Below are positions 1 through 64,000 of a stretch of 64,000 bases of DNA, piece after piece. The notes under the pieces are model-generated. The model was not told the DNA's origin. It did not search any database and worked only from the letters and a program-made list of their open reading frames with translations. Made by a program: the position numbers and the translations under genes. The DNA comes from an uncultured Chlamydia sp. (GTDB lineage: Bacteria; Chlamydiota; Chlamydiia; Chlamydiales; Simkaniaceae). The stretch lies in the NCBI GenBank assembly GCA_946127115.1, contig CAMGYI010000002.1:451868-515867 (forward strand). The letters are read 5' to 3'. Each line of letters begins with the position of its first letter. Position 1 is the stretch's first letter.

Positions 1-1
1 A

Positions 2-133
2 ATCCCATTAGATTCAGCTTCTATCATAAAGCGCTTCGATCTCAGACGACCGATTTATCAACAAACTGCTCAAAAAGGTTCTTTTGGATGTGAAGCCAAT
101 CCCTGGGAAAAGTTAGATTTATTCAAGCCTTGA
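2..133 (+). CDS. metK: S-adenosylmethionine synthase, C-terminal end (partial)
   Basis: This is the last 43 codons of a gene that enters from the left edge and ends at TGA 131-133. The translation contains [13 protein letters not shown] followed by GxFGxE and PWEKLD, which is the conserved C-terminal tail of MetK. MetK makes S-adenosylmethionine from methionine and ATP in the cytosol. The catalytic domains lie outside the window, so only family and end point can be judged. The identification rests on the tail motif alone, but the motif is distinctive and the frame is open to the edge. Confidence 0.85.
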
Positions 134-397
134 TAAGGAAGAGGTTAACTCTTCTTTTTGCACTGTAGTAAAGGTATGAGGGAAGGGACCATGCTTGCCA
201 ACATCGATAATGCTTGGATTTTCAGAATGGCCCTTTTCAAGAACCTTCCTAAAAAATTTCTCTGCAACAAATTCGCTTCGATCCTCACCAAGCATGCAAT
301 CAGTGGTATTTCCATCCAAAGAAAAAAGAGGAAGTCTGGGCATATGTGAACGGGATGGGGAAGGTTTGCACCAGAACCAAATATAGTGGGGTCCACC
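119..397 (-). pseudogene. IS6-family-like transposase relic
   Basis: A minus-strand frame reads LFSLDGNTTDCMLGEDRSE, then EKFFRKVLEKGH, NPSIIDVGKHGPFPHTF and VQKEEL. This order matches the middle of the IS6/IS26 DDE transposase: YLYRAVD-x-GNTxDF, then the KAAxxFFxKxL helix, then the xxINVDKxxxYPxA segment. The N-terminal part is degenerate and appears to continue in another frame (344-397). The C-terminal catalytic region and the terminal inverted repeats are missing, and the frame stops at 119-121, overlapping the metK end. It is dead insertion-sequence debris. The family call is by eye and moderately secure. Confidence 0.5.
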
Positions 398-408
398 TAA
401 ATTTTTCT

Positions 409-1152
409 TTAGTTAAGTTCCCACTTCTTGAGGAGCTTTTCGAGTTTCCCATTAGAGCGAAGTTTATCAAGCCCTCGGTTGAAGACTTCAACTAATTCGG
501 CATTATCTCCATTGAGGGTGAGGAGACGGATCCCTGCATCATTTAACGGAGGGGTTGCAATTTTGACCTTTCCAAAATACAGATCCCGGATGTAACTTGT
601 TGCTTGAATATAGTTCACTAAAACCCCATCATGTAATCCTGCAATCATATCATCAAGTCCATCAGGGATCGAATAATAATATTGAACAATAACCCCTGGG
701 AAGCGTTCAAGAAGAACCGCTTCACTCGAAAGACTGTCAACAGCAACTTCCTTACCATTCATTTGACCAAGAGAGCTGACTTTTACCCCATCTCCAACAA
801 TAAGAACAGGTCCGGTATGAATAATAGGATCAGAAAAAGTGTACGTTCTTTCAAGAAAAACCCTGGGTGTTATAGAAGAAAGCATTCCTTCGTAGTGCTT
901 TTCCTTTAATCCAAAGATCAAATTATCCCAGCCTGTTGTAACGCGCTTGAAAAAAACTCCCTCTTCTCTTCCAATCGCAACTAAGAGTTCATTTGCAAAG
1001 GCATAGACATTAGCTTCTTTTCCTTGAAGATCTATCGGGTACCAGCTAGGGTCCATTCCTATTCGGTAGGTTTTACCTCGCGACTCACAGGCTGCTAACA
1101 GAAATACAACAGATAGAAATATACCTACTCTCTGAAAAAATCGAACCTTCAT
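409..1152 (-). CDS. ABC transporter amino-acid-binding lipoprotein (SBP_bac_3 family)
   Basis: This 247-residue protein starts with a lipoprotein signal, MKVRFFQRVGIFLSVVFLLA, with the lipidation Cys at residue 22 (box LAAC). The mature part begins YRIGMDPSWYPIDLQGK and contains EGMLSSITPRVFLERTYTFS, typical of polar amino-acid solute-binding proteins such as ArtJ, GlnH and FliY. It should bind an amino acid in the periplasm and deliver it to an ABC permease, but no permease or ATPase gene is next to it, as is usual for chlamydial ArtJ. The start was set at ATG 1152. A GTG at 1158 is the alternative. A promoter-like sequence lies about 30 bp upstream. The exact ligand cannot be read from the sequence. 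Confidence 0.85.
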   Translation of the reverse strand: MKVRFFQRVGIFLSVVFLLAACESRGKTYRIGMDPSWYPIDLQGKEANVYAFANELLVAIGREEGVFFKRVTTGWDNLIFGLKEKHYEGMLSSITPRVFLERTYTFSDPIIHTGPVLIVGDGVKVSSLGQMNGKEVAVDSLSSEAVLLERFPGVIVQYYYSIPDGLDDMIAGLHDGVLVNYIQATSYIRDLYFGKVKIATPPLNDAGIRLLTLNGDNAELVEVFNRGLDKLRSNGKLEKLLKKWELN

Positions 1153-1178
1153 CCACACACCTAAATAACTTCGCCCTC

Positions 1179-1207
1179 ATCTTAGTAGAAACGATGCATT
1201 TGTTCAA
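1179..1207 (-). promoter_or_regulatory. Candidate sigma-70-type promoter for the binding lipoprotein
   Basis: On the minus strand TTGAAC (-35, 1202-1207) is followed after 17 bp by TAAGAT (-10, 1179-1184). This places the start of transcription about 20 bp before ATG 1152. Prediction is from motif and spacing only. Confidence 0.45.
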
Positions 1208-1299
1208 CATTTCCAAATTTAAAGTATTTTTTTTAATTCAGAAATCAGAATAAGATTCACCTTTTTATCACAACTTGGGAAGTATTTGGATACGCTCTT

Positions 1300-1419
1300 T
1301 CAACTCCGAAGTGCAACATTTGAAGCTTCCTTACTAAGATGGTCAAGCACCTCCTCTGGTGTTGAAAATCCTAACACCTTTCTGGGTCTGTTGTTAAGCA
1401 ACTTTTCAATAGATTGATA
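1300..1419 (-). pseudogene. IS30-family transposase, C-terminal relic
   Basis: The minus strand encodes SIEKLLNNRPRKVLGF, then STPEEVL, and ends VALRS-stop (TGA 1300-1302). This is the standard C-terminus of IS30-family transposases (xNxRPRKxLGFxTPxEVF, VALxx). The fragment is about 39 codons, has no start and begins immediately after the stop codon of the P-type ATPase, in the same reading frame. The rest of the element is absent. It is a second, unrelated insertion-sequence scar in the first 1.5 kb. Confidence 0.7.
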
Positions 1420-3525
1420 TTACTTGGTGGGCTTTAGCAACCGGAGGCCATTGAAGACAACAACAAGAGCAGCTCCCGTGTCGGCGGCAATAGCCATCCA
1501 AAGGGAAGCAATGCCCACAATTGCAAGGACCAGAAAAATCGCCTTCATCGCTAAGGCAAAGATAATGTTTTGTTGGATCATGCGTACTGAGCGCCGCGAA
1601 TGGTGAATGAGCCAAGGGACTCGCGACAGATCGTCGGACATAAGAACAATATCGGATGTTTCAATTGCAGCATCTGTCCCCATAGCTCCCATAGAAATCC
1701 CAAAACTTGCAGCAGCCATCGCTGGAGCATCGTTAATTCCATCACCAATCATTGCCACGGTTTCCCATTTTTCCTTTAAATGCTCAACTGCTTCAACCTT
1801 ATCTTCAGGAAGAAGCTCAGACTGTGCTTGGTCCACGCCTGCTAATTTTGCAATTGCTTCTGCTGCAGGTTTATTATCACCGGTAAGCATCACAACTCTC
1901 TCCACTCCAGCCTCTTTAATCTGCTGAATTACTCGTCCTACTTGAGCGCGAGGCTCATCAGCAACGCTAATTAAACCACAAACATGCTTCTCAGTCCCTA
2001 TCGCAATAATGGAATGCCCTGCATCTTCTAGTTCAAGAGCCATTTTATGAATTTCAGGAGTCTCTTGCTTCATTTCGTGCATAAACCGATGGCTTCCGAT
2101 CCAGTAACGGGAGCCTTCGAAAGTTCCCTCAGCTCCCTTTCCCTGCGTAATTTGAAAATCTTCAGCACGTTTGATCCGAACATTTTTTTTCTTCGCATAA
2201 TCTAAGATCGCCCTGGCAATGGGATGTTCACTGGAAACTTCCAGAGCTGCAGCGCGCATCAAAAGTTCCTCTTCAGTATGTCCATTAAGGGGAATCACAC
2301 GATAAACTTCGGGGCGTCCATAGGTTAATGTTCCCGTCTTATCTAGAGCAAGAGCACGAAGTTTGCTAGGCATTTCTAAGAATATTCCCCCCTTGATTAA
2401 TACTCCTCTCCTTGCTGCAGCTGTCATTCCAGAAACAATGCTCACAGGAGTAGAAATAACAAGGGCACAAGGACAAGCAATGACCAAAATAACAAGGGCG
2501 CGGTAAAACCACATATCCCATCCACTTCCAAGGAGAAGGGGAGGAACGATAGCAACTAAGATCGCGATGCAAATCATGATCGGCGTATAGATCTTAGCAA
2601 ATTTTTCAACCCACTGCTGCGAGCTCGCCCGTCTTGACTGAGCCTCTTCTACCAAGTGAATGATGCGAGCAAGAGTCGTGTCATTGGCCCCCTTAGTCAC
2701 CCGACATTCAAACGCACCATCTTCATTCAATGTTCCCGCAAAGACTTCGTCTCCTGCTTTCTTTTGAATCGGGACCGACTCCCCCGTGATCGGTGATTGG
2801 TTAATTGAAGTCGCCCCTCCCTCAATTACTCCATCAAGGGGAACTTTTTCTCCCGGGCGAACTAAAATTCGATCTCCAACGTGGACCTCTTCTACTCTTG
2901 TATCCCCCTTGTCAATTACATGAGCAATAGTTGGAGATAAATCCATTAATGCTGAAACAGCTTTGCGCGCCCGCCCCACACTCCAATGCTCAAGCAAAAT
3001 AGCTACGGAAAATAAAAATGCAACGGTCGCCCCTTCGAACCACTCATTGATTGCAATGGCTCCAACCATTGCAATGACCATCAAGATGTTCATATCTAGT
3101 TGAAAATTCTTAAGTGCAAGATAAGCCTTAGGAAGTACAAAGTATGCTCCAAAAACCATTGCTATAAAATACAAACGGTCGGCAATCGGACTTCCTCTTA
3201 AATGAAAATAGACGGCAAGAACCAAAAAAATCCCACTAATAACTGTTGTAAAAAACCTTCCATAACGACTCCAAAAAGTTCCCTCTCCAACCTTTGCTCT
3301 TTCTTTCCATAGAACAGCTTTCAACCCTCCGTTCTGGACCCATTGAATGATCTGGTCCGAGTTCACATTCTCAGAAGTGACAATCATCTTAGCATTTAAA
3401 ACATCAAAATCCAGATTTGTGATTCCATCCCGTTTCACAAGTACTTTTTTTAATAATGCAACTTCTTCTGCGCAGTCAAGACCATCAACTTTAAATTCAA
3501 ATCTCATGGTTTTTATTTTATCCAT
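1420..3525 (-). CDS. Heavy-metal P-type ATPase (Zn/Cd/Pb exporter type)
   Basis: At 701 residues this is full length for a P1B ATPase. In order there are: an N-terminal HMA-like domain whose metal loop reads GLDCAEE rather than CxxC, membrane helices from about residue 88, the actuator-domain TGES motif, CPCAL (the transmembrane metal site), DKTGTLT with the phosphorylated Asp, SSEHP, and the hinge GDGINDAPA. CPC with a C-AEE amino-terminal loop fits the ZntA/CadA group, which pump Zn2+ or Cd2+ out across the inner membrane. Substrate is inferred. ATG 3525 is used. ATG 3507 (MRFEFKVDG) is possible. The start is only 12-21 bp from the divergent GT9 gene. The C-terminus is intact despite the IS30 relic directly after the stop. 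Confidence 0.88.
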   Translation of the reverse strand: MDKIKTMRFEFKVDGLDCAEEVALLKKVLVKRDGITNLDFDVLNAKMIVTSENVNSDQIIQWVQNGGLKAVLWKERAKVGEGTFWSRYGRFFTTVISGIFLVLAVYFHLRGSPIADRLYFIAMVFGAYFVLPKAYLALKNFQLDMNILMVIAMVGAIAINEWFEGATVAFLFSVAILLEHWSVGRARKAVSALMDLSPTIAHVIDKGDTRVEEVHVGDRILVRPGEKVPLDGVIEGGATSINQSPITGESVPIQKKAGDEVFAGTLNEDGAFECRVTKGANDTTLARIIHLVEEAQSRRASSQQWVEKFAKIYTPIMICIAILVAIVPPLLLGSGWDMWFYRALVILVIACPCALVISTPVSIVSGMTAAARRGVLIKGGIFLEMPSKLRALALDKTGTLTYGRPEVYRVIPLNGHTEEELLMRAAALEVSSEHPIARAILDYAKKKNVRIKRAEDFQITQGKGAEGTFEGSRYWIGSHRFMHEMKQETPEIHKMALELEDAGHSIIAIGTEKHVCGLISVADEPRAQVGRVIQQIKEAGVERVVMLTGDNKPAAEAIAKLAGVDQAQSELLPEDKVEAVEHLKEKWETVAMIGDGINDAPAMAAASFGISMGAMGTDAAIETSDIVLMSDDLSRVPWLIHHSRRSVRMIQQNIIFALAMKAIFLVLAIVGIASLWMAIAADTGAALVVVFNGLRLLKPTK

Positions 3526-3560
3526 CGATGACTTATAATGCTAGCCATGAAGAACGTCAT
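3511..3560. promoter_or_regulatory. Candidate bidirectional promoter with shared -10 palindrome
   Basis: The short space between the ATPase and GT9 starts contains cTTATAATg. On the plus strand TATAAT (3534-3539) is a perfect -10. On the minus strand TATAAG (3532-3537) is a -10, with ATGACG 17 bp upstream of it (3555-3560) as a four-of-six -35 match. The plus-strand -35 is weak (TTTATT, 16 bp away). If the plus promoter is used, transcription would begin at about 3546, at the ATG of GT9. Motif evidence only. Confidence 0.4.
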
Positions 3561-4575
3561 AATTAAACTCTTTCTTGCTCTCGTTCCAAAAAGAAGATAC
3601 CAACGCGGCGACAAGCCCCGAATCCTTGTTGTTTCGACAACAGGAGTAGGTGATTCCCTCTGGGGATCTCCAGCAATTCGCGCCCTCAGAAAAAAACATC
3701 CGAAGGGGTACATCGCGCTGCTGACGAGTCCTATTGGGAAACAACTTTTTCAAAATAATCCGCATCTCGATGAAATTTTTACCATTAAAAACCCTGCTCT
3801 TCTCTCTTCTATCAAACTCCTAGGAACCCTCAGGAAAAAAACATTCGATACAACTTTCATTTTTCATCTCTCACAGCGCCCAATTCTTCCCCTAGTTTCC
3901 CTAGCTGGTCCTTCAAAAATTGTGGGAACAGAAGGGATCAACAAAGGACTGGATCACCTCTTAACCAATCCTATAAAGAAGTCTCCTATCCATGAAATTC
4001 AGCGCCGCCTAAATATTGCTGGATGTGAGAGTTCCTCTCCAGAAATGGAACTCTTTCTTACCGAAACCGAAAATGAAATTGCTTTGAAACACCTTCCCAA
4101 TACACACCCCATTATTGGAATGCATCCTGGATCTAAGGACAAGTATAAACAGTGGAGCCCTAAACATTTTGTCGAACTCGGAAGAAGACTTGCAAAAGAA
4201 AAAGGGGCTACTTTGATGATCACCGGTGACAAGGGAGAAGCCCTCCTCGCAGAACAAATTGCTAGCAGCATCCCTTCAGCCATCTCTGTTGCCGGAAAAC
4301 TTTCCGTCCGTATAACCGCGGCCCTTATCAAAAAATTTGATCTCTATATCACTAATGACACCGGACCTATGCACATCGCCTTTGCACTAGGAACACCTAC
4401 CCTTGCCCTCTTCGCATCTACCGATCCAAAGCTCTGCGGCCCCTATCAAATTTCTCATGGCATTATCTTTCAAAAACCTCGATCTTGCACCCCTTGCATT
4501 CAAAAAAAGTGCCGTTTGCCCTTCTGCATGGAACAAATTTCTCCTGATGAGGTTTATGAACGCATCCGCGTTTGA
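3547..4575 (+). CDS. Glycosyltransferase family 9 (heptosyltransferase-like)
   Basis: A 342-residue GT9/WaaF-type protein. The N-terminal Rossmann half contains ILVVSTTGVGDSLWGSPAIR. The C-terminal half has MHPGSKDKYKQWSPKHF and NDTGPMHIAFALGTPTLALF, the nucleotide-sugar-binding signature of ADP-heptose:LPS heptosyltransferases. A Cys-rich tail (CxPC, KKC, FCM) is also typical of the family. It probably adds a sugar to the LPS core at the cytoplasmic face of the inner membrane, in keeping with the GT2 gene downstream. ATG 3547 is preferred. ATG 3538 in the same frame lies inside a TATAAT box, so it is unlikely to be in the transcript. The sugar donor is not certain. Confidence 0.85.
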   Translation: MKNVIIKLFLALVPKRRYQRGDKPRILVVSTTGVGDSLWGSPAIRALRKKHPKGYIALLTSPIGKQLFQNNPHLDEIFTIKNPALLSSIKLLGTLRKKTFDTTFIFHLSQRPILPLVSLAGPSKIVGTEGINKGLDHLLTNPIKKSPIHEIQRRLNIAGCESSSPEMELFLTETENEIALKHLPNTHPIIGMHPGSKDKYKQWSPKHFVELGRRLAKEKGATLMITGDKGEALLAEQIASSIPSAISVAGKLSVRITAALIKKFDLYITNDTGPMHIAFALGTPTLALFASTDPKLCGPYQISHGIIFQKPRSCTPCIQKKCRLPFCMEQISPDEVYERIRV

Positions 4576-4579
4576 GCGG

Positions 4580-4611
4580 CTTCTTCTTTCTAGAAGAAGG
4601 GTAGATTTTTT
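4580..4611 (+). terminator. Rho-independent terminator after GT9
   Basis: CTTCTTC (4580-4586) pairs perfectly with GAAGAAG (4593-4599) over a 6-nt loop, and a T6 run follows at 4606-4611, just after the GT9 stop codon. Confidence 0.6.
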
Positions 4612-4624
4612 CGCCTGAATCTCG

Positions 4625-4731
4625 TAGAATGAGACTTGGGGCTGAGGTTTTCTCTGCTCAAAAAGGATGTGCCTTAGTTTCACGCCTCGAGAGGTTACAG
4701 CCTCTCGGGGCATTTTGTTCATTGTGCCCCC
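4625..4731 (+). promoter_or_regulatory. Structured leader or small RNA with two mutually exclusive hairpins
   Basis: A TAGAAT box (4625-4630) precedes a G/C-rich stretch that codes for nothing recognisable. An 11-bp stem forms between 4684-4694 and 4701-4711 (one G-T pair) and is followed by ATTTTGTT, which resembles an intrinsic terminator. A second stem, GGGGCA 4707-4712 with TGCCCC 4725-4730, uses the same bases as the 3' arm of the first. A weaker CTGAGG/CCTTAG stem lies upstream. The arrangement suits an attenuator for the GT2 operon at 4820, or a roughly 90-nt small RNA ending at about 4718. I recognise no known RNA family. Confidence 0.35.
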
Positions 4732-4819
4732 TTGCATATAAAAACTCTTCCATTTTCTCCAAGAAAAAACTTGGAACCCTCTCATTGAAATAAGTGTGCG
4801 ATTCAAGTATGCTCAAGGC

Positions 4820-5758
4820 ATGAAAATCTATGTCATTATTCTGAATTGGAATGGAAAAGAGGATACTCTTAAGTGTCTTGAAAGCTTGGGAAAGGTGTCC
4901 ACTTCGCATAAAACTGTTGTTGTTGACAATGGATCAACTGATGGATCAGCAAAGGCTTTTTCAAAAGCATTTCCTCATGCACAAGTCATTGAAACAGGAG
5001 GAAATCTTGGCTACGCTGAAGGGAATAATATGGGGATCCGCCATGCTCTTGAAGCCAATGCAGATTATATCTTTGTTCTCAATAATGATACCGTTGTCAC
5101 AGAAGATATTCTTGAGAAGTTTTTAATGCGAGATGTCCCGATTCAAGGGGGAAAGGCACTTCTTATGGATGATCCATTTAAAATTGATCATCTGGGAGGG
5201 AACTGGAAAGTAAAAGACGGGTGCTTCGAGCTTATCGGTGCTAATGCTCCTGCAAGCGAGTGGACTCATCCTCTTTTTCTAGACTACGTCTGTGGCGTTG
5301 CTATTTTTGCTAAGGCAGAAGTCTTTAGAGAGGTCGGTCTTTTTGATCCTCGGTTTTTTCTTTTTTGGGAGGAATCAGATTGGTGTTTCCGTGCAAGGAA
5401 AAAAGGGTATGCAGTACAATTCTGCCCTGAGGCTATCCTCTTGCATAAAAAATCGGCCTCCTTTTTGGGGGGGAAACCTCATACATGCTATTTTTGGTGG
5501 CGCAATCGCCTTCTTTGGATTGAAAAAAATTGCTCCCAAAAAGATCAAAAATACATTAAAAGGAAAATCTTTAAAGAATGTCTCCATACATTAAAACTTC
5601 TCCTTCTCAAGTATTTTCAAATTTTTTTTTCCAAAAGGACTTATGATAGGCGCCTTCGAATCCAATTTTACCGCGCACTTCTTGCTGGAGTACGGGACTA
5701 TTATCTCCGCCGTTTCGGTAATTGCCCAAAATGGGTTATCCAAGGAATTAAAGAATGA
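4820..5758 (+). CDS. Glycosyltransferase family 2 (rhamnosyltransferase-like)
   Basis: A 312-residue GT-A fold enzyme. It begins MKIYVIILNWNGKEDT, then VVDNGSTDGS (nucleotide-sugar loop), FVLNNDTV (DxD-like metal site) and WEESDWCFRARKKGY, the acceptor-side acidic motif of dTDP-rhamnosyl- and N-acetylglucosaminyl-type GT2 enzymes. The C-terminus is basic and amphipathic and probably lies on the membrane. The role is addition of a sugar to an envelope glycan. ATG 4820 was chosen because the family motif starts there. An in-frame GTG at 4796 would only add a poor extension. The stop overlaps the next gene's ATG by 4 bp. A dTDP-rhamnose cluster lies at 24-26 kb, so dTDP-rhamnose is a reasonable donor, but this is inference. 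Confidence 0.85.
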   Translation: MKIYVIILNWNGKEDTLKCLESLGKVSTSHKTVVVDNGSTDGSAKAFSKAFPHAQVIETGGNLGYAEGNNMGIRHALEANADYIFVLNNDTVVTEDILEKFLMRDVPIQGGKALLMDDPFKIDHLGGNWKVKDGCFELIGANAPASEWTHPLFLDYVCGVAIFAKAEVFREVGLFDPRFFLFWEESDWCFRARKKGYAVQFCPEAILLHKKSASFLGGKPHTCYFWWRNRLLWIEKNCSQKDQKYIKRKIFKECLHTLKLLLLKYFQIFFSKRTYDRRLRIQFYRALLAGVRDYYLRRFGNCPKWVIQGIKE

Positions 5759-6849
5759 CAGCCCATATTATTAACGTTGTTTGGGGAAAAGAGTATGTCG
5801 AAACCTTTTTAAAAAAGTCTCTTCCTTTCCAATTTTCACCAGGAAATTTAGAAAATTTTGATGGAATCTATATTCTCTACACAACGGCGGAGGATGAAAA
5901 AGTCATTCGTGCACATCCCCACTTTAAAACCCTTGAATCTCTCCTCCCCGTAGAATTACGAACCATCATATGCCACGACAGCCCCTATACTCTCATGACC
6001 GCTTGTCATAGCGACGCAATCAAACAGGGAAATGCAAAGGGAGCTCCTCTTATATTCCTCTCCCCAGATTCCATTCTTTCTCAAGGGCTTTTTTCCTATC
6101 TGCAAGAAACCATTAACCAGGGTAAGCGTCTTGTCGCTATTTGTAGTACCCGTCTTACAATGGAAAAAATGGAGCAGCACCTTGCCCCTTTTAACTATTC
6201 CTCTCATGCGCTCGCAAAGCTCGCCATTCAAAATCTCCATCCCTACATTGAAAAGTGTTTTATTAAAGAGGGAAAAATACTTGAAAGGCCTAGCCAAATC
6301 TATTTCTCCCTTGATGAAAACAATCTGCTTGTCCGCGCCTTTCATCTCCACCCTCTGCTTCTCTGGCCACGTGATCAAACGATACTTCCACTCATTACAA
6401 CAGATGGCCCTCATTTCCTAGAACGAGCCGTCCCGAATTTCGAAGAGTGGAAAATCATCACAAACTGCAACAAGATTGCTCTTTTTGAGCTTTCTAAAGA
6501 GTCATTATTACAAGAGTCTCGTGTAAAACCTCTAACCCTCTTTGGATTTTTCCGTTGGGCTGATGTCCACGTCACTACTGGACATCGCTTTTTTGCAAAG
6601 CATTCAATTATCCTTGGCGATGGCAACGAAAATAAAAAATGGGAGCAGACCAAAAGGAAAGCTGATTTTCTTATCGCCTCGCTAGAAAAAGCTCCCCTTT
6701 CCTTTCGTCTTGCCAAACCTTTTCTAATTCTTGGTTTTTACCTTAAAAAGCTGTGTCTTATCCTGATCGGAAAGAAAAAAATTCCTCTTAGCAAAATCCA
6801 ATCCCATTTAAGATATATCTTAAAAACCCGCTCAATTCCCTTTTCCTAA
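5755..6849 (+). CDS. Uncharacterised protein coupled to the GT2 gene
   Basis: This 364-residue protein matches no family I can name. It begins MTAHIINVVWGKEYVETFLK and has the alternating strand/helix look of a nucleotide-sugar enzyme, with a basic, hydrophobic stretch near residues 318-338 (FLILGFYLKKLCLILIGKK) that could sit on the membrane. No signal peptide is present. Its ATG lies in the ATGA overlap with the GT2 stop, so it is almost certainly translated by coupling and works with that enzyme. A divergent glycosyltransferase or glycan-assembly partner is a reasonable guess, not a demonstrated function. Confidence 0.75.
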   Translation: MTAHIINVVWGKEYVETFLKKSLPFQFSPGNLENFDGIYILYTTAEDEKVIRAHPHFKTLESLLPVELRTIICHDSPYTLMTACHSDAIKQGNAKGAPLIFLSPDSILSQGLFSYLQETINQGKRLVAICSTRLTMEKMEQHLAPFNYSSHALAKLAIQNLHPYIEKCFIKEGKILERPSQIYFSLDENNLLVRAFHLHPLLLWPRDQTILPLITTDGPHFLERAVPNFEEWKIITNCNKIALFELSKESLLQESRVKPLTLFGFFRWADVHVTTGHRFFAKHSIILGDGNENKKWEQTKRKADFLIASLEKAPLSFRLAKPFLILGFYLKKLCLILIGKKKIPLSKIQSHLRYILKTRSIPFS

Positions 6850-6889
6850 AAGCTCCATCCTCATATATAGAAGGTAGGGGGAAATCCAA

Positions 6890-7975
6890 ATGGATGTTGT
6901 CTTTGTTCTCAATTGTGGGAGCTCATCGATCAAATTTCAACTTATTGAGCCAGAGTCAGGTAATGTTCATCTGAACGGTCTTGCTGAGAATTTAAACACC
7001 TCCCGTGCTACGTTGAAATGGTCCAATGGATCAAAGGACCTGGGAAAGGGAGACTATGACGATGCCTTGGAAAACATCCTTCACCTTCTGGATGATGAGA
7101 AAATTCTGGCAATAGGACACCGAGTCGTTCACGGCGGGGAATCTTTCAGCGCTTCGGTCAAAATTGATGCTGCTGTTCTCAAAAAGATCAAAGACTGCAA
7201 TCACTTAGCTCCTTTGCATAACCCCGTAAATGCACTCGGAATCGAAATTATGGGGGAAAAGTTTCCCATGATTCCCCAAGTTGCCGTCTTTGATACTTCC
7301 TTTCATCAATCAATGCCACAAGTTGCCTATCTTTACGCTCTCCCCCATAAATATTATAAAAAACTCCAGATCCGTAGGTATGGATTCCATGGAACAAGTC
7401 ATCGATATGTTGTTCAAAAAGGAGCAGAAGAGATTGGTAAGTCCTTAAAAGAGACCTCTTTCATTAGCTGCCATCTCGGAAATGGTTGCAGCATCGCTGC
7501 AGTCAAAGGAGGGAAAAGCCTCGATACCAGCATGGGGCTTACCCCCCTAGAAGGGCTTGTGATGGGTCACCGATGTGGTGATCTCGATCCAAGCATCGTA
7601 GGGTTTTTAGCAGAAAAATTACAGGTAAGTAGTAAGGAAGTTATTTTAATTCTCAATAAGGAAAGTGGGCTGTTTGGGATTTCGGGCATTAGCGAAGATA
7701 TGAGACTTTTGACGAAAAGTACGGATCCTAGAGCAAAGCTTGCCATTGATATTTTTTGCTATCGCCTGGCAAAATATATTGCAGCCTACCTTGTTCCCTT
7801 ACAACATGTTGATAGTGTGATTTTCACAGGGGGTATTGGAGAAAATGCTTCAGGAATTCGGAACCAAGTCATGGCACACCTTAACCCCTTCAATTTAAAA
7901 GCTCTTGTCATTCCTACCAATGAAGAACTAATGATTGCACGCGACACCGCAGCTATTGTGAGGGGGAAGTCATGA
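6890..7975 (+). CDS. ackA: Acetate kinase
   Basis: The 361-residue sequence starts VFVLNCGSSSIKFQLI, the first phosphate loop of acetate kinases, and contains RYGFHGTSHRYV, CHLGNGCSIAAVK, DTSMGLTPLEGLVMG, HVDSVIFTGGIGENA and the ACK signatures in order. It interconverts acetyl phosphate plus ADP with acetate plus ATP in the cytosol. It is slightly shorter than the usual 390-400 residues, and the trimming lies in inter-motif loops. A Shine-Dalgarno-like run of G residues precedes ATG 6890. Its stop overlaps the pta start by ATGA. With pta it allows ATP formation from acetyl-CoA, a capacity that not all chlamydiae have. Confidence 0.95.
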   Translation: MDVVFVLNCGSSSIKFQLIEPESGNVHLNGLAENLNTSRATLKWSNGSKDLGKGDYDDALENILHLLDDEKILAIGHRVVHGGESFSASVKIDAAVLKKIKDCNHLAPLHNPVNALGIEIMGEKFPMIPQVAVFDTSFHQSMPQVAYLYALPHKYYKKLQIRRYGFHGTSHRYVVQKGAEEIGKSLKETSFISCHLGNGCSIAAVKGGKSLDTSMGLTPLEGLVMGHRCGDLDPSIVGFLAEKLQVSSKEVILILNKESGLFGISGISEDMRLLTKSTDPRAKLAIDIFCYRLAKYIAAYLVPLQHVDSVIFTGGIGENASGIRNQVMAHLNPFNLKALVIPTNEELMIARDTAAIVRGKS

Positions 7976-10020
7976 AACATACGATTTTGATGGTCCCTAT
8001 CGGGTTAGGTGTTGGCTTAACAACCGTTTCGATGGGATTGATCCACGCCTTAGAAAGCCAGGGCCTTTCTGTAAGTTATCTAAATCCTTTTGGCAACGGA
8101 CTCAATCTCGACATCAGCAAAATAGAAAATCTCCTCAGCACAGGACAAGAAGATGTCATTTTAGAAGCGATCATCAGGCAGGTGGAGCAAGAGTCGGTGA
8201 AGGATGGAGTCTTAATTCTGCAAGGGATCATCTCAACTCAACTACGACCCTATGCCCCAAGCTTAAACAATGCCATTGCAAAAGCTCTCGATGCAGAAGT
8301 AGTATTTGTAGCAACACCCGGAGGAAAATCTCCCTTAGAACTTAAAGAGCAAATCACCATTGCAGCAAAATCCTATGGAGGGATTGAAAGCCCACGAACC
8401 ATTGGATGTATGATCAACAAAGTGGGCGCGCCGATCGACCAGTATGGAAACGCACGGATTGATCTTTTCGATCTTCCCGAAGATCTTGATAAAGAAACCG
8501 CACTCTGTCAGATTTTTACTCATCCTAAGTTTAAAATTCTTGGGTGCTTCCCCTGGGAACGCCAATTGATGGCCCCTAGGGTTGAGGACGTTGTTAAATA
8601 CCTCAATGCAGAAATTGTTTCCGAGGGAGACATGAAATCCCATCGCGTCAAGTTTTTTGCGATCGCTGCAGCAACAATCGACCATATAGCAAATGTGCTA
8701 AAACCCGATGTCATGATCATCACTCCCTCCGATCGTTCCGATACTATACTAGCCACATGTATTGCATATCTTAGTGGGATAAAAATTGCTGGGCTTCTTT
8801 TATCTGGGGACTATCCTCCTTCACAAAAGGCTCTAGAGCTCTGCACGCGCGCAATGCAAGAGGGGCTTCCTGTCATCAAAGTAACAACCGATACACTTCG
8901 CACCGCAATTTCACTTCAAAATCTCAACGTAAAAATTCCCGAAGACGATCTTGAAAGAAGAGCAGCCCTTAAGGAATATGTCGCTAGCTACATCGATGCA
9001 TCGTGGGTCAAAGAGCTCCTTTTAACACAATCAGAGCGAAGCCTTTCTCCTCCTGCCTTTCGCTATCAACTAATCGAAAAAGCCCGAAAGGCCCATAAAA
9101 AAATTGTTCTCCCTGAAGGAGAGGAACCTCGCATTATCGAAGCAGCTGACATTTGCTCAAAACGAAAAATTGCTCAACCTATTCTTCTCGGCAATCCTGA
9201 AAAAATCCAAGACATCGCTCAAAAAAGTGGGGTTGTACTTACCCCAGATATTCAGATACTCGATCCAGAACCACTAAGGAAAAAATATTTCCCTTCCCTA
9301 ATGGAGCTCCGAAAGCATAAGGGAATTACCGAAAAAAATGCACGTGAATCCCTTCAAGAAAATATCGTTATAGGAACCTTAATGCTTGCTGAAGGAGCCG
9401 TGGATGGCCTCGTTGCCGGAACGATTCATACCACTGCTCACACCATCCGTCCCGCACTTATGCTTATCAAAACAAAGCCTGATGTTACTAAAGTATCCTC
9501 GATCTTTTTTATGTGTTTGCCAAAACAAGTCCTTGTGTATGGTGACTGCGCTGTGAATCAAAACCCCACAGCAGTAGAGCTTGCCGATATCGCTATTCAA
9601 TGTGCTGACTCCGCAAAACAATTTGGAATTCCTCCGCGAGTCGCCATGATTAGTTATTCTACAGGGGCCTCTGGCACTGGCGCTGATGTCGCTAAAGTGC
9701 AAGAAGCCACAAAATTGATAAAACAAAAGCGCCCCGATCTTCCAGTTGATGGCCCACTGCAGTACGATGCCGCTTATAGCGCCGATGTCGCTGCAAAAAA
9801 AGCGCCCAACAGTCCCGTTGCAGGGAAAGCAACTGTCTATGTTTTTCCTGATCTCAATACAGCAAATACTACCTATAAAGCGGTGCAACGAAGCGCTAAT
9901 GTTCTTTCCATCGGCCCTATGCTCCAAGGACTCAAGAAACCGGTCAACGATCTTTCTCGCGGTGCACTTGTAGATGACATTGTCTTCACGATCGCAATCA
10001 CTGCCATCCAATCCACATAA
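7972..10020 (+). CDS. pta: Phosphate acetyltransferase, long type
   Basis: This 682-residue protein is the long, three-domain Pta. Residues 1-200 form a P-loop-like AAA_26 domain. A DRTGG-type domain follows (around 215-330, with MIITPSDRSD). The C-terminal catalytic PTA_PTB domain starts near 350: KKIVLPEGEEPRIIEAADI, GLVAGTIHTTAHTIRPAL, FGIPPRVAMISYSTGASGTG and VDGPLQYDAAY. It converts acetyl-CoA and phosphate to acetyl phosphate. The gene overlaps ackA by 4 bp and forms the standard acetate pathway pair. Nothing appears truncated. Confidence 0.95.
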   Translation: MKHTILMVPIGLGVGLTTVSMGLIHALESQGLSVSYLNPFGNGLNLDISKIENLLSTGQEDVILEAIIRQVEQESVKDGVLILQGIISTQLRPYAPSLNNAIAKALDAEVVFVATPGGKSPLELKEQITIAAKSYGGIESPRTIGCMINKVGAPIDQYGNARIDLFDLPEDLDKETALCQIFTHPKFKILGCFPWERQLMAPRVEDVVKYLNAEIVSEGDMKSHRVKFFAIAAATIDHIANVLKPDVMIITPSDRSDTILATCIAYLSGIKIAGLLLSGDYPPSQKALELCTRAMQEGLPVIKVTTDTLRTAISLQNLNVKIPEDDLERRAALKEYVASYIDASWVKELLLTQSERSLSPPAFRYQLIEKARKAHKKIVLPEGEEPRIIEAADICSKRKIAQPILLGNPEKIQDIAQKSGVVLTPDIQILDPEPLRKKYFPSLMELRKHKGITEKNARESLQENIVIGTLMLAEGAVDGLVAGTIHTTAHTIRPALMLIKTKPDVTKVSSIFFMCLPKQVLVYGDCAVNQNPTAVELADIAIQCADSAKQFGIPPRVAMISYSTGASGTGADVAKVQEATKLIKQKRPDLPVDGPLQYDAAYSADVAAKKAPNSPVAGKATVYVFPDLNTANTTYKAVQRSANVLSIGPMLQGLKKPVNDLSRGALVDDIVFTIAITAIQST

Positions 10021-10023
10021 TCG

Positions 10024-10052
10024 TTGGTATAAACTCTTGGACATGCTATAAC
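10024..10052 (+). promoter_or_regulatory. Candidate promoter of the type III secretion operon
   Basis: TTGGTA (10024-10029), a 17-bp spacer and TATAAC (10047-10052) lie between pta and sctJ. Transcription would begin about 25 bp before ATG 10086. Motif prediction only. Confidence 0.5.
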
Positions 10053-10085
10053 GCGAAAAAAGTAGTGCTTGTTGAGTATAGTATC

Positions 10086-11015
10086 ATGAGAAAAATAGTA
10101 CATTCTGTTCTTTTGCTTAGTTTAATGGGAAGTTTCCTTATCTTATTCACAGGGTGTGATAGTGGTCGAGAAGTTGTAAGCAATATCACCGAAAAAGAAG
10201 CAAATATTATCCTTGTATTACTTGAGAGTAAGGGGATCCCCGCTACGAAACAGGCTGCGGTAACCTCCAGTATTGGAACAGAAGGGTCTGTTTCAAAATA
10301 CGTCATTGTGGTGCCCGAAAAGTATTCGATTGAAGCCATTGCCTATCTTAACCAGAATGGTTTTCCTAGAGAAAAGGGAACAACCTTGCTTGATCTTTTT
10401 GCAAAACAGGGACTTATGACCTCTGATAAAGAAGAAACGATTCGGTATCAGTCAGGTCTAGCGCAGCAGTTGACCAACACCGTTTTAATGATTGATGGTG
10501 TCATTGAAGCCAATGTGCAGCTTTCCTTCCCCCCCGAAGACACAGGGCTTGGGCAGGCAACCACAAAGAAACAGATCACAGCTGCCGTTTATGTGAAACA
10601 TCAGGGGATCATTGATGACCCCAATATCCACTTGGAAAACAAGATTAAACGTTTAATTTCAGGAAGTGTGACAGGCCTTGATATCAATAACGTCACAGTG
10701 GTTTCTGATCGTTCAAGATTCACAGACATTACTCTAGAGCAAATGCCTGAATCTCTCGGTGGTAAGCCAGGAGAATATGTCAGCGTGTGGAATATCGTAA
10801 TGAGTAAAAACTCAGTGGGTCGTTTTCGTGGTCTCTTCTTTATTATCACTTTTATCGCCGTCCTTCTCGCAATAGTACTAGGATGGATCAGCTGGAAATT
10901 TTACCCACAGCTTAAAAAGCAGGGAGGGCTAAAGGAGCTCTTTAACCCCATTCCCTTAATTAATACCATCCGTAAAAAACCTCCTTCTGGACCTCCTGGA
11001 GAAGGAGAGGTGTAA
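10086..11015 (+). CDS. sctJ: Type III secretion inner-membrane ring lipoprotein SctJ (CdsJ/YscJ)
   Basis: A 309-residue lipoprotein with signal MRKIVHSVLLLSLMGSFLIL and lipidation Cys24 (box FTGC). The body holds the two YscJ/FliF ring-building modules: ANIILVLLESKGIPATK, then GFPREKGTTLLDLFAKQGLMTS, TNTVLMIDGVIEANVQLSFP and IKRLISGSVTGLDINNVTVV. A membrane helix follows near residues 255-277, then a short cytoplasmic tail. It forms the inner ring of the injectisome basal body. ATG 10086 was chosen because it starts the lipoprotein signal. The upstream GTG 10065 is rejected. First gene of the sctJ-K-L-R-S-T block. Confidence 0.95.
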   Translation: MRKIVHSVLLLSLMGSFLILFTGCDSGREVVSNITEKEANIILVLLESKGIPATKQAAVTSSIGTEGSVSKYVIVVPEKYSIEAIAYLNQNGFPREKGTTLLDLFAKQGLMTSDKEETIRYQSGLAQQLTNTVLMIDGVIEANVQLSFPPEDTGLGQATTKKQITAAVYVKHQGIIDDPNIHLENKIKRLISGSVTGLDINNVTVVSDRSRFTDITLEQMPESLGGKPGEYVSVWNIVMSKNSVGRFRGLFFIITFIAVLLAIVLGWISWKFYPQLKKQGGLKELFNPIPLINTIRKKPPSGPPGEGEV

Positions 11016-11018
11016 TAG

Positions 11019-11882
11019 ATGAATACCTCCTCATGGGTTGTCTTTAAGAATCTCTTGGAACGAGGCAGCTCGGGGTTGCAATCATCGATTAGCCGCTATC
11101 TTGCAAAGGAAGAACTCGAAAAACTAGAAAGCGTGAGACCCTCTAAGGGAGACCCCTTCTCTTATTCTACAACAATGGAAGCCCGTCTTTCCCGCATTCA
11201 TTACTCTTGGCTCATCATCTTTCTAGAACCTTTCGCAGAAAACGATAAGATGAAAATTCTTTCAGTGCTTGATAAGCCGCAATCGACCAAACTTCAAAAC
11301 CACTTTAAATTGACGGATACAATCCACCCTCTGAAAGAAATCGCAAAAGACTATTTAGCATCAGCTGTTTACGAATGGATTATCTCCGGCCAAAAAGAGT
11401 TCCTGCCCTTTGAATTTTTACCCAACCACCCTCTAAATGTTCTTTTAGATTTATCAAAAAGAGAGCTCCAAGCCCTTGTAGATTATCTCGGGCTCCATGA
11501 CCTAGCGATGGAACTCAAACATGTCATCAAGTCAGAGCAGATCAAAAAGATTCAAAAAGTTCTTTCCAAAGAAGAACGTGAGTATTTGAAGTCTTTATTG
11601 AAGACAAAAGAACCTCTTTCTTTTGCAAGGCTGAATCTTGATGGCTGGAATGGTGACGGTGAAAAACTAAAAACCATCTTGCATCGTCGTGGCTTTAATC
11701 GACTAGCAAAAGCCCTTTTTGGTTGTCACCCTTCTCTTCTATGGCATATTTGCCATCGATTAGATACTGGAAGAACAAAAATTCTTCGAAAGTTTTTTAC
11801 AGATATCAATAACGATGAAGCCCACCAAACTCTTACAAAACAACTATTAGGACTAATTTCCAAGGTGTATAAAGGATCATGA
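11019..11882 (+). CDS. SctK-position type III secretion protein
   Basis: A 287-residue soluble protein with no signal peptide, lying 3 bp after sctJ and overlapping sctL by ATGA. In Chlamydia the same place (between cdsJ and cdsL) is held by a conserved protein regarded as the SctK-like sorting-platform component. The sequence is helical and charged, with WLIIFLEPFAENDKMKILSV and a middle LDLSKRELQALVDYLGL segment. SctK-type proteins tie the cytoplasmic sorting platform to the basal body. The assignment rests on gene order more than on motif, since this family diverges fast. Confidence 0.7.
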   Translation: MNTSSWVVFKNLLERGSSGLQSSISRYLAKEELEKLESVRPSKGDPFSYSTTMEARLSRIHYSWLIIFLEPFAENDKMKILSVLDKPQSTKLQNHFKLTDTIHPLKEIAKDYLASAVYEWIISGQKEFLPFEFLPNHPLNVLLDLSKRELQALVDYLGLHDLAMELKHVIKSEQIKKIQKVLSKEEREYLKSLLKTKEPLSFARLNLDGWNGDGEKLKTILHRRGFNRLAKALFGCHPSLLWHICHRLDTGRTKILRKFFTDINNDEAHQTLTKQLLGLISKVYKGS

Positions 11883-12508
11883 GTAAGTATTTTTCATTAA
11901 TATATTCTGGTGAAATTACACAGGGATCGGATGACAAAGTAATCCCCTCGGATGAGTTTAGCAAGCTGCTGAAAGCAACCGACGTCTTGAATAAAGCAAA
12001 AGCAGATGTCAAAACCTACCTTGAAAACAATAAAGAAGCTTGTCAAAAACTCCTTGCTGAAGCTAAAGAAGCGGGTTTTAACAAAGGACTTTCGGAATTC
12101 AATAAGCAGATTCTTTATTACCAAGAAAGGGTTCAACAAATGGAGCATGAGCTTCAAAAAACGATCCTTCCTCTTGCGTTAAAAGCTGCAAAGAAAATTG
12201 TGGGTCATGAACTGGAACTTAAGCCCGAGACGATTGTCGATATCGTTAGACAAACATTAAAGCCTATCACTCAAAACCACCACATTAAAATCTTTGTTGC
12301 AAAACAAGATAAGAAAGCGCTAGAGAACGAGAAGAAAGAACTGCGAAACATTCTTGAACACGTCCAAACATTTATCATAGAAGAAAGGGGAGATATTACT
12401 CCTGGGGGTTGTATTATTGAGACCGAAGCTGGTATCATTAACGCAAGTTTAGAAAACCAGTGGCGCGCTCTCGAATCTGCCTTCGAGGCGTTTATGAAAC
12501 AAAAATGA
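11879..12508 (+). CDS. sctL: Type III secretion stator protein SctL (CdsL/YscL)
   Basis: A 209-residue protein of the SctL/FliH/V-ATPase-E type. Residues 30-100 form an acidic/basic coiled coil (LLAEAKEAGFNKGLSEFNKQ). The C-terminal half has AAKKIVGHELELKPETIVDI and GDITPGGCIIETEAGIINAS, the conserved FliH/YscL end. It regulates and anchors the SctN ATPase at the base of the injectisome. ATGA overlaps with both neighbours indicate coupled translation. Confidence 0.92.
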   Translation: MSKYFSLIYSGEITQGSDDKVIPSDEFSKLLKATDVLNKAKADVKTYLENNKEACQKLLAEAKEAGFNKGLSEFNKQILYYQERVQQMEHELQKTILPLALKAAKKIVGHELELKPETIVDIVRQTLKPITQNHHIKIFVAKQDKKALENEKKELRNILEHVQTFIIEERGDITPGGCIIETEAGIINASLENQWRALESAFEAFMKQK

Positions 12509-13344
12509 TAATTAATAAAAAATTCCTTCTTTTGATATTTTTCTGCTGCTGCTTTATTGCTCGTTCATCCTATGCAGAAGAGGAAGGTATTGCGGGAGCG
12601 ATTGCAAAAATTGCCGAGCAAGCCCAACAGAGTGGAGGCGATGCTGCTCAATCATCGGGTGAGAAAGGAGGCGGTGAACCAAATGTCATCACGATGATGG
12701 CTGTCATCGCCTTGGTTGCTCTTCTCCCCTATGCTGTGATCCTTTTGACCTCTTTTCTCAAGATCGTTATTGTTCTCTCTCTTCTTAGAAATGCATTGGG
12801 CGTGCAACAGTCACCCCCAAACCAAGCCCTAACGGGGATAGCTTTATTGATGAGTATCTATGTAATGTTTCCTACCTGTGTTGCAATGTATGATGCCGGG
12901 AAGGAGTATATCAACAAAGACGCCCCAAAGAGTCTCTTTTCCCAAAACTCCGCAGTTTACATTTACAATATTGTCAATAAGACCAAAGAACCTCTCAAGC
13001 AGTTTTTAGTGCGAAACATGACTGTCAGCCACCAACGAAACTTCTATCAACTTGCGTATCGAAACATGCCGCAAGATTTTAAGAAAGACTTAAAAACGGA
13101 TGACTTTATTGTCCTTGCTCCCGCCTACATTACATCTCAGCTGAAAGGGGCTTTTGAAATAGGTGTCTTGATTTACCTCCCTTTCTTTGTTATTGACCTT
13201 GTAACTTCAAATATTCTCCTCGCGATGGGAATGATGATGCTTTCTCCTTTGACGATTGCCCTTCCATTAAAACTTCTCCTAATTGTAATGACGGACGGGT
13301 GGACAATGGTCATTCAAGGATTGGTACAAACATATAAACAGTAG
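12505..13344 (+). CDS. sctR: Type III secretion export gate protein SctR (CdsR/YscR)
   Basis: A 279-residue FliP/SctR family protein. It has a cleavable-looking signal (residues 1-28, ending SSYA), a low-complexity acidic and Gly/Ser stretch (29-55), then LLPYAVILLTSFLKIVIVLS, RNALGVQQSPPNQALTGIAL, a periplasmic loop and FEIGVLIYLPFFVIDLVTSN with MGMMMLSPLTIALPLKLLLI. The last segments are strongly diagnostic. Five SctR copies form the export gate with SctS and SctT. The start at ATG 12505 overlaps the sctL stop. A GTG at 12460 is inside sctL and is rejected. The N-terminal signal extension is longer than in YscR. Confidence 0.95.
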   Translation: MIINKKFLLLIFFCCCFIARSSYAEEEGIAGAIAKIAEQAQQSGGDAAQSSGEKGGGEPNVITMMAVIALVALLPYAVILLTSFLKIVIVLSLLRNALGVQQSPPNQALTGIALLMSIYVMFPTCVAMYDAGKEYINKDAPKSLFSQNSAVYIYNIVNKTKEPLKQFLVRNMTVSHQRNFYQLAYRNMPQDFKKDLKTDDFIVLAPAYITSQLKGAFEIGVLIYLPFFVIDLVTSNILLAMGMMMLSPLTIALPLKLLLIVMTDGWTMVIQGLVQTYKQ

Positions 13345-13353
13345 GAGCTATCC

Positions 13354-13623
13354 TTGTACGAGTCGGAAATCTATCAACTTTCCTATCAAGCCCTTCTTTT
13401 GATATTAATCCTATCAGGGCCTCCAATTTTAATTAGTATGGCTTTTGGACTTTCCGTTGCAATATTCCAAGCTGCAACACAGATTCAAGAACAAACTCTC
13501 TCCTTCACTGTAAAGCTTGTTGCAGTGATTATGACCCTCATCTTCATGGGAGGGTTCTTAAGTGCCCAAATTATGCAATTTGCCAATACCATCTTCCTGA
13601 ATTTCCCTAAGTGGAACACATGA
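13354..13623 (+). CDS. sctS: Type III secretion export gate protein SctS (CdsS/YscS)
   Basis: An 89-residue FliQ/SctS protein with two membrane helices: YQALLLILILSGPPILISMA and LVAVIMTLIFMGGF, linked by the conserved AIFQAATQIQEQTLSFTVK. It packs around SctR and SctT in the export gate. The likely start is TTG 13354: AGGAG lies at 13344-13348 with 5-bp spacing and no ATG fits. A TTG start may keep its level low. The stop overlaps the ATG of a 21-codon ORF. Confidence 0.93.
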   Translation: MYESEIYQLSYQALLLILILSGPPILISMAFGLSVAIFQAATQIQEQTLSFTVKLVAVIMTLIFMGGFLSAQIMQFANTIFLNFPKWNT

Positions 13624-13685
13624 GACGACCCCTCTATCATCCCGGAGCGCTACCTATTAACTCTATTATCGAGATAGCCTCATGA
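13620..13685 (+). CDS. 21-codon mini-ORF bridging sctS and sctT
   Basis: ATG 13620 shares ATGA with the sctS stop (TGA 13621-13623). The frame reads MRRPLYHPGALPINSIIEI, then AS, and stops at TGA 13683-13685, which shares ATGA with the sctT start (13682). Ribosomes could thus pass from sctS through this peptide into sctT without leaving the message. The sequence matches nothing I know. It could be a true small protein, a translational bridge, or chance. Confidence 0.4.
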   Translation: MRRPLYHPGALPINSIIEIAS

Positions 13686-14515
13686 ACTATGCCGAGCTTT
13701 ATTCAAACCTTCCGAACATCAGCATTATGGAAGTCCTTTCCCTTTTCTTTTTAATTATCATGCGGATCGCCCCTTCTTTAGTGCTTGCCCCCTTCTTTGG
13801 AGCAAAGCTTGCTCCGGGAATTGCTAGGATGGGGCTTGCTATATGTGTTGCAACGATCTTCCTTCCCTTCATTTCCATAAAGACAACTGCGCCAGTTGGA
13901 TTTAGCAATGCCTATATCTTTTACGCTTTAAAGGAAATATTAGTCGGTCTTATCCTGGGGTTTTTCATTACAGTCCCCTTTTATATGGTTCAAACCGCTG
14001 GTACCATTATCGACTACTTAAGAGGTGCCTCAATCATGCAAGCGCAAGATCCTTCAATGCAAACCCAAACATCCCCGATCGGAATTCTTTTTAATTATAT
14101 CTTAATTGTCATCTTCTTTCAGATTGACGGGCCTTTCCTCTTTTTTGACGCGTTAATGAAATCATACGAACTTATTCCTCCTGATAAACTGATTAACCCC
14201 GCTTTTCTTTCCATCAAAAGTGGTTTTTGGAAGATGACTTTTGATCTTGTAAATCAAATTATTACGATAGCAATTCAACTGGCAGCGCCTGCACTAGTTG
14301 CAATCCTAATGGCTGAAATGTTCTTAGGCATTGCCAACCGACTAGCTCCTCAGGTCCAAATTGCCTTCCTTGGAATGTCGATTAAATCATTACTGGGACT
14401 TGGGCTTCTCTTTGCCGCATGGTACTTCATCTTAAAACAGTTCACGAAACAAGGATATAACTGGCTAGAACTTCTGAATAAGCTCATTTATTCGATGCAA
14501 GGGCTAAATCCCTAG
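13682..14515 (+). CDS. sctT: Type III secretion export gate protein SctT (CdsT/YscT)
   Basis: A 277-residue FliR/SctT protein with several membrane helices. Key stretches are MEVLSLFFLIIMRIAPSLVL, then FFGAKLAPGIARMGLAICVA, KEILVGLILGFFITVPFYMV, GTIIDYLRGASIMQAQDPSM and LAAPALVAILMAEMFLGIAN. These are the family signature. SctT is the single core subunit of the export gate. Last gene of the block. No clear intrinsic terminator follows it. Start ATG 13682 lies in an ATGA overlap with the mini-ORF. Confidence 0.93.
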   Translation: MNYAELYSNLPNISIMEVLSLFFLIIMRIAPSLVLAPFFGAKLAPGIARMGLAICVATIFLPFISIKTTAPVGFSNAYIFYALKEILVGLILGFFITVPFYMVQTAGTIIDYLRGASIMQAQDPSMQTQTSPIGILFNYILIVIFFQIDGPFLFFDALMKSYELIPPDKLINPAFLSIKSGFWKMTFDLVNQIITIAIQLAAPALVAILMAEMFLGIANRLAPQVQIAFLGMSIKSLLGLGLLFAAWYFILKQFTKQGYNWLELLNKLIYSMQGLNP

Positions 14516-14600
14516 AGCATTTTTCTAGAGTTCTGCCAGCTTGATTTTTTTCTTGCAGCCGCATAACCTTGTGAAAAACAATTTTTCATAAGGAATCATC

Positions 14601-15674
14601 ATGAAATATCTTGCATCTTTTCTTACACTTTGTGCGACTGCCTTTTGCGCTACACAGCATGAAGCTCCCCCGATAGCCCCGGGAAGTATTACCCCTCCAG
14701 ATTCTATTACGCCAGGGGCAGGCCCGCGGGTTAATCACGGAATTGATGCCTTCATTACTGGGGACTTTGTCTATTGGACTGCGCGAACAGACAATCTCTC
14801 CTATGTCATGACAGGTGCTGGGAACAGCATTACAAATGTTGACAAAGGAAGTACAAAGTATCCTAACTGGAGCTGGAACCCAGGGTTTAAGGCAGGGGTT
14901 GGACTCAATCTTCCTCATGGGAGTTGGGATGTCTGTGCTGAATACACCTGGTTTTATTCAAGCGCCTCCAACACATCGAATGCGAGCGGAAATGGAATGC
15001 TCCCAACATGGAACATCACTAACGACACCACCCTAATTCAAAGTAACGACTCGATTATCCAGGCATGTGGAGAATGGGATATTCACTTCTATACCATCGA
15101 TGTCAGTTTAGGACGGAACTATTTTGTTAGTCGTTTTCTAATGCTCCGCCCATTTATAGGATTCAAAGGAGGCTGGATTAATCAAAACTACAGCGTCCGA
15201 TATAACATTGAAACGACGCCAATTGATACTTCATTAAGAATGAAAAATGATCAGGACTATTGGGGGGTTGGGCTTCGCTCTGGATTGAAAACAGCATGGC
15301 ATATTGATCCGTCATGGAGCCTGTATGGAGATCTAGCTTTGGCAACTCTTTGGAGCCAATTTGAAGTCACTCGAAGTGATACCAGAATAGACAGTCGTAA
15401 CCCAGGAGCTGGGAACCCTCCGCTTGATACACCGATTACATCTATTCATGTGAACGACAGTTTTCATACTATCAAAGGAGTGTTAGAGTTCGGGATAGGG
15501 CTTAGAGGTGATTGGTGGTTTTCTGAAAACCGCTATCACTTCATGATCCAAGCAGGATGGGAAGAACAACTTTGGATAAATCACAATAACTTTAAAAGAG
15601 TCCGTATTGTTCAAGCAGGTCATGGAGATTTAAGCTTGCAAGGACTCACAATAAAACTACGTTTCGATTTCTAG
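14601..15674 (+). CDS. MOMP-like outer-membrane beta-barrel protein, paralogue 1
   Basis: A 357-residue protein with a short signal (MKYLASFLTLCATAFC). The mature part starts after a Pro-rich spacer with AGPRVNHGIDAFITGDFVYW, then WNPGFKAGVGLNLPHGSWDV, YTWFYSS, GRNYFVSRFLMLRPFIGFKG and a C-terminal strand IKLRFDF, ending in Phe as outer-membrane barrels do. This is the MOMP-like/Lpg1974-type porin family known in Legionella and expanded in environmental chlamydiae. It should form a porin in the outer membrane. AAGGA precedes ATG 14601. First of three tandem paralogues, with a strong terminator behind it. Confidence 0.85.
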   Translation: MKYLASFLTLCATAFCATQHEAPPIAPGSITPPDSITPGAGPRVNHGIDAFITGDFVYWTARTDNLSYVMTGAGNSITNVDKGSTKYPNWSWNPGFKAGVGLNLPHGSWDVCAEYTWFYSSASNTSNASGNGMLPTWNITNDTTLIQSNDSIIQACGEWDIHFYTIDVSLGRNYFVSRFLMLRPFIGFKGGWINQNYSVRYNIETTPIDTSLRMKNDQDYWGVGLRSGLKTAWHIDPSWSLYGDLALATLWSQFEVTRSDTRIDSRNPGAGNPPLDTPITSIHVNDSFHTIKGVLEFGIGLRGDWWFSENRYHFMIQAGWEEQLWINHNNFKRVRIVQAGHGDLSLQGLTIKLRFDF

Positions 15675-15698
15675 AAAACCCTCAATAGAAACACCTAT

Positions 15699-15735
15699 TA
15701 AATCTGAGCATTTTTTTATGCTCAGATTTTTTTTT
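15699..15735 (+). terminator. Strong rho-independent terminator after MOMP-like 1
   Basis: AAATCTGAGCAT pairs perfectly with ATGCTCAGATTT over a T-rich loop and runs straight into a long T tract (to 15735), 25 bp after the stop codon. Confidence 0.85.
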
Positions 15736-15837
15736 CTTGCAAAAGAAATCCCATGTAGAGTTTGATAGAGCTCTGAAGAAAATAAACCCCTTCCGAGCTG
15801 CTTGAGAGCAAGAAAAAAGGTGCGAGAGAAAAAATGC

Positions 15838-15866
15838 TTGCACAATTGTTCTTAAGTCGTTTAAAA
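15838..15866 (+). promoter_or_regulatory. Possible promoter for MOMP-like 2
   Basis: TTGCAC (15838-15843), 17 bp, TTAAAA (15861-15866) in the 250-bp gap after the previous terminator. The -35 is good and the -10 poor. The gene has its own terminator on both sides, so a promoter must lie in this gap. The rest of 15736-15924 shows no coding or repeat signal. Confidence 0.35.
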
Positions 15867-15924
15867 GAGGGGAAACATTAACGAATGATATTTTAGCATT
15901 TCTGTAACAGGGAGAAAACTCAGA

Positions 15925-17106
15925 ATGGAAGTGAAACTCAGGAAACTCTGGCCTCTAGTGGGGGCACTTTGTGCAACTGTGTTTAGTTCTGCTTTTGCTC
16001 ATAGCAACTACTCTGGTGGTAGCAATGGCAGTGGCAGCAGCTATGGATCCGGTATGGATTCAAGCAGTGGTAGCGCACAATCAGGACAAGGAACCTACCA
16101 ACGTGGGACCTTTAGAGAAATTACACCAAATGCAGGACCGCGTGTCGCTCACGGAGCTGATGTTTTCATCACCGCTGACTTCATCTGGTGGAAAGCCGTT
16201 CAAGACGGACTGGATTATGGAGTTACAGGCTTTGAAACAACAAGCCCAACTGCCGCAAACCCATTTACAAATGCTCCAAAAGGAAAAATTTCTTCTGTTG
16301 GGCAAGACTGGGCCCCTGGCTTTAAAGTTGGCCTTGGCCTCAACCTTAGCCATGATGGTTGGGACCTCTACGCACAGTATACTTGGCTTCATGCTAGTGA
16401 TAGTAGTAGCTTAGACAGATCTAACGGCGTAGCCTTCACATCCTTTGTTCCGTTCTTCGTTCCAGCCACTGGTCAAATTGGTGATAAAATCAGTTCGGAC
16501 TGGGATCTTCACTTCAATGTGATCGATCTTGAGCTTGGAAGAAGCTTTTATCTTAGCCAATTCTTAACCATGAGACCGTTTATCGGTTTCAAAGGGACCT
16601 GGCAAGATCAAGACTGGAAGTCGACAATTACCGCCACTGACTTTCATATTGTTCTGAGTGGTGCCAATCCACTTTCTGTGACTGGTCCATTGCAAAGCAA
16701 TTCTCACACCGATACCTGGGGTATTGGAGTGCGCGGTGGATTTAACATTGCTTGGTACATGTCTAAAAGCTGGAGTTTCTACGGTGACCTCGCTTGGACT
16801 ACAATGTGGACTAACTATAACAAGCTTTCAAGAAAAGACAGTCTAGATGACACAACTACTGATAACAGCAAAGTGCTCTTCCATCTTGATAATGATAGTT
16901 TCTATACCATCAAATACATTGGTGAGATGGAATTCGGTCTTCGTTGGGAAACATGGTTCTGTGATGATAACTACCATTTTGCGATTCAAGCAGGATGGGA
17001 AGAACAGGTTTGGGTCAATTGGGGATATTTCCTCGAAATCCTAGATCGTTCGGGTCACGACCTGAATTTCCACGGTCTTAACTTGAAATTCCGTTTCGAT
17101 TTCTAG
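15925..17106 (+). CDS. MOMP-like outer-membrane beta-barrel protein, paralogue 2
   Basis: This 393-residue protein has a signal ending SSAFA, then a Gly/Ser-rich low-complexity stretch of about 35 residues (residues 27-62) absent from its neighbours. The barrel begins AGPRVAHGADVFITADFIWW and repeats the family pattern: WAPGFKVGLGLNLSHDGWDL, QYTWLHAS, LGRSFYLSQFLTMRPFIGFK, WYMSKSWSFYGDLAWTTMW, FAIQAGWEEQVWVN and the last strand LKFRFDF. GGGAG lies about 10 bp before ATG 15925. It probably is a porin. The Gly/Ser stretch might be a flexible surface or periplasmic tail. The central loop (residues 205-260) differs most from paralogues 1 and 3. Confidence 0.85.
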   Translation: MEVKLRKLWPLVGALCATVFSSAFAHSNYSGGSNGSGSSYGSGMDSSSGSAQSGQGTYQRGTFREITPNAGPRVAHGADVFITADFIWWKAVQDGLDYGVTGFETTSPTAANPFTNAPKGKISSVGQDWAPGFKVGLGLNLSHDGWDLYAQYTWLHASDSSSLDRSNGVAFTSFVPFFVPATGQIGDKISSDWDLHFNVIDLELGRSFYLSQFLTMRPFIGFKGTWQDQDWKSTITATDFHIVLSGANPLSVTGPLQSNSHTDTWGIGVRGGFNIAWYMSKSWSFYGDLAWTTMWTNYNKLSRKDSLDDTTTDNSKVLFHLDNDSFYTIKYIGEMEFGLRWETWFCDDNYHFAIQAGWEEQVWVNWGYFLEILDRSGHDLNFHGLNLKFRFDF

Positions 17107-17130
17107 CAGCTGTTAGAGATCCACTGGGAA

Positions 17131-17158
17131 AAGGCACCAAATTTTGGTGCCTTTTTTC
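17131..17158 (+). terminator. Rho-independent terminator after MOMP-like 2
   Basis: GGCACCAAA pairs with TTTGGTGCC over a minimal A/T loop, followed by T6 (17152-17157), about 25 bp after the stop. Confidence 0.85.
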
Positions 17159-17341
17159 GTCTTATCCCCTTCCCCTTTTTTTTAACGCTTAAAAGGCTTT
17201 GCTCATGAGAAGATAATGTTGCAAAAAATGAGTTCTAGGGGAGAAATGTCTAAAATCTATCCTTCTTCTTATCAAATGAAAGTTGGGCTTACTTCTGTAG
17301 AGCCTATTTGACTCTAACGCTCCTTTAACCGCGGAGGCTAT

Positions 17342-17467
17342 ATGACTCTTAGTGTACCAATCAATGAGTTCAGAAATATGGAACTGAAATCAGAAGAAAG
17401 TTCAAGTCTTGACTATTGCAGCCTTGAGGTGCTACATGTGATATTTTTCTTGAAAATCAATTGTTAA
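17342..17467 (+). CDS. Possible 41-residue small protein before MOMP-like 3
   Basis: In the roughly 350-bp gap after the terminator, GGAGG sits 6 bp before ATG 17342. The frame gives MTLSVPINEFRNMELKSEES, then a Ser/Cys/Tyr stretch (residues 21-30), and ends in a hydrophobic VLHVIFFLKINC at TAA 17465-17467. No family is recognised. The strong ribosome-binding site is the main argument. A leader ORF for the MOMP-like gene at 17506, or chance, are alternatives. The rest of 17159-17341 shows no gene. Confidence 0.3.
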   Translation: MTLSVPINEFRNMELKSEESSSLDYCSLEVLHVIFFLKINC

Positions 17468-17505
17468 TTTCGTTTAGTGGGAAATTAAATAGACTAAATG
17501 GGTTT

Positions 17506-18618
17506 ATGATGAAGTTTGCATTGATTATTTGCGCGATATTTTTGTTTCCTCACATGGTTCTGCGCGGAGAAAGTGAAATCCGGATGAATGGGATTGAAAA
17601 TCGGATGAACAATTTGGAGAACTCTTCCAATAATCGACCGATGCACCCGATTACCCCATGCGCGGGACCAAAGGTCCGTAACGGAATGGATCTCAATCTC
17701 TCAGCTGCATTTCTCTATTGGACTGCACGTTTGGATACTCTTACCTATGCAAAAACAGGGTTTGGTAATCTAACAACAGCCATTTCTCCAAAAAAAGGTC
17801 ACGTGCAATCAGTTGACTGGGCTTGGGATCCAGGCTTTAAAGTAGGGCTTGGTTGGAACTTTTGTCACGGCTGTTGGGATATGACTCTGCAGTACACATG
17901 GTTTTATACAAATGTGGGGGATTCGAAACGCTCTCAGTTTCTCCAACCCGGATTTGAAATCTTCACCCCAGCTTTTCAAAGCCTTGACATTCCCCAATTT
18001 GACAAGGCGCATGCCCATTATGACCTGCACTACCAGGTGGGAGACCTGGAGCTAGGAAGAAATTATTATGTCAGTAAATCCCTAAAGCTTCGTCCATTTT
18101 TTGGGGTTAAAGGAACATGGCAAAAACAAGACTACAATGTCTTTTATGAAATAATCCCTCTTCAAGTCATTCTCCAACAACTTCTCTTTAACTATTCTGC
18201 TCGCTTCGATCATTCCCTATGGGGGGTCGGAGTACGCGGAGGTCTAAACACCTCTTGGCAATTCTCAAAGGTTGTCAGCCTCTACGGAAACATGTCATTT
18301 TCTGGAATGTGGCTTCACTACGATATAGACCGGAAGGACACTTTTGCTCTTGTGGATAAAGAGCAACCTTTCCAGACAGAGATTTCAACTGTTAATATCC
18401 AAGATCACCTACGAATCATCAAGCCTGTGGTTGAGTTGTCAATCGGACTCCGCGCAGAGACCTATTATTCCTGCGGTCGCTACCATATTCTTTTAGAAGC
18501 TGGATGGGAATCTCAAATCTGGGTCAACCAAACACTTTTTATTTCACTCAGCGACAATTATGATCGGTTTGACCTCACCCTTCAAGGGCTTACAGCAAAG
18601 ATCCGCTTCGACTTTTAG
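17506..18618 (+). CDS. MOMP-like outer-membrane beta-barrel protein, paralogue 3
   Basis: A 370-residue relative of the two upstream porins. The signal is MMKFALIICAIFLFPHMVLR. Residues 22-40 carry a short helical repeat (IRMNGIENRMNNLENSSNN), then CAGPKVRNGMDLNLSAAFLY, WDPGFKVGLGWNFCHGCWDM, QYTWFYTN, LGRNYYVSKSLKLRPFFGVK, RYHILLEAGWESQIWVNQ and the end AKIRFDF. It has more cysteines than the others (CAGP, FCHGC, SCGR), which may form disulphides in the elementary-body envelope. Start ATG 17506. Another ATG is at 17509, and TTG 17461 gives an unlikely extension. Its stop overlaps that of convergent sufS by 4 bp. Confidence 0.83.
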   Translation: MMKFALIICAIFLFPHMVLRGESEIRMNGIENRMNNLENSSNNRPMHPITPCAGPKVRNGMDLNLSAAFLYWTARLDTLTYAKTGFGNLTTAISPKKGHVQSVDWAWDPGFKVGLGWNFCHGCWDMTLQYTWFYTNVGDSKRSQFLQPGFEIFTPAFQSLDIPQFDKAHAHYDLHYQVGDLELGRNYYVSKSLKLRPFFGVKGTWQKQDYNVFYEIIPLQVILQQLLFNYSARFDHSLWGVGVRGGLNTSWQFSKVVSLYGNMSFSGMWLHYDIDRKDTFALVDKEQPFQTEISTVNIQDHLRIIKPVVELSIGLRAETYYSCGRYHILLEAGWESQIWVNQTLFISLSDNYDRFDLTLQGLTAKIRFDF

Positions 18619-19856
18619 TATGATACCTCTGGCTTGAGAAGAATAGTCCCTTCTTGGATTGCTTCAACGGCGGCATCAATATCACTGAGAGTGTTATAAA
18701 CCCCCAATGAAATACGCGCAATCGATTTAAGTCCAAAACGTAAAAGTGCAGGTTGTGCGCAAAGATGACCGGTTCGAATGGCAATTCCTTTGAGACCAAG
18801 CAACGTTCCCAGATCAAGTGGATGTAGGGCATCAAGAACAAAGCTGATAATTGGCCCTTTCTTTTTTGAAGTTCCAATAACCTTAAGGCCTGAAATTTTA
18901 AGAAGTTTTTCGGTAGCGTGAGAGAGAAGTTGGCCGAGCCACTTTTCAATATTTTCACGACCGAGGGACTCTATGTAATCAATGGCGGCTCCTAGACCGA
19001 TCACCCCTCCGATTGATGGAGTTCCTGCTTCAAAGCGGAGCGGGGGATCCTGAAATGTTGATTCTTCCATTGTCACAGTTTCAATCATGTCTCCTCCACC
19101 AATGAAAGGAGGCATATCTTTCAAAAGTTCTCGCTTGCCATAGAGAACACCGATTCCTGTGGGTCCATAGATTTTATGACCTGAAAAAGCGTAGAAATCT
19201 ACATCAAGGGATTCAACGTTGAGCCGAAAATGGGAGGCTGCCTGCGCGCCATCGATCAAAACCCTCGCACCCACTTCATGCGAAAGAGAAATGATCTCTT
19301 CTATAGGATTAATGGTTCCTGTTGCATTTGCGATGTGGGCCACAGAGACAAGTTTTGTTCTCTCAGTAAGAAGTTCTTTAAAAACATCAAGACGAAGCTC
19401 CCCTTCTAAGGTCATGGGGATGTACTTAAGTTTGAGCCCCTTTTCCTTTGCCAGGATTTGCCAAGGAATAATGTTAGAATGATGCTCCATTTCAGAGATG
19501 ATGATTTCATCTCCTTTCTTTAGGAAGGCCCTTCCGTAGGAATGAGCCACTAAGTTAATCGACTCGGTGGTCCCTCTTGTAAAGATGATCTCTTCTTCCT
19601 CACGAGCTCCAACAAAGTGCTGCACTTTTGTTCGGACAATGCTGTACATTTCAGTTGAATGGGCAGCGAGTTCATAGATCGCTCGATGGACGGTACCATA
19701 CTCTGCAGAATAGAATGTGTGGATTGCGTCGATAACACTCTGGGGTTTTTGAGAAGTCGCAGCGGTATCAAGATAGATAAGCTGCCTCCCATTCATCTTT
19801 TTTTTGAGCATGGGAAAATCTTCTCGCACACGTCTCACGTCAAAGGAATTAACCAT
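18615..19856 (-). CDS. sufS: Cysteine desulfurase SufS
   Basis: A 413-residue class-V aminotransferase-fold enzyme. It contains YLDTAATSQKPQSVIDAI, FTRGTTESINLVAHSYGR, MEHHSNIIPWQ, the PLP lysine in AFSGHKIYGPTGIGVLYG, and the active-site Cys in IRTGHLCAQPALLRFG, the SufS type II pattern. It removes sulfur from cysteine for Fe-S cluster assembly in the cytosol. Last gene of the minus-strand sufBCDS operon, overlapping sufD by 8 bp. SufE or SufU, the usual sulfur acceptor, is not in the window. Confidence 0.95.
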   Translation of the reverse strand: MVNSFDVRRVREDFPMLKKKMNGRQLIYLDTAATSQKPQSVIDAIHTFYSAEYGTVHRAIYELAAHSTEMYSIVRTKVQHFVGAREEEEIIFTRGTTESINLVAHSYGRAFLKKGDEIIISEMEHHSNIIPWQILAKEKGLKLKYIPMTLEGELRLDVFKELLTERTKLVSVAHIANATGTINPIEEIISLSHEVGARVLIDGAQAASHFRLNVESLDVDFYAFSGHKIYGPTGIGVLYGKRELLKDMPPFIGGGDMIETVTMEESTFQDPPLRFEAGTPSIGGVIGLGAAIDYIESLGRENIEKWLGQLLSHATEKLLKISGLKVIGTSKKKGPIISFVLDALHPLDLGTLLGLKGIAIRTGHLCAQPALLRFGLKSIARISLGVYNTLSDIDAAVEAIQEGTILLKPEVSY

Positions 19857-20985
19857 TTTCTTGTCCTCGGCGTAAAAATCTGTCTATTATTTCTCCATGC
19901 ACAAGTTCTGTGCAAAAGCCTCGCACTAAATGCCATTCTGCTTCTTGCCTGCTAAGCCCCCGCGTTTGCAAATAAAAAAGATCTTCTTCCTTCGGGCGCG
20001 CAACTGTAGCTCCATGAGATGCTTTTACATCATCCGCAAGGATCTCGAGGTTTGGTTTGCTCATTGCTTGAGCTTTAGGACTGAGAAGAAGATTATTATT
20101 GAGTTGATAGGCCTCGGTTTGCTGCGCCTCTTTTTCAACAAATATCTTTCCTTCAAAACTTGAGCGCGCGCGTCCCATAAGCACCGTTTTGTAGTGTTGA
20201 TTCGATTGGCAGTTAGGGGCCGTGTGTTTGACATCAACGTAGTGATGAACCTCATCCCTAAATGCAGACAAAGAAAGCCCTTTAAGCTCCACCTTGCTCC
20301 GCTCTCCTTCAAGACCGACTTGAATATCATGCCTTTCTAAGCGCGCTCCCTTTGAGCAAGTGAGCATCTTAAAAAAAGCCTCTTTTTTGAGTCGTGCTCG
20401 AATCGTATGCATGGCAAAGCCATCCGAGCTATGCTCGAGATGCTCATGAATTGAAGCGGTTGCTCCTTCATCTAGAGAGAGTTGTAAATGTTGATTGTAA
20501 AAGTAATGTCCTCTTCCCTTCTGAGTATAGTTGACTGATAAGTGAGCCCCCTTTCCTAAAAAGATTTCCACCTTTGGTGTGTGCATTGCCCCTTCTTCAA
20601 GAGAAGGAAGTGTCCATTCCATTTCGATAGTCCTTCCAGGGGGAATATAGAGGAAAAGTCCTGAGTCAGCAAAGGCTGTATTAAGAAGAACGTAAGGGTT
20701 CTTTTCTTCCTCAAGTGATTTCTTAAACCCTTTCAAAAGAAGAGCGCCGTGAGATCGCATCGCAGAATTTAGGGGGAGGGCAATGATCCCAACGGCGCCC
20801 GAAAGTTTAATATCGTTAGCTCGTGCCAATTTAAAAGATTCCTGATTTAATTGCACCAAAGAATTATAGCGAAAAATATCCCACTTTTTCGTCGGAAGGC
20901 CCAGTTGCTCGATAGCAGACCACACTCCTTTTTTCCAGGGAGCATTCTCTTGAAACAGGGGGTTTAATGTCTCTAATAAACTCAT
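19849..20985 (-). CDS. sufD: Fe-S assembly protein SufD
   Basis: A 378-residue SufB/SufD-family beta-helix protein. The C-terminal half is diagnostic: KHTAPNCQSNQHYKTVLMG, RSSFEGKIFVEKEAQQTEAY, QLNNNLLLSPKAQAMSKPNL, EILADDVKASHGATV and the RGLSRQEAEWHLVRGFC end. It partners SufB and SufC in the SufBC2D scaffold. The His in DVKASHGA, which matters for cluster building, is present. Overlaps sufC by 4 bp (start) and sufS by 8 bp (end). Confidence 0.93.
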   Translation of the reverse strand: MSLLETLNPLFQENAPWKKGVWSAIEQLGLPTKKWDIFRYNSLVQLNQESFKLARANDIKLSGAVGIIALPLNSAMRSHGALLLKGFKKSLEEEKNPYVLLNTAFADSGLFLYIPPGRTIEMEWTLPSLEEGAMHTPKVEIFLGKGAHLSVNYTQKGRGHYFYNQHLQLSLDEGATASIHEHLEHSSDGFAMHTIRARLKKEAFFKMLTCSKGARLERHDIQVGLEGERSKVELKGLSLSAFRDEVHHYVDVKHTAPNCQSNQHYKTVLMGRARSSFEGKIFVEKEAQQTEAYQLNNNLLLSPKAQAMSKPNLEILADDVKASHGATVARPKEEDLFYLQTRGLSRQEAEWHLVRGFCTELVHGEIIDRFLRRGQENG

Positions 20986-21719
20986 CGATGGATCTCATAT
21001 CCTTTTTCTTCAAGTTTAAAGGCAAGCTCAGCTCCTCCCGTTTCAACAATCCTCCCATTTACAACCACGTGAACAAACCGGGGCTTGATGTAGTCAAGAA
21101 GGCGTTGGTAATGGGTAATCAATATGAGGGCATTTTCATCATTTAATTGCAACTTGACAGCAGCAGCAACAACTTTCATTGCATCAATATCGAGTCCTGA
21201 ATCCGTTTCATCTAAAATAGCAAGCTTGGGCTCTAAAATTGCCATCTGCAAAATCTCATTACGCTTTTTTTCTCCCCCTGAAAAGCCTCCATTCACATCT
21301 CTCTCAGAAAAAGTGGGGCTAATCTCCATCTCATGCATCTTCTTAATTAAGAGCTCTCGAAAAACCTCTTCCGAAAGGGGTGGTTCCCCTTGACCCTTTC
21401 GCTTACTATTCAAAGCGCTATGCAAGAATTGAAGATTTGTCACTCCAGGAATTTCAACGGGGTATTGGAACCCCATAAAAAGTCCAAGATGGGCCCTTTC
21501 GTCGATTCCAAGCTCCAAAAGATTCTTTCCTAAAAAGACAATCGAACCATCAGTGATTTTATAGTCTGGATGCCCAGCTAAAACTTTTGCAAGAGTAGAT
21601 TTTCCCGCACCATTTGGCCCCATGATCGCATGAGTCTCCCCCGCATTCACTGTTAGAGAAAACCCTTTCAAGATTTCTGCTCCCTCCACTGACACATGAA
21701 GATTTTTGATCTCTAACAT
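20982..21719 (-). CDS. sufC: Fe-S assembly ATPase SufC
   Basis: A 245-residue ABC-type ATPase. Walker A is GPNGAGKST, the signature region is NGGFSGGEKKRNEILQM, and Walker B with its glutamate is LAILDETDSGLDIDAM. This combination is specific to SufC. It hydrolyses ATP to drive shape change in SufBCD and is soluble, with no membrane partner. The gene abuts sufB without a gap and overlaps sufD by ATGA. Confidence 0.96.
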   Translation of the reverse strand: MLEIKNLHVSVEGAEILKGFSLTVNAGETHAIMGPNGAGKSTLAKVLAGHPDYKITDGSIVFLGKNLLELGIDERAHLGLFMGFQYPVEIPGVTNLQFLHSALNSKRKGQGEPPLSEEVFRELLIKKMHEMEISPTFSERDVNGGFSGGEKKRNEILQMAILEPKLAILDETDSGLDIDAMKVVAAAVKLQLNDENALILITHYQRLLDYIKPRFVHVVVNGRIVETGGAELAFKLEEKGYEIHR

Positions 21720-23159
21720 TTAGCCCACCGACCCTTCTAATTTTAAGGTTAATAATTTTTGCGCTTCTGCTGCGAACTCAAGAGGAAGCTCTTTAATCAC
21801 AGCTTCACAAAAGCCATTGACAATCATTTGTATGGCATCTTCCTGAGAAATTCCACGTGACTGTAGGTAAAAAAGCTGCTCTTCATTCAGTTTAGAAGTA
21901 GATGCCTCGTGTTCAAGCTCTGCAGTGTCATTATGCACTTCAATGTAGGGGAAGGTGTTTGCACTACAATTGTTTTTCACCAGCATGGAGTCGCATTGCG
22001 TAAAATTGCGCGCTCCCTCAGCCCTTGATGAAATATGAACAAGTCCCCGATAGGTATTGGAAGACTCATCCGCTGAAATCCCCTTGGAGATAATCGTAGA
22101 CTTTGTCCGTTTCCCTAAATGAATCATCTTTGTTCCGGTATCCGCTTGCATCTTTCCATTGGTCAAAGCAACAGAGTAAAATTCTCCGACCGAGTCATCT
22201 CCTTGCAAAATGCAGGAAGGGTATTTCCACGTGATCGCTGCTCCCGCTTCCACTTGAGTCCACGAAATCTTTGAACGTTTCCCAGCACACCTGCCCCGTT
22301 TTGTGACAAAGTTGTAAATACCCCCTTTGCCTGTTTTCCGATCGCCTGCATACCAGTTTTGTACCGTTGAATATTTGATTTCAGCATCGTCATGAGCAAT
22401 GAGTTCAACCACCGCTGCATGCAATTGGTTTTCATCATAAGCAGGGGCAGTACACCCTTCTAGATAACTCACATACGATCCCGGTTCTGCAATAATGAGG
22501 GTCCTCTCAAACTGTCCTGTTTCCCGTTCATTGATTCTAAAATAGGTAGAAAGCTCCATCGGGCTACGTACTCCCTTAGGGATATACACAAAGGAACCAT
22601 CGGAAAAAACAGCAGAGTTTAGCGCCGTATAAAAGTTGTCTCCAATGGGAACCACACTACCCAAATATTCTTCCAAAAGCCTGGGATACTTTTTAACAGC
22701 TTCACTCATCGAACAAAGGATAACCCCTGCCTTTTCAAGGGATTCATGAAAAGTAGTTCCAAGAGATACTGAGTCAAAAACAATGTCAATCGCAACATTG
22801 CTAAGGCGCTTTTGTTCCTCTAGAGGAATTCCTAATTTATCAAAGGTGCGAAGGATTTCAGGATCGACTTCATTAAGGCTGCTTAGCTCTTGCTTCTTCT
22901 TTGGGGCTGCGTAATATCTAATATTCTGAAAATCAATGGGAGAAATGTTTAAGTGTCCCCAATTGGGAGGGGTCATTTCTCTCCACTTCTGAAAAGCTTT
23001 TAACCGAAACTCAAGCATAAAGCTCGGCTCCTCTTTCTTTGCAGAAAGAGCTCTAACTGTTTCTTCATCTAACCCTTTGGGGAAAAGGTCCGACTCAATC
23101 TCAGTCCTAAAGCCATATTTATAGTCTTCCCTCTCAGCAAGAAACTCTTCAGTTGACAC
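21720..23159 (-). CDS. sufB: Fe-S assembly scaffold SufB
   Basis: The 479-residue product begins [16 protein letters not shown] and carries the SufB core: [112 protein letters not shown], and [20 protein letters not shown]. Cys and Glu residues used for cluster assembly are present. The start is set at GTG 23159, with GGAG 5 bp upstream. An in-frame TTG at 23213 coincides with a consensus -35 box, so the longer form cannot be transcribed from that promoter. First gene of sufBCDS. Confidence 0.95.
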
Positions 23160-23184
23160 GAAAACTCCATCCTCCTGGTCTGAT

Positions 23185-23213
23185 AAGATACCCCGTTTTT
23201 TCCCTAATGTCAA
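23185..23213 (-). promoter_or_regulatory. suf operon promoter
   Basis: On the minus strand a perfect TTGACA (23208-23213), a 17-bp spacer and TATCTT (23185-23190) precede sufB. Transcription would start near 23178, about 20 bp before GTG 23159. This is the best -35 match in the window. No obvious IscR- or Fur-like palindrome overlaps it. Confidence 0.6.
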
Positions 23214-23253
23214 CTACTCAATACCCTTGTTGAAAGTAAAAATTTCAATAAAG

Positions 23254-23394
23254 TCAGCCTCCATCCTTCCGATAAGTTCTTTCAAAAACTCTCTCTCTCT
23301 CACGTCTTTTATCTGCTATCTCCCTTTCAACATCCTTTAGCTCATAAGCATCGGATATTCTTTTATTGATGGCATGAACAACAGGGCATGTTAA
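23254..23394 (-). pseudogene. Start-less ORF fragment between sufB and kdsB
   Basis: The roughly 300-bp gap upstream of sufB holds a minus-strand open frame without ATG that reads INKRISDAYELKDVEREIAD, then KRRERERVFERTY and stops at 23254-23256. It looks like the charged helical C-terminus of a lost gene, but I cannot name a family. A 15-bp inverted repeat, ACCCGTTCAACGGGT (23398-23412), lies at its upstream end. The rest of 23214-23510 shows nothing clear. Confidence 0.25.
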
Positions 23395-23510
23395 TCAACC
23401 CGTTCAACGGGTCTACATAGAAATATGAATAATTTGCAAACAAATGCAAAATTCACCAACTCTTTCTATAATACCTTCTGTGGTACTGGGGAGAATATAT
23501 AAAAAATCAT

Positions 23511-24248
23511 TTAGAAAACAAACTGCGAAGAAATGCGATCCATAGCGCGGGAAAGATCTTCGGGAACATCGATTCCAAGTGATTCATGCTCTGTCTCATG
23601 AATCTGAATATTCATTCCATTTTCAAGGAAGCGGAGTTGCTCGAGTCCTTCTGTTTGCTCCAATAGGCTGGGAGAGAGAGTAGAAATCTGTTTTAACGCA
23701 TCAACGGTATAGGCGTAGATCCCCACATGTTTGTAATAGGTGACATTTTCAAAACCATCTCTGTCATAAGGAATCGGCGATCGGGAAAAATAAATGGCTC
23801 TGTCGTGGGAGTCGGTCACAACCTTCACCACATTTGGGTCATCAATATCTTCTTCTCTTTCGATTTCTTTTTTTAAAGACCAAATATCATAAGCCTCATC
23901 AGTTGTTTGCAAAAGATTGTCGATCATTTCCGGATGGATAAAGGGTTCATCTCCTTGCCAATTTACCCAAATGTCCCCTTTCATTTTTCCTTCAGACTGA
24001 AGTTCAATAAGACGATCAGTTCCTGATGGACAATCGGGAGAGGTCATAAAATGTTTGCCCTCAAAAGAATCAATCAGACGCGCAGTCTCAAGATCATCAA
24101 TAGCAAACGCAACATCATCAAATAGATCAACACTACTGGCTGCTTCCCATACCCACTGAAGCATCGGTTTTTCTCCTAGCATCGCGAGCACTTTCTTTGG
24201 AAATCGACTTGAAGCAAGTCTTGCTGGAATAACGCATACAATTTTCAT
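23511..24248 (-). CDS. kdsB: CMP-Kdo synthetase (3-deoxy-manno-octulosonate cytidylyltransferase)
   Basis: A 245-residue nucleotidyltransferase beginning MKIVCVIPARLASSRFPKK (the CTP-binding loop), with SPDCPSGTDRLIE, VNWQGDEPFIHPEMI, AIYFSRSPIPYDR, YYKHVGIYAY and LEQTEGLEQLRFLENG, the KdsB signature series. It activates Kdo as CMP-Kdo for LPS inner-core synthesis. It overlaps rmlB by ATGA at the end of the rmlC-rmlD-rmlB-kdsB unit, tying Kdo and rhamnose supply together. Confidence 0.95.
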   Translation of the reverse strand: MKIVCVIPARLASSRFPKKVLAMLGEKPMLQWVWEAASSVDLFDDVAFAIDDLETARLIDSFEGKHFMTSPDCPSGTDRLIELQSEGKMKGDIWVNWQGDEPFIHPEMIDNLLQTTDEAYDIWSLKKEIEREEDIDDPNVVKVVTDSHDRAIYFSRSPIPYDRDGFENVTYYKHVGIYAYTVDALKQISTLSPSLLEQTEGLEQLRFLENGMNIQIHETEHESLGIDVPEDLSRAMDRISSQFVF

Positions 24249-25231
24249 ACCAGTACTCCTGGAAAAGTTTTAATGGTTTCTCGAAGCCCCACCCGTAAGG
24301 GCCAAACAGGGAGGTAGCCTAGTTGTTCCACTTTGGCACCATCCATTGCGTATCTAAAGTCATGCCCGAGACGATCAGGAACGTAAGTGATGAGTCTTTC
24401 AAGCCTCGTCTCCCCTGTAATCTCTTCAACGACTTTTAAAATCAACTGAAGAAGATCTAGATTTTTCATTTCATTTCCCCCTCCAATATTATAGACTTCA
24501 CCTCTTTTCCCCTGACTTAGAATGGTCCAAATGGCGCGCGCATGGTCTTCAACATAAAGCCACTCTCTCACATTCTCTCCCGATCCATAGACGGGAAGTG
24601 ATTTTCCCTCCAGTGCATTTTTAATCATGAGAGGAATAAATTTTTCAGGATATTGATAGGGACCATAGTTATTACTTGCATGCGAAAGGGTCGTTGACAA
24701 GCCGTAAGTTGCCGCATACGCTCTAACAAAATGATCAGCACTCGCCTTTGAAGCTGAATAAGGAGAATTAGGTTTGTAGGAAGAGTCCTCTGTGAACCGT
24801 CCCCTTTTTCCAAGAGATCCATAGACCTCGTCGGTCGAAATATTGTGGAAGTGAATCTTGGAATAGGTTCGAACAAATTCTAAAAGAACATGTGTTCCCA
24901 TCACATTTGTTTCTAAAAATGCCCCGGGGTCTGTAATACTTCGATCTACATGGGTCTCAGCAGCAAAATGAACAATCAAATCAATCGGACGCTCTTCATG
25001 AATTTTCTCAAGAAGGTCTCGATCCCGAATGTCTCCTTGATAGAAGGTGTAACGCTCATCACTCGCGACCGCTGCCACATTACCTAGATTCCCCGCGTAG
25101 GTTAAGAGGTCAAGGTTGGAAAGATGACCAGCAAAGCCGTCTTGCTTCAAAATATATCGGATAAGCGCTGATCCCATAAAACCCGCGCCCCCCGTCACAA
25201 GAATATTGGCGTTACTTAGCCTTAAGTGCAT
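24245..25231 (-). CDS. rmlB: dTDP-glucose 4,6-dehydratase
   Basis: A 328-residue extended SDR enzyme. The NAD+ loop is VTGGAGFMGSALIR. Also present are DIRDRDLLEKI, VHFAAETHVDRSI, STDEVYGSLGKRGRFTE, the catalytic YSASKASADHFVRAY and NNYGPYQYPEKFIPLMI. It dehydrates dTDP-glucose to dTDP-4-keto-6-deoxyglucose, step two of the dTDP-L-rhamnose route. It overlaps rmlD by 20 bp and kdsB by 4 bp. The C-terminus (LGYLPVWPLRVGLRETIKTF) is complete. Confidence 0.93.
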   Translation of the reverse strand: MHLRLSNANILVTGGAGFMGSALIRYILKQDGFAGHLSNLDLLTYAGNLGNVAAVASDERYTFYQGDIRDRDLLEKIHEERPIDLIVHFAAETHVDRSITDPGAFLETNVMGTHVLLEFVRTYSKIHFHNISTDEVYGSLGKRGRFTEDSSYKPNSPYSASKASADHFVRAYAATYGLSTTLSHASNNYGPYQYPEKFIPLMIKNALEGKSLPVYGSGENVREWLYVEDHARAIWTILSQGKRGEVYNIGGGNEMKNLDLLQLILKVVEEITGETRLERLITYVPDRLGHDFRYAMDGAKVEQLGYLPVWPLRVGLRETIKTFPGVLV

Positions 25232-26060
25232 GACGAATTACCTTTTCAAGCCCCCCTTTCCAATGAGGAGGCGAAAAGTTTTCAGTCTTCAAAATCGAAG
25301 ACGCTGGACGCTCAGCTTTCGCACCAAAGTCCTCTGTAGAAATGGGTTTGACTTGTTGACATTTGAGAAAAATGTTTTTCTCTTCAAGACTATTTTTAAT
25401 GGCCTCAGCAAATCCATGCCAAGTGGTTGTTCCTGTATTTGCAAAATGATAGGTTCCAGAAGCGTCTAAAAGTGTGAGCGTCGCTTCAGCAAGATCATCC
25501 GCATAGGTAGGACGTCCCCACTGATCGCTTACTACCCCAATCACCTCCTTTTCTTGCATCAAATGGATCATTGTTTTAACAAAGTGATTTCCCTCTTTTC
25601 CGAAAAGCCAAGACGTGCGAATCAGGCAAGCCTCTGGATGGTATTTTTTTAGTAGTTTTTCACCAGCTTCTTTGCTTTTGCCATATATTGATAATGGGGC
25701 GGTTGCTGCTGCTTCACCGTACCCTTTCTCCTTCCCGCTAAAAACATAGTCGGTAGAAAAATGGATCAGCTTTTTTCCATGAAATCTCGCGTATTTTGCA
25801 AGCGTTTCAATCGCGCGTGCGTTAAGAGCATGGGCCTTCTCTTCTTCTTCCTCTGCCCTATCAACCGCTGTATAGGCAGCACAATTGATCACGTGGGTAA
25901 ACGATAGGGTTTCAAATTGCGCTTTAACCGCTTCTTCGTACTGAAGATCGACCTCTCTACGCGAAGTTACGACATAATCGATCCCTTTTTCCTTGCACTT
26001 TCGTTGCATTGCGCTCGAAAGAATCCCCCGCTTTCCTAATATCCACAGTTTCATAACCAC
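25212..26060 (-). CDS. rmlD: dTDP-4-dehydrorhamnose reductase
   Basis: A 282-residue SDR reductase: MKLWILGKRGILSSAMQRK (NADPH loop), VINCAAYTAVDRAEEEEEKA, LIHFSTDYVFSG, PLSIYGKSKEAGEKLL (catalytic Tyr/Lys) and IRTSWLFGKEGNHFVKTM. It makes dTDP-L-rhamnose from the RmlC product. The first codons vary: ATG 26060 or the ATG two codons later (MKLWIL). It overlaps rmlC by 10 bp. Confidence 0.92.
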   Translation of the reverse strand: MVMKLWILGKRGILSSAMQRKCKEKGIDYVVTSRREVDLQYEEAVKAQFETLSFTHVINCAAYTAVDRAEEEEEKAHALNARAIETLAKYARFHGKKLIHFSTDYVFSGKEKGYGEAAATAPLSIYGKSKEAGEKLLKKYHPEACLIRTSWLFGKEGNHFVKTMIHLMQEKEVIGVVSDQWGRPTYADDLAEATLTLLDASGTYHFANTGTTTWHGFAEAIKNSLEEKNIFLKCQQVKPISTEDFGAKAERPASSILKTENFSPPHWKGGLEKVIRHALKAK

Positions 26061-26587
26061 CTCAGTTCGTAAAAATAGGGGCTTTTTTGATCCCTTTCAG
26101 AAACGATTGGCGTTTGAACAGGCCAATCGATTCCTACTTCAGGGTCGTCAAATCGAAAACCTATTTCTGTTTTGCTATTATAGGGAGAACTTGTCTTATA
26201 AAGGACATGTGCATCAGAGCTGACAACACAAAAACCATGAGCAAATCCTGTGGGGACAAAGAGTTGACAGTGCGACTCATCATCAAGATAAACCCCTTCC
26301 CACTTTCCAAATGTTGGGGAGTCGGGACAGATATCGACAATCACGTCATAGATTTTCCCTACTGCAACCCGCACAAGCTTAGCCTGTCCTGGAGAGGACT
26401 GAAAGTGCATTCCACGAATTGCCCCTTGCTTAGAATAGGAATGATTATCTTGAACAAAGGGGCAATCGATCTCCCCTTCTTGATAACGCTCCAGCTGGTA
26501 GCTTTCAAAGAAAAACCCCCTTTCGTCTTTGAAAACGTTTGGGGAAATAACCCGCGCACCCTTTAACTTTAATTCTTGTATTTCCAT
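26051..26587 (-). CDS. rmlC: dTDP-4-dehydrorhamnose 3,5-epimerase
   Basis: A 178-residue cupin-fold epimerase with FKDERGFFFESYQ, FVQDNHSYSKQGAIRGMHFQ (catalytic His), GKIYDVIVDICPDSPTFGKW and FVPTGFAHGFCVVSSDAHVL. First gene of the minus-strand cluster. The usual first-step enzyme RmlA (glucose-1-phosphate thymidylyltransferase) is not in the window. Rhamnose synthesis is unusual in chlamydiae and points to a rhamnosylated surface glycan. Confidence 0.93.
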   Translation of the reverse strand: MEIQELKLKGARVISPNVFKDERGFFFESYQLERYQEGEIDCPFVQDNHSYSKQGAIRGMHFQSSPGQAKLVRVAVGKIYDVIVDICPDSPTFGKWEGVYLDDESHCQLFVPTGFAHGFCVVSSDAHVLYKTSSPYNSKTEIGFRFDDPEVGIDWPVQTPIVSERDQKSPYFYELRWL

Positions 26588-26613
26588 TGCCTCTGATTAT
26601 AGCGCATATCGCT

Positions 26614-27312
26614 CTAATTTGACAATGCCACAATCGTTCCGTGATGAGCGGTCAATTTATCTTTGCGGTATGAAAACCCTTCGTCATAAGTGCAGATCTT
26701 TGCAATTTCAATATGCTCTTTCAAAATCCCAGCATCTAAAAGTTGGGCCCTTGAAATTTCCCAGAAGTCAAAATACGAGGGACTAATCTGATACTTCCAA
26801 AAAGACTTTGGCAGTTCCTTTTTATAATGTTTGAACTCAGCATTGTGAGGACCCAAACTTGGCCCAATGCAAACAATGAGGTCTTTGGGTCGGCTGCCGT
26901 AAAGCCTCTCCATTTTCTCAACGGTTTTTTTATAAATATTTAATACACTTCCCCGCCACCCGCAGTGGACGTTTCCAATCGTTTTTTGGACTGGGTCATA
27001 AAAGATTGTCCCCTGACAATCCGCATGACGGATAAGTAGTCCAATCCCTTTTTTTTTGGTAATAATCCCATCGTAGTTTTCATAGTGATCGATTCGGTCT
27101 GCGCTTTTCACCTCTAAAAGATCATCTTTATGACACTGTTTAAGCTTAACTCCTTTAGTTATTCCTAAAACATCCAAGGCTTTTTGAGGGTGGGACGCAT
27201 TGTCTCTTTCCCCCAAAGGGAAATTCCAGAAAACGGCATGAACAATTTCCGTAAATTGAGCAAGAATCTCAAACTCAAACCACACAAAGGTATTTTTCTT
27301 TTTTTTCTGCAT
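26614..27312 (-). CDS. PgeF/YfiH-family protein (multicopper polyphenol oxidase fold)
   Basis: A 232-residue YfiH-type protein. The three zinc ligands can be seen in order: His in LKQCHKDDLLEV, Cys in RHADCQGTIFYDP and His in NVHCGWRGSV. The following CIGPSLGPHNAEF and the final RDKLTAHHGTIVAL also match. In other bacteria the family is credited with peptidoglycan stem editing and with purine nucleoside phosphorylase or adenosine deaminase activity, so the in vivo role here is open. The start ATG 27312 faces the next gene across about 30 bp. Confidence 0.85.
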   Translation of the reverse strand: MQKKKKNTFVWFEFEILAQFTEIVHAVFWNFPLGERDNASHPQKALDVLGITKGVKLKQCHKDDLLEVKSADRIDHYENYDGIITKKKGIGLLIRHADCQGTIFYDPVQKTIGNVHCGWRGSVLNIYKKTVEKMERLYGSRPKDLIVCIGPSLGPHNAEFKHYKKELPKSFWKYQISPSYFDFWEISRAQLLDAGILKEHIEIAKICTYDEGFSYRKDKLTAHHGTIVALSN

Positions 27313-27344
27313 CAGCTATGGTATCCCAAAAGCAAGGAAATATT

Positions 27345-27902
27345 ATGAACTGTATATTAACCCTTCTATTTCTTTTCTCGCAAATTGCATTATCTGCAAA
27401 GACCACAATTTGGCTAACAGGTTTGCCATGCAGTGGAAAAACAACAATTGCAAACCATATTCACGAGCAAATCCCCAATAGTGTCGTTTTGGATGGAGAT
27501 GTTGTGCGAAGGAATCTCAATAGCGATCTGGATTTTACCCCGAGAGATCGAAAAGAAAATCTGCGCCGCATTTCTGAAATGGCAAAAATTATTTTAGATT
27601 CTGTTCCTGTCGTCATTATTTCTGTGGTGAGTCCAAGACAAGAAGTACGAGACAATGCGCGGGAGATGATCGAGACGGACGAAATCCAATTTTATGAAGT
27701 ATTTGTCGACGCACCACTCGAGACATGTATCAATCGAGACGTAAAAGGGATGTATAAAAAAGCTCTCGCAGGAGAGATTCCCTTTTTTACAGGGATTGGA
27801 GCTCCATACGAAGCCCCGAAAAACCCTGATATCGTCTGCCATACTGCTGAAGAAACTCTTAACCAAAGCGCAAACAAAGTTTTAAAGGTAATCCGTGACT
27901 GA
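27345..27902 (+). CDS. APS-kinase-like protein with an N-terminal signal-like segment
   Basis: A 185-residue CysC-family P-loop kinase. Walker A is GLPCSGKTT (residues 26-34), then VVLDGDVVRRNLNSDLDFT, RDRKENLRRISEMAKII, and GIGAPYEAPKNPDIV, all standard for adenylylsulfate kinase (APS + ATP to PAPS). Odd: residues 1-18 (MNCILTLLFLFSQIALSA) look like a signal peptide, directly before the first strand. AAGGA lies 6 bp before ATG 27345. ATG 27318 is less likely. No sulfate-adenylyltransferase genes are near. It overlaps the aldehyde dehydrogenase by 8 bp. Enzyme family is clear. Export and substrate are uncertain. Confidence 0.8.
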   Translation: MNCILTLLFLFSQIALSAKTTIWLTGLPCSGKTTIANHIHEQIPNSVVLDGDVVRRNLNSDLDFTPRDRKENLRRISEMAKIILDSVPVVIISVVSPRQEVRDNAREMIETDEIQFYEVFVDAPLETCINRDVKGMYKKALAGEIPFFTGIGAPYEAPKNPDIVCHTAEETLNQSANKVLKVIRD

Positions 27903-29307
27903 TTTTATCATTGAAGATATTGGCTCTATTGTTAATGGCAGGCTTTCCTATCGAGGAGAAAAAAAACCTCTCATTTCTCCTGTTACTGGGAAAGAATGGG
28001 GAAAGATTGCCACCGCAACATCAGAGGAAATTAAGGAAACTCTTGAGACAGTCCAAAACAACCCCATTATTCGCGTTCCTCCTTATGCCCGAGCGCAAGT
28101 TTTAGAGCTCCTTGCAATGGATCTTCTCAAAGAAAAAGAGGATATTGCTCAGTGCATCACAATGGAAATCGGAAAGCCGATGCCCGACGCACGGGGAGAG
28201 ATCACCTATGCAGCAAACTACTTTAAGTGGTATGCCGAGGAAATTAAGCGGGTATATGGGAAGATCATCCCCTCTTCAAAGCACACAAAAAAGCTTGAAG
28301 TCCGATATGAACCCATTGGTCCCTGCGCACTCATCACCCCATGGAATTTCCCGATTGCCATGGCCGCCCGAAAATTTGCTGCAGCATTTGCTGCTGGATG
28401 CCCAGTAATTATAAAGCCCAGCTCATTTTCTCCTGCTTCCCTCGTGATGTTTGCAACCATCTGTTTTGAAGCGGGTATTCCTGACTACGCCTTTCAAGTC
28501 TTGATTGGAGAAGGAAAAGAGATTGTTCCTGCCTTGATGGATTCCCCTGCGATTAAACAATTCTCCTTTACAGGAAGCACTAAGACAGGAACAGATCTCT
28601 ACGTCCGCGGTGCAAAAACACTGAAGAAATGCACTCTCGAGCTTGGGGGAAATGCCCCATTTATCGTGTTCGAAGATGCTAATATTGCGCTAGCTGCCCA
28701 GGGAGCGGCTAGCGCAAAATTCCGGATGAGTGGACAAACTTGCATCTGCGTCAACCGAATCTTTGTTCACAAATCTTTAGAAAAAAAGTTTGTGCAAAAG
28801 TTTTCAGAAATCGTCAGAAAAATGGTCGCTGGCGATCCCCGCAAAGAAGAGACTGAGCTTTCAAAAATCCTTCACCCTGAATCGCTGAGAAAATCTGAAG
28901 AACATGTCAAAGATGCTACAGAAAAAGGGGCAAAAGCAATCCTTGGAAGAGCTGAGCCCTATCTTGCCGAAATTTTGACCGGAGTCACCCCTGATATGAA
29001 AATCTTCAATGAAGAGACTTTCGGTCCTGTTGCTCCCATTATTACTTTTGAGGAGGAACAAGAGGTTATAGATCTGGCGAACCAAACCCCATTTGGCCTT
29101 GCTGCATACGTTTATACCGAAGGACTCAAGCGAGCAGAGCGAGTAACCAATGCTCTCGAGTATGGAGTGATTGGCCTTAATGATGCGCTTCCTAGCTCCC
29201 CAGAAGCCTCTTTTGGAGGAATTAAAGCTTCAGGCTTTGGAAGAGAAGGTGGTCCCACGGGGATTTATGAGTACCTTCATGAAAAATTCATCTCACAACA
29301 ATTATGA
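27895..29307 (+). CDS. NAD(P)-dependent aldehyde dehydrogenase (succinate-semialdehyde type)
   Basis: A 470-residue aldehyde dehydrogenase. The motifs are EPIGPCALITPWNFPIAMAA (cofactor binding), KQFSFTGSTKTGTDLY, LELGGNAPFIVFEDA (catalytic Glu), RMSGQTCICVNRIFVHKS (catalytic Cys in GQTC), EETFGPVAPIITF and SSPEASFGGIKASGFGREGG. The GQTCICxNR and the SSPEASFGG end are closest to GabD-type succinate-semialdehyde dehydrogenases. It would oxidise an aldehyde such as succinate semialdehyde in the cytosol. The start is GTG 27895, inside the end of the APS-kinase-like gene. Its stop overlaps the protease by ATGA. No GABA transaminase is nearby. Confidence 0.9.
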   Translation: MTDFIIEDIGSIVNGRLSYRGEKKPLISPVTGKEWGKIATATSEEIKETLETVQNNPIIRVPPYARAQVLELLAMDLLKEKEDIAQCITMEIGKPMPDARGEITYAANYFKWYAEEIKRVYGKIIPSSKHTKKLEVRYEPIGPCALITPWNFPIAMAARKFAAAFAAGCPVIIKPSSFSPASLVMFATICFEAGIPDYAFQVLIGEGKEIVPALMDSPAIKQFSFTGSTKTGTDLYVRGAKTLKKCTLELGGNAPFIVFEDANIALAAQGAASAKFRMSGQTCICVNRIFVHKSLEKKFVQKFSEIVRKMVAGDPRKEETELSKILHPESLRKSEEHVKDATEKGAKAILGRAEPYLAEILTGVTPDMKIFNEETFGPVAPIITFEEEQEVIDLANQTPFGLAAYVYTEGLKRAERVTNALEYGVIGLNDALPSSPEASFGGIKASGFGREGGPTGIYEYLHEKFISQQL

Positions 29308-30197
29308 GCTATTTTTCCTTTATCCATCACCCGATCGCCTCTCTTGCCTTTGCTGCGCTCATCCTTGCCTTTATCAGTTTGTGGATTCATCGAAAACCGT
29401 GGCTTTGGGGTTCTTTTCTAAGCGTTGCATTTATTTTTGCTTTTCTTGGAAAGCTCATCGAGCTTAAAATTTTCGTTGCTTTAGCCCTTTTAGGAGGCGC
29501 TCATCTAGCTTTGACTGCAAAACTCAGAGGAGTCGGACGCCTTGTTGTCATCGCCATTGCCTTTATTTTTTCGATTGCCCTCATGGGACACTTCTTTCCC
29601 GGATTTCATAATTGGAAACTCGGAGAAAATCTTCAGATTAGCAAAGATGCCTACCCTTACTCCCTTTATCTCAATTTCGATAAGCCCTTTATTGGATTTT
29701 TTCCCCTCGCGATTTCGATCCCTCTTCTCTCCCGCCAGCACCTTCGCACTGTTATCTTAAAAACCATCGCTTTAACGGCGCTTGGTATAATGATCCTGAT
29801 GGTCCTAGCTCTCTATCTTCATCTTATAGAGATCGATCTGAAACTCCCTCACATTTCAGCCATTTGGCTGATTGCAAACCTCTTCTTTGTCACAATTCCG
29901 GAAGAAGCATTTTTTCGAGGGTTCCTTCAACGCGAAATCGATGAATATCTTAATTCCAAATGGTCTGGGACCTTTAGCGTGATCATGGTTTCTCTACTTT
30001 TTGCCCTCCTCCACTTCACTTTTGTGCACGACCTCAGCTACCTCTCCCTTACCTTCATCGCCAGCCTCATTTATGGAAGTGTATACCAAGCAACACGCTC
30101 CATTGAAAGCAGTATCTTCTGCCACTACTTATTCAATGTCGTGCACTTTTTTTGCTTTACCTATCCAGCTACTCAATTAACATCTTCTCCCACCTAA
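29304..30197 (+). CDS. CPBP-family intramembrane metalloprotease
   Basis: A 297-residue membrane protein with about eight helices. The CPBP/CAAX-protease motifs are EEAFFRGFLQREID (motif 1), FALLHFTF (motif 2) and CHYLFNVVHF (motif 3), with the two Glu and the His residues needed for metal binding. Such enzymes cleave within or near membranes. Bacterial substrates are mostly unknown. Overlaps the aldehyde dehydrogenase by 4 bp and is the third gene of a tight unit, so its role may relate to that unit. Confidence 0.85.
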   Translation: MSYFSFIHHPIASLAFAALILAFISLWIHRKPWLWGSFLSVAFIFAFLGKLIELKIFVALALLGGAHLALTAKLRGVGRLVVIAIAFIFSIALMGHFFPGFHNWKLGENLQISKDAYPYSLYLNFDKPFIGFFPLAISIPLLSRQHLRTVILKTIALTALGIMILMVLALYLHLIEIDLKLPHISAIWLIANLFFVTIPEEAFFRGFLQREIDEYLNSKWSGTFSVIMVSLLFALLHFTFVHDLSYLSLTFIASLIYGSVYQATRSIESSIFCHYLFNVVHFFCFTYPATQLTSSPT

Positions 30198-30345
30198 AGG
30201 AAATTTCCAGGCTGCTCAACAGCTTAAGAACAGACATTCATCACTGCTTTCTGCTAGTTCCTGTTACCTTGAAAAGAAGATTCTAGTGAGCTCTTCTTCG
30301 CAGGTGAGCACCCAATGCTCTCGAGATAGAATACTTAGGATTTTA

Positions 30346-30365
30346 ATTAAATAAATTTATTTAAT
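30346..30365. repeat. 20-bp perfect AT-only palindrome between convergent genes
   Basis: ATTAAATAAATTTATTTAAT reads the same on both strands. It lies in the 215-bp gap between the ends of the protease and plsC. It could serve as a weak two-way terminator or a protein site. The rest of the gap (30198-30412) shows no gene. Confidence 0.5.
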
Positions 30366-30412
30366 CTCAATATACTGTGATTAAGTCAGTTATGATTAAA
30401 TCTGGATGTATT

Positions 30413-31072
30413 TTAAGGAGGGGTCCCCTCTGCCCCCAACTCATACCACTTTCGAAGTCCTCCAAGGGCTTGGGTAAGACGAAGGGCTATAAGCTCCTGA
30501 GCCTCTCTGCGGCCCATATCAGCATAGTCTGACCATAAAATCGGAGAGCCAAAAATAACGGCTGTTCTTCCCCAAAGTTTAGGATATTTTTGATTCCGAT
30601 TCCAGATAGCAAATGTTCCATGCACATAGGCAGGGAGAATCGCTGATTCACTTTTTGAGAGTAAGAGTCCTATGCCAGGCTTAATCGGATGCAAAATATT
30701 ATCTTTGGAACGTGTTCCTTCAGGAAACATCAAAACTTTTTTCCCTTCTTTCAACATGACACAAACATCCTTCATGACTCGCAAATTGGTCGTATCTTTT
30801 TGAACAGGATGGGAGTTAACTGCGCTAATGAATTTCCCAAAGTATGATTTGAACAACGTTTGGCGAGCAAGAAAATGGATCTCTCCAGGACATGAGACTG
30901 CAAGGGCAGGGGGATCAAAAAAGGAAACATGATTTGCAGCAATTAGGGCGCTGCCAGGAATGTAATGTTCGAGACCATATACTTTGTGATGATAAAATAT
31001 TTTAAAAAAAACCTTTACGGAAAAAATTACAAATCGGTAGAAAAATGTTGGCTCTTTCATTTTTTGACTCAT
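30413..31072 (-). CDS. plsC: 1-acyl-sn-glycerol-3-phosphate acyltransferase
   Basis: A 219-residue PlsC-type acyltransferase: NHVSFFDPPAL (HxxxxD catalytic box), PVQKDTTNLRVM, LMFPEGTRSKDNILHPIKPG (substrate-binding FPEGTRS) and ILPAYVHGTF. An N-terminal hydrophobic region anchors it at the membrane. It forms phosphatidic acid. Gene order plsC-cmk-cdsA-uppS is the same as in Chlamydia. Its ATG overlaps the cmk stop (ATGA), so it is the last gene of the unit. Confidence 0.93.
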   Translation of the reverse strand: MSQKMKEPTFFYRFVIFSVKVFFKIFYHHKVYGLEHYIPGSALIAANHVSFFDPPALAVSCPGEIHFLARQTLFKSYFGKFISAVNSHPVQKDTTNLRVMKDVCVMLKEGKKVLMFPEGTRSKDNILHPIKPGIGLLLSKSESAILPAYVHGTFAIWNRNQKYPKLWGRTAVIFGSPILWSDYADMGRREAQELIALRLTQALGGLRKWYELGAEGTPP

Positions 31073-31728
31073 GTTTGAACAATCCCTTTCAGCTTTTGAA
31101 CCACTTCCTCGATCGTAAGATCAGAAGTATCAACAAGAATAGCATCATCCGCTTGCTTTAAAGGTGCAATCTTTCGGCTAGAGTCACTCTTATCTCTTGA
31201 TTCAATCTCTTGCAGAGTCTTTTCTTGTGAAAAAACTTGATCAGGAAATTTCTTTTGAAGCTCTTTATAACGCCTCTGTGCGCGCACTTCAGGGCGCGCT
31301 ATTAAGTAAAACTTAACGTCAGCATGAGGAAAGACGACCGTTCCTAGGTCTCTTCCTTCAAAAACAACATCTATCTCTTTTGAAAAATTAACCTGAAGAG
31401 GCTTTAGAGCTTCTCTCACCTCTTTAAGAGCCGAGACTTCCGACACAATCGCAGTGACTTCAGAACTCCGAATAGCCATTGTCACATCAGTATTTCCAAC
31501 AAAGTAGTGCTTTTCCCCACCGATCGCCTGAATGCGGTAGGAAAATGCTTTAAGAAGAGCCAAAAGCCCCTCCTTTTCGTGATAAGAAACTCCCTCTTTA
31601 AGAATTTTCCAACTAATTGCTCGATAGAGAGCCCCAGTGTCGAAATAAGTAATTCCCAAAGAATCGGCTAGCCCTCTTGCAACTGTTGACTTTCCCGTAC
31701 CCGACGGCCCATCAATAGTGATAATCAT
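31069..31728 (-). CDS. cmk: Cytidylate kinase
   Basis: A 219-residue NMP kinase beginning MIITIDGPSGTGKSTVARGL (P-loop), with YFDTGALYRAISWKIL, VFEGRDLGTVVFPHADVKFY (CMP site), RAQRRYKEL and RDKSDSSRKIAPLKQADDA. It phosphorylates CMP and dCMP. ATG 31728 is chosen because the conserved N-terminus starts there. A GTG at 31737 adds only three residues. Confidence 0.95.
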   Translation of the reverse strand: MIITIDGPSGTGKSTVARGLADSLGITYFDTGALYRAISWKILKEGVSYHEKEGLLALLKAFSYRIQAIGGEKHYFVGNTDVTMAIRSSEVTAIVSEVSALKEVREALKPLQVNFSKEIDVVFEGRDLGTVVFPHADVKFYLIARPEVRAQRRYKELQKKFPDQVFSQEKTLQEIESRDKSDSSRKIAPLKQADDAILVDTSDLTIEEVVQKLKGIVQT

Positions 31729-31854
31729 GAGAACCACTCGCTATTAAAAACATCATATTTCTGATGTACTTTTCTTGAAAAGGTCCAAAAAACTGCAAAG
31801 CAAAGCTCAAAGAAAAGGTGTTCAGAATGGTCGGATAGCCTCATAACTTTAACC

Positions 31855-32708
31855 TCAGCAGACGTAAAGAAAGAAATAAATGATTGGGGTAGTAAACAAA
31901 AGGGAATCTAGCATATCAAGGATGCCTCCAAAACCAGGGAGTCGATTAGTGTCCTTAACCGTAGCATCTCTTTTAAAGAGTGACTCACCTAAATCTCCCA
32001 CTTGTCCCAAGAACCCAAGAAGAGCTCCGAGCCAGATGCTCTCAGAAAAAGAGAGATAGAAACCTGGAAATAAATATCCCAAAAAGTAAAAAAGAACACT
32101 GAAAATAATCGCTGAGAAAAAACCCACAACTGCTCCAGTGATCGTCTTACCTGGACTAAGATCCACCGCAAGTTTCCGTTTTCCAAAGAGACGTCCTCCA
32201 AAATAGGCGCCCACATCAGTAATTTTCGTGACAATAACTAGATAGAGAAGCCATACCCTCCCTTCATGACCCATCTCACATGGGCTAAAAAAATAGAGAA
32301 TTTTTAGGATTAGCCCCAAAGGAACGGCAACATACAAAATCCCAAAAAGACTCATTGCGATAGAGCTCATTGACCCTGAAATTTTATCGAAGTGAAAAAG
32401 AAAAAGGCAGATGAGGCCAAAGAAAGCTATGATAAACGGGAGAAGCGAGGGGAAAAGATCGAAAGTTGAAATAAAAAGGGATAGGATGATTACCACACCT
32501 ATGATCATGCATAGCTCTGCAAGCCCTTTTTTTTCCACTAATTTCCCTAAACGGCAATATTCCCAGATTCCGACTGCCCCAATGCCTGCAGTAAACAGAG
32601 CGATGATCCACTTTACTACTCCAACGTAGGAAAAAACCAAAATACATGCTAAAAAAGCAAGCGAGATAACTGAAGTGACGAACCGTTTCAATAGATCTTG
32701 AAAATGCA

Positions 32709-32709
<1 letters not shown>
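31855..32709 (-). CDS. cdsA: Phosphatidate cytidylyltransferase
   Basis: A 284-residue membrane protein with about eight helices. The CDP-diglyceride synthase signature is KITDVGAYFGGRLFGKRKLA, then SPGKTITGAVVG, and near the C-terminus KRDATVKDTNRLPGFGGILD. It makes CDP-diacylglycerol from phosphatidic acid and CTP for phospholipid synthesis. Start overlaps the uppS stop (TAATG). A 117-bp gap without clear features separates it from cmk. Confidence 0.94.
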
Positions 32710-34780
<2,071 letters not shown>

Positions 34781-34799
34781 TTAACACCAATGATTTCTC

Positions 34800-34828
34800 T
34801 AGACATAATCCTTAAGGATCGTTATGCT
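34800..34828 (+). promoter_or_regulatory. Candidate secDF promoter
   Basis: TAGACA (34800-34805), 17 bp, TATGCT (34823-34828), placing transcription start about 25 bp before ATG 34859 in the short purA/secDF divergent gap. Motif only. Confidence 0.4.
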
Positions 34829-34858
34829 GTTTTTTTTAGAATTAAGGATTAAATAAAC

Positions 34859-37800
34859 ATGAAAAAGCAGAAACGCTGGCGATTTATTCTCATTGCAGTT
34901 GTCGTGTTATTAACTTTCTATAACATTCTTCCGACTGTGCTTTTTTATTCCAAGCCCCTGAAGGACCCTATCGAGGAAGCGCAAGCAATGGTCGTTGCTA
35001 AAAATGCAGCAAAACGAGTCAACTCTCTAGAAGATGAGGCCTTAAGTTGGTTGAGGTCTTACAACAAACTTTTAGGGATTAAACCTTCCTCAATTTCCTT
35101 CGAAAGCGACAACCCAGAACTGATCCATGTGAGATACGAAAAAGGACAGGACGCCGAGAAGCTTCGGAGCCATATTCCGCGCGCGGGTTCCCTGATCCCC
35201 TTTGTGCCTGCTAAACTTTCCCTTGTCCCAAGCGAGAAAGATCATGGGGCAACGGTTGTTACAATTCAACGCAATATCCCCGTCCATTTTTACCCTGATC
35301 AGATAGATGAGACGTTTCAATTTACTGCAAAGCGTGATACCGAAGGAAATGTCACTCCCCTTTATCACCAAATTGTCAACGATCGTATCCTGCAGATCGG
35401 ACTTGCTGTGGGTGGAGTTAGTGAGAATGCTCAGTACTTAGAAACCACTCTCCACCATTTAGAGAACCTGCGGTCCGAAGAATTTCTACAACTTCTTTCA
35501 CAGAACATCCTGACTTATTCAAAAGCATTTGGAGAAAACTCTCCAATTGCTAAACGCTACTACGCGACCTTCACCCAAGGTCCAATAGAAAACAAGAAAG
35601 GAACTATTGATCAATTTACCGCAGCACTAGAACGATACAGAGATCAGGTAAGGCTTAAACGCATCTCCCTTGAAGATGCAGATACCAAGAAGCGAGAAAG
35701 TGGAGGATTTCTTGAAACAAATGAACAACAACAACTTGACTTTTTAAAATCCAAAGAGGACCAACTCTCCTCCGCAATCGGAATTGTCAGAAGACAAGCA
35801 AGCGCTTTTAGTGCAGGTACAACACCCTGGACAACCGCAAAACTGAAGCAAGATATTTCCCTATTGGCAAGCAAAGACGACTCTGTCCAAACCCTCCTAG
35901 TTAGTGAAAGAAGCCCTCTGGTGAAAGCTATCACAATCGATTGGAACAACGAAACAATCGGCCTTGAACTTCATCAGGATACTCTCAACTACAAAAATGA
36001 AATTTCTCACTCTAAGTCTTACTTAAGTGATGCTGTTGACCAACTAATTTACAATGAAGTTGCTCGGATTGCACGAGAGGCAGGAGAACTACTCAAACCA
36101 CGTGGAACCACTTTTGCAATTGAACTCAATCAATTAACAAATAGCGAAAGCCTCCTGGTTATGGATTTAAGCTCGATTGCGAAAGAGCAAGGAGCTCAAC
36201 TTCTTCACCTAATTCAAACCGAGTGGACACCAACTCATCCGGACTTGAAGGAAAGCTCATTCCCTATATATGATTACAAAACCTTCAAGAACCTACCTGC
36301 TCACCAGCAAAAGATTGGTCTTGTCGTATATGCCCCTGCAGAGTTTGAAAATGAACCCCAAGCAGGATTCCGTACGAATTCGGTTTATGTAATCGCAAAA
36401 GGAATTCAAGATGTTTTAACAAAGTTGAGCTCCAATCCGGACTCCCCTCAAGCGCAAAGCTTTATTCAAGACTTCAATCATCTACGCGTCCTCCTTCAGA
36501 ACAGTGGATTCAGTAGCTATCCAGGAACAACGTATCCTTTAAGTGGTAGCTTCGCAAAAGATTTCATCTTTGAAGCTGAAGGCTTTTATAACTCAATTAT
36601 TAGTGCAACACGTGAAGATTTTAACGTTCATGGAACAAGAAAGTATGCAACTCTCGAGTTTACAAATGTTGAACAACGCATTTTGGCTCTCAATCGAATT
36701 GAAACTAAGCAACACGAAGATCTATTAAAGTGGCGAGATGAATATCAATCAGCTCAAGTACGTACAGAACTTCATGCGAAATACGATATTCCTGCGCCTA
36801 CCAAAAACCCTATTTTGAGCAACTTAAGCTTGAGTGCCCATAAGTATTTTCGAGGCGATGATAGAAAAATTCTCCATTGGGGGCTTGATCTTTCAGGAGG
36901 AAAGACTGTCCAAATCCAACTCCGAGACAGTAACAATAAAATTGTGACCAATGATGATGACATTAAACAAGGGATTGATGAGCTTTATGGTCGAGTCAAT
37001 AAGATGGGAGTTTCTGAAGTTGCCATTCGTCAGGAAGGCTCCAATATTACTTTGGATTTTCCAAGCGCCCAGGGCCTTTCAGCCGCAGATTTAGTCAAGG
37101 CTTCTTCAATGTATTTCCACATTGTAAACGAAAAGTTTACGAGCAATAATGGAGATCTTGCATCAGTTGTCCATCAGTTCTTGCAAGATGTTTGGAATGA
37201 AGCGGTAGTTACGAATCGAAAAGATGTAGAAAGTATTAATCAAATTGCATGGAAACACCTCTATGGAGACACCCTGGATACTGAAATGGCTCAGCCTGTG
37301 AGCGAGGCTGCAAAAACCCTATATAGTCAGGGACTCCGCCTTGCTTCTTCTCAAAGCAGGGGTTCGTCAAGCCAATTCAACGATGCGATTTCAAAAATTG
37401 CAATCTTTCGAGGTGATAATTTTGCGGATTGGCATGGGCAGACTCATCCTCTCTTGGTGGTGATGAATAATTATGCTCTTGAAGGTGCTAATTTGACGGA
37501 TGTCCACGCGGCATATGACTCATCAAAAGGAAACTTTCTAGCCTTCAATGTTAAAGGGTCACAATCCCTTTCAGATGGCCAAAAACTTAACCCTCGAAAT
37601 GACTTATACAATTGGACCGCACCCTTCTCGAAAGAGAAGATCCAGGGAACACCCATGGATCGCTATACTCGAGGAGAGGGATGGCGCATGGCCGTCATTT
37701 TAAATGGATCAATTGTGAATACAGCAACAGTTACCTCCCCTCTGAAAGATAACGTTTCGATTTCGGGAAGTTTTACTCAACGTGAAGCCAATCGCTTAGA

Positions 37801-39409
37801 GGCAGACCTCAAAGCAGGTTCATTGACCTTTGCTCCACATATTCTGTCTGAGAAAAATGTAAGCCCTGAGCTTGGTATTAGAGATCGGACAATGGGAATC
37901 ATTGCAACGGTATTAGCACTAGTTCTCGTCATCTTAATCATGGTGGGCTACTACCGCTTTGCCGGAATCGTTGCTTCTGTTGCAGTTCTCTTCAATCTAT
38001 TAATCATTTGGGCAACGCTTCAAAATATTTCTGCAACAGTAACTTTAGCAGGAATCGCTGGAATTATCCTAACTGTTGGGATGGCTGTCGATGCCAATGT
38101 CTTAGTCTTTGAGCGCATTCGAGAAGAGTTTTCAGCAACGGGACGAATTGCACAGGCTGTCCACGCTGGATATCAGAAAGCTTTTTCAGCTATCATTGAC
38201 TCGAATATCACAACGATTATTGCTGCTTTGATTCTATTGCATTTTGACTCCGGGCCTATCAAAGGTTTTGCGGTAACGTTAATCATTGGTATCGTCTCAT
38301 CGATGTTTACCGCTCTGTTCCTGACTCGTTACTTCTTTGGTAAATGGGTTGAAAATCCAAAGAATAAAGAGCTAAAGATGGCTAATCTGATCAAGAAAAC
38401 CAACTTTAATTTCCTGAAGTATGGAAAGGTGAGCCTGTACAGCATCATTTCAGTGATTCTTGTCGGAGGCTATTTATTGGTTTCTCAGGGAAGCTCAATG
38501 CTTGGAATGGACTTCTCAGGAGGATACTCTGTCACACTTGAGGTAGAGCAAAAAGTTGATAAAGACTATCGCTCTCAGGTGGAATCCGCTCTTCTAGCTG
38601 CGGGTGTTACAGCTCAAGATGTACAGGTGCGCGCACTTTCTCCATCTAATGTCATCAAGCTCTTGCTTGGAAGAGGCTTAGACCAGCCTGGGAAACCTTT
38701 TCATAATATGCCTCTTGAGACAGACTTAGAAAACACGACTTTTGCTTATCAAAATAATCCCCGATTAATCTGGGTTGTTGATTCTCTAGAAAAAAATGGC
38801 GTTTCCATTACATCACAGTCGCTGAAACAACTCGATAATAGCTGGACCAGCATCAGCGGACAAATGTCCAATACAATGAGAAGCAATGCACTGTTGGGCC
38901 TTTCTATAGCGTTACTTTGTATTTTGGCATACATCACCTTCCGCTTTGAGTTTAAGTACGCAATCAGTGCAACGCTTGGGCTTGCGATCGATGTTGTGAT
39001 CACAATGGCGATTGTAAGCACCCTTCATGCCCTTGGAACTCCAGTACAAGTCGATCTCAATACAATTGCTGCGTTGATGACAATTATTGGATACTCTCTC
39101 AATGATACAATTATTATCTTTGATCGGATCCGTGAAGATCTAAAGAAAATGCGCAAACATTCTTTTAGAGATGTGGTAAACCACGCTTTAAATATCACCT
39201 TAAGCCGAACTATGATGACATCAGGAACAACGCTTGTTGTTCTCTTAGCCCTTCTCTTTTTAGGGGGCAATGCGATTTTTGGTCTTTCACTCGTCATGGT
39301 GATTGGCGTTGTATTTGGAACATTTTCTTCTTTATTTGTTGCAGCACCTCTTCTTCTTTTCTTCCATAGGAAAGAGAAAGCTAAAAAGTTGGCGATGCAT
39401 GAAAATTAA
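34859..39409 (+). CDS. secDF: Fused SecD-SecF protein-export subunit
   Basis: A 1516-residue fusion. An N-terminal helix (residues 8-26) is followed by a very long periplasmic region of about 950 residues, with the SecD core near residue 680 (LHWGLDLSGGKTVQIQLRD). SecD helices start around 1000 (ELGIRDRTMGIIATVL) and include GMAVDANVLVFERIREEF. SecF begins near 1190 with LGMDFSGGYSVTLEV and ends with GYSLNDTIIIFDRIREDL and helices to the C-terminus. It uses the proton gradient to assist SecYEG export. Fusion is usual in Chlamydia and Bacillus, but the length is well above E. coli SecD plus SecF. The extra lies between residues 60 and 650 and has no domain I can name. Confidence 0.95.
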   Translation: MKKQKRWRFILIAVVVLLTFYNILPTVLFYSKPLKDPIEEAQAMVVAKNAAKRVNSLEDEALSWLRSYNKLLGIKPSSISFESDNPELIHVRYEKGQDAEKLRSHIPRAGSLIPFVPAKLSLVPSEKDHGATVVTIQRNIPVHFYPDQIDETFQFTAKRDTEGNVTPLYHQIVNDRILQIGLAVGGVSENAQYLETTLHHLENLRSEEFLQLLSQNILTYSKAFGENSPIAKRYYATFTQGPIENKKGTIDQFTAALERYRDQVRLKRISLEDADTKKRESGGFLETNEQQQLDFLKSKEDQLSSAIGIVRRQASAFSAGTTPWTTAKLKQDISLLASKDDSVQTLLVSERSPLVKAITIDWNNETIGLELHQDTLNYKNEISHSKSYLSDAVDQLIYNEVARIAREAGELLKPRGTTFAIELNQLTNSESLLVMDLSSIAKEQGAQLLHLIQTEWTPTHPDLKESSFPIYDYKTFKNLPAHQQKIGLVVYAPAEFENEPQAGFRTNSVYVIAKGIQDVLTKLSSNPDSPQAQSFIQDFNHLRVLLQNSGFSSYPGTTYPLSGSFAKDFIFEAEGFYNSIISATREDFNVHGTRKYATLEFTNVEQRILALNRIETKQHEDLLKWRDEYQSAQVRTELHAKYDIPAPTKNPILSNLSLSAHKYFRGDDRKILHWGLDLSGGKTVQIQLRDSNNKIVTNDDDIKQGIDELYGRVNKMGVSEVAIRQEGSNITLDFPSAQGLSAADLVKASSMYFHIVNEKFTSNNGDLASVVHQFLQDVWNEAVVTNRKDVESINQIAWKHLYGDTLDTEMAQPVSEAAKTLYSQGLRLASSQSRGSSSQFNDAISKIAIFRGDNFADWHGQTHPLLVVMNNYALEGANLTDVHAAYDSSKGNFLAFNVKGSQSLSDGQKLNPRNDLYNWTAPFSKEKIQGTPMDRYTRGEGWRMAVILNGSIVNTATVTSPLKDNVSISGSFTQREANRLEADLKAGSLTFAPHILSEKNVSPELGIRDRTMGIIATVLALVLVILIMVGYYRFAGIVASVAVLFNLLIIWATLQNISATVTLAGIAGIILTVGMAVDANVLVFERIREEFSATGRIAQAVHAGYQKAFSAIIDSNITTIIAALILLHFDSGPIKGFAVTLIIGIVSSMFTALFLTRYFFGKWVENPKNKELKMANLIKKTNFNFLKYGKVSLYSIISVILVGGYLLVSQGSSMLGMDFSGGYSVTLEVEQKVDKDYRSQVESALLAAGVTAQDVQVRALSPSNVIKLLLGRGLDQPGKPFHNMPLETDLENTTFAYQNNPRLIWVVDSLEKNGVSITSQSLKQLDNSWTSISGQMSNTMRSNALLGLSIALLCILAYITFRFEFKYAISATLGLAIDVVITMAIVSTLHALGTPVQVDLNTIAALMTIIGYSLNDTIIIFDRIREDLKKMRKHSFRDVVNHALNITLSRTMMTSGTTLVVLLALLFLGGNAIFGLSLVMVIGVVFGTFSSLFVAAPLLLFFHRKEKAKKLAMHEN

Positions 39410-39455
39410 CGTGGTAATACCCCGTTAAACGTGATAGACTTTCGTTAAATAAATC

Positions 39456-41216
39456 GTGAGAATTTTCCCTTTGAAAGAGGTAGAAAAAGATGATCAGAAC
39501 CTCCTATGGGTTTACCCCGACTATAAACCAGCCTGGTGCAAGAAAATCATCGGTGAATATAATATTCACCCTGTGACTGCGCAGGTATTGATTTCAAGGG
39601 GGTTTGAAACCTTCGAAGAGATCTATAATTACCTCTACGCAAAATTACCTAATCTCCTTGCACCTGACTTGATAACGGATATGAGTAAGGCTGTCGACCG
39701 CGTTGTTCATGCCCTTGCAAAAAATGAGAGCATTTTAATCTACGGGGACAATGATGTAGACGGAATCACCGGAACAACTCTTCTTGTTGAATTCATTCGC
39801 CTTCTGGGAGGCAGCGCCTATTATTATATTCCACACAGAACAACTGCTAACCCCTCAATGATCACCGACGCAATTTCCTATGCTCTCGAAAAGGAGTGCA
39901 AACTGCTTATTACAGTTGACTGTGGAATCACCGCATCAAAGGAAATTGAAGAAGTGGTAAAGCATAGCATTGATGTCATCATCTCGGATCATCATGAACC
40001 AACAGACAAAATCCCTAATTGTATTGCAACCCTCAATCCAAAACTCATCAATAGCACTTATCCCAACCGAGAATTAACAGGAGTCGGTGTTGCCTTTAAG
40101 CTTGCACACGCCTTGACGAATCACCTAGTTTCAACAGGTAAAATCAGTTCGTCAATGATTGACCTAAAGCGTTTTCTTGATTTAGTCGCTCTTGGAACTA
40201 TCGCTGATATGGGAGCCCTAAAAGGTGAAAACCGTGTCCTTGTTCGATATGGTCTGAAACAGTTTTCTCAAACCCGAAGGGTAGGCATTCTCAAGCTCAT
40301 GGAAATTTGTGAAGTCAAGCCTTCAGAGGTCTCAACTACTGATATCGCATCAAAAATTGCCCCACGCCTGAATAGTCTTGGTCGGATAGCTGATCCCCTT
40401 AAAGGGGTTGAGCTCATGCTCATGCATGATTCTGTTGGAGCATCTCATCTTGCTCAAGAGCTTGATAACAACAATACTAAGCGGCAGCAAATTGAACGGC
40501 GCGATTCAGATGATATTGTGTCATATATAGAATCTCACCCTCAACTTCTTAAGGAAAAGGCACTTGTTCTTCACTCTGATAAGTGGCATCCAGGAATCAT
40601 TCCCATCCTAGCCGCTCGCCTTTCCAAACAATATAACCGCCCTACGCTTATCATTGCTGTGGAAGAAGGCATTGGGAAGGGATCGATTCGAACAATTCCA
40701 GAATTTCCGCTCCTCACTCCCTTGAGAAGAAGCCACGATCTCCTCTTAAACTTTGGTGGACACGATTTTGCAGCAGGGCTCATGATCAAGGAAGAAAACA
40801 TCTTAAAATTTAAAAAGTCATTCATTGAAGATGCTAATAAGTCGCTCAACAATGATGACCTTCTTCCTAAGCTTCATCTTGATTCACGCGTTCAGTTTGA
40901 AGATCTAACCTTTGACTTTCTTGACTCTATGCAGCTTCTTGAACCTCATGGAACAGGAAACCCTCCGCCGATTCTGTATACCGATGTCACTCAAGCCTGG
41001 CCTCCCAAGATAGTGGGGAAAACTCACCTCAAGCTTTATCTGGAACAAAACGAAAGAATACTTGAGGGAATTGGATTTGGGTTGAGTGAACACCGGAGCA
41101 AACTGACCAAGAAAAATCTCAATCTGCAAATTGCATTTACACCCCATATTAATGTCTTCCTCAACAAATCAAGTATCCAGCTCCTTGTCAAAGACTTTAA
41201 AATTAAGCAAGATTGA
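39456..41216 (+). CDS. recJ: Single-strand DNA-specific exonuclease RecJ
   Basis: A 586-residue DHH-family nuclease. Motifs: ILIYGDNDVDGITGTTLL (Asp metal ligands), VDCGITA, IISDHHEPTDKIP (DHH), ALGTIADMGAL, APRLNSLGRI and the DHHA1 part GKGSIRT with GGHDFAAGL and EPHGTGNPPP. It degrades single-stranded DNA 5' to 3' in recombination and repair. The start is GTG 39456. Same place as in Chlamydia, after secDF. The last 64 bp overlap the following gene. Confidence 0.95.
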   Translation: MRIFPLKEVEKDDQNLLWVYPDYKPAWCKKIIGEYNIHPVTAQVLISRGFETFEEIYNYLYAKLPNLLAPDLITDMSKAVDRVVHALAKNESILIYGDNDVDGITGTTLLVEFIRLLGGSAYYYIPHRTTANPSMITDAISYALEKECKLLITVDCGITASKEIEEVVKHSIDVIISDHHEPTDKIPNCIATLNPKLINSTYPNRELTGVGVAFKLAHALTNHLVSTGKISSSMIDLKRFLDLVALGTIADMGALKGENRVLVRYGLKQFSQTRRVGILKLMEICEVKPSEVSTTDIASKIAPRLNSLGRIADPLKGVELMLMHDSVGASHLAQELDNNNTKRQQIERRDSDDIVSYIESHPQLLKEKALVLHSDKWHPGIIPILAARLSKQYNRPTLIIAVEEGIGKGSIRTIPEFPLLTPLRRSHDLLLNFGGHDFAAGLMIKEENILKFKKSFIEDANKSLNNDDLLPKLHLDSRVQFEDLTFDFLDSMQLLEPHGTGNPPPILYTDVTQAWPPKIVGKTHLKLYLEQNERILEGIGFGLSEHRSKLTKKNLNLQIAFTPHINVFLNKSSIQLLVKDFKIKQD

Positions 41217-42391
41217 TAAAATCATTTTTGGGGGAAATGGGATCACCCGAATCGATGGGTGCGTCGCCTTCGTTCCCTTTTCCGCTCCAGGTGACCAAGT
41301 TTTTTTGAAAGTTATAAAAAAGAAGAAGTCTTACCAAGTTGCTCAAATCGAAAAGATTTTCCATAAAGGTCCTGGTCGAAGACCTCCAAAATGCCCACAC
41401 TTCAAGAAGTGTGGAGGATGTCAGCTCCAGCATCTTGATTATAAAACTCAGCTTGAATCAAAAAAAGGCTTTCTCCAAGAAGCGTTATGCATAGAAAATA
41501 TTCCTATTAGCCCCTCTAATGATGAATGGAACTACCGCTCCAACCTTCGCCTAAATTTGAGAAAAGAAGGTAAAGGGTTCAAGATGGGCTATATAAGTAT
41601 AGACAATCGCTCTATGGTTGAACCAACAGTGTGTCCGTTATTCTCAGAAGATCCAGAACTATTTAAAAAGCTAAAGGCTAGTCTTTTATATCTTCCCAGC
41701 CGGGGAATCCACTCCGCATCACTCCGCATCTTTAATGAAGATAGAGGGATTATTCTCGCATTTTCCTTCTTCCCCAAGCTCCCAGAAAAACTCCTCTCCT
41801 TTCCCTTTGCCATAGGTACATGCTACAAGTCTCCCGGAAGAGAGGAACATCTCGGGGATACGTCTTTGGCAAAGGATATTCTGGGAATTTCGGCCCCCTT
41901 TTCTCCCTATGGGTTTATGCAAAACAATCTTCCACTTAGCGAAAAACTCTATCAAACAGTCGTCGATTGGATTGGAGAAAAGCCCCAAATTATCTTTGAT
42001 CTTTATTGCGGAGTAGGGATCACCAGCACTCTCCTAAAAGAAAAAGGACATGATGTGATAGGGGTTGAGATGAACCGCTCCATTCCTCCATGTGGCAACT
42101 TTAAACTGCATTACGGTGCTGTAGAAACCGTTCTACCAACTCTTAAAAGCGCAGCCCGATGTGATCATTGTAAACCCTCCACGAACGGGTCTTTCGAAAG
42201 AAGCCCGCACTCTCCTAAACAGCCCCAAGATTCTTTATATTTCTTGCATGCCATCGACCCTTGCAAGAGATATTCAGGAACTTTCCAGCCGCTATATTGT
42301 TAGGAGGGTAGAAGGATTTGATCTCTTTCCTCAAACCACACATGTTGAAACAATCGTTATGTTAGAAGCTAACGTCAAAAAAAATCTCTAG
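41152..42391 (+). pseudogene. 23S rRNA uridine-C5 methyltransferase (RumA/RlmD type), frameshifted
   Basis: The first frame (to about 42148) has a TRAM-like start (KIIFGGNGITRIDGCVAFVP), the Fe-S ligands CPHFKKCGGC plus a later CPLF, an RNA-binding middle and the SAM motif IFDLYCGVGITSTLL. After an A4 run at 42145-42148 the reading frame shifts by one. The second frame continues QPDVIIVNPPRTGLS, catalytic Cys in ILYISCMPSTLARD, and HVETIVML to TAG 42389-42391. Deleting one A restores TLKAQPDVIIVNPP, the normal family order. The first frame alone lacks the catalytic end. Either an inactivating mutation, a sequence error, or frameshifted decoding. Start at ATG 41152 is approximate. Confidence 0.85.
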
Positions 42392-42412
42392 CTGGTGATA
42401 GCTAGAGATTTT
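42381..42412. terminator. Terminator hairpin at the methyltransferase end
   Basis: AAAATCTCTAGCT pairs perfectly (13 bp) with AGCTAGAGATTTT over GGTGAT. The arm ends in T4, and the 5' side is A-rich, so it can act in both directions. It covers the stop codon. Confidence 0.7.
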
Positions 42413-42456
42413 ATAAGAAATATTTAAATCGATATATCGAGTTGTTCACCCGTGGC

Positions 42457-42499
42457 ACGATTCCAAATAAAAAAGCACTTCTTTTTTATTTGGAATCGT
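42457..42499. terminator. 19-bp perfect hairpin after euo
   Basis: The arms 42457-42475 and 42481-42499 are perfect complements, each holding ATTCCAAATAAAAAAG or its complement, with a 5-nt loop. It lies 11 bp past the euo stop and would terminate euo transcripts, although it lacks a T tract outside the stem. A 12-bp palindrome TCGATATATCGA is at 42429-42440. Confidence 0.6.
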
Positions 42500-42510
42500 C
42501 TTAAACAAAA

Positions 42511-42951
42511 TTATATTGACATTGCCTCGTTTTCAGAACGTCGGCTTAGGTACTTCTCTTGATACTCTTTAATATCATCAGTGTGAATAACCCAAGCAGC
42601 TCCTTTACGAGTAGCTTTTAACATGCCAATTCTTGTTGCATAATAGATTTTCTGCGCGGGAACGCCAAGAATCTTTGCAGCTTGATTGACAGAATAAAAA
42701 CCCCTATTATTATCAAAAAGAAGTTCACCATCAAAAGTCGATTTCGTTCGCGAATATTTGTTGCGACGATAATCTTCTAAGTCATCTAGATCTATAGTCC
42801 AACGAGTAGAGTCTTTACGTGCTTTAAGCTTATTTTGCTTAATCGCAACATAAATAGCTTGTCTCGTTACACCATTAATGCGGGCAGCTTCAGTAATAGA
42901 AACCACCTTTCGTGGAGACACAAGTTCTCCGGTTTGGTTTTCCATGTCCAT
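42511..42951 (-). CDS. euo: Chlamydial developmental repressor Euo
   Basis: A 146-residue DNA-binding protein. It matches chlamydial Euo closely: VSITEAARINGVTRQAIYVA, then IKQNKLKA, a YSR segment, GELLFDN, GFYSVNQAAKILGVPAQKIY and YAT. In Chlamydia, Euo is expressed early and represses late genes. Two related helix-turn-helix halves are visible, residues 17-68 and 86-137. GGAG lies 6-7 bp before ATG 42951. TTG 42975 is rejected. Euo and recJ are adjacent in Chlamydia as well, with a methyltransferase inserted here. Confidence 0.93.
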   Translation of the reverse strand: MDMENQTGELVSPRKVVSITEAARINGVTRQAIYVAIKQNKLKARKDSTRWTIDLDDLEDYRRNKYSRTKSTFDGELLFDNNRGFYSVNQAAKILGVPAQKIYYATRIGMLKATRKGAAWVIHTDDIKEYQEKYLSRRSENEAMSI

Positions 42952-43023
42952 GTTTTTCTCCTCAATCCAAAACAAATCTGCTAAAAACTAGGAAACTGAC
43001 TAATTCGTCAAAAAAATCAATTT

Positions 43024-43039
43024 TTAACAATATTGTTAA
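43024..43039. promoter_or_regulatory. Candidate operator palindrome in the euo-tsp intergenic region
   Basis: TTAACAATATTGTTAA is a perfect 16-bp palindrome, about 75 bp upstream of euo in the AT-rich divergent gap (42952-43252). Such a site fits a dimeric regulator, possibly Euo itself, but this is inference. The rest of the gap is AT-rich with no clear gene or strong promoter. Confidence 0.35.
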
Positions 43040-43252
43040 TATTTCTTAGTCTTTAGGCGCTCTATTATTACAAAGATTTGAGTTGAAATCAATCTATTTC
43101 TCTTTACATTTCCACAAAATTTTGATTTAGATAGGATTATAACAAAAAATATTTCGATTAATATATTAAATATTTTAATACGATTGGACTTAAACCTTTG
43201 ATTTGCTGTACCATATATATGATAGAATCACTCTATGCGAGGGTTAATTAAA

Positions 43253-45232
43253 ATGTACTTTAAACACCTGATACTGAGCTTATTACTTATTGGATTTAAC
43301 ATATTTGCTGATGCTAAGCCTCCCGAATTGACCCCTCATGCAACTCATAGGAAGGCCGAGGAGATTTTCAACGGCCACGTCACCTACAAGAAGCTAATCC
43401 CTGAAGTTGCCCAGAGAACTCTTAAAAACTACCTTGATGAGCTAGATCCCACTAAAACCTACCTTCTAGCGGATGAAATAGATAAATGGGAACACCCTAG
43501 CACTGAAGTCCTTGAGGGGCTTGTAAGTGCCTTTAAAAAGGAGGATTTCGAGCCCTATGAAGAAATTTACGAAGTGATGATTCGGTCAATTGCTCGACGA
43601 AATGTCCTAGAGAAGACAATTGAGAGTCTCCCATTGCCCAAAGGCGCGAGAACCACTGATTTTAAAGATATTACATGGGCAAAGAGTGAAATGGAGCTTG
43701 AGCAGCGCCTCCTTGCCCTTAGAGCCCTCCAACTAGAAACAGCTGAACAGCTCGAAATCGAGTCAAAGGATCAGTTCCTTCAACGTCTTTCGAAACGGCG
43801 CGCAAATAGAGAAGACGAAATCCTACAGGGAGATAAAAAGAAACTCCAAAAAAGGCAGTCGCTTGTGTATTTTCTCAAGAGTTTTAGTGGAGCCCTTGAT
43901 AATCATACTGTCTACTTTACCCCTCAAGAAGCAAATCAATTTATGATTCAGGTTCAGCAACGTCTCTTTGGAATCGGAGCCCAACTTCGTGATGACCTAA
44001 CAGGCTTCACCCTTGTTAGACTTCTTGACGGAGGCCCTGCTCTACAAGGTGGAATGCTAAAAGTAGGCGATAAAATCATTGCTGTAAACTATGAGCCGGT
44101 TGCAGGAATGGATATCATCGAAGCCGTAGACTTAATTCGAGGGCCAAAAGGGACAGCAGTTGCTCTCTCGATTCTTCGTGAAACGGGAGAAGGAGAAAAT
44201 AAAAAGGCAGAAAAGTTCGATATTGAAGTGGTTCGAGATGAAATCGTCTTAAAGGAAACGCGCTTTGAAACGGAAAAAATCCCTTATGGTAATGGGGTGA
44301 TTGCTCATATTCATCTCTTTTCATTTTATCAAGACCCAAACAACTCCTCCGCCTCAGATATTAAAGCTGCCCTTGATAAAATTAAGAAAGACCATCAGCT
44401 TGAAGGGGTTGTTTTAGACCTTCGAGGAAACGCAGGAGGTCTCCTTCCTCAAGCGGTCGCCGTGACTGGTCTTTTCATTCAAAAAGGGGTTGTAGTTTCA
44501 ATCAAAGATTCAGCTGGGAATATCCAACATCTCCGTAATTTTGATAGCAAGGTGACTTGGGATGGCCCTCTCATCATTTTGACAAACAAAGGAAGCGCCT
44601 CTGCAGCCGAAATTGTGGCGCAAACCCTCAAGGATTATGGACGAGCGCTCCTTATCGGAGACCCGTTTACCTGGGGGAAAGGGTCCTACCAAACCTTTAC
44701 GCTTGATTCGGGAAATGCCAATAAAGTAAATCCTCAAGGAGAGTTCAAAGTCACTCGAGGCCTTTACTACACGGTTTCAGGGAAAAGCCCTCAATTGACA
44801 GGAACAAAAGTAGACATCGAAGTTCCTGGAGGACTTACAGAACTTGAGATCGGAGAATCCTATGCAAAATTTCCCTTGGAAAATGATGAGATCCCCCCTA
44901 ATTTTATAGACAATCTCAGCGACATTCACCCTTTTCATCGAGGAAAAATGATGCGCATGTATAAAAAAGATCAACAGTCTCGCCTTGACCTCTATGGGAA
45001 ACACCTCGATCGATTAAAATCCAATTCTAATCTGCGGATTGCTCAAAACACAAACTATCAAAACTTCCTAAAAGAAGTTCGAAAAAAAGAATTTGATGCA
45101 GACACTATAGAGAAATATGGGCAAAACGACTTACAACTCGAGGAAGCGCATAATATCATGAAAGATCTGATTCTTCTTGAAAAAATCTCGGCACAACGTG
45201 CGCAACCACTGAAGAAGGCTGCTGGCGGTTAA
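43253..45232 (+). CDS. tsp: Tail-specific protease Tsp (Prc/CtpA, S41 family)
   Basis: A 659-residue S41 peptidase. Signal MYFKHLILSLLLIGFNIFAD, then a long N-terminal helical domain (EVAQRTLKNYLDELDPTKTY), a PDZ domain (about residues 225-310: GIGAQLRDDLTGFTLVRLLD, GGPALQGG, VGDKIIAVN), and the catalytic part VVLDLRGNAGG, NKGSASAAEI with the catalytic Ser, and TWGKGS with the catalytic Lys about 26 residues later. It acts in the periplasm on exposed C-termini. ATG 43253 is chosen because GAGGG lies 9 bp upstream. ATG 43235 has no ribosome site. In Chlamydia the same protein is found near omcB. Confidence 0.93.
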   Translation: MYFKHLILSLLLIGFNIFADAKPPELTPHATHRKAEEIFNGHVTYKKLIPEVAQRTLKNYLDELDPTKTYLLADEIDKWEHPSTEVLEGLVSAFKKEDFEPYEEIYEVMIRSIARRNVLEKTIESLPLPKGARTTDFKDITWAKSEMELEQRLLALRALQLETAEQLEIESKDQFLQRLSKRRANREDEILQGDKKKLQKRQSLVYFLKSFSGALDNHTVYFTPQEANQFMIQVQQRLFGIGAQLRDDLTGFTLVRLLDGGPALQGGMLKVGDKIIAVNYEPVAGMDIIEAVDLIRGPKGTAVALSILRETGEGENKKAEKFDIEVVRDEIVLKETRFETEKIPYGNGVIAHIHLFSFYQDPNNSSASDIKAALDKIKKDHQLEGVVLDLRGNAGGLLPQAVAVTGLFIQKGVVVSIKDSAGNIQHLRNFDSKVTWDGPLIILTNKGSASAAEIVAQTLKDYGRALLIGDPFTWGKGSYQTFTLDSGNANKVNPQGEFKVTRGLYYTVSGKSPQLTGTKVDIEVPGGLTELEIGESYAKFPLENDEIPPNFIDNLSDIHPFHRGKMMRMYKKDQQSRLDLYGKHLDRLKSNSNLRIAQNTNYQNFLKEVRKKEFDADTIEKYGQNDLQLEEAHNIMKDLILLEKISAQRAQPLKKAAGG

Positions 45233-45281
45233 TTGAGAAAAAGGCTAAAATAACTCTTTTTATAACCAAAAGTAATTTCTC

Positions 45282-46781
45282 ATGGAAGTCCGCACACGTA
45301 TCGCCCCCTCCCCAACCGGGGATCCACACGTAGGAACCCCCTACATGTCTCTTTTTAATTTGATCTTTGCTAAGCATCATGGTGGAAAGTTTTTACTCCG
45401 CATTGAAGACACCGACCAATCGCGGAGCCGCCCTGAATATGAAGAGAGTATTTTTAAGTCTTTGAAATGGCTAGGCATTGAATGGGATGAGGGTCCCGAT
45501 GTGGGGGGGCCGTATGGCCCTTACAGGCAGTCTGAGAGGACAGAAATTTACCGGGAACATTGCCAAAGGCTTCTCGATGCTGGACATGCCTATAAATGCT
45601 TTGCGACTCCTGAAGAACTCAAAGAAATGCGAGAGCTTGCATCAAAAATGGGAAAGCGCATGGGATACGACCGCCGCTACAGAAACCTGAGTCCTGAAGA
45701 AATTCAGGAAAGGGAAAATGCAGGACAGCCATATGTCATTCGCTTAAAAGTTCCACTCACTGGCGAATGCTTATACGAAGAAATGACAAAAGGGCGAATT
45801 GCAACCCCTTGGAGCGATGTTGATGATCAGATTCTCCTGAAATCGGATGGCTTTCCAACCTACCATCTAGCAAATGTTGTCGACGACTACTTGATGAAAA
45901 TCACGCACATCATTCGAGGGGATGAATGGACATCTTCCACACCCAAGCATGTTCTCCTGTACGATCTATTTGGATGGAAAAGACCTAAGTTCATCCATAT
46001 GCCCCTTCTTCTTGGAGTTGATGGGAAAAAGCTTTCAAAACGAAAGAACCCCACCTCCGTCTTTTACTACAAGGAAAGTGGTTATCTCCCCGATGCATTC
46101 ATTAACTTTCTAACCCTGATGGGTTACAGCATGTCCGAGGATAAGGAAATCTATACTCTTGATGAGATCATCAAAGACTTTTCGGTAGACCGCGTTGGTG
46201 TTTCTGGTGCATTCTTTGATGTAAAAAAACTTGATTGGATTAACCAGCAATACTTGATCAATAACATCCCTGAAAAAGACCTTTGGGAAAAGATCAAAGC
46301 GTGGGGATTTTCTGATGAAAAAATGGCGAAGATCATTCCTTTGATCCGCACACGAATCAAGACATTTGGGGAATTTATGGATCTTTGCCAATTTCTTTTT
46401 GTGAACCACTTGGATTACTCTGAAGAGCTCCTCTGCCCCAAAGGGATCGCCAAAGAAATATCAGCAGAAGTTCTACAATGCATGATCTGGAGCATGGAAG
46501 CTCAGGAAGATTGGGGACGGAAAGGTTTTGAAAAAGCTTCAAGGGAAATATCATCCCTTTTTGAAATGAATCATAAGAAGGTGATTATGCAAATCCTTTT
46601 TGGTGTGATTACTGGAAAGCATCAAGGGCCCCCTCTCTTTGATTCAGTTTCGATCTTAGGAAAAGATCTGACGCGAGCACGCCATCTAAATGGCATTGAA
46701 TTCCTTGGAGGGATTTCTAATAAAAGAATGTCTGCTCTAAAGAAGAAGTGGGATGGAAGGGTTCCTCAGTCGGAATCATAA
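45282..46781 (+). CDS. gltX: Glutamyl-tRNA synthetase
   Basis: A 499-residue class I synthetase. RIAPSPTGDPHVGTPYM carries the HIGH variant, LLRIEDTDQSRSRPEYEES follows, then PYVIRLKVP, HIIRGDEWTSSTPKHVLLYD and DGKKLSKRKNPTSVFYY (KMSKS). It charges tRNA-Glu, and possibly tRNA-Gln where GatCAB is present. The last 65 bp are overlapped on the other strand by a small lipoprotein gene. In Chlamydia gltX lies next to the omcA/omcB cysteine-rich outer-membrane genes. Those are absent here. Confidence 0.95.
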   Translation: MEVRTRIAPSPTGDPHVGTPYMSLFNLIFAKHHGGKFLLRIEDTDQSRSRPEYEESIFKSLKWLGIEWDEGPDVGGPYGPYRQSERTEIYREHCQRLLDAGHAYKCFATPEELKEMRELASKMGKRMGYDRRYRNLSPEEIQERENAGQPYVIRLKVPLTGECLYEEMTKGRIATPWSDVDDQILLKSDGFPTYHLANVVDDYLMKITHIIRGDEWTSSTPKHVLLYDLFGWKRPKFIHMPLLLGVDGKKLSKRKNPTSVFYYKESGYLPDAFINFLTLMGYSMSEDKEIYTLDEIIKDFSVDRVGVSGAFFDVKKLDWINQQYLINNIPEKDLWEKIKAWGFSDEKMAKIIPLIRTRIKTFGEFMDLCQFLFVNHLDYSEELLCPKGIAKEISAEVLQCMIWSMEAQEDWGRKGFEKASREISSLFEMNHKKVIMQILFGVITGKHQGPPLFDSVSILGKDLTRARHLNGIEFLGGISNKRMSALKKKWDGRVPQSES

Positions 46782-46884
46782 TCTCCTCATCGAGTGTATC
46801 GGAGACAATATAGTGGGGGTTGTAGCCACTAGAAGCACACCCCGAAAGAAAAAGAAGTAACAAGAATAATAAACAGAGCTTCAT
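46717..46884 (-). CDS. Small lipoprotein, 55 residues, antisense to the gltX end
   Basis: The minus strand encodes MKLCLLFLLLLFLSGCASS, a textbook lipoprotein signal with lipidation Cys16 (box LSGC), then GYNPHYIVSDTLDEEIMIPT and a short acidic tail to TAG 46717-46719. The mature part is only 40 residues. It overlaps gltX by 65 bp and starts 13 bp from the divergent reductase. The place corresponds to that of the small lipoprotein gene omcA in Chlamydia, but this peptide is not cysteine-rich and shows no OmcA likeness. The ribosome site is weak (GAAGG, 1 bp from ATG). Confidence 0.6.
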   Translation of the reverse strand: MKLCLLFLLLLFLSGCASSGYNPHYIVSDTLDEEIMIPTEEPFHPTSSLEQTFFY

Positions 46885-46897
46885 ACCTTCTATTTAC

Positions 46898-47998
46898 ATG
46901 ACGGAATACAATAAAGACAACCCTTTCCCAGCGAAAATTACTGAGCGTTTTCTTCTCAATAAAGAAGGCTCTACAAAAAAAACGTATCATATAACTCTCG
47001 ATCTTTCAGGTTCAAATATCTCCTATAAGCCTGGTGATGCTGTTGGGGTCTACCCAGAAAATTCCCTTGAGGAAGTCGGTGCTCTCTTAAAAGCTCTAAA
47101 CCAAAGTGGGAATGAAGAGATCAACGATCCTCGCTCTGGAGCTACAATGTCTTTGGAACATTTTCTAAGAACCAAAGCCAATCTTATTCGCATTCCAACT
47201 CCTATTCTAAAACTTGTAGGAGACCGTCCCTTGCTTGGGGAAGAAAATAAAGAAGCAAGAATGCAGTTTATTAACAATCATGATCTGATCGATTTTTTTG
47301 AGTTGTATTCTCCGACGATTCCTTTGCAAGAACTCATCTCCTATTTAGCCCCCCTTCTTCCCCGCTTTTATTCGATTGCTTCCTCATCTAAAGTAAGTCC
47401 TGATTCTATTGACCTTCTCGTCTCAACATTTAGCTACACCCATGGAGAAAAAAAAAGACAAGGCCTTGGCTCTCATTTCCTTTGCAACGTTACAGCTATG
47501 CACCATACCCCTATCTACACTTACCTCCACCCCACCCCACACTTTGTCCTACCGGAAGATCCCACTACCCCTATCGTTATGATTGGGCCGGGAACCGGAA
47601 TTGCCCCTTACCGCGCTTTTTTGCAAGAGAGAAAAGAGCAAAAAGCCCCAGGAGAAAACTGGCTTATCTTCGGCGAACGTAACCGCGCAACAGATTATTA
47701 CTATGAAAACTTCCTAGAATCTTTAGAGAAAAGAAACTTCCTCCGCCTAGACTTAGCATTCTCACGAGATCAAAGTGAAAAGCTTTACGTTCAACACATA
47801 CTTCTTAAGCGTGGCCTTGCTGTTTGGGAAGCACTGAACAAAGGAGCCCACCTCTATATTTGTGGGGATGCCCGCCACATGGCAAAAGATGTGGTCACAG
47901 CACTCCACACGATCGTGGAAACTCACGGAAGCAAAAATCCAAAACCGTACGTCAAGATGCTCCGCAAAGAAAAACGCCTTTTATTGGATGTTTATTGA
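46898..47998 (+). CDS. cysJ: CysJ-like flavoprotein reductase lacking the FMN domain
   Basis: A 366-residue protein of the sulfite reductase/P450 reductase group. It has the linking and FAD domain (YKPGDAVGVYPEN, PRFYSIASSSK with the RxYS motif, GLGSHFL) and the NADPH domain (IVMIGPGTGIAPYRAFLQER, WLIFGERN, YICGDARHMAKDV and a terminal aromatic Tyr). The N-terminal FMN-binding flavodoxin domain of E. coli CysJ (599 residues) is missing, as in the chlamydial cysJ. It should pass electrons from NADPH to a separate flavodoxin or other acceptor. A sulfite reductase subunit CysI is not in the window. Confidence 0.85.
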   Translation: MTEYNKDNPFPAKITERFLLNKEGSTKKTYHITLDLSGSNISYKPGDAVGVYPENSLEEVGALLKALNQSGNEEINDPRSGATMSLEHFLRTKANLIRIPTPILKLVGDRPLLGEENKEARMQFINNHDLIDFFELYSPTIPLQELISYLAPLLPRFYSIASSSKVSPDSIDLLVSTFSYTHGEKKRQGLGSHFLCNVTAMHHTPIYTYLHPTPHFVLPEDPTTPIVMIGPGTGIAPYRAFLQERKEQKAPGENWLIFGERNRATDYYYENFLESLEKRNFLRLDLAFSRDQSEKLYVQHILLKRGLAVWEALNKGAHLYICGDARHMAKDVVTALHTIVETHGSKNPKPYVKMLRKEKRLLLDVY

Positions 47999-48474
47999 GA
48001 TGCCGTCGTAAGAATGCAATAACACATCATGCCTTCACCCCGTCCAAAAGCAGTTAGGCCATCGCCTGAGGTGAATGTGATTCCAACCTGATCTATATTG
48101 ACTGACAAAGCGCTTGCAACGCTACAGCGAATGTCATCAGCCCGCTTTTGCAACCTGGGTCGTTTCCCCTCAATGGTAAGAGCGATATGTTCGATGATTT
48201 GATCACCAAGGGTTTCTACAGCTTTGGCTAAAAAAACCCGACTATCAGTCACTCCTTGATTTCTGCAGAGATCGATTGCAATTCCCCCCAGGATCGGAAC
48301 ATGCGTCAAGGAAGTGATAGCATTGCAGATAGCATGGAATACAACATCTCCGTCGGAATCGGCATCAAGCCCTGGAGCCCCTTCGAAGGAAAGTCCAGCA
48401 ATGATGCACTTCTTTTCCGTCTCATTCTGTAAAAATCGGTGACTATCTTGCCCCATTCCTGTACGGTATCTCAT
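47992..48474 (-). CDS. ispF: 2-C-methyl-D-erythritol 2,4-cyclodiphosphate synthase
   Basis: A 160-residue enzyme beginning MRYRTGMGQDSHRF (catalytic Asp/His zinc site), with AGLSFEGAPGLDADSDGDVV, FHAICNAI, DSRVFLAKAV and EGKRPRLQKRADDI, then the TSGDGLTAFGRGEG end. Part of the non-mevalonate isoprenoid route. Start ATG 48474. An upstream in-frame ATG at 48543 is inside the divergent gene. The stop overlaps the cysJ stop by 7 bp. The cysJ-ispF order is as in Chlamydia. Confidence 0.94.
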   Translation of the reverse strand: MRYRTGMGQDSHRFLQNETEKKCIIAGLSFEGAPGLDADSDGDVVFHAICNAITSLTHVPILGGIAIDLCRNQGVTDSRVFLAKAVETLGDQIIEHIALTIEGKRPRLQKRADDIRCSVASALSVNIDQVGITFTSGDGLTAFGRGEGMMCYCILTTASQ

Positions 48475-48489
48475 AAAAAACGAGTATAA

Positions 48490-49428
48490 ATGAAGACTCT
48501 TCATATCTGCAATGTCAATTTTGAATGGGAACTTGAAACCCACTCTTCAACAGAAATAAAAGAATCCTTCATGATTCATCCTAACTTTTTGCAACTCCAA
48601 TTCCTCCCCTTCCTCTACGCAAACAAAGGTGATGGAGTGGTTGTTACACACCTTCCCTCCGAGATTCCCAACCACTTAAATGTCCACCTTTTTGAAGATA
48701 AAATCGAGGGATACGATCGAATTGAGACTTGGGGCTGGTCGGAAGCCATTGAGAAATGGACGGACCTCCCTTATTCTGTTCCCAAGCATTTGAGTGAAAT
48801 GGCCTCTAGAACTTTTTCCTTTACCCATAGTCCAAAACTTCCTGGAGCACAACTCTTGCGCCACCCTCAGGAAGTTACCGAATGGCTTAAAAAAGGACCG
48901 TATCCTAAAGTTGTAAAAAAATGTTTTGGGATCGCAGGACAAAGAAGATGGATTTTGCAAAAACCCGAAGATCTTCCAAAGAAGGCCTTTCAGGAATTTG
49001 ACAACGGGCATGCTTTGATAGCGGAGCCTTGGATGCAAAGGGATTTAGATTTTAGCACGCAGTGGATGATTACAGATAAGATCACCTATCTTGGCTCCAC
49101 AGTACTAGAAAATACAGAATCGGGCGTCTACAGGAAAACCTACATTGAAAGAGACATTCCTTTTCTAGATAATCACAAATCCCAAGCCCAAATCCCTTTA
49201 AGGCGACTTTTAGAAATGGGATTTCAAGGAAACGTCGGAATTGACTCCATGATTTATGATGGAAACCTCCATCCAATCGTTGAAATCAACTTAAGAAAAA
49301 CAATGGGGTGGCTTGCACTACAGTTGGGGAAAAGTGTGGCATATGAAACCGGATCAGAAGGATTGCTTCCCAAGTTTTTAGACATTGGAAAAGAAATCAC
49401 GTTTCAGAAACAACTGAAGTTGCTATGA
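48490..49428 (+). CDS. ATP-grasp-like protein, conserved in chlamydiae
   Basis: A 312-residue soluble protein. The C-terminal half has the ATP-grasp look: YPKVVKKCFGIAGQRRW, ALIAEPWMQRDLDFSTQW, GFQGNVGIDSMIYDGNLHPI and VEINLRKTMGWLALQLG. In ATP-grasp ligases the last stretch holds Glu/Asn metal ligands (here ExN). The N-terminus (HICNVNFEWELE) is conserved-looking too. It may ligate a carboxylate to an amine or thiol, but the substrate is unknown. Gene order cysJ-ispF-this protein matches Chlamydia. ATG 48490 is 15 bp from the divergent ispF start. Confidence 0.75.
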   Translation: MKTLHICNVNFEWELETHSSTEIKESFMIHPNFLQLQFLPFLYANKGDGVVVTHLPSEIPNHLNVHLFEDKIEGYDRIETWGWSEAIEKWTDLPYSVPKHLSEMASRTFSFTHSPKLPGAQLLRHPQEVTEWLKKGPYPKVVKKCFGIAGQRRWILQKPEDLPKKAFQEFDNGHALIAEPWMQRDLDFSTQWMITDKITYLGSTVLENTESGVYRKTYIERDIPFLDNHKSQAQIPLRRLLEMGFQGNVGIDSMIYDGNLHPIVEINLRKTMGWLALQLGKSVAYETGSEGLLPKFLDIGKEITFQKQLKLL

Positions 49429-49438
49429 TGCGAATTAT

Positions 49439-50788
49439 ATGGACTCATTTAAGATTACCGGTGGGAAACCTCTAGAAGGCCATGTCAAAGCTGCAGGCGC
49501 AAAAAATGCGATCACAAAAATGCTTGTCGCATCTTTACTTTCTGATAAGAAGTGCATCTTCACAAACGTCCCTGATATTTCCGAAGTAGAAACAACTCTC
49601 AATCTCTGCAAAGAAATTGGGATGCAAGCGGATTGGAATCGAAAAGCAGGGTGGATGGAAGTTGTCACAAAAAAGATCAAATCCTCCTACATACCCCTGA
49701 ACTTTTCTGGAGCCAATCGGATTCCGATTCTCATGATGGGATCACTATTAGGACGTACCCGAGAGAACATTATTGTTCCCACCGTTGGAGGGTGCAAAAT
49801 TGGAAAGCGCCCCGTGGATTTTCACATCATGGCCTTAGAAAAGCTGGGAGCAATTGTCGAATACCGCACCATAAAAAATGAACACGCCTATTTTGCCCAT
49901 GCTCCTGAAGGAATGAAAGGAGGTATTATTAATTTGCCCTATCCCTCAGTGATGACAACCGAAAATGCAATCCTTGCAGCATGCCGTGCGAAAGGACGAA
50001 CAACAATTCGTGGAGCCGCCATCGAACCCGAAGTTATTGATTTGATCCTTTTTTTGCAAAAGCTTGGCGTTGTTATTTATGTCGATATGGATCGAACCAT
50101 TTATGTCCAAGAAACAACCACCTTCTACGAAGTCGAACACAAAGTTATTACAGATCGCATTGAAGCTGCTTCCTTTGGAATGGCTGCAATTGCAACACGT
50201 GGACGGGTTTTTGTAGAAGAGGCGCAGCAATCCCATATGATCACCTTTCTCAATAAACTTAGACAAATCAATGGTGGCTTTGCCGTTAAAGAAGGCGGCA
50301 TTGAGTTCTTTTATCAAGGACCTCTCAAGGGGGGGCTCCACCTGCAAACCGATGTGCATCCTGGATTTCTTACTGATTGGCAACAACCCTTTGTTGTTCT
50401 TCTTACGCAAGCCTATGGCAGCTCTGTCGTCCATGAAACGGTCTACGAAAACCGCTTTGGCTACGTTGATACCCTTTTAAAAATGGGGGCTCATGTCGAG
50501 TGCTTTACACAATGTCTAGGGGATCGTCCCTGCCGCTTTGCCTCTCAGAACTACCAGCATAGCCTGATTGTCAAAGGACCCACTAAATTCCAGGGGATGG
50601 AGATTGAAGTTCCCGATCTCAGAGCAGGTTTTGCTTATGTCATGGCAGCCCTTCTTGCTCCTGAAGAAAGCACCCTAACAGGGCTTCCCTATCTCGATCG
50701 CGGGTACGAAAATCTTGAGGAAAAGCTTCAATCTCTTGGCGCCAACATCGAAAGAATTACGGCCCCTCAACCCCTAATTGCAAGTTAG
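49439..50788 (+). CDS. murA: UDP-N-acetylglucosamine 1-carboxyvinyltransferase
   Basis: A 449-residue EPT-fold enzyme. Motifs: ITGGKPLEGHVKAAGAKNAI, GGCKIGKRPVDFHI (the catalytic Cys is kept; chlamydiae with Asp at this place are fosfomycin resistant), CRAKGRTTIRGAAIEPEV, TDRIEAASFGMAA, TDVHPGFLTDWQQP and the last DLRAGFAYVMAALLA. It starts peptidoglycan precursor synthesis from UDP-GlcNAc and PEP. Start ATG 49439 is 10 bp after the previous gene. Confidence 0.95.
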   Translation: MDSFKITGGKPLEGHVKAAGAKNAITKMLVASLLSDKKCIFTNVPDISEVETTLNLCKEIGMQADWNRKAGWMEVVTKKIKSSYIPLNFSGANRIPILMMGSLLGRTRENIIVPTVGGCKIGKRPVDFHIMALEKLGAIVEYRTIKNEHAYFAHAPEGMKGGIINLPYPSVMTTENAILAACRAKGRTTIRGAAIEPEVIDLILFLQKLGVVIYVDMDRTIYVQETTTFYEVEHKVITDRIEAASFGMAAIATRGRVFVEEAQQSHMITFLNKLRQINGGFAVKEGGIEFFYQGPLKGGLHLQTDVHPGFLTDWQQPFVVLLTQAYGSSVVHETVYENRFGYVDTLLKMGAHVECFTQCLGDRPCRFASQNYQHSLIVKGPTKFQGMEIEVPDLRAGFAYVMAALLAPEESTLTGLPYLDRGYENLEEKLQSLGANIERITAPQPLIAS

Positions 50789-50812
50789 CAGTAAAGAAGC
50801 TATACTATCTCT

Positions 50813-51766
50813 ATGGAAACATGGAGACGGATTCAAAAAACCAACTTTACAAAGCTCGACGAGCTTGCAAACTTTTTGGAAATCGACGCAAAAGCAACCT
50901 TAAAATCCCTATTTCCTTTGAATTTCCCGAGAAGGCTTGCCGAAAAAGTAGAGAAGGGCCGGCTTGATGACCCTATCCTCATGCAGTTCCTTCCAGTCCA
51001 CCAAGAAACATTGAAGATACTCGGATTTACAGCTGATCCCGTCTCCGATCTTTCCTTTCAAAAGAGCCCCCGCCTTCTCCAAAAATATCAAGGACGCGCT
51101 CTATTGATTACCAGCAGCGCCTGCGTCATGAACTGCCGATTCTGTTTTAGACAAAATTACCCCTATGAACAAGACAAAGACCATGCCGAAGAAATCAAGT
51201 TCATCAAAAACGATTCGACCATCTATGAAGTGATCCTAAGTGGAGGAGACCCCCTCTCCCTTTCTGATGAGCGTCTAGGAGCATTGATCGAATCCCTTAG
51301 TGAAATTCCCCATCTAACACTCCTCCGCTTCCACACCCGTTTCCCTATTGGCATTCCCGAACGGATCACCCCTTCCTTCTTAAAAATTCTTGAAGAAACG
51401 CGTCTGCAAGTTATTTTTATTCTCCATACAAACCACCCAAGAGAGCTTGATCAAGATGTTCTCTCCTCCCTTAGGAAAATAAAAGCACCTGTTCTCACAC
51501 AAACAGTCCTTCTGAAAAACATCAATGACAATGTTGAAACCCTAAAGACTCTTTTTATGACCCTTATTTCAAATGGAGTGATTCCATACTACCTGCATCA
51601 GCTTGACCGGATTGAGCAAGCAGCACATTTCGAAGTCCCCATAGAAAAAGGTCGAAAATTGATTAATGCACTACGTACAGAACTTCCTGGCTACGCTATC
51701 CCTACATATGTGCAAGAAATCCCTTACAAAACTTCTAAGACGCCCATTAGCTTGATACAATCATAG
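50813..51766 (+). CDS. epmB: Lysine-2,3-aminomutase-family radical SAM protein (EpmB type)
   Basis: A 317-residue radical SAM enzyme. The Fe-S triad is CVMNCRFCFRQNY (CxxxCxxC). SGGDPLSLSDERLGALIESL, RFHTRFPIGIPERITPSFL and the PYYLHQLDRIEQAAHFEVP end are typical of YjeK/EpmB and KamA. At 317 residues it lacks the C-terminal extension of clostridial KamA, so EpmB, which makes beta-lysine for elongation factor P, is more likely. EpmA and efp are not in the window. Confidence 0.88.
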   Translation: METWRRIQKTNFTKLDELANFLEIDAKATLKSLFPLNFPRRLAEKVEKGRLDDPILMQFLPVHQETLKILGFTADPVSDLSFQKSPRLLQKYQGRALLITSSACVMNCRFCFRQNYPYEQDKDHAEEIKFIKNDSTIYEVILSGGDPLSLSDERLGALIESLSEIPHLTLLRFHTRFPIGIPERITPSFLKILEETRLQVIFILHTNHPRELDQDVLSSLRKIKAPVLTQTVLLKNINDNVETLKTLFMTLISNGVIPYYLHQLDRIEQAAHFEVPIEKGRKLINALRTELPGYAIPTYVQEIPYKTSKTPISLIQS

Positions 51767-52066
51767 CGGCAAAAGGGAGTGGAGTCATGGTTTCGATGAT
51801 CGAAAAGGCCTCGAAGCTACCAAAACTAGAAAAAGCCTCCCCTATTTGCTTTAATATCAAACGACTATTGGTGCTCGATCCCCCAGGTATCTGTTTTGAT
51901 TAGGGCTCTCTTCTGTCCAAAAGCGGCATATTTTTCAATTTATTATTTTAAAATGACTCAAAATACGTCAACTTTCGCTTTTTCTATCCTTGAAATCACT
52001 TTTCTTTGCCTAAAAGCGAGGCGTTATATGAAAAGAGGCATTCAAAAATATAATTAAGAGAGTTGC
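51767..52066. other. Non-coding or decayed stretch before a lost secreted-protein gene
   Basis: This 300-bp stretch has one 38-codon plus-strand ORF (51787-51903, MVSMIEKASKLPKLEKASP) behind a GGAG, but no family match. The rest is AT-rich, with no hairpin, repeat or promoter strong enough to name. Confidence 0.4.
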
Positions 52067-52328
52067 ATGAAAACAAAATTTATAGTTTTATTTTTCTTTT
52101 TACTATTTGTCGCTTCCAATTTTGAGTTTTCAAACGAACAGAAAATCGGGGGGGGAGATTTGAGTATACTTCTCAGCCAAAGTTAGTAAGCCTGAATATC
52201 ACCAACTGAATTTAGAATTTCGGAGTAATTTGTTTAACGAAAACTATCAAGTTTTTATTCCTGAGTTAGAATTCGAAACAATAGAAAAATGTGCATATGA
52301 AGCAGATAAGAAGGTCAATTATTTTTGA
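52067..52328 (+). pseudogene. Frameshifted secreted-protein gene with a G8 tract
   Basis: ATG 52067 starts a good signal peptide, MKTKFIVLFFFLLFVASNFE, then FSNEQKI, and the DNA has eight G in a row (52148-52155). In this frame translation stops after about 39 residues. A second frame continues with YFSAKVSKPEYHQLNLEFRS, then NLFNENYQVFIPELE to TGA 52326-52328. A single 1-bp change between about 52165 and 52180 would join them to a roughly 85-residue secreted protein. The gene is decayed, or else it could be switched by slippage. No family recognised. Confidence 0.5.
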
Positions 52329-52337
52329 TGAATGAGA

Positions 52338-54056
52338 TTACATCCGGTCCATAGTCTTAAGACCAAGGATTTGAAGTCCTTGTTTGAGGATGCAAGCGGT
52401 TAGCTCGCAAAGAACAAGACGACTGCTTTCTTCAGGAACCCCTTCAACGCGGCAATCGCGAAAAAAAGCATGAAACTTTTCAGCTAAATCGTAAAGATAA
52501 TCTGATAGACGGTTAGGAAGAAGATCACGATCCATATGAACAAGGGTTTCCCCAAATTGACGCAGTTGCAATCCCAGCATGACCTCTGTGGGATGCTTTA
52601 AGATGATTGGTGTGGTTGCATAAAGAGCATGAATGTCCTTATTACATCTCCTTTTGATTCCTTGAATGCGCACATAAGAGTATAGAAGATACGCAGCGGT
52701 ATTTCCTTCAAACTTCAGCATGCGGTCATAGCTGAAGCTATAGTCTTTAACGCGATGACAAGAGAGGTCAGCATATTTTACGGCATCAACACCCAGAACG
52801 TGGGCAAGCTCATCAATTTCTTTTTCTGTCCCATCTTGGAGGCGCTCCTGCATAAGAATACGCGCTTGACGTACTGCTTCAGAAAGAAGATCCATGAGCT
52901 TTTCTGTTTCTCCGGATCGTGTTTTGAATTTTTTGCCATCAGCGCCTAAAACAACTCCAAAAGGAACATGATCAACTTGCACCTTTTCAGGATCGTAAAT
53001 TCCAGCTTTTACCGCCGCTTTGAAAACCATTTGGAAGTGCAATTGTTGCCCTGCATCGACGACATAAATAATTCGGTCTGCATTTTCTTCTCGCACACGC
53101 TGTGCAAGAGCAGCAGTATCTGTCGAAGCATAGTTGAACCCTCCATCAGACTTTTGCAGAATCATAGGAATTTCATATCCTTCAAGAAACACACATTTGG
53201 CCCCATCAGAGATTTCAACGATCCCTGACTTTTCATATTCCTCAACGATTTTTGGGAGGCTCTCATTATAAAACGACTCCCCTCGCTCGGTAATATTAAT
53301 ATCCAAAAACTTGTAAACCTCTAAAAACCCCCTGCGAGAAATTTCGCAGATCTTTTTCCATGCATCAAGGGCCTCTCGTTCGCCTCCTTGCAAGCTAACC
53401 ACTTGAGTTTGCGACCGTTTCTTGAATTCCGGATCGGCATCAAACACCTTTTTCGATTCTTTGTACCAGCTCATTAATGAAGAAAGGTTGGCCTCTTTCT
53501 TTCTAGTAAAAACATCTGGCTCCTCTTCTTTGAGATAAGTGATGAGCATTCCAAACTGTGTCCCCCAATCTCCAATGTGATTCAGGCGAAGAACATCATG
53601 TCCTAAAAACTCAAATAGCCTAGCTAAACTTTCCCCGATAATCGTAGAACGAAGATGACCCACATGGAGTTCTTTTGCCACGTTGGGAGAGGAAAACTCT
53701 ACAATCACCTTTTTCTTTTCTTCAAGAGGCTCCGCCCCTAACCGAGGATCCGCAGCTAATTCGGTGACTTGCTTGGAAAGAAACTCCGACGACAAAGTAA
53801 TATTTATAAAACCTGGCCCAGCAACTTCAAGCTTCTCGATCATTCCCTCTTTCGGCCATTTCTCAAGAATTTGCTGCGCGATCTTTCGAGGATTTGATTT
53901 CAAAGCCTTTGCAAGTTTCATCGCAGAATTGCACTGGTAATGACCAAACTGAGGGTTTGTACTCTGCTTGATATCGGCCATAGAATCAGTCTCAGGAAAT
54001 AATTCCTTGATAGTGTTGTTTGCTTGCTCTTGGAGTTGATTTGTCAAGTTTCTCAT
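52338..54056 (-). CDS. argS: Arginyl-tRNA synthetase
   Basis: A 572-residue class I synthetase. The N-terminal additional domain (FPETDSMADIKQSTNPQFGH) precedes VEFSSPNVAKELHVGHLRST with the HIGH motif. Further are HVPFGVVLGADGKKFKTRSG (a KMSK-less variant), SYDRMLKFEGNTAAYLLYSY and RIQGIKRR. It charges tRNA-Arg. ATG 54056 is used because MRNLTNQL starts the family's N-terminal helix. A TTG at 54095 is less likely. In Chlamydia murA-argS-plsC are neighbours. Here murA and argS are still close. Confidence 0.95.
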   Translation of the reverse strand: MRNLTNQLQEQANNTIKELFPETDSMADIKQSTNPQFGHYQCNSAMKLAKALKSNPRKIAQQILEKWPKEGMIEKLEVAGPGFINITLSSEFLSKQVTELAADPRLGAEPLEEKKKVIVEFSSPNVAKELHVGHLRSTIIGESLARLFEFLGHDVLRLNHIGDWGTQFGMLITYLKEEEPDVFTRKKEANLSSLMSWYKESKKVFDADPEFKKRSQTQVVSLQGGEREALDAWKKICEISRRGFLEVYKFLDINITERGESFYNESLPKIVEEYEKSGIVEISDGAKCVFLEGYEIPMILQKSDGGFNYASTDTAALAQRVREENADRIIYVVDAGQQLHFQMVFKAAVKAGIYDPEKVQVDHVPFGVVLGADGKKFKTRSGETEKLMDLLSEAVRQARILMQERLQDGTEKEIDELAHVLGVDAVKYADLSCHRVKDYSFSYDRMLKFEGNTAAYLLYSYVRIQGIKRRCNKDIHALYATTPIILKHPTEVMLGLQLRQFGETLVHMDRDLLPNRLSDYLYDLAEKFHAFFRDCRVEGVPEESSRLVLCELTACILKQGLQILGLKTMDRM

Positions 54057-54271
54057 AGAGATCCTATCATGCGTCTCTCCCTCTAAAATTGTCAAGAATT
54101 GTTAAAATGCATCTCCCAGCCATGTTATTGTGCTCACTCATTCAAAATTAAAGACCTTTAAATTGAATTTCTGTGTCCCATTACCCTACTGATTAAATCA
54201 CATTGAAAGGGAAACAGGACACGAAAAGCATGGAATCAAGAAAGAATCTTTAATACGGGATTGGATCAGGG

Positions 54272-54300
54272 TTGAAGATAAAGATTTTTTCCGATAGAAT
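54272..54300 (+). promoter_or_regulatory. Candidate promoter of the DUF2709-tsaE-engB-dnaQ-pgk unit
   Basis: TTGAAG (54272-54277), 17 bp, TAGAAT (54295-54300), 33 bp before ATG 54334. The rest of 54096-54333 has no gene. Motif only. Confidence 0.5.
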
Positions 54301-54333
54301 AGGCTGTCAAAATTGAATCAAGGATTATGTAAA

Positions 54334-55056
54334 ATGGTGAGCACCATCATTACCCCAAGTCTGAAAGAGCTCCTGGCTGACTACCTGAAGAAGCACAAAA
54401 AGGCCAATCTATTAACAACTTACTTCTTCTTTATCGAAAAAAAATACAATGTCCAGCCTGTCCTGTTTTTGCGGGAGAAAAAAATCTTTCAGAGTAAATC
54501 CGAGCTCTTGAAAAGACTCGAAGAAGCAGGGAAGCTTTGGCGAGAAACCGAGATAAAGATTCAAGTCGGCTCTCAGTCTGTCAATGAAGCAACGAAAAAA
54601 ATCTATATCTGCCCCTTCACTGGAAAAGTTTTTGGAGATAACACTCATCCTAATCCTCAAGATGCAATTTACGATTGGGTCTCAAGATGCCCTGAAAATA
54701 AGGAGAGACTCGACGGGATAAAAGTAAAGCGCTTTTTTGTTTCCGAAGATCCTGAAGTAATCAAAAATTATATCCAGAAAGGGCGTGAGCCTATCTCTAA
54801 AATTGTCTTTTCATCTGGGGTAACTGGGAAACTGTTTAACAGCAAGAAAGCGGTGCTTGATGACTTCGAAAAGAACCAGCTCAAAAGCATGGAACTTGTC
54901 GATGTTCCTTCTCAAAACCGCTATCAGATTGAAGAGCATTTTCTCGCTTTTATTCAAGAACAACTTGATGATATCAGAGTTTCTGCGTTTGTTGATGCGA
55001 TGAGCGCCCACGATGAGTTTGAGACCCATGTCGCTCGTTGGATTGAAGAGAATTAG
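54334..55056 (+). CDS. DUF2709 family protein, chlamydia-specific
   Basis: A 240-residue soluble protein of a family known mainly from chlamydiae, found next to tsaE as here. It begins VSTIITPSLKELLADYLKK. Around residue 93 there is a CPFTGKVFGDNTHPNPQDAI segment, which looks like a metal or nucleotide loop, and near residue 160 VFSSGVTGKLFNSKKAVLDD. No signal peptide or helix is seen. Function unknown. Start ATG 54334, AAGGA 10 bp upstream. The last 44 bp overlap tsaE. First gene of a five-gene overlapping unit. Confidence 0.8.
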   Translation: MVSTIITPSLKELLADYLKKHKKANLLTTYFFFIEKKYNVQPVLFLREKKIFQSKSELLKRLEEAGKLWRETEIKIQVGSQSVNEATKKIYICPFTGKVFGDNTHPNPQDAIYDWVSRCPENKERLDGIKVKRFFVSEDPEVIKNYIQKGREPISKIVFSSGVTGKLFNSKKAVLDDFEKNQLKSMELVDVPSQNRYQIEEHFLAFIQEQLDDIRVSAFVDAMSAHDEFETHVARWIEEN

Positions 55057-55462
55057 TAAATCTCCAGAGGACACTGTTTCCATTGGGGAGGAAATTGCTC
55101 ACCTGCTTCCTAGGGGGGAAGTCATCTGTTTCATAGGTGATCTGGGGGCAGGGAAAACAATGCTTATTAAGGGAATTGCAGCGGAAATTACAGGCCTACC
55201 CTTGCGCGAAATCAATAGCCCGACCTTCAATTACCTCAATATTTACGAAGGGGATGAGACTCTATACCATTTTGATTGCTACCGTTTAAATGGGCCGCAA
55301 GATTTTCTTGCGCGCGGGTTCGATGAGTATTTTGGCTTTCTCTGTTTGGTAGAATGGTCAGAAAGAATCACTCCGATCCTTCCAACAAATCGGGTGGTGA
55401 TTAAGATTGAATACCGTGGGGAAAAGGAGCGGATAATCCGTTATGAAGAAAGTTCTTTTTAA
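55013..55462 (+). CDS. tsaE: tRNA threonylcarbamoyladenosine synthesis ATPase TsaE
   Basis: A 149-residue P-loop ATPase. Walker A is FIGDLGAGKTMLIKGI, then INSPTFNYLNIYEG, LYHFDCYRL and FLCLVEWSERI, the TsaE/YjeE pattern. It works with TsaB, TsaC and TsaD to make t6A in tRNA. Start could be ATG 55013 or 55028. Both lie within the DUF2709 gene. The stop overlaps engB by 20 bp. Confidence 0.93.
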   Translation: MSLRPMSLVGLKRISKSPEDTVSIGEEIAHLLPRGEVICFIGDLGAGKTMLIKGIAAEITGLPLREINSPTFNYLNIYEGDETLYHFDCYRLNGPQDFLARGFDEYFGFLCLVEWSERITPILPTNRVVIKIEYRGEKERIIRYEESSF

Positions 55463-56033
55463 AAAAGCTGTATTCCTAATATCTGCCCTCAAAACCGATG
55501 AGCTCCCCGGTATAGAGCTCCCTGAAATTGCTGTTGTGGGACGCTCTAATGTAGGGAAATCTTCTCTAATTAACCACCTTCTCCGCTCAAAAACCGTTGC
55601 AAAAGTTTCGTCAAAACCAGGAAAGACACAACGGATCAATTATTTTGTCATTGATGATTCCCTTGTGCTCGTTGACCTCCCAGGATATGGATATGCTAAA
55701 GCCTCAAAGAGCCTTCAAGAAGAATGGGGTGTATGGATTGACAAATATTTAAAAGAGAGAAGACTGAAGCTGATTATCTTTCTCCTTGACTCTAGGCGAG
55801 AACTCACGATTGAAGATCGGCAGTTTATTGAATGGGCACAATATATTAACATGCCTCTCCTACTTATCCTGACAAAGGGGGATAAGCTCTCTCAATCAGA
55901 AAGGCATGCCTCACTAAAGCGCATCGAAGGTGAGAAAACCTTGAGTGGATTGCCCCCCATGCTATACTCTATAAAAGAAGGAAAGTGCAGAGAAGCACTC
56001 ATTCATGAAGTGAACAAGGCGTTATGGGACTAG
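55443..56033 (+). CDS. engB: Ribosome-biogenesis GTPase EngB (YsxC/YihA)
   Basis: A 196-residue TRAFAC GTPase: G1 GRSNVGKSSLINHLL, G2 SSKPGKTQRINYF, G3 VDLPGYGYAKA, G4 ILTKGDKL and a C-terminal SIKEGKCREALI. It helps assemble the large ribosome subunit. The start ATG 55443 is inside tsaE and the stop overlaps dnaQ by 10 bp. Confidence 0.95.
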   Translation: MKKVLFKKAVFLISALKTDELPGIELPEIAVVGRSNVGKSSLINHLLRSKTVAKVSSKPGKTQRINYFVIDDSLVLVDLPGYGYAKASKSLQEEWGVWIDKYLKERRLKLIIFLLDSRRELTIEDRQFIEWAQYINMPLLLILTKGDKLSQSERHASLKRIEGEKTLSGLPPMLYSIKEGKCREALIHEVNKALWD

Positions 56034-56773
56034 TCCACAAAGATACATTTCTTTGCTTCGACTGTGAATCTACAGGGCTTGATCCAGAGAAAGATCGAAT
56101 TATTGAAATTGCAGCTGCCACCTTCACTTTCGATGGAATCATTGATTCAAAAGAAGATCTTATTGATCCAGGCATTTTGATCCCTCAACATACAATCGAG
56201 ATCCACCACATTACTGATGGGATGATCCTTGGCAAACCTTCAATCAAAGAAGTTGTTGCAAACTACTTAAGCTTTATCGGAGATCATATTGTTGTGGGAC
56301 ATGGGATCCCCTTTGACCTAACCCTATTAGATTCAGAAGCAAAGCGATCTTATGTCGAATCAAACCTATTAAAACAGAGATATCTGGACACACTCCGCAT
56401 GGCTCGCCTATACGGCGAAAGCCCTACTAATTCTCTTGAAACTCTCCGAAAACACTTTAATATTGAAGCACATGGGGCGCACCGCGCAATGAACGATGTG
56501 ATCGTAAATATTGAGGTTTTTAAGTACTTAAGCCGAAAGTTTAAAACGACTGAAGAGCTCATGAAGCGCCTCGAAAAGCCAATTGCCCTCAAGCTGATGC
56601 CTCTTGGCAAGCATAAGGGACGCCTGTTTCGCGATATCCCCGTCGAATATCTGCGTTGGGCTGCCAATCAAAACTTTGATCAAGACCTCCTCTTCTCGCT
56701 CCGCTCCGAGCTCAAAAAACGGAAGCAAGGAAACCTTTTCTCACAATCCTCTAACCCCTTTTCAAGTTTATGA
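56024..56773 (+). CDS. dnaQ: DnaQ-like 3'-5' exonuclease with C-terminal DUF3820
   Basis: A 249-residue protein. Residues 1-175 are a DEDDh exonuclease: FLCFDCESTGLDPEKDRIIE (ExoI), VVGHGIPFDLTLLDSEA (ExoII) and HRAMNDVIVNIEVFKYL (ExoIII). Residues 190-235 form a second small domain, LMPLGKHKGRLFRDIPVEYL followed by RWAANQ, the DUF3820 pattern. It may be the proofreading epsilon subunit or a repair exonuclease. Chlamydiae carry two. Overlaps engB and pgk (ATGA). Confidence 0.9.
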   Translation: MGLVHKDTFLCFDCESTGLDPEKDRIIEIAAATFTFDGIIDSKEDLIDPGILIPQHTIEIHHITDGMILGKPSIKEVVANYLSFIGDHIVVGHGIPFDLTLLDSEAKRSYVESNLLKQRYLDTLRMARLYGESPTNSLETLRKHFNIEAHGAHRAMNDVIVNIEVFKYLSRKFKTTEELMKRLEKPIALKLMPLGKHKGRLFRDIPVEYLRWAANQNFDQDLLFSLRSELKKRKQGNLFSQSSNPFSSL

Positions 56774-57954
56774 AACTTTCCCTTCAGGATCTAAATATCA
56801 AGGGGAAGAAGGTGTTAATGCGGGTAGATTTCAATGTTCCCTTAAATGATGCGGGAATGATCACGAACGATGCTCGAATCCGAGCCTCTCTCCCTTCAAT
56901 AGAATATGTACTTGCCCAGGGGGGAGGGCTAATCCTCATGTGTCATCTTGGAAGACCGAAAGGGGAGATCGACCTCAATCTATCCCTAAGGCCTGTGGCT
57001 CAATACCTATCTAACATTTTGGAGCGAGACATCATGCTAGCTCCTGACAGTATAGGAAGTGATGTTGAAAGTATGGCTGAGAATCTCCAACCCGGAGAGG
57101 TCCTTCTGCTAGAAAACCTTCGGTTTCACAAGGGAGAGGAACACCCTGATGAAGAACCTGAGTTTGCAGAAAACCTTGCAAAATTGGGCAATATGTACGT
57201 AAATGATGCCTTTGGAGCTGCCCATCGAAGCCATTCCTCTATTGTTGGAATCACCAAATTTTTTCCCAAAGCCAGTGCGATGGGTTTTCTTATGGAAAAG
57301 GAGGTTTCTTACCTCTCACAAGTTGTTTTGAATCCAAGGCGTCCTTTTTATGCCATTATTGGGGGAGCCAAAATTGGAAGTAAGCTAGGTGTTCTCAACT
57401 CTTTATCTCAAAAAATCGATGGAATCTTCATCGGAGGTGGGATGTCGTTCACCTTTTTCAAAGCGATGGGGCTCTCTATTGGGAACTCCATTTGCGATGA
57501 TGGAATGATCAACAATGCCAAGTCTTTCCTCAAAACTTGTGAAGAAAAAGCCATTCAGGTTCATCTCCCCAAAGATCTAGTTGTCACCGATGGCCAAGAC
57601 ATCCAAATAATCTGCTCAAAAGAGGGCATCAAAGAGGGGTGGAAGGGGATGGATATTGGCCCCCAAACAGCCGAGGCTTGGACTCCCCTTTTGAGCAAAG
57701 GGTCAACAATTTTTTGGAATGGACCAATGGGAGTGTTTGAAGAACCTTCATTTGCCCACGGCACAGAAAGACTCGCTCAAAATTTATCTAAAATGTCAGG
57801 AGATGTGATTGTTGGAGGTGGGGATTCTGTTGCTGCTATTAGCGATTTAAAATTGGAGAAAAGTTTTGCTCACCTTTCTACCGGAGGAGGCGCATCTCTA
57901 GAATTTATTGAATTTGGCCACCTCCCCGGGGTCGATGCCCTTACACCAAAATAA
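56770..57954 (+). CDS. pgk: Phosphoglycerate kinase
   Basis: A 394-residue glycolytic enzyme: KVLMRVDFNVPLNDAGMITN, LMCHLGRPKG, LLLENLRFHKGEE, GAAHRSHSSIVG, AIIGGAKIGSKLGVLNSL and WNGPMGVFEEPSFAHGT with VIVGGGDSVAAI. Makes ATP from 1,3-bisphosphoglycerate. Its ATG overlaps the dnaQ stop, so it is translated at the end of a housekeeping unit. No terminator is visible between it and the translocase promoter. Confidence 0.96.
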   Translation: MKLSLQDLNIKGKKVLMRVDFNVPLNDAGMITNDARIRASLPSIEYVLAQGGGLILMCHLGRPKGEIDLNLSLRPVAQYLSNILERDIMLAPDSIGSDVESMAENLQPGEVLLLENLRFHKGEEHPDEEPEFAENLAKLGNMYVNDAFGAAHRSHSSIVGITKFFPKASAMGFLMEKEVSYLSQVVLNPRRPFYAIIGGAKIGSKLGVLNSLSQKIDGIFIGGGMSFTFFKAMGLSIGNSICDDGMINNAKSFLKTCEEKAIQVHLPKDLVVTDGQDIQIICSKEGIKEGWKGMDIGPQTAEAWTPLLSKGSTIFWNGPMGVFEEPSFAHGTERLAQNLSKMSGDVIVGGGDSVAAISDLKLEKSFAHLSTGGGASLEFIEFGHLPGVDALTPK

Positions 57955-57959
57955 ACCCA

Positions 57960-57987
57960 TTGTCAAATAACCCACTCATGATATAAT
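57960..57987 (+). promoter_or_regulatory. Promoter of ATP/ADP translocase A
   Basis: TTGTCA (57960-57965), 16 bp, TATAAT (57982-57987). The same TTGTCAAATAACC...ACTCATG...TATAA sequence occurs before translocase B at 59844, so the site is kept between duplicates, which supports its use. Confidence 0.7.
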
Positions 57988-58021
57988 GCTGAGGCATACA
58001 CACACTCATACGGGAATATCC

Positions 58022-58057
58022 ATGTTAAAAAAGATTTTGAGGCGAGACCAGTTGTGA
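58022..58057 (+). CDS. 11-residue upstream ORF, translocase A leader
   Basis: ATG 58022 gives MLKKILRRDQL and TGA 58055-58057. The translocase B leader encodes MLKKLLRRDQL, with synonymous changes in both Arg codons (AGG/AGA and CGA/CGG). GGGA lies 7 bp before the ATG. Two bp after the stop, CTGAG-(6)-CTCAG (58060-58075) can pair, then A7 G TTC T7 follows. This resembles a leader peptide with attenuator. Function unknown. Confidence 0.5.
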   Translation: MLKKILRRDQL

Positions 58058-58159
58058 AACTGAGCTACCCCTCAGAAAAAAAGTTCTTTTTTTCTCACCG
58101 AACCTCTGCTGCAGTGTCTCTTGGACTTTTACAATCACCCAATTTCATCTTGGGGTGCT

Positions 58160-59746
58160 ATGCCCTCAAAAAGTAGTGAAGAATTCAGTCGTTGGCGCCT
58201 CTACCTATGGCCTATTCATCGATGGGAAATGAAAAAATTTGTCCCTCTCCTGATTCTCTACGCTCTAATCTGCTTTAACTATAATCTACTGAAATCCGCA
58301 AAAGATGCCCTTGTGATTACTGCTAATTCTTCAGGAGCAGCTGTCCTCCCATTTATTAAGATCTGGGTGATTCTTCCTATGGCTCTTTTAGTCACTTATC
58401 TTTTCACCCGTCTTTTCAATCGTTTTTCTCAAGAAAGGGTTTTTTACATCATGATTGGTGGCTTTTTGTTCTTTTTTGCCCTTTTTGCTCTCGTTCTTTA
58501 CCCCCTAAGGGATGTTATCCATCCCCATGCGCTTTGTGATCAGTTAGAGGCCACTGCCCCAAAATGCCGGGCCATTATTGCAATGTTCCGCAACTGGTCT
58601 TTTACCATTTTCTACGTCGTGTCAGAACTCTGGGGAACAGCTATTATGTCGGTCCTTTTTTGGGCTTTTGCTAATGAAGTAATGACCGTTAAGGATGCTA
58701 AACGATTCTATGGAATCCTAGGAATTGGAGCCAATATCTCTGCGATCTTTGCCGGGCAAATTGCAATTCTTGTCTCTGGACAGATGTTCGATCTTTCCTT
58801 CATTTTCGGAGCAGATGCGTGGGGACAAAGTTTGGGACTTGTCACAACCATTGTGATCTTTACAGGGCTCCTGACTATGGGTTTTTTCAAATGGTATAAC
58901 ACCCGTATAGTCCACCGCGATCCAGCCATGAAAGAGGAACACGCCAAGAATCACGCCAAACGAAAAAAAGTCAAAATGGGGATGCGAAAAAGCTTTGCTT
59001 ACCTTGCAAAATCAAAATATCTCCTTTGCATAGCAGTCCTTGTAATCGGGTTCAATATTGCCATCAACATGATTGAAATCACTTGGAAAGACCAAATCAG
59101 CATCCTCTATCCAAACCCCAATGACTATAATGCTTACATGGGAAGCGTTGTTAAATCAATAGGATTCCTTTCCACCTTTGTTGCAATCTTTGTGAGCGGA
59201 AATGTGATTCGAAAAATGGGGTGGGCTTTTAGCGCTCTTATTACACCTGTTTCCCTACTACTTACTGGAATCTTTTTCTTTGGAATTCTCCTCTTTAAAG
59301 ACAATCCTTCCTTGATCTCATGGAGTACAGCTCTAGGCTTTACGCCTCTTGCTATCGGAGTCCTTTTTGGAACAATTCAAAATGTTATTTCGCGAACCTG
59401 CAAATACACATTATTCGATGCCACAAAAGAGATTTCATTCATCCCTCTCAGCTCCGAGTCAAAGTTTAAAGGGAAAGCCGCAATCGACGGGGTAGGATCT
59501 CGTCTTGGGAAAACTGGGGGATCGATTGTCCACGGAGGACTGCTCATGGTCTTCGGAAGCGTTTCCCTTAGCACACCTTTCGTTGGTATTTTCCTTCTCC
59601 TTGTTGTCTTTGGCTGGATCGTTGCCGCCAAATCCCTTGGCCGCCAATTTAGCCGCCTCACAAAGCAGGATGAAAAAATTGATATCGATGAAGAAGAATT
59701 GGCAACCATTAAAAAGCCTACTACTCAAGGTCTCTCTACCACCTAA
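58160..59746 (+). CDS. ATP/ADP translocase (nucleotide transport protein), copy A
   Basis: A 528-residue TLC/NTT-family carrier with about 12 helices. It has FSRWRLYLWPIHRWEMKKFV, then PLLILYALICFNYNLLKSAK, DALVITANSSGAAVLPFIK, and LFWAFANEVMTVKDAKRFYG, and in the C-terminal half AINMIEITWKDQI, LFDATKEISFIPLSSESKFK, GKAAIDGVGSRLGKTGGS, all as in chlamydial Npt1. Such proteins swap host ATP for bacterial ADP at the inner membrane. ATG 58160 gives the same length as copy B. Followed by copy B after 293 bp. Which of the two does ATP/ADP exchange and which general nucleotide import cannot be told. Confidence 0.93.
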   Translation: MPSKSSEEFSRWRLYLWPIHRWEMKKFVPLLILYALICFNYNLLKSAKDALVITANSSGAAVLPFIKIWVILPMALLVTYLFTRLFNRFSQERVFYIMIGGFLFFFALFALVLYPLRDVIHPHALCDQLEATAPKCRAIIAMFRNWSFTIFYVVSELWGTAIMSVLFWAFANEVMTVKDAKRFYGILGIGANISAIFAGQIAILVSGQMFDLSFIFGADAWGQSLGLVTTIVIFTGLLTMGFFKWYNTRIVHRDPAMKEEHAKNHAKRKKVKMGMRKSFAYLAKSKYLLCIAVLVIGFNIAINMIEITWKDQISILYPNPNDYNAYMGSVVKSIGFLSTFVAIFVSGNVIRKMGWAFSALITPVSLLLTGIFFFGILLFKDNPSLISWSTALGFTPLAIGVLFGTIQNVISRTCKYTLFDATKEISFIPLSSESKFKGKAAIDGVGSRLGKTGGSIVHGGLLMVFGSVSLSTPFVGIFLLLVVFGWIVAAKSLGRQFSRLTKQDEKIDIDEEELATIKKPTTQGLSTT

Positions 59747-59843
59747 TTTTGTTGTATTATCAACATTTTCCCGTGCTGGAATAGATCGCAAATTAAAATT
59801 AGAAAACTTCATTCTTCTCTCTAAAATTTGCGTACAATTCTGA

Positions 59844-59871
59844 TTGTCAAATAACCTACTCATGGTATAAC
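59844..59871 (+). promoter_or_regulatory. Promoter of ATP/ADP translocase B
   Basis: TTGTCA (59844-59849), 16 bp, TATAAC (59866-59871). Homologous to the copy A promoter. The final T of the -10 is C here, so it should be somewhat weaker. Confidence 0.65.
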
Positions 59872-59904
59872 ATCGGGGGTAGACATATTCCATGCAGGAC
59901 AGTA

Positions 59905-59940
59905 ATGTTAAAAAAGCTTTTGAGACGGGACCAGTTGTGA
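59905..59940 (+). CDS. 11-residue upstream ORF, translocase B leader
   Basis: ATG 59905 to TGA 59938-59940 encodes MLKKLLRRDQL, with AGGA 5 bp upstream. The hairpin CTGGG-(6)-CTCGG (59943-59958) starts 2 bp after the stop, as in copy A, with each A-T pair of copy A replaced by G-T while the stem is kept. A T7 run follows. The start of the translocase lies 99 bp after the stop, 102 bp in copy A. Confidence 0.5.
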   Translation: MLKKLLRRDQL

Positions 59941-60039
59941 GACTGGGCTGCGTCTCGGAAAAGAAGTTCTTTTTTTCTCATCGAGAATTCAAGGCTTTCT
60001 GCAATTCGCTACAATTACGCAGTTTCATGCTGGAGGACC

Positions 60040-61626
60040 GTGTCTTCCAAAGATAGTGAAGATTTTAGTCGTTGGCGCCTCTACCTATGGCCTATTCATC
60101 GTTGGGAAATAAAAAAGTTTGTCCCTCTTCTGATTCTCTATGCCCTGATCTGTTTTAACTATAGCCTCCTAAAAGCAGCAAAGGACGCTCTCGTAATTAC
60201 CGCTAACTCTTCTGGAGCGGTTGTTATTCCTTTCATTAAGATCTGGGTGATTCTGCCCATGGCCCTCTTGGTCACGTCTCTTTTTACTCGCCTTTTTAAC
60301 CGATTTTCTCAGGAAAAAGTTTTTTACATTATGATCGGGAGCTTCCTAGCTTTTTTTGCCGTCTTTGCTCTCGTTCTCTACCCTCTTAGGGATGTCATAC
60401 ACCCACACACATTTTGTGACCAACTAGAGGGAATAGCACCAAAACTTCAAGGACTTATTGCAATGTTTCGCAACTGGTCCTTTACTCTTTTCTATGTGAT
60501 GTCAGAACTTTGGGGAACAGCCATCATGTCAGTCCTTTTTTGGGCCTTTGCCAATGAAATCATCACTGTGAAAGATGCCAAACGGTTCTACGGGATTCTA
60601 GGGGTTGGAGCAAACGCTTCCGCTATTTTTGCCGGGCAAATTGCAATTTTTGTCTCAGGAAAACTATTCGACCTTTCATTCTTTTTTGGAGAAGATGCTT
60701 GGGGACAAAGCTTAGGCCTTGTGACAACCATTGTAATCTTCACAGGGCTTCTATCCATTGGAATCTTTCGATGGTACAACACTTGTGTGATCCGCCAAGA
60801 TCCAACCATGAAAGAAGAACACGCGAAAAATCAAACTGAGCGGAGAAAGATCAAAATGGAGATGCGGAAAAGCTTTGCCTATCTCACAAAATCAAAATAC
60901 CTCCTTTCTATAGCAGCCCTAGTGATCGGCTTCAACCTTGCCATTAACATGATTGAAATTATTTGGAAGGACCAGATTAGTTTCCTATACCCCAATCCTA
61001 ATGACTTCAATGCATACATGGGAAGTGTTCTCAGGTGGATAGGGTTTCTTTCCACATTTATCGCTATCTTTATCAGTGGAAATATGATCCGTAAGATGGG
61101 ATGGACCTTTAGCGCCCTGATTACTCCTGTTGCTCTTCTAATCACAGGAGCCTTTTTCTTTGGCATTATGCTGTTTAGAGAAGATCCTGCTCTCATTAAA
61201 TGGAGCGCCGTCCTTGGCTTTACACCACTTGCCTTAGGGGTCTTCTTTGGAACAGTTCAAAATGTGTTCTCGCGGGCATGCAAATACACCCTCTTTGATG
61301 CAACGAAAGAAATTTCATTTATCCCGCTCAACTCCGAATCAAAATTTAAAGGAAAAGCTGCCATCGACGGAGTGGGATCTCGCCTTGGAAAGACAGGAGG
61401 ATCGATTGTCCACGGGAGCCTTCTAATGGTCTTTGGGAGTGTTTCCCTTAGCACACCTTTTGTTGGTATCTTTCTTCTTCTTATTGTCCTTGGCTGGATC
61501 GTTGCTGCACAATCCCTTGGCCGCCAATTTAACCGTCTCACGAAACAAAATGAAAAAGTTGATATCGACGAAGGAGAACTGGCAGCCGTTGAAGACACAG
61601 CTACTCAAAAGGCCTCAGTCACTTAA
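60040..61626 (+). CDS. ATP/ADP translocase (nucleotide transport protein), copy B
   Basis: A 528-residue protein, by eye identical to copy A at most positions, including FSRWRLYLWPIHRWEIKKFV, FWAFANEIITVKDAKRFYGI, AINMIEIIWKDQISFLYPNP and EISFIPLNSESKFKGKAAID. Differences concentrate in loops (residues 128-142, 248-285) and the acidic C-terminal tail. It starts at GTG 60040, behind GGAGG, not ATG. A recent tandem duplication, kept intact. The two may differ in nucleotide taste. Confidence 0.93.
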   Translation: MSSKDSEDFSRWRLYLWPIHRWEIKKFVPLLILYALICFNYSLLKAAKDALVITANSSGAVVIPFIKIWVILPMALLVTSLFTRLFNRFSQEKVFYIMIGSFLAFFAVFALVLYPLRDVIHPHTFCDQLEGIAPKLQGLIAMFRNWSFTLFYVMSELWGTAIMSVLFWAFANEIITVKDAKRFYGILGVGANASAIFAGQIAIFVSGKLFDLSFFFGEDAWGQSLGLVTTIVIFTGLLSIGIFRWYNTCVIRQDPTMKEEHAKNQTERRKIKMEMRKSFAYLTKSKYLLSIAALVIGFNLAINMIEIIWKDQISFLYPNPNDFNAYMGSVLRWIGFLSTFIAIFISGNMIRKMGWTFSALITPVALLITGAFFFGIMLFREDPALIKWSAVLGFTPLALGVFFGTVQNVFSRACKYTLFDATKEISFIPLNSESKFKGKAAIDGVGSRLGKTGGSIVHGSLLMVFGSVSLSTPFVGIFLLLIVLGWIVAAQSLGRQFNRLTKQNEKVDIDEGELAAVEDTATQKASVT

Positions 61627-61792
61627 CACCATTTTTACTTTTTAAAAAACTTTCTAATAGCGATAAGCAAAAGAGACTTCAGTTTCATCTTTGTCCCCAA
61701 ATAAAAATTTGGGTATCTGGTTTTACCTTTTCAGAAGAATACTTGTCAAGTTTGTCTTCAGATTTTATGAAAGTTATGGGATAATAGGCGTT

Positions 61793-62431
61793 ATGGAAAC
61801 ACTAGTAAATTTTATTGTTGAACACAGCTCCTATGCTCCTTTAATGGTCTTTGTTCTCATCTTGCTGGCAGGATTAAATATTCCGATTAGTATTGATGTA
61901 ATTATGGTTTTAACTGCCTTTCTGGCAGCCACTCTGATCCCTGAGCATACAACTATTTTGTTCGTAAGTATCCTTTTTGGAACCTACTTTTCCGCAATAA
62001 TTTGCTACTGGGTTGGACGGAAGATCGGCATAAAACTCCTGAAGATCCGCTACTTTTCAAAGCTACTCCCTGCTGAAAAATTGGAGAAAGTCGGAAAGTT
62101 TTATGAAAAGCATGGTCTATTGACACTTCTAGTGGGACGTTTCATCCCCTTCGGCATCCGGAACTGTATTTTTATGACAACAGGAATGAGCAAAACAAAC
62201 TTCAGAAAATTTATTATGCGTGATGCACTCGCTTGCTTGATATGGGCAAGTGTCTGTTTTTTTGGATTTTATCGGTTGGGGCAAAACTACGAAGCCCTTC
62301 TTTCCAAGGTAAAAACCTTAAATCTTTTTATATTTTTAGCTTTCGGTGTGACGGTAATTGCCCTTGTCTGGTATAAGAAATATAGGAGAAAGCAAGCTCT
62401 CCTAAGCGATAGGTCGAAGCTTGATTCGTAG
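61793..62431 (+). CDS. DedA-family membrane protein
   Basis: A 212-residue membrane protein. NFIVEHSSYAPLMVFVLILL and AGLNIPISIDVIMVLTAF, then GTYFSAIICYWVGRKIGIKL, and the DedA core FYEKHGLLTLLVGRFIPFGI with RNCIFMTTGMSKTNFRKFI follow. DedA proteins flip or help recycle C55-phosphate and phospholipids. ATG 61793 is chosen since a longer form from 61691 adds a basic stretch and no ribosome site. A 7-bp hairpin CCCAAAT-AAAA-ATTTGGG (61696-61713) lies upstream, in the gap after translocase B. Confidence 0.85.
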   Translation: METLVNFIVEHSSYAPLMVFVLILLAGLNIPISIDVIMVLTAFLAATLIPEHTTILFVSILFGTYFSAIICYWVGRKIGIKLLKIRYFSKLLPAEKLEKVGKFYEKHGLLTLLVGRFIPFGIRNCIFMTTGMSKTNFRKFIMRDALACLIWASVCFFGFYRLGQNYEALLSKVKTLNLFIFLAFGVTVIALVWYKKYRRKQALLSDRSKLDS

Positions 62432-62458
62432 GAACACAAGGCATACAATACTCATACG

Positions 62459-62965
62459 ATGTTAAACCCGCCGAATAGTATCTCTTTTTTGCGTGCTCCT
62501 TTAGCGCTTCTTTTTATCATAGAGAGCACAACTCTTCGAACGATTGTCATCATATTAGCCATGCTTTCTGATTGCGTCGATGGTTACTTGGCCCGCCGCT
62601 ACCACTTCACGTCTAGATTTGGTGCAATCTTGGATCCTTTGATGGATAAATTCTTCGTCTACGTTGTTCTCTCAGTTCTCCTTGTTAAACAACATATCCT
62701 CCCCTGGCAAGTTGTAACAATGCTTTCAAGAGACTTTTTTCTCTTTCTTTTCCTCTCTTACCTTGGAATAACTGGCACCTGGAGAAGCCTAGAGATCAAA
62801 GCCATTCGCTGGGGGAAAATCGCCACCGCAGCACAGTTTTGCGTACTGATCGCAATCGTTTTGAAAATTCCCTTCCCTCCTCAACTCTTTTTCCTATTCG
62901 TCCTCTTTGGCTGCCTTGCCTTTATTGAGCTCCTTCAATTTAAGAAACGTGCGTCTTCTAATTAA
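62459..62965 (+). CDS. CDP-alcohol phosphatidyltransferase (PgsA-like)
   Basis: A 168-residue enzyme of four to five helices. MLNPPNSISFLRAPLALLFI resembles the N-terminus of PgsA, and the active site DCVDGYLARRYH followed by TSRFGAILDPLMDKF fits D-G-xx-A-R-x8-G-xxx-D-xxx-D. It uses CDP-diacylglycerol (from CdsA) to make a phospholipid, most likely phosphatidylglycerol phosphate, though the acceptor cannot be fixed from sequence. It is 28 bp after dedA. Confidence 0.85.
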   Translation: MLNPPNSISFLRAPLALLFIIESTTLRTIVIILAMLSDCVDGYLARRYHFTSRFGAILDPLMDKFFVYVVLSVLLVKQHILPWQVVTMLSRDFFLFLFLSYLGITGTWRSLEIKAIRWGKIATAAQFCVLIAIVLKIPFPPQLFFLFVLFGCLAFIELLQFKKRASSN

Positions 62966-63028
62966 TCCCTATTCCTGGTACCATTGTTCCTCATATATAA
63001 ATGATAATTCTAGTGGTGGAATCGTCTC

Positions 63029-64000
63029 ATGAAGAAAAACTATTTTAATCTAGGGATGATCCTTGCACTCTTACTTGGGGGGATCCTCGGATCTTTTGAC
63101 CTTCCTTTTGTTGTTGGCTTTGCTGAGCTCATGAGCAAGCTTTTTATCAACCTGCTCAAGTTAATTAGTTTGCCTATGATTTTTTTAGCAATTGTCTCTA
63201 CTCTCTCCCGAATGACATCACTAAACGAAGCAGGAATTCTTCTAAGACGAATATTAACGTATACTGTTGCAACAACTCTCATTTCTGCAACAATTGGCAT
63301 GATTCTTTTTCTGATCATCCAACCAGTGAATCTGGGTGAAGCAGTTGGAGTCGCTGTCCCTAAGCAAGGGAATTACCTCTCGTTTCTAATGAAGATTATT
63401 CCTGAAAACCCTGTGCAGCCTTTTTTAGAAAACAATGTTTTGGGGATAGCCTTTCTAGCGACAATATTCAGTATTGCAATACTAAAGCTCCCTAAAGAAC
63501 AGAATCTTCTTCTAAAGGACCTTTTTGCCGCTCTTTTTTCTGCCCTTCTAAAGATTACATCCGCTCTCATCTTTCTCATGCCACTTGGTATCTTTGCATT
63601 TACAATTCAATTCGTTCAGAGCATCAAAGGAAATGCTGCTCAGCTACAACAACTCATGCTTTATGGGCTATGTGTCATCGGTGCGAACCTCATTCAGGGC
63701 TTAATTATCCTTCCCCTAATGGTAAGGCTCAAGGGAGGATCTCCCATGAGAACCGCTCGGGCAATGTTTCCAGCTCTTACAATGGCTTTTTTCACAAAGT
63801 CTTCGAATGCAACCCTTCCCCTTACGCTTGACTGTGCAAAAAATCGTCTTGGGATATCAGATAAAACAGCAAGTTTTAGCCTTCCCCTATGCTCCATTAT
63901 CAATATGAATGGGTGCGCGGCATTCATTTTTATCACTCTCTTTTTTGTCTGTGGATCTCAGGGAATTGTCTTTAGCCCCTTGCAAATGATCCCTTGGATT
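63029..64000 (+). CDS. Dicarboxylate/glutamate:cation symporter (DAACS), N-terminal part
   Basis: The frame from ATG 63029 stays open for 324 codons to the right edge. MKKNYFNLGMILALLLGGIL begins the first helix. Then LLKLISLPMIFLAIVSTLS, and the hairpin-loop signature AFFTKSSNATLPLTLDCAKN (SSxxTLP) followed by FSLPLCSIINMNGCAAFIF (NMxG) are the GltP/GltT diagnostic motifs. It should import glutamate or dicarboxylates with Na+ or H+. Chlamydia has a gltT of this kind. The C-terminal third is outside the window. Confidence 0.92.
   Translation, partial: MKKNYFNLGMILALLLGGILGSFDLPFVVGFAELMSKLFINLLKLISLPMIFLAIVSTLSRMTSLNEAGILLRRILTYTVATTLISATIGMILFLIIQPVNLGEAVGVAVPKQGNYLSFLMKIIPENPVQPFLENNVLGIAFLATIFSIAILKLPKEQNLLLKDLFAALFSALLKITSALIFLMPLGIFAFTIQFVQSIKGNAAQLQQLMLYGLCVIGANLIQGLIILPLMVRLKGGSPMRTARAMFPALTMAFFTKSSNATLPLTLDCAKNRLGISDKTASFSLPLCSIINMNGCAAFIFITLFFVCGSQGIVFSPLQMIPWI

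Follow-up and report, generated by a model that had tools for sequence, protein, structure and literature searches.

We asked whether the similar leaders that precede two tandem ATP/ADP translocase (npt) genes control these genes, and by what means. ATP/ADP translocases are central to chlamydial energy parasitism. The window, i.e. the whole stretch of 64,000 nt from an uncultured Chlamydia sp. of the Simkaniaceae that was analysed, contains npt copy A (58160..59746) and npt copy B (60040..61626, with a GTG start), both identified as TLC ATP/ADP translocases by a match to PF03219. These and all features below lie on the + strand.

Two npt leaders share a conserved short ORF

Both leaders contain the elements named in the original prediction. 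A promoter-like element, TTGTCA-16-TATAAT in copy A (57960..57987) and TTGTCA-16-TATAAC in copy B (59844..59871), is conserved across the genus leaders and is followed by an 11-codon ORF ending in TGA (uORF1), an A-rich/T7 tract and the npt start. uORF1 encodes MLKKILRRDQL in copy A (58022..58057) and MLKKLLRRDQL in copy B (59905..59940). The former keeps its position across the genus, with an SD-like GGGA/AGGA upstream. A uORF1 sequence search of 11 congeneric genomes gave 15 matches in ten of them, found only upstream of npt genes, while a control query read backwards gave 0 matches. The eleventh genome, G009, contains a diverged copy. The leader matched no curated leader or riboswitch model in Rfam at E-values up to 1, and the two paralogous npt genes inspected in the same genome both lack the arrangement.

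The two leaders are 78% alike over about 143 nt, a likeness that would also be expected from recent tandem copying without function. Against this alternative, the arrangement is conserved in all 11 congeneric genomes, including those without tandem npt copies. In G000, G002 and G007 the A copies and the B copies also fall into distinct clades, so the A/B arrangement is older than the species. Together with the non-neutral retention of a reading frame described below, these results refute functionless copying, to which we give almost no credence.

The conservation of uORF1 supports the view that a leader ORF, probably translated, controls npt. The C-terminus of uORF1 differs among leaders, which end in QL, QLWY, KSCY, SQ or CP before the stop, and the two Arg codons are replaced by Lys, Trp or Gln codons in some relatives. 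Where present, these codons (AGG CGA) double as the Shine-Dalgarno sequence of a second ORF, which appears to explain their conservation better than the encoded residues do. uORF1 and npt share a reading frame in the genus, and an N-terminal extension of npt starting at uORF1 was considered. At least one stop separates uORF1 from npt in every genus leader, so this reading was rejected.

A second reading frame overlaps uORF1 and npt

The second ORF, ORF2, lies in the −1 frame relative to both uORF1 and npt. In copy A it starts with GTG and encodes VKLSYPSEKKFFFSHRTSAAVSLGLLQSPNFILGCYALKK (58054..58176); in copy B it encodes VRLGCVSEKKFFFSHREFKAFCNSLQLRSFMLEDRVFQR (59937..60056). In both copies its overlap is 4 nt with the uORF1 stop (GTGA) and 17 nt with npt. 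All 16 genus leaders have GTG or TTG as the ORF2 start. The overlap with the uORF1 stop is 4 nt in 13 of these and 10 nt in the other three, where the TGA is gone and the GTG is retained. At the other end, the ORF2 stop usually lies 17 nt inside npt (range of overlaps 11-23 nt), with an exception in G004b, where ORF2 ends 7 nt short of the npt ATG. A few nt 5' of the ORF2 start lies a purine-rich, SD-like sequence (GAGG or equivalent): GAGGCGAG in copy A (58039..58046), overlapping the uORF1 Arg codons, and the more weakly matching GAGACGGGA in copy B (59922..59930). The canonical anti-SD, CCTCCTT, was found in this genome. A comparison of ORF2 with Pfam returned no family above the cut-off.

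Several observations on the aligned leaders indicate that ORF2 is kept open by selection. Of the 14 full-length genus leaders, 13 are free of stops in the −1 frame, and the sole stop is that in G004b; in the other two frames, stops occur in 14/14 and 9/14 leaders. Neutral simulations started from the real sequences led us to expect about ten of the 14 leaders with a stop in ORF2, compared to the one observed; one or fewer stop-bearing leaders occurred in 3 of 3,900 runs. P-values for single leaders are modest (0.02-0.49). The distance from uORF1 to npt is 66, 129, 135, 138 or 147 nt, and each of the four length changes is a net multiple of 3.

Selection on the encoded sequence is concentrated in one motif, EKKFFFS (58075..58095 in copy A), where omega is 0.257 in the ORF2 frame versus 0.65 and 2.2 in the other frames. 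Over the whole of ORF2, omega is 0.775 versus 1.03 and 0.73, values that do not separate the frames, and outside the motif ORF2 is loosely constrained. Since the overall omega is close to that of the other frames, the case for coding selection on ORF2 depends on frame retention and this one motif. The motif coincides with the A-rich/T7 tract. What had been described as a hairpin followed by an A/T tract is thus, as read from the sequence, mostly a hidden reading frame coding for ...SEKKFFFS..., and the npt leader shows that an apparent conserved hairpin can be such a frame.

One might propose that ORF2 is reached by programmed −1 frameshifting at the heptamer A_AAA_AAN in uORF1 codons 2-4, yielding a fused uORF1-ORF2 product. 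In 15 of 16 genus leaders this heptamer is correctly phased, with an SD-like AGGA upstream and an open −1 frame from there onward. It is nevertheless missing from one congeneric leader (G007A, TTG AAA AAT) and from other genera, in which ORF2 is still present. G018 and G016 have stops in the −1 frame upstream of the GTG, and the natural fusions of the two ORFs in G014 and G021 retain the LRR-like residues that such a frameshift would skip. We therefore regard frameshifting as very unlikely.

The 5-6-5 hairpin originally predicted after uORF1 (58060..58075 in copy A) could not be upheld as a conserved element. Across the alignment 74% of cells pair, covariation did not exceed that of shuffles in either of two tests, and the hairpin is missing in several relatives: it and the T-tract are deleted in G008 and G009 and lost in G010, all of which keep uORF1. 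This bears on attenuation or ribosome arrest, in which translation of uORF1 would pick between hairpins and so set npt transcription or translation. Consistent with such a mechanism, uORF1 is strongly conserved and alternative pairings overlap (TTGAGG with CCTCAG and CTGAG with CTCAG). The variable C-terminus and stop position of uORF1 do not provide arrest residues at a fixed position, and the open state of ORF2 would be left unexplained. The leader resembles those of trp-type attenuation in its short ORF and potential hairpins. It differs in having neither a conserved hairpin nor an intrinsic terminator after the leader ORF, as the T run does not directly follow any GC-rich hairpin and is separated from the 5-6-5 hairpin by AAAAAAAGTTC, and in lacking a pathway-matched codon run, the two Arg codons not being tied to nucleotide transport. 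Of the predicted control of npt by a leader ORF, the conserved and presumably translated ORF thus stands, while attenuation or arrest at a conserved hairpin now seems improbable.

A different, weak consensus stem-loop received modest support in copy A (58038..58074, pairing 58038-58042 with 58070-58074 and 58049-58053 with 58058-58062). It is predicted to place the ORF2 GTG in its loop and part of the ORF2 SD in its stem; its covariation is weak (24/500 shuffles for cells paired). In all 16 folds the ORF2 SD showed more pairing than the average over the leader, and the npt SD was not notably occluded. A stem between the A7 and T7 runs was also considered (3/500 shuffles for cells paired). Since slid versions of it reach almost the same score, low complexity can account for it and it was rejected.

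A candidate relay of coupled leader ORFs

We suggest, with a probability of roughly 60%, that a relay of translationally coupled leader ORFs controls npt translation. Ribosomes would load on uORF1 at the SD AGGA and the A-rich start ATGTTAAAAAA and end its translation at the TGA fused to the ORF2 start. While doing so they would melt the local stem-loop holding the ORF2 SD (GAGGCGAGG, within uORF1) and then enter ORF2, whose 37-43 or so codons in the −1 frame would take them across the npt SD and start. Because ORF2 would carry ribosomes over these sites, npt translation would be tied to that of the leader, and synthesis of the ATP importer probably depends on ribosomes traversing the overlapping frames. 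This reading implies that uORF1 and ORF2 are both translated and that the peptides, EKKFFFS excepted, are largely dispensable. The effect on npt would be mainly positive, through termination-reinitiation or opening of the RBS and possibly also through shielding from Rho.

The −4 spacing (NTGA) is the commonest start/stop spacing among overlapping co-directional genes, and coupling efficiency drops as overlaps grow in reporter tests (PMC12548453). The 17-nt overlap is therefore not optimal for coupling, and ORF2 could dampen npt instead, with translating ribosomes crossing the npt start and keeping translocase synthesis low or conditional. Retention of this overlap in most leaders would fit such a repressive role, as would the lower efficiency of large overlaps (PMC12548453). 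Conversely, npt retains a good SD, and the ORF2 stop in G004b is spaced favourably for coupling; we consider repression improbable as well. It is also unlikely that the relay is a sensor, in which the amount of translocase is set by the translation rate along uORF1 and ORF2, or by the supply of ATP, GTP or charged tRNA there, and EKKFFFS acts as a regulated pause or a membrane-targeting micropeptide. If true, a chlamydial family would share a conserved, translation-coupled control of energy import. With its two conserved, overlapping steps, the leader offers a concrete, reporter-testable handle on npt control.

Known coupled leaders and other Simkaniaceae

Our literature search, which covered mainly open-access papers, found no report of leader-ORF control of chlamydial ATP/ADP translocase genes. 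As in coupled leaders of the uof type, the upstream stops of uORF1/ORF2/npt lie at or overlap the downstream starts, and selection maintains the reading frame. In uof-pqsR of Pseudomonas aeruginosa, a short upstream ORF, its RBS in an inhibitory structure, is coupled to the downstream gene, as proposed here, but there is one uORF instead of two, the sRNA PhrS opens it and the target is a regulator rather than a transporter (PMC8395346). In mgtQ-mgtB of Salmonella, a short ORF before a transporter gene promotes translation of that gene, as proposed here, and alternative stem-loops overlap this ORF; the system differs in being intergenic within an operon and in needing ribosome-destabilising acidic codons, with no second overlapping ORF described (PMC8092293). 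The uORF1/ORF2 GTGA has the standard spacing of NTGA termination-reinitiation coupling, whereas here the upstream members are very short leader ORFs that evolve fast, and the second overlap spans 17 nt (PMC6728339, PMC12548453). Reinitiation leader genes that raise expression are also short ORFs with a proposed role in ribosome delivery. They were described in a statistical survey, in which a signal for Chlamydiae is not judgeable, while the npt leader is a specific, conserved two-step case (PMC4833913).

In several order-level relatives the layout is not clearly recognisable, which counts against the relay. Related layouts, split, fused or reframed, are found in other Simkaniaceae (Fisher p = 1.3e-4, 8 lineages). 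There, ORF2 starts with GTG in G018, G013, G016 and G023, with ATG or TTG in G015 and with TTG in G017 and G026, while G014 and G021 have a single, fused leader ORF. Overlooked small ORFs are accordingly predicted in many Simkaniaceae annotations, G018 among them.

The leader ahead of the tandem translocase genes

The genome holding the window is 1.9 Mb long, and its nearest named relatives in collections are Simkaniaceae MAGs. Here, pgk is followed by two tandem TLC-family ATP/ADP translocase genes (PF03219; npt A, 58160..59746; npt B, 60040..61626). Re-reading the window sequence recovered the predicted order before both copies: TTGTCA-16-TATAA(T/C), an 11-codon ORF (uORF1) and about 100 nt to the npt start. 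Since pgk-npt synteny is retained in most order-level genomes compared, the orthologue set is clean. The leader arrangement was absent from both paralogous npt genes inspected in the window's genome. Directly 5' of a paralogous npt gene, locus L068 (G000 C1:287100-288200) has a ~75-nt repeat (CTCACGAAGACCGACAAGATAATCAAACTC...) that occurs head to tail at least three times with almost no change in sequence.

The DNA pattern ATGTTAAAAAANCTTTTGAGGCGAGG (up to three mismatches) had 15 matches in 10 of the 11 congeneric genomes, all 15 of them 5' of an npt, while its backwards-read control had none in these genomes. The eleventh, G009, carries a diverged copy (MLKKLLRWCP*). This comparison of npt upstream regions across relatives bears out the original prediction of a conserved leader ORF, with uORF1 kept in all 11 congeneric genomes. 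Relatives of uORF1 were recognisable in other Simkaniaceae (MTQKFLRRG..., MFNFFLRRG*, MFKIFLRRS*, MFNRFLRQG* and MFLLYLSQGAL*). The npt tree places the A copies of G000, G002 and G007 in one group and their B copies in another, so the tandem pair predates these species.

A second ORF in the -1 frame

Between the ATG of uORF1 and the start of npt we measured 66, 129, 135, 138 and 147 nt. Every one of these distances is a multiple of three, and we therefore suspected coding. The frame of uORF1 and npt has at least one stop in each genus leader; the open frame is -1. This second ORF (ORF2) starts at a GTG (TTG in G001a) overlapping the uORF1 stop, in the standard form GTGA, and its stop lies mostly 17 nt inside npt. 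The uORF1 TGA is mutated in three leaders, all of which keep the ORF2 GTG. The purine-rich TTGAGGCGAGG, source of the uORF1 'Arg codons', occupies the position expected for an ORF2 Shine-Dalgarno (SD) sequence, and the canonical anti-SD is present in the window's genome.

ORF2 codons (...SEKKFFFS...) make up the nucleotides originally read as a hairpin and an A/T tract. As a conserved element the 5-6-5 hairpin did not hold up: 74% of cells pair, and covariation is ordinary. Hairpin and tract are missing from loci L013 (G008) and L032 (G009), where the uORF1-to-npt distance is 66 nt, 69 nt below usual, and ORF2 has only 17 codons with both overlaps retained. The consensus fold pairs the uORF1 end (TTGAGG) with CCTC(A/G) and places the ORF2 GTG in a loop, with weak support (24/500 shuffles). 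Pairing of the ORF2 SD exceeded the leader average in 16/16 leaders folded singly. An Rfam search of the leader matched no family. L032 also carries a ~200-nt MITE-like insertion with terminal inverted repeats (GGAGCTGGGCAAAAATAACT...AGTTATTTTTGCCCAGCTCC) between TATAAT and uORF1, 5' of npt; the remainder of its leader is retained.

Selection on ORF2 and a candidate relay

Among the 14 full-length genus leaders, the ORF2 frame has a stop in one (G004b, 7 nt 5' of the npt ATG), against 14 and nine for the other two frames. To obtain a neutral expectation, we evolved real sequences in silico (HKY, rates set per site, gaps retained) on the npt topology and on a second tree built from the leader itself. 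About 10 of 14 leaves gained a stop in the ORF2 frame, and with the leader-derived tree one leaf or fewer did so in 3/3,900 runs. Because site rates came from the same alignment, the test accommodates locally slow sites. Four leader length changes are each a net multiple of three (chance estimated at ~1 in 80). In codon models, omega was 0.089 for npt and 0.775 for whole ORF2, no advantage over the other frames (1.03 and 0.73). The one exception is the EKKFFFS block, with omega 0.257 in the ORF2 frame versus 0.65 and 2.2 in the others. These sequence comparisons suggest that selection is stronger on the frame staying open than on its peptide, which fits a ribosome-moving device.

Most likely, uORF1 translation would bring ribosomes to the ORF2 start and unmask it, a ribosome on uORF1 opening the paired SD, and ORF2 translation would take ribosomes across the npt start; every functional step is inferred from sequence. 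NTGA is the commonest spacing among overlapping co-directional genes (PMC12548453). Overlaps such as the 17 nt between ORF2 and npt did less well in reporter tests cited there, so this second step could act in either direction, and dampening of npt by ORF2 is a serious rival reading. Within the genus, frameshifting at A_AAA_AAN could occur, but it leaves the family-wide pattern unexplained. The leaders lacked those defining features of attenuation or ribosome arrest, the mechanisms first proposed, that could be tested here. Coupled leader ORFs are already known (uof-pqsR, PMC8395346; mgtQ-mgtB, PMC8092293; survey, PMC4833913). What would be new here is the two-step overlapping relay before npt: we found no description of a conserved one 5' of an energy-parasitism transporter in the searchable literature.

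Leaders in other lineages

Other Simkaniaceae genera retain the start-to-npt layout, with differing details. ORF2 starts with GTG in the -1 frame in G018, G013 and G016, and with GTG, as GTGA, in the +1 frame in G023. G015 has TTG and ATG shortly 3' of the uORF1 stop. In G017 and G026 a TTG overlaps the uORF1 stop, which differs between the two because of a 1-nt indel, and G014 and G021 have one fused ORF. Leader by leader, shuffle p-values in these lineages were modest (0.02-0.12), combining to 1.3e-4 over eight lineages that are not fully independent. In genomes outside Simkaniaceae the leader pattern is not clear-cut. At locus L020 (G024), the copy starting at 1377 has no ATG at the uORF1 position. 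The leader frame there (KKKLFRREQL...) stays open and matches that of npt, so npt may have an extended N-terminus in that lineage.
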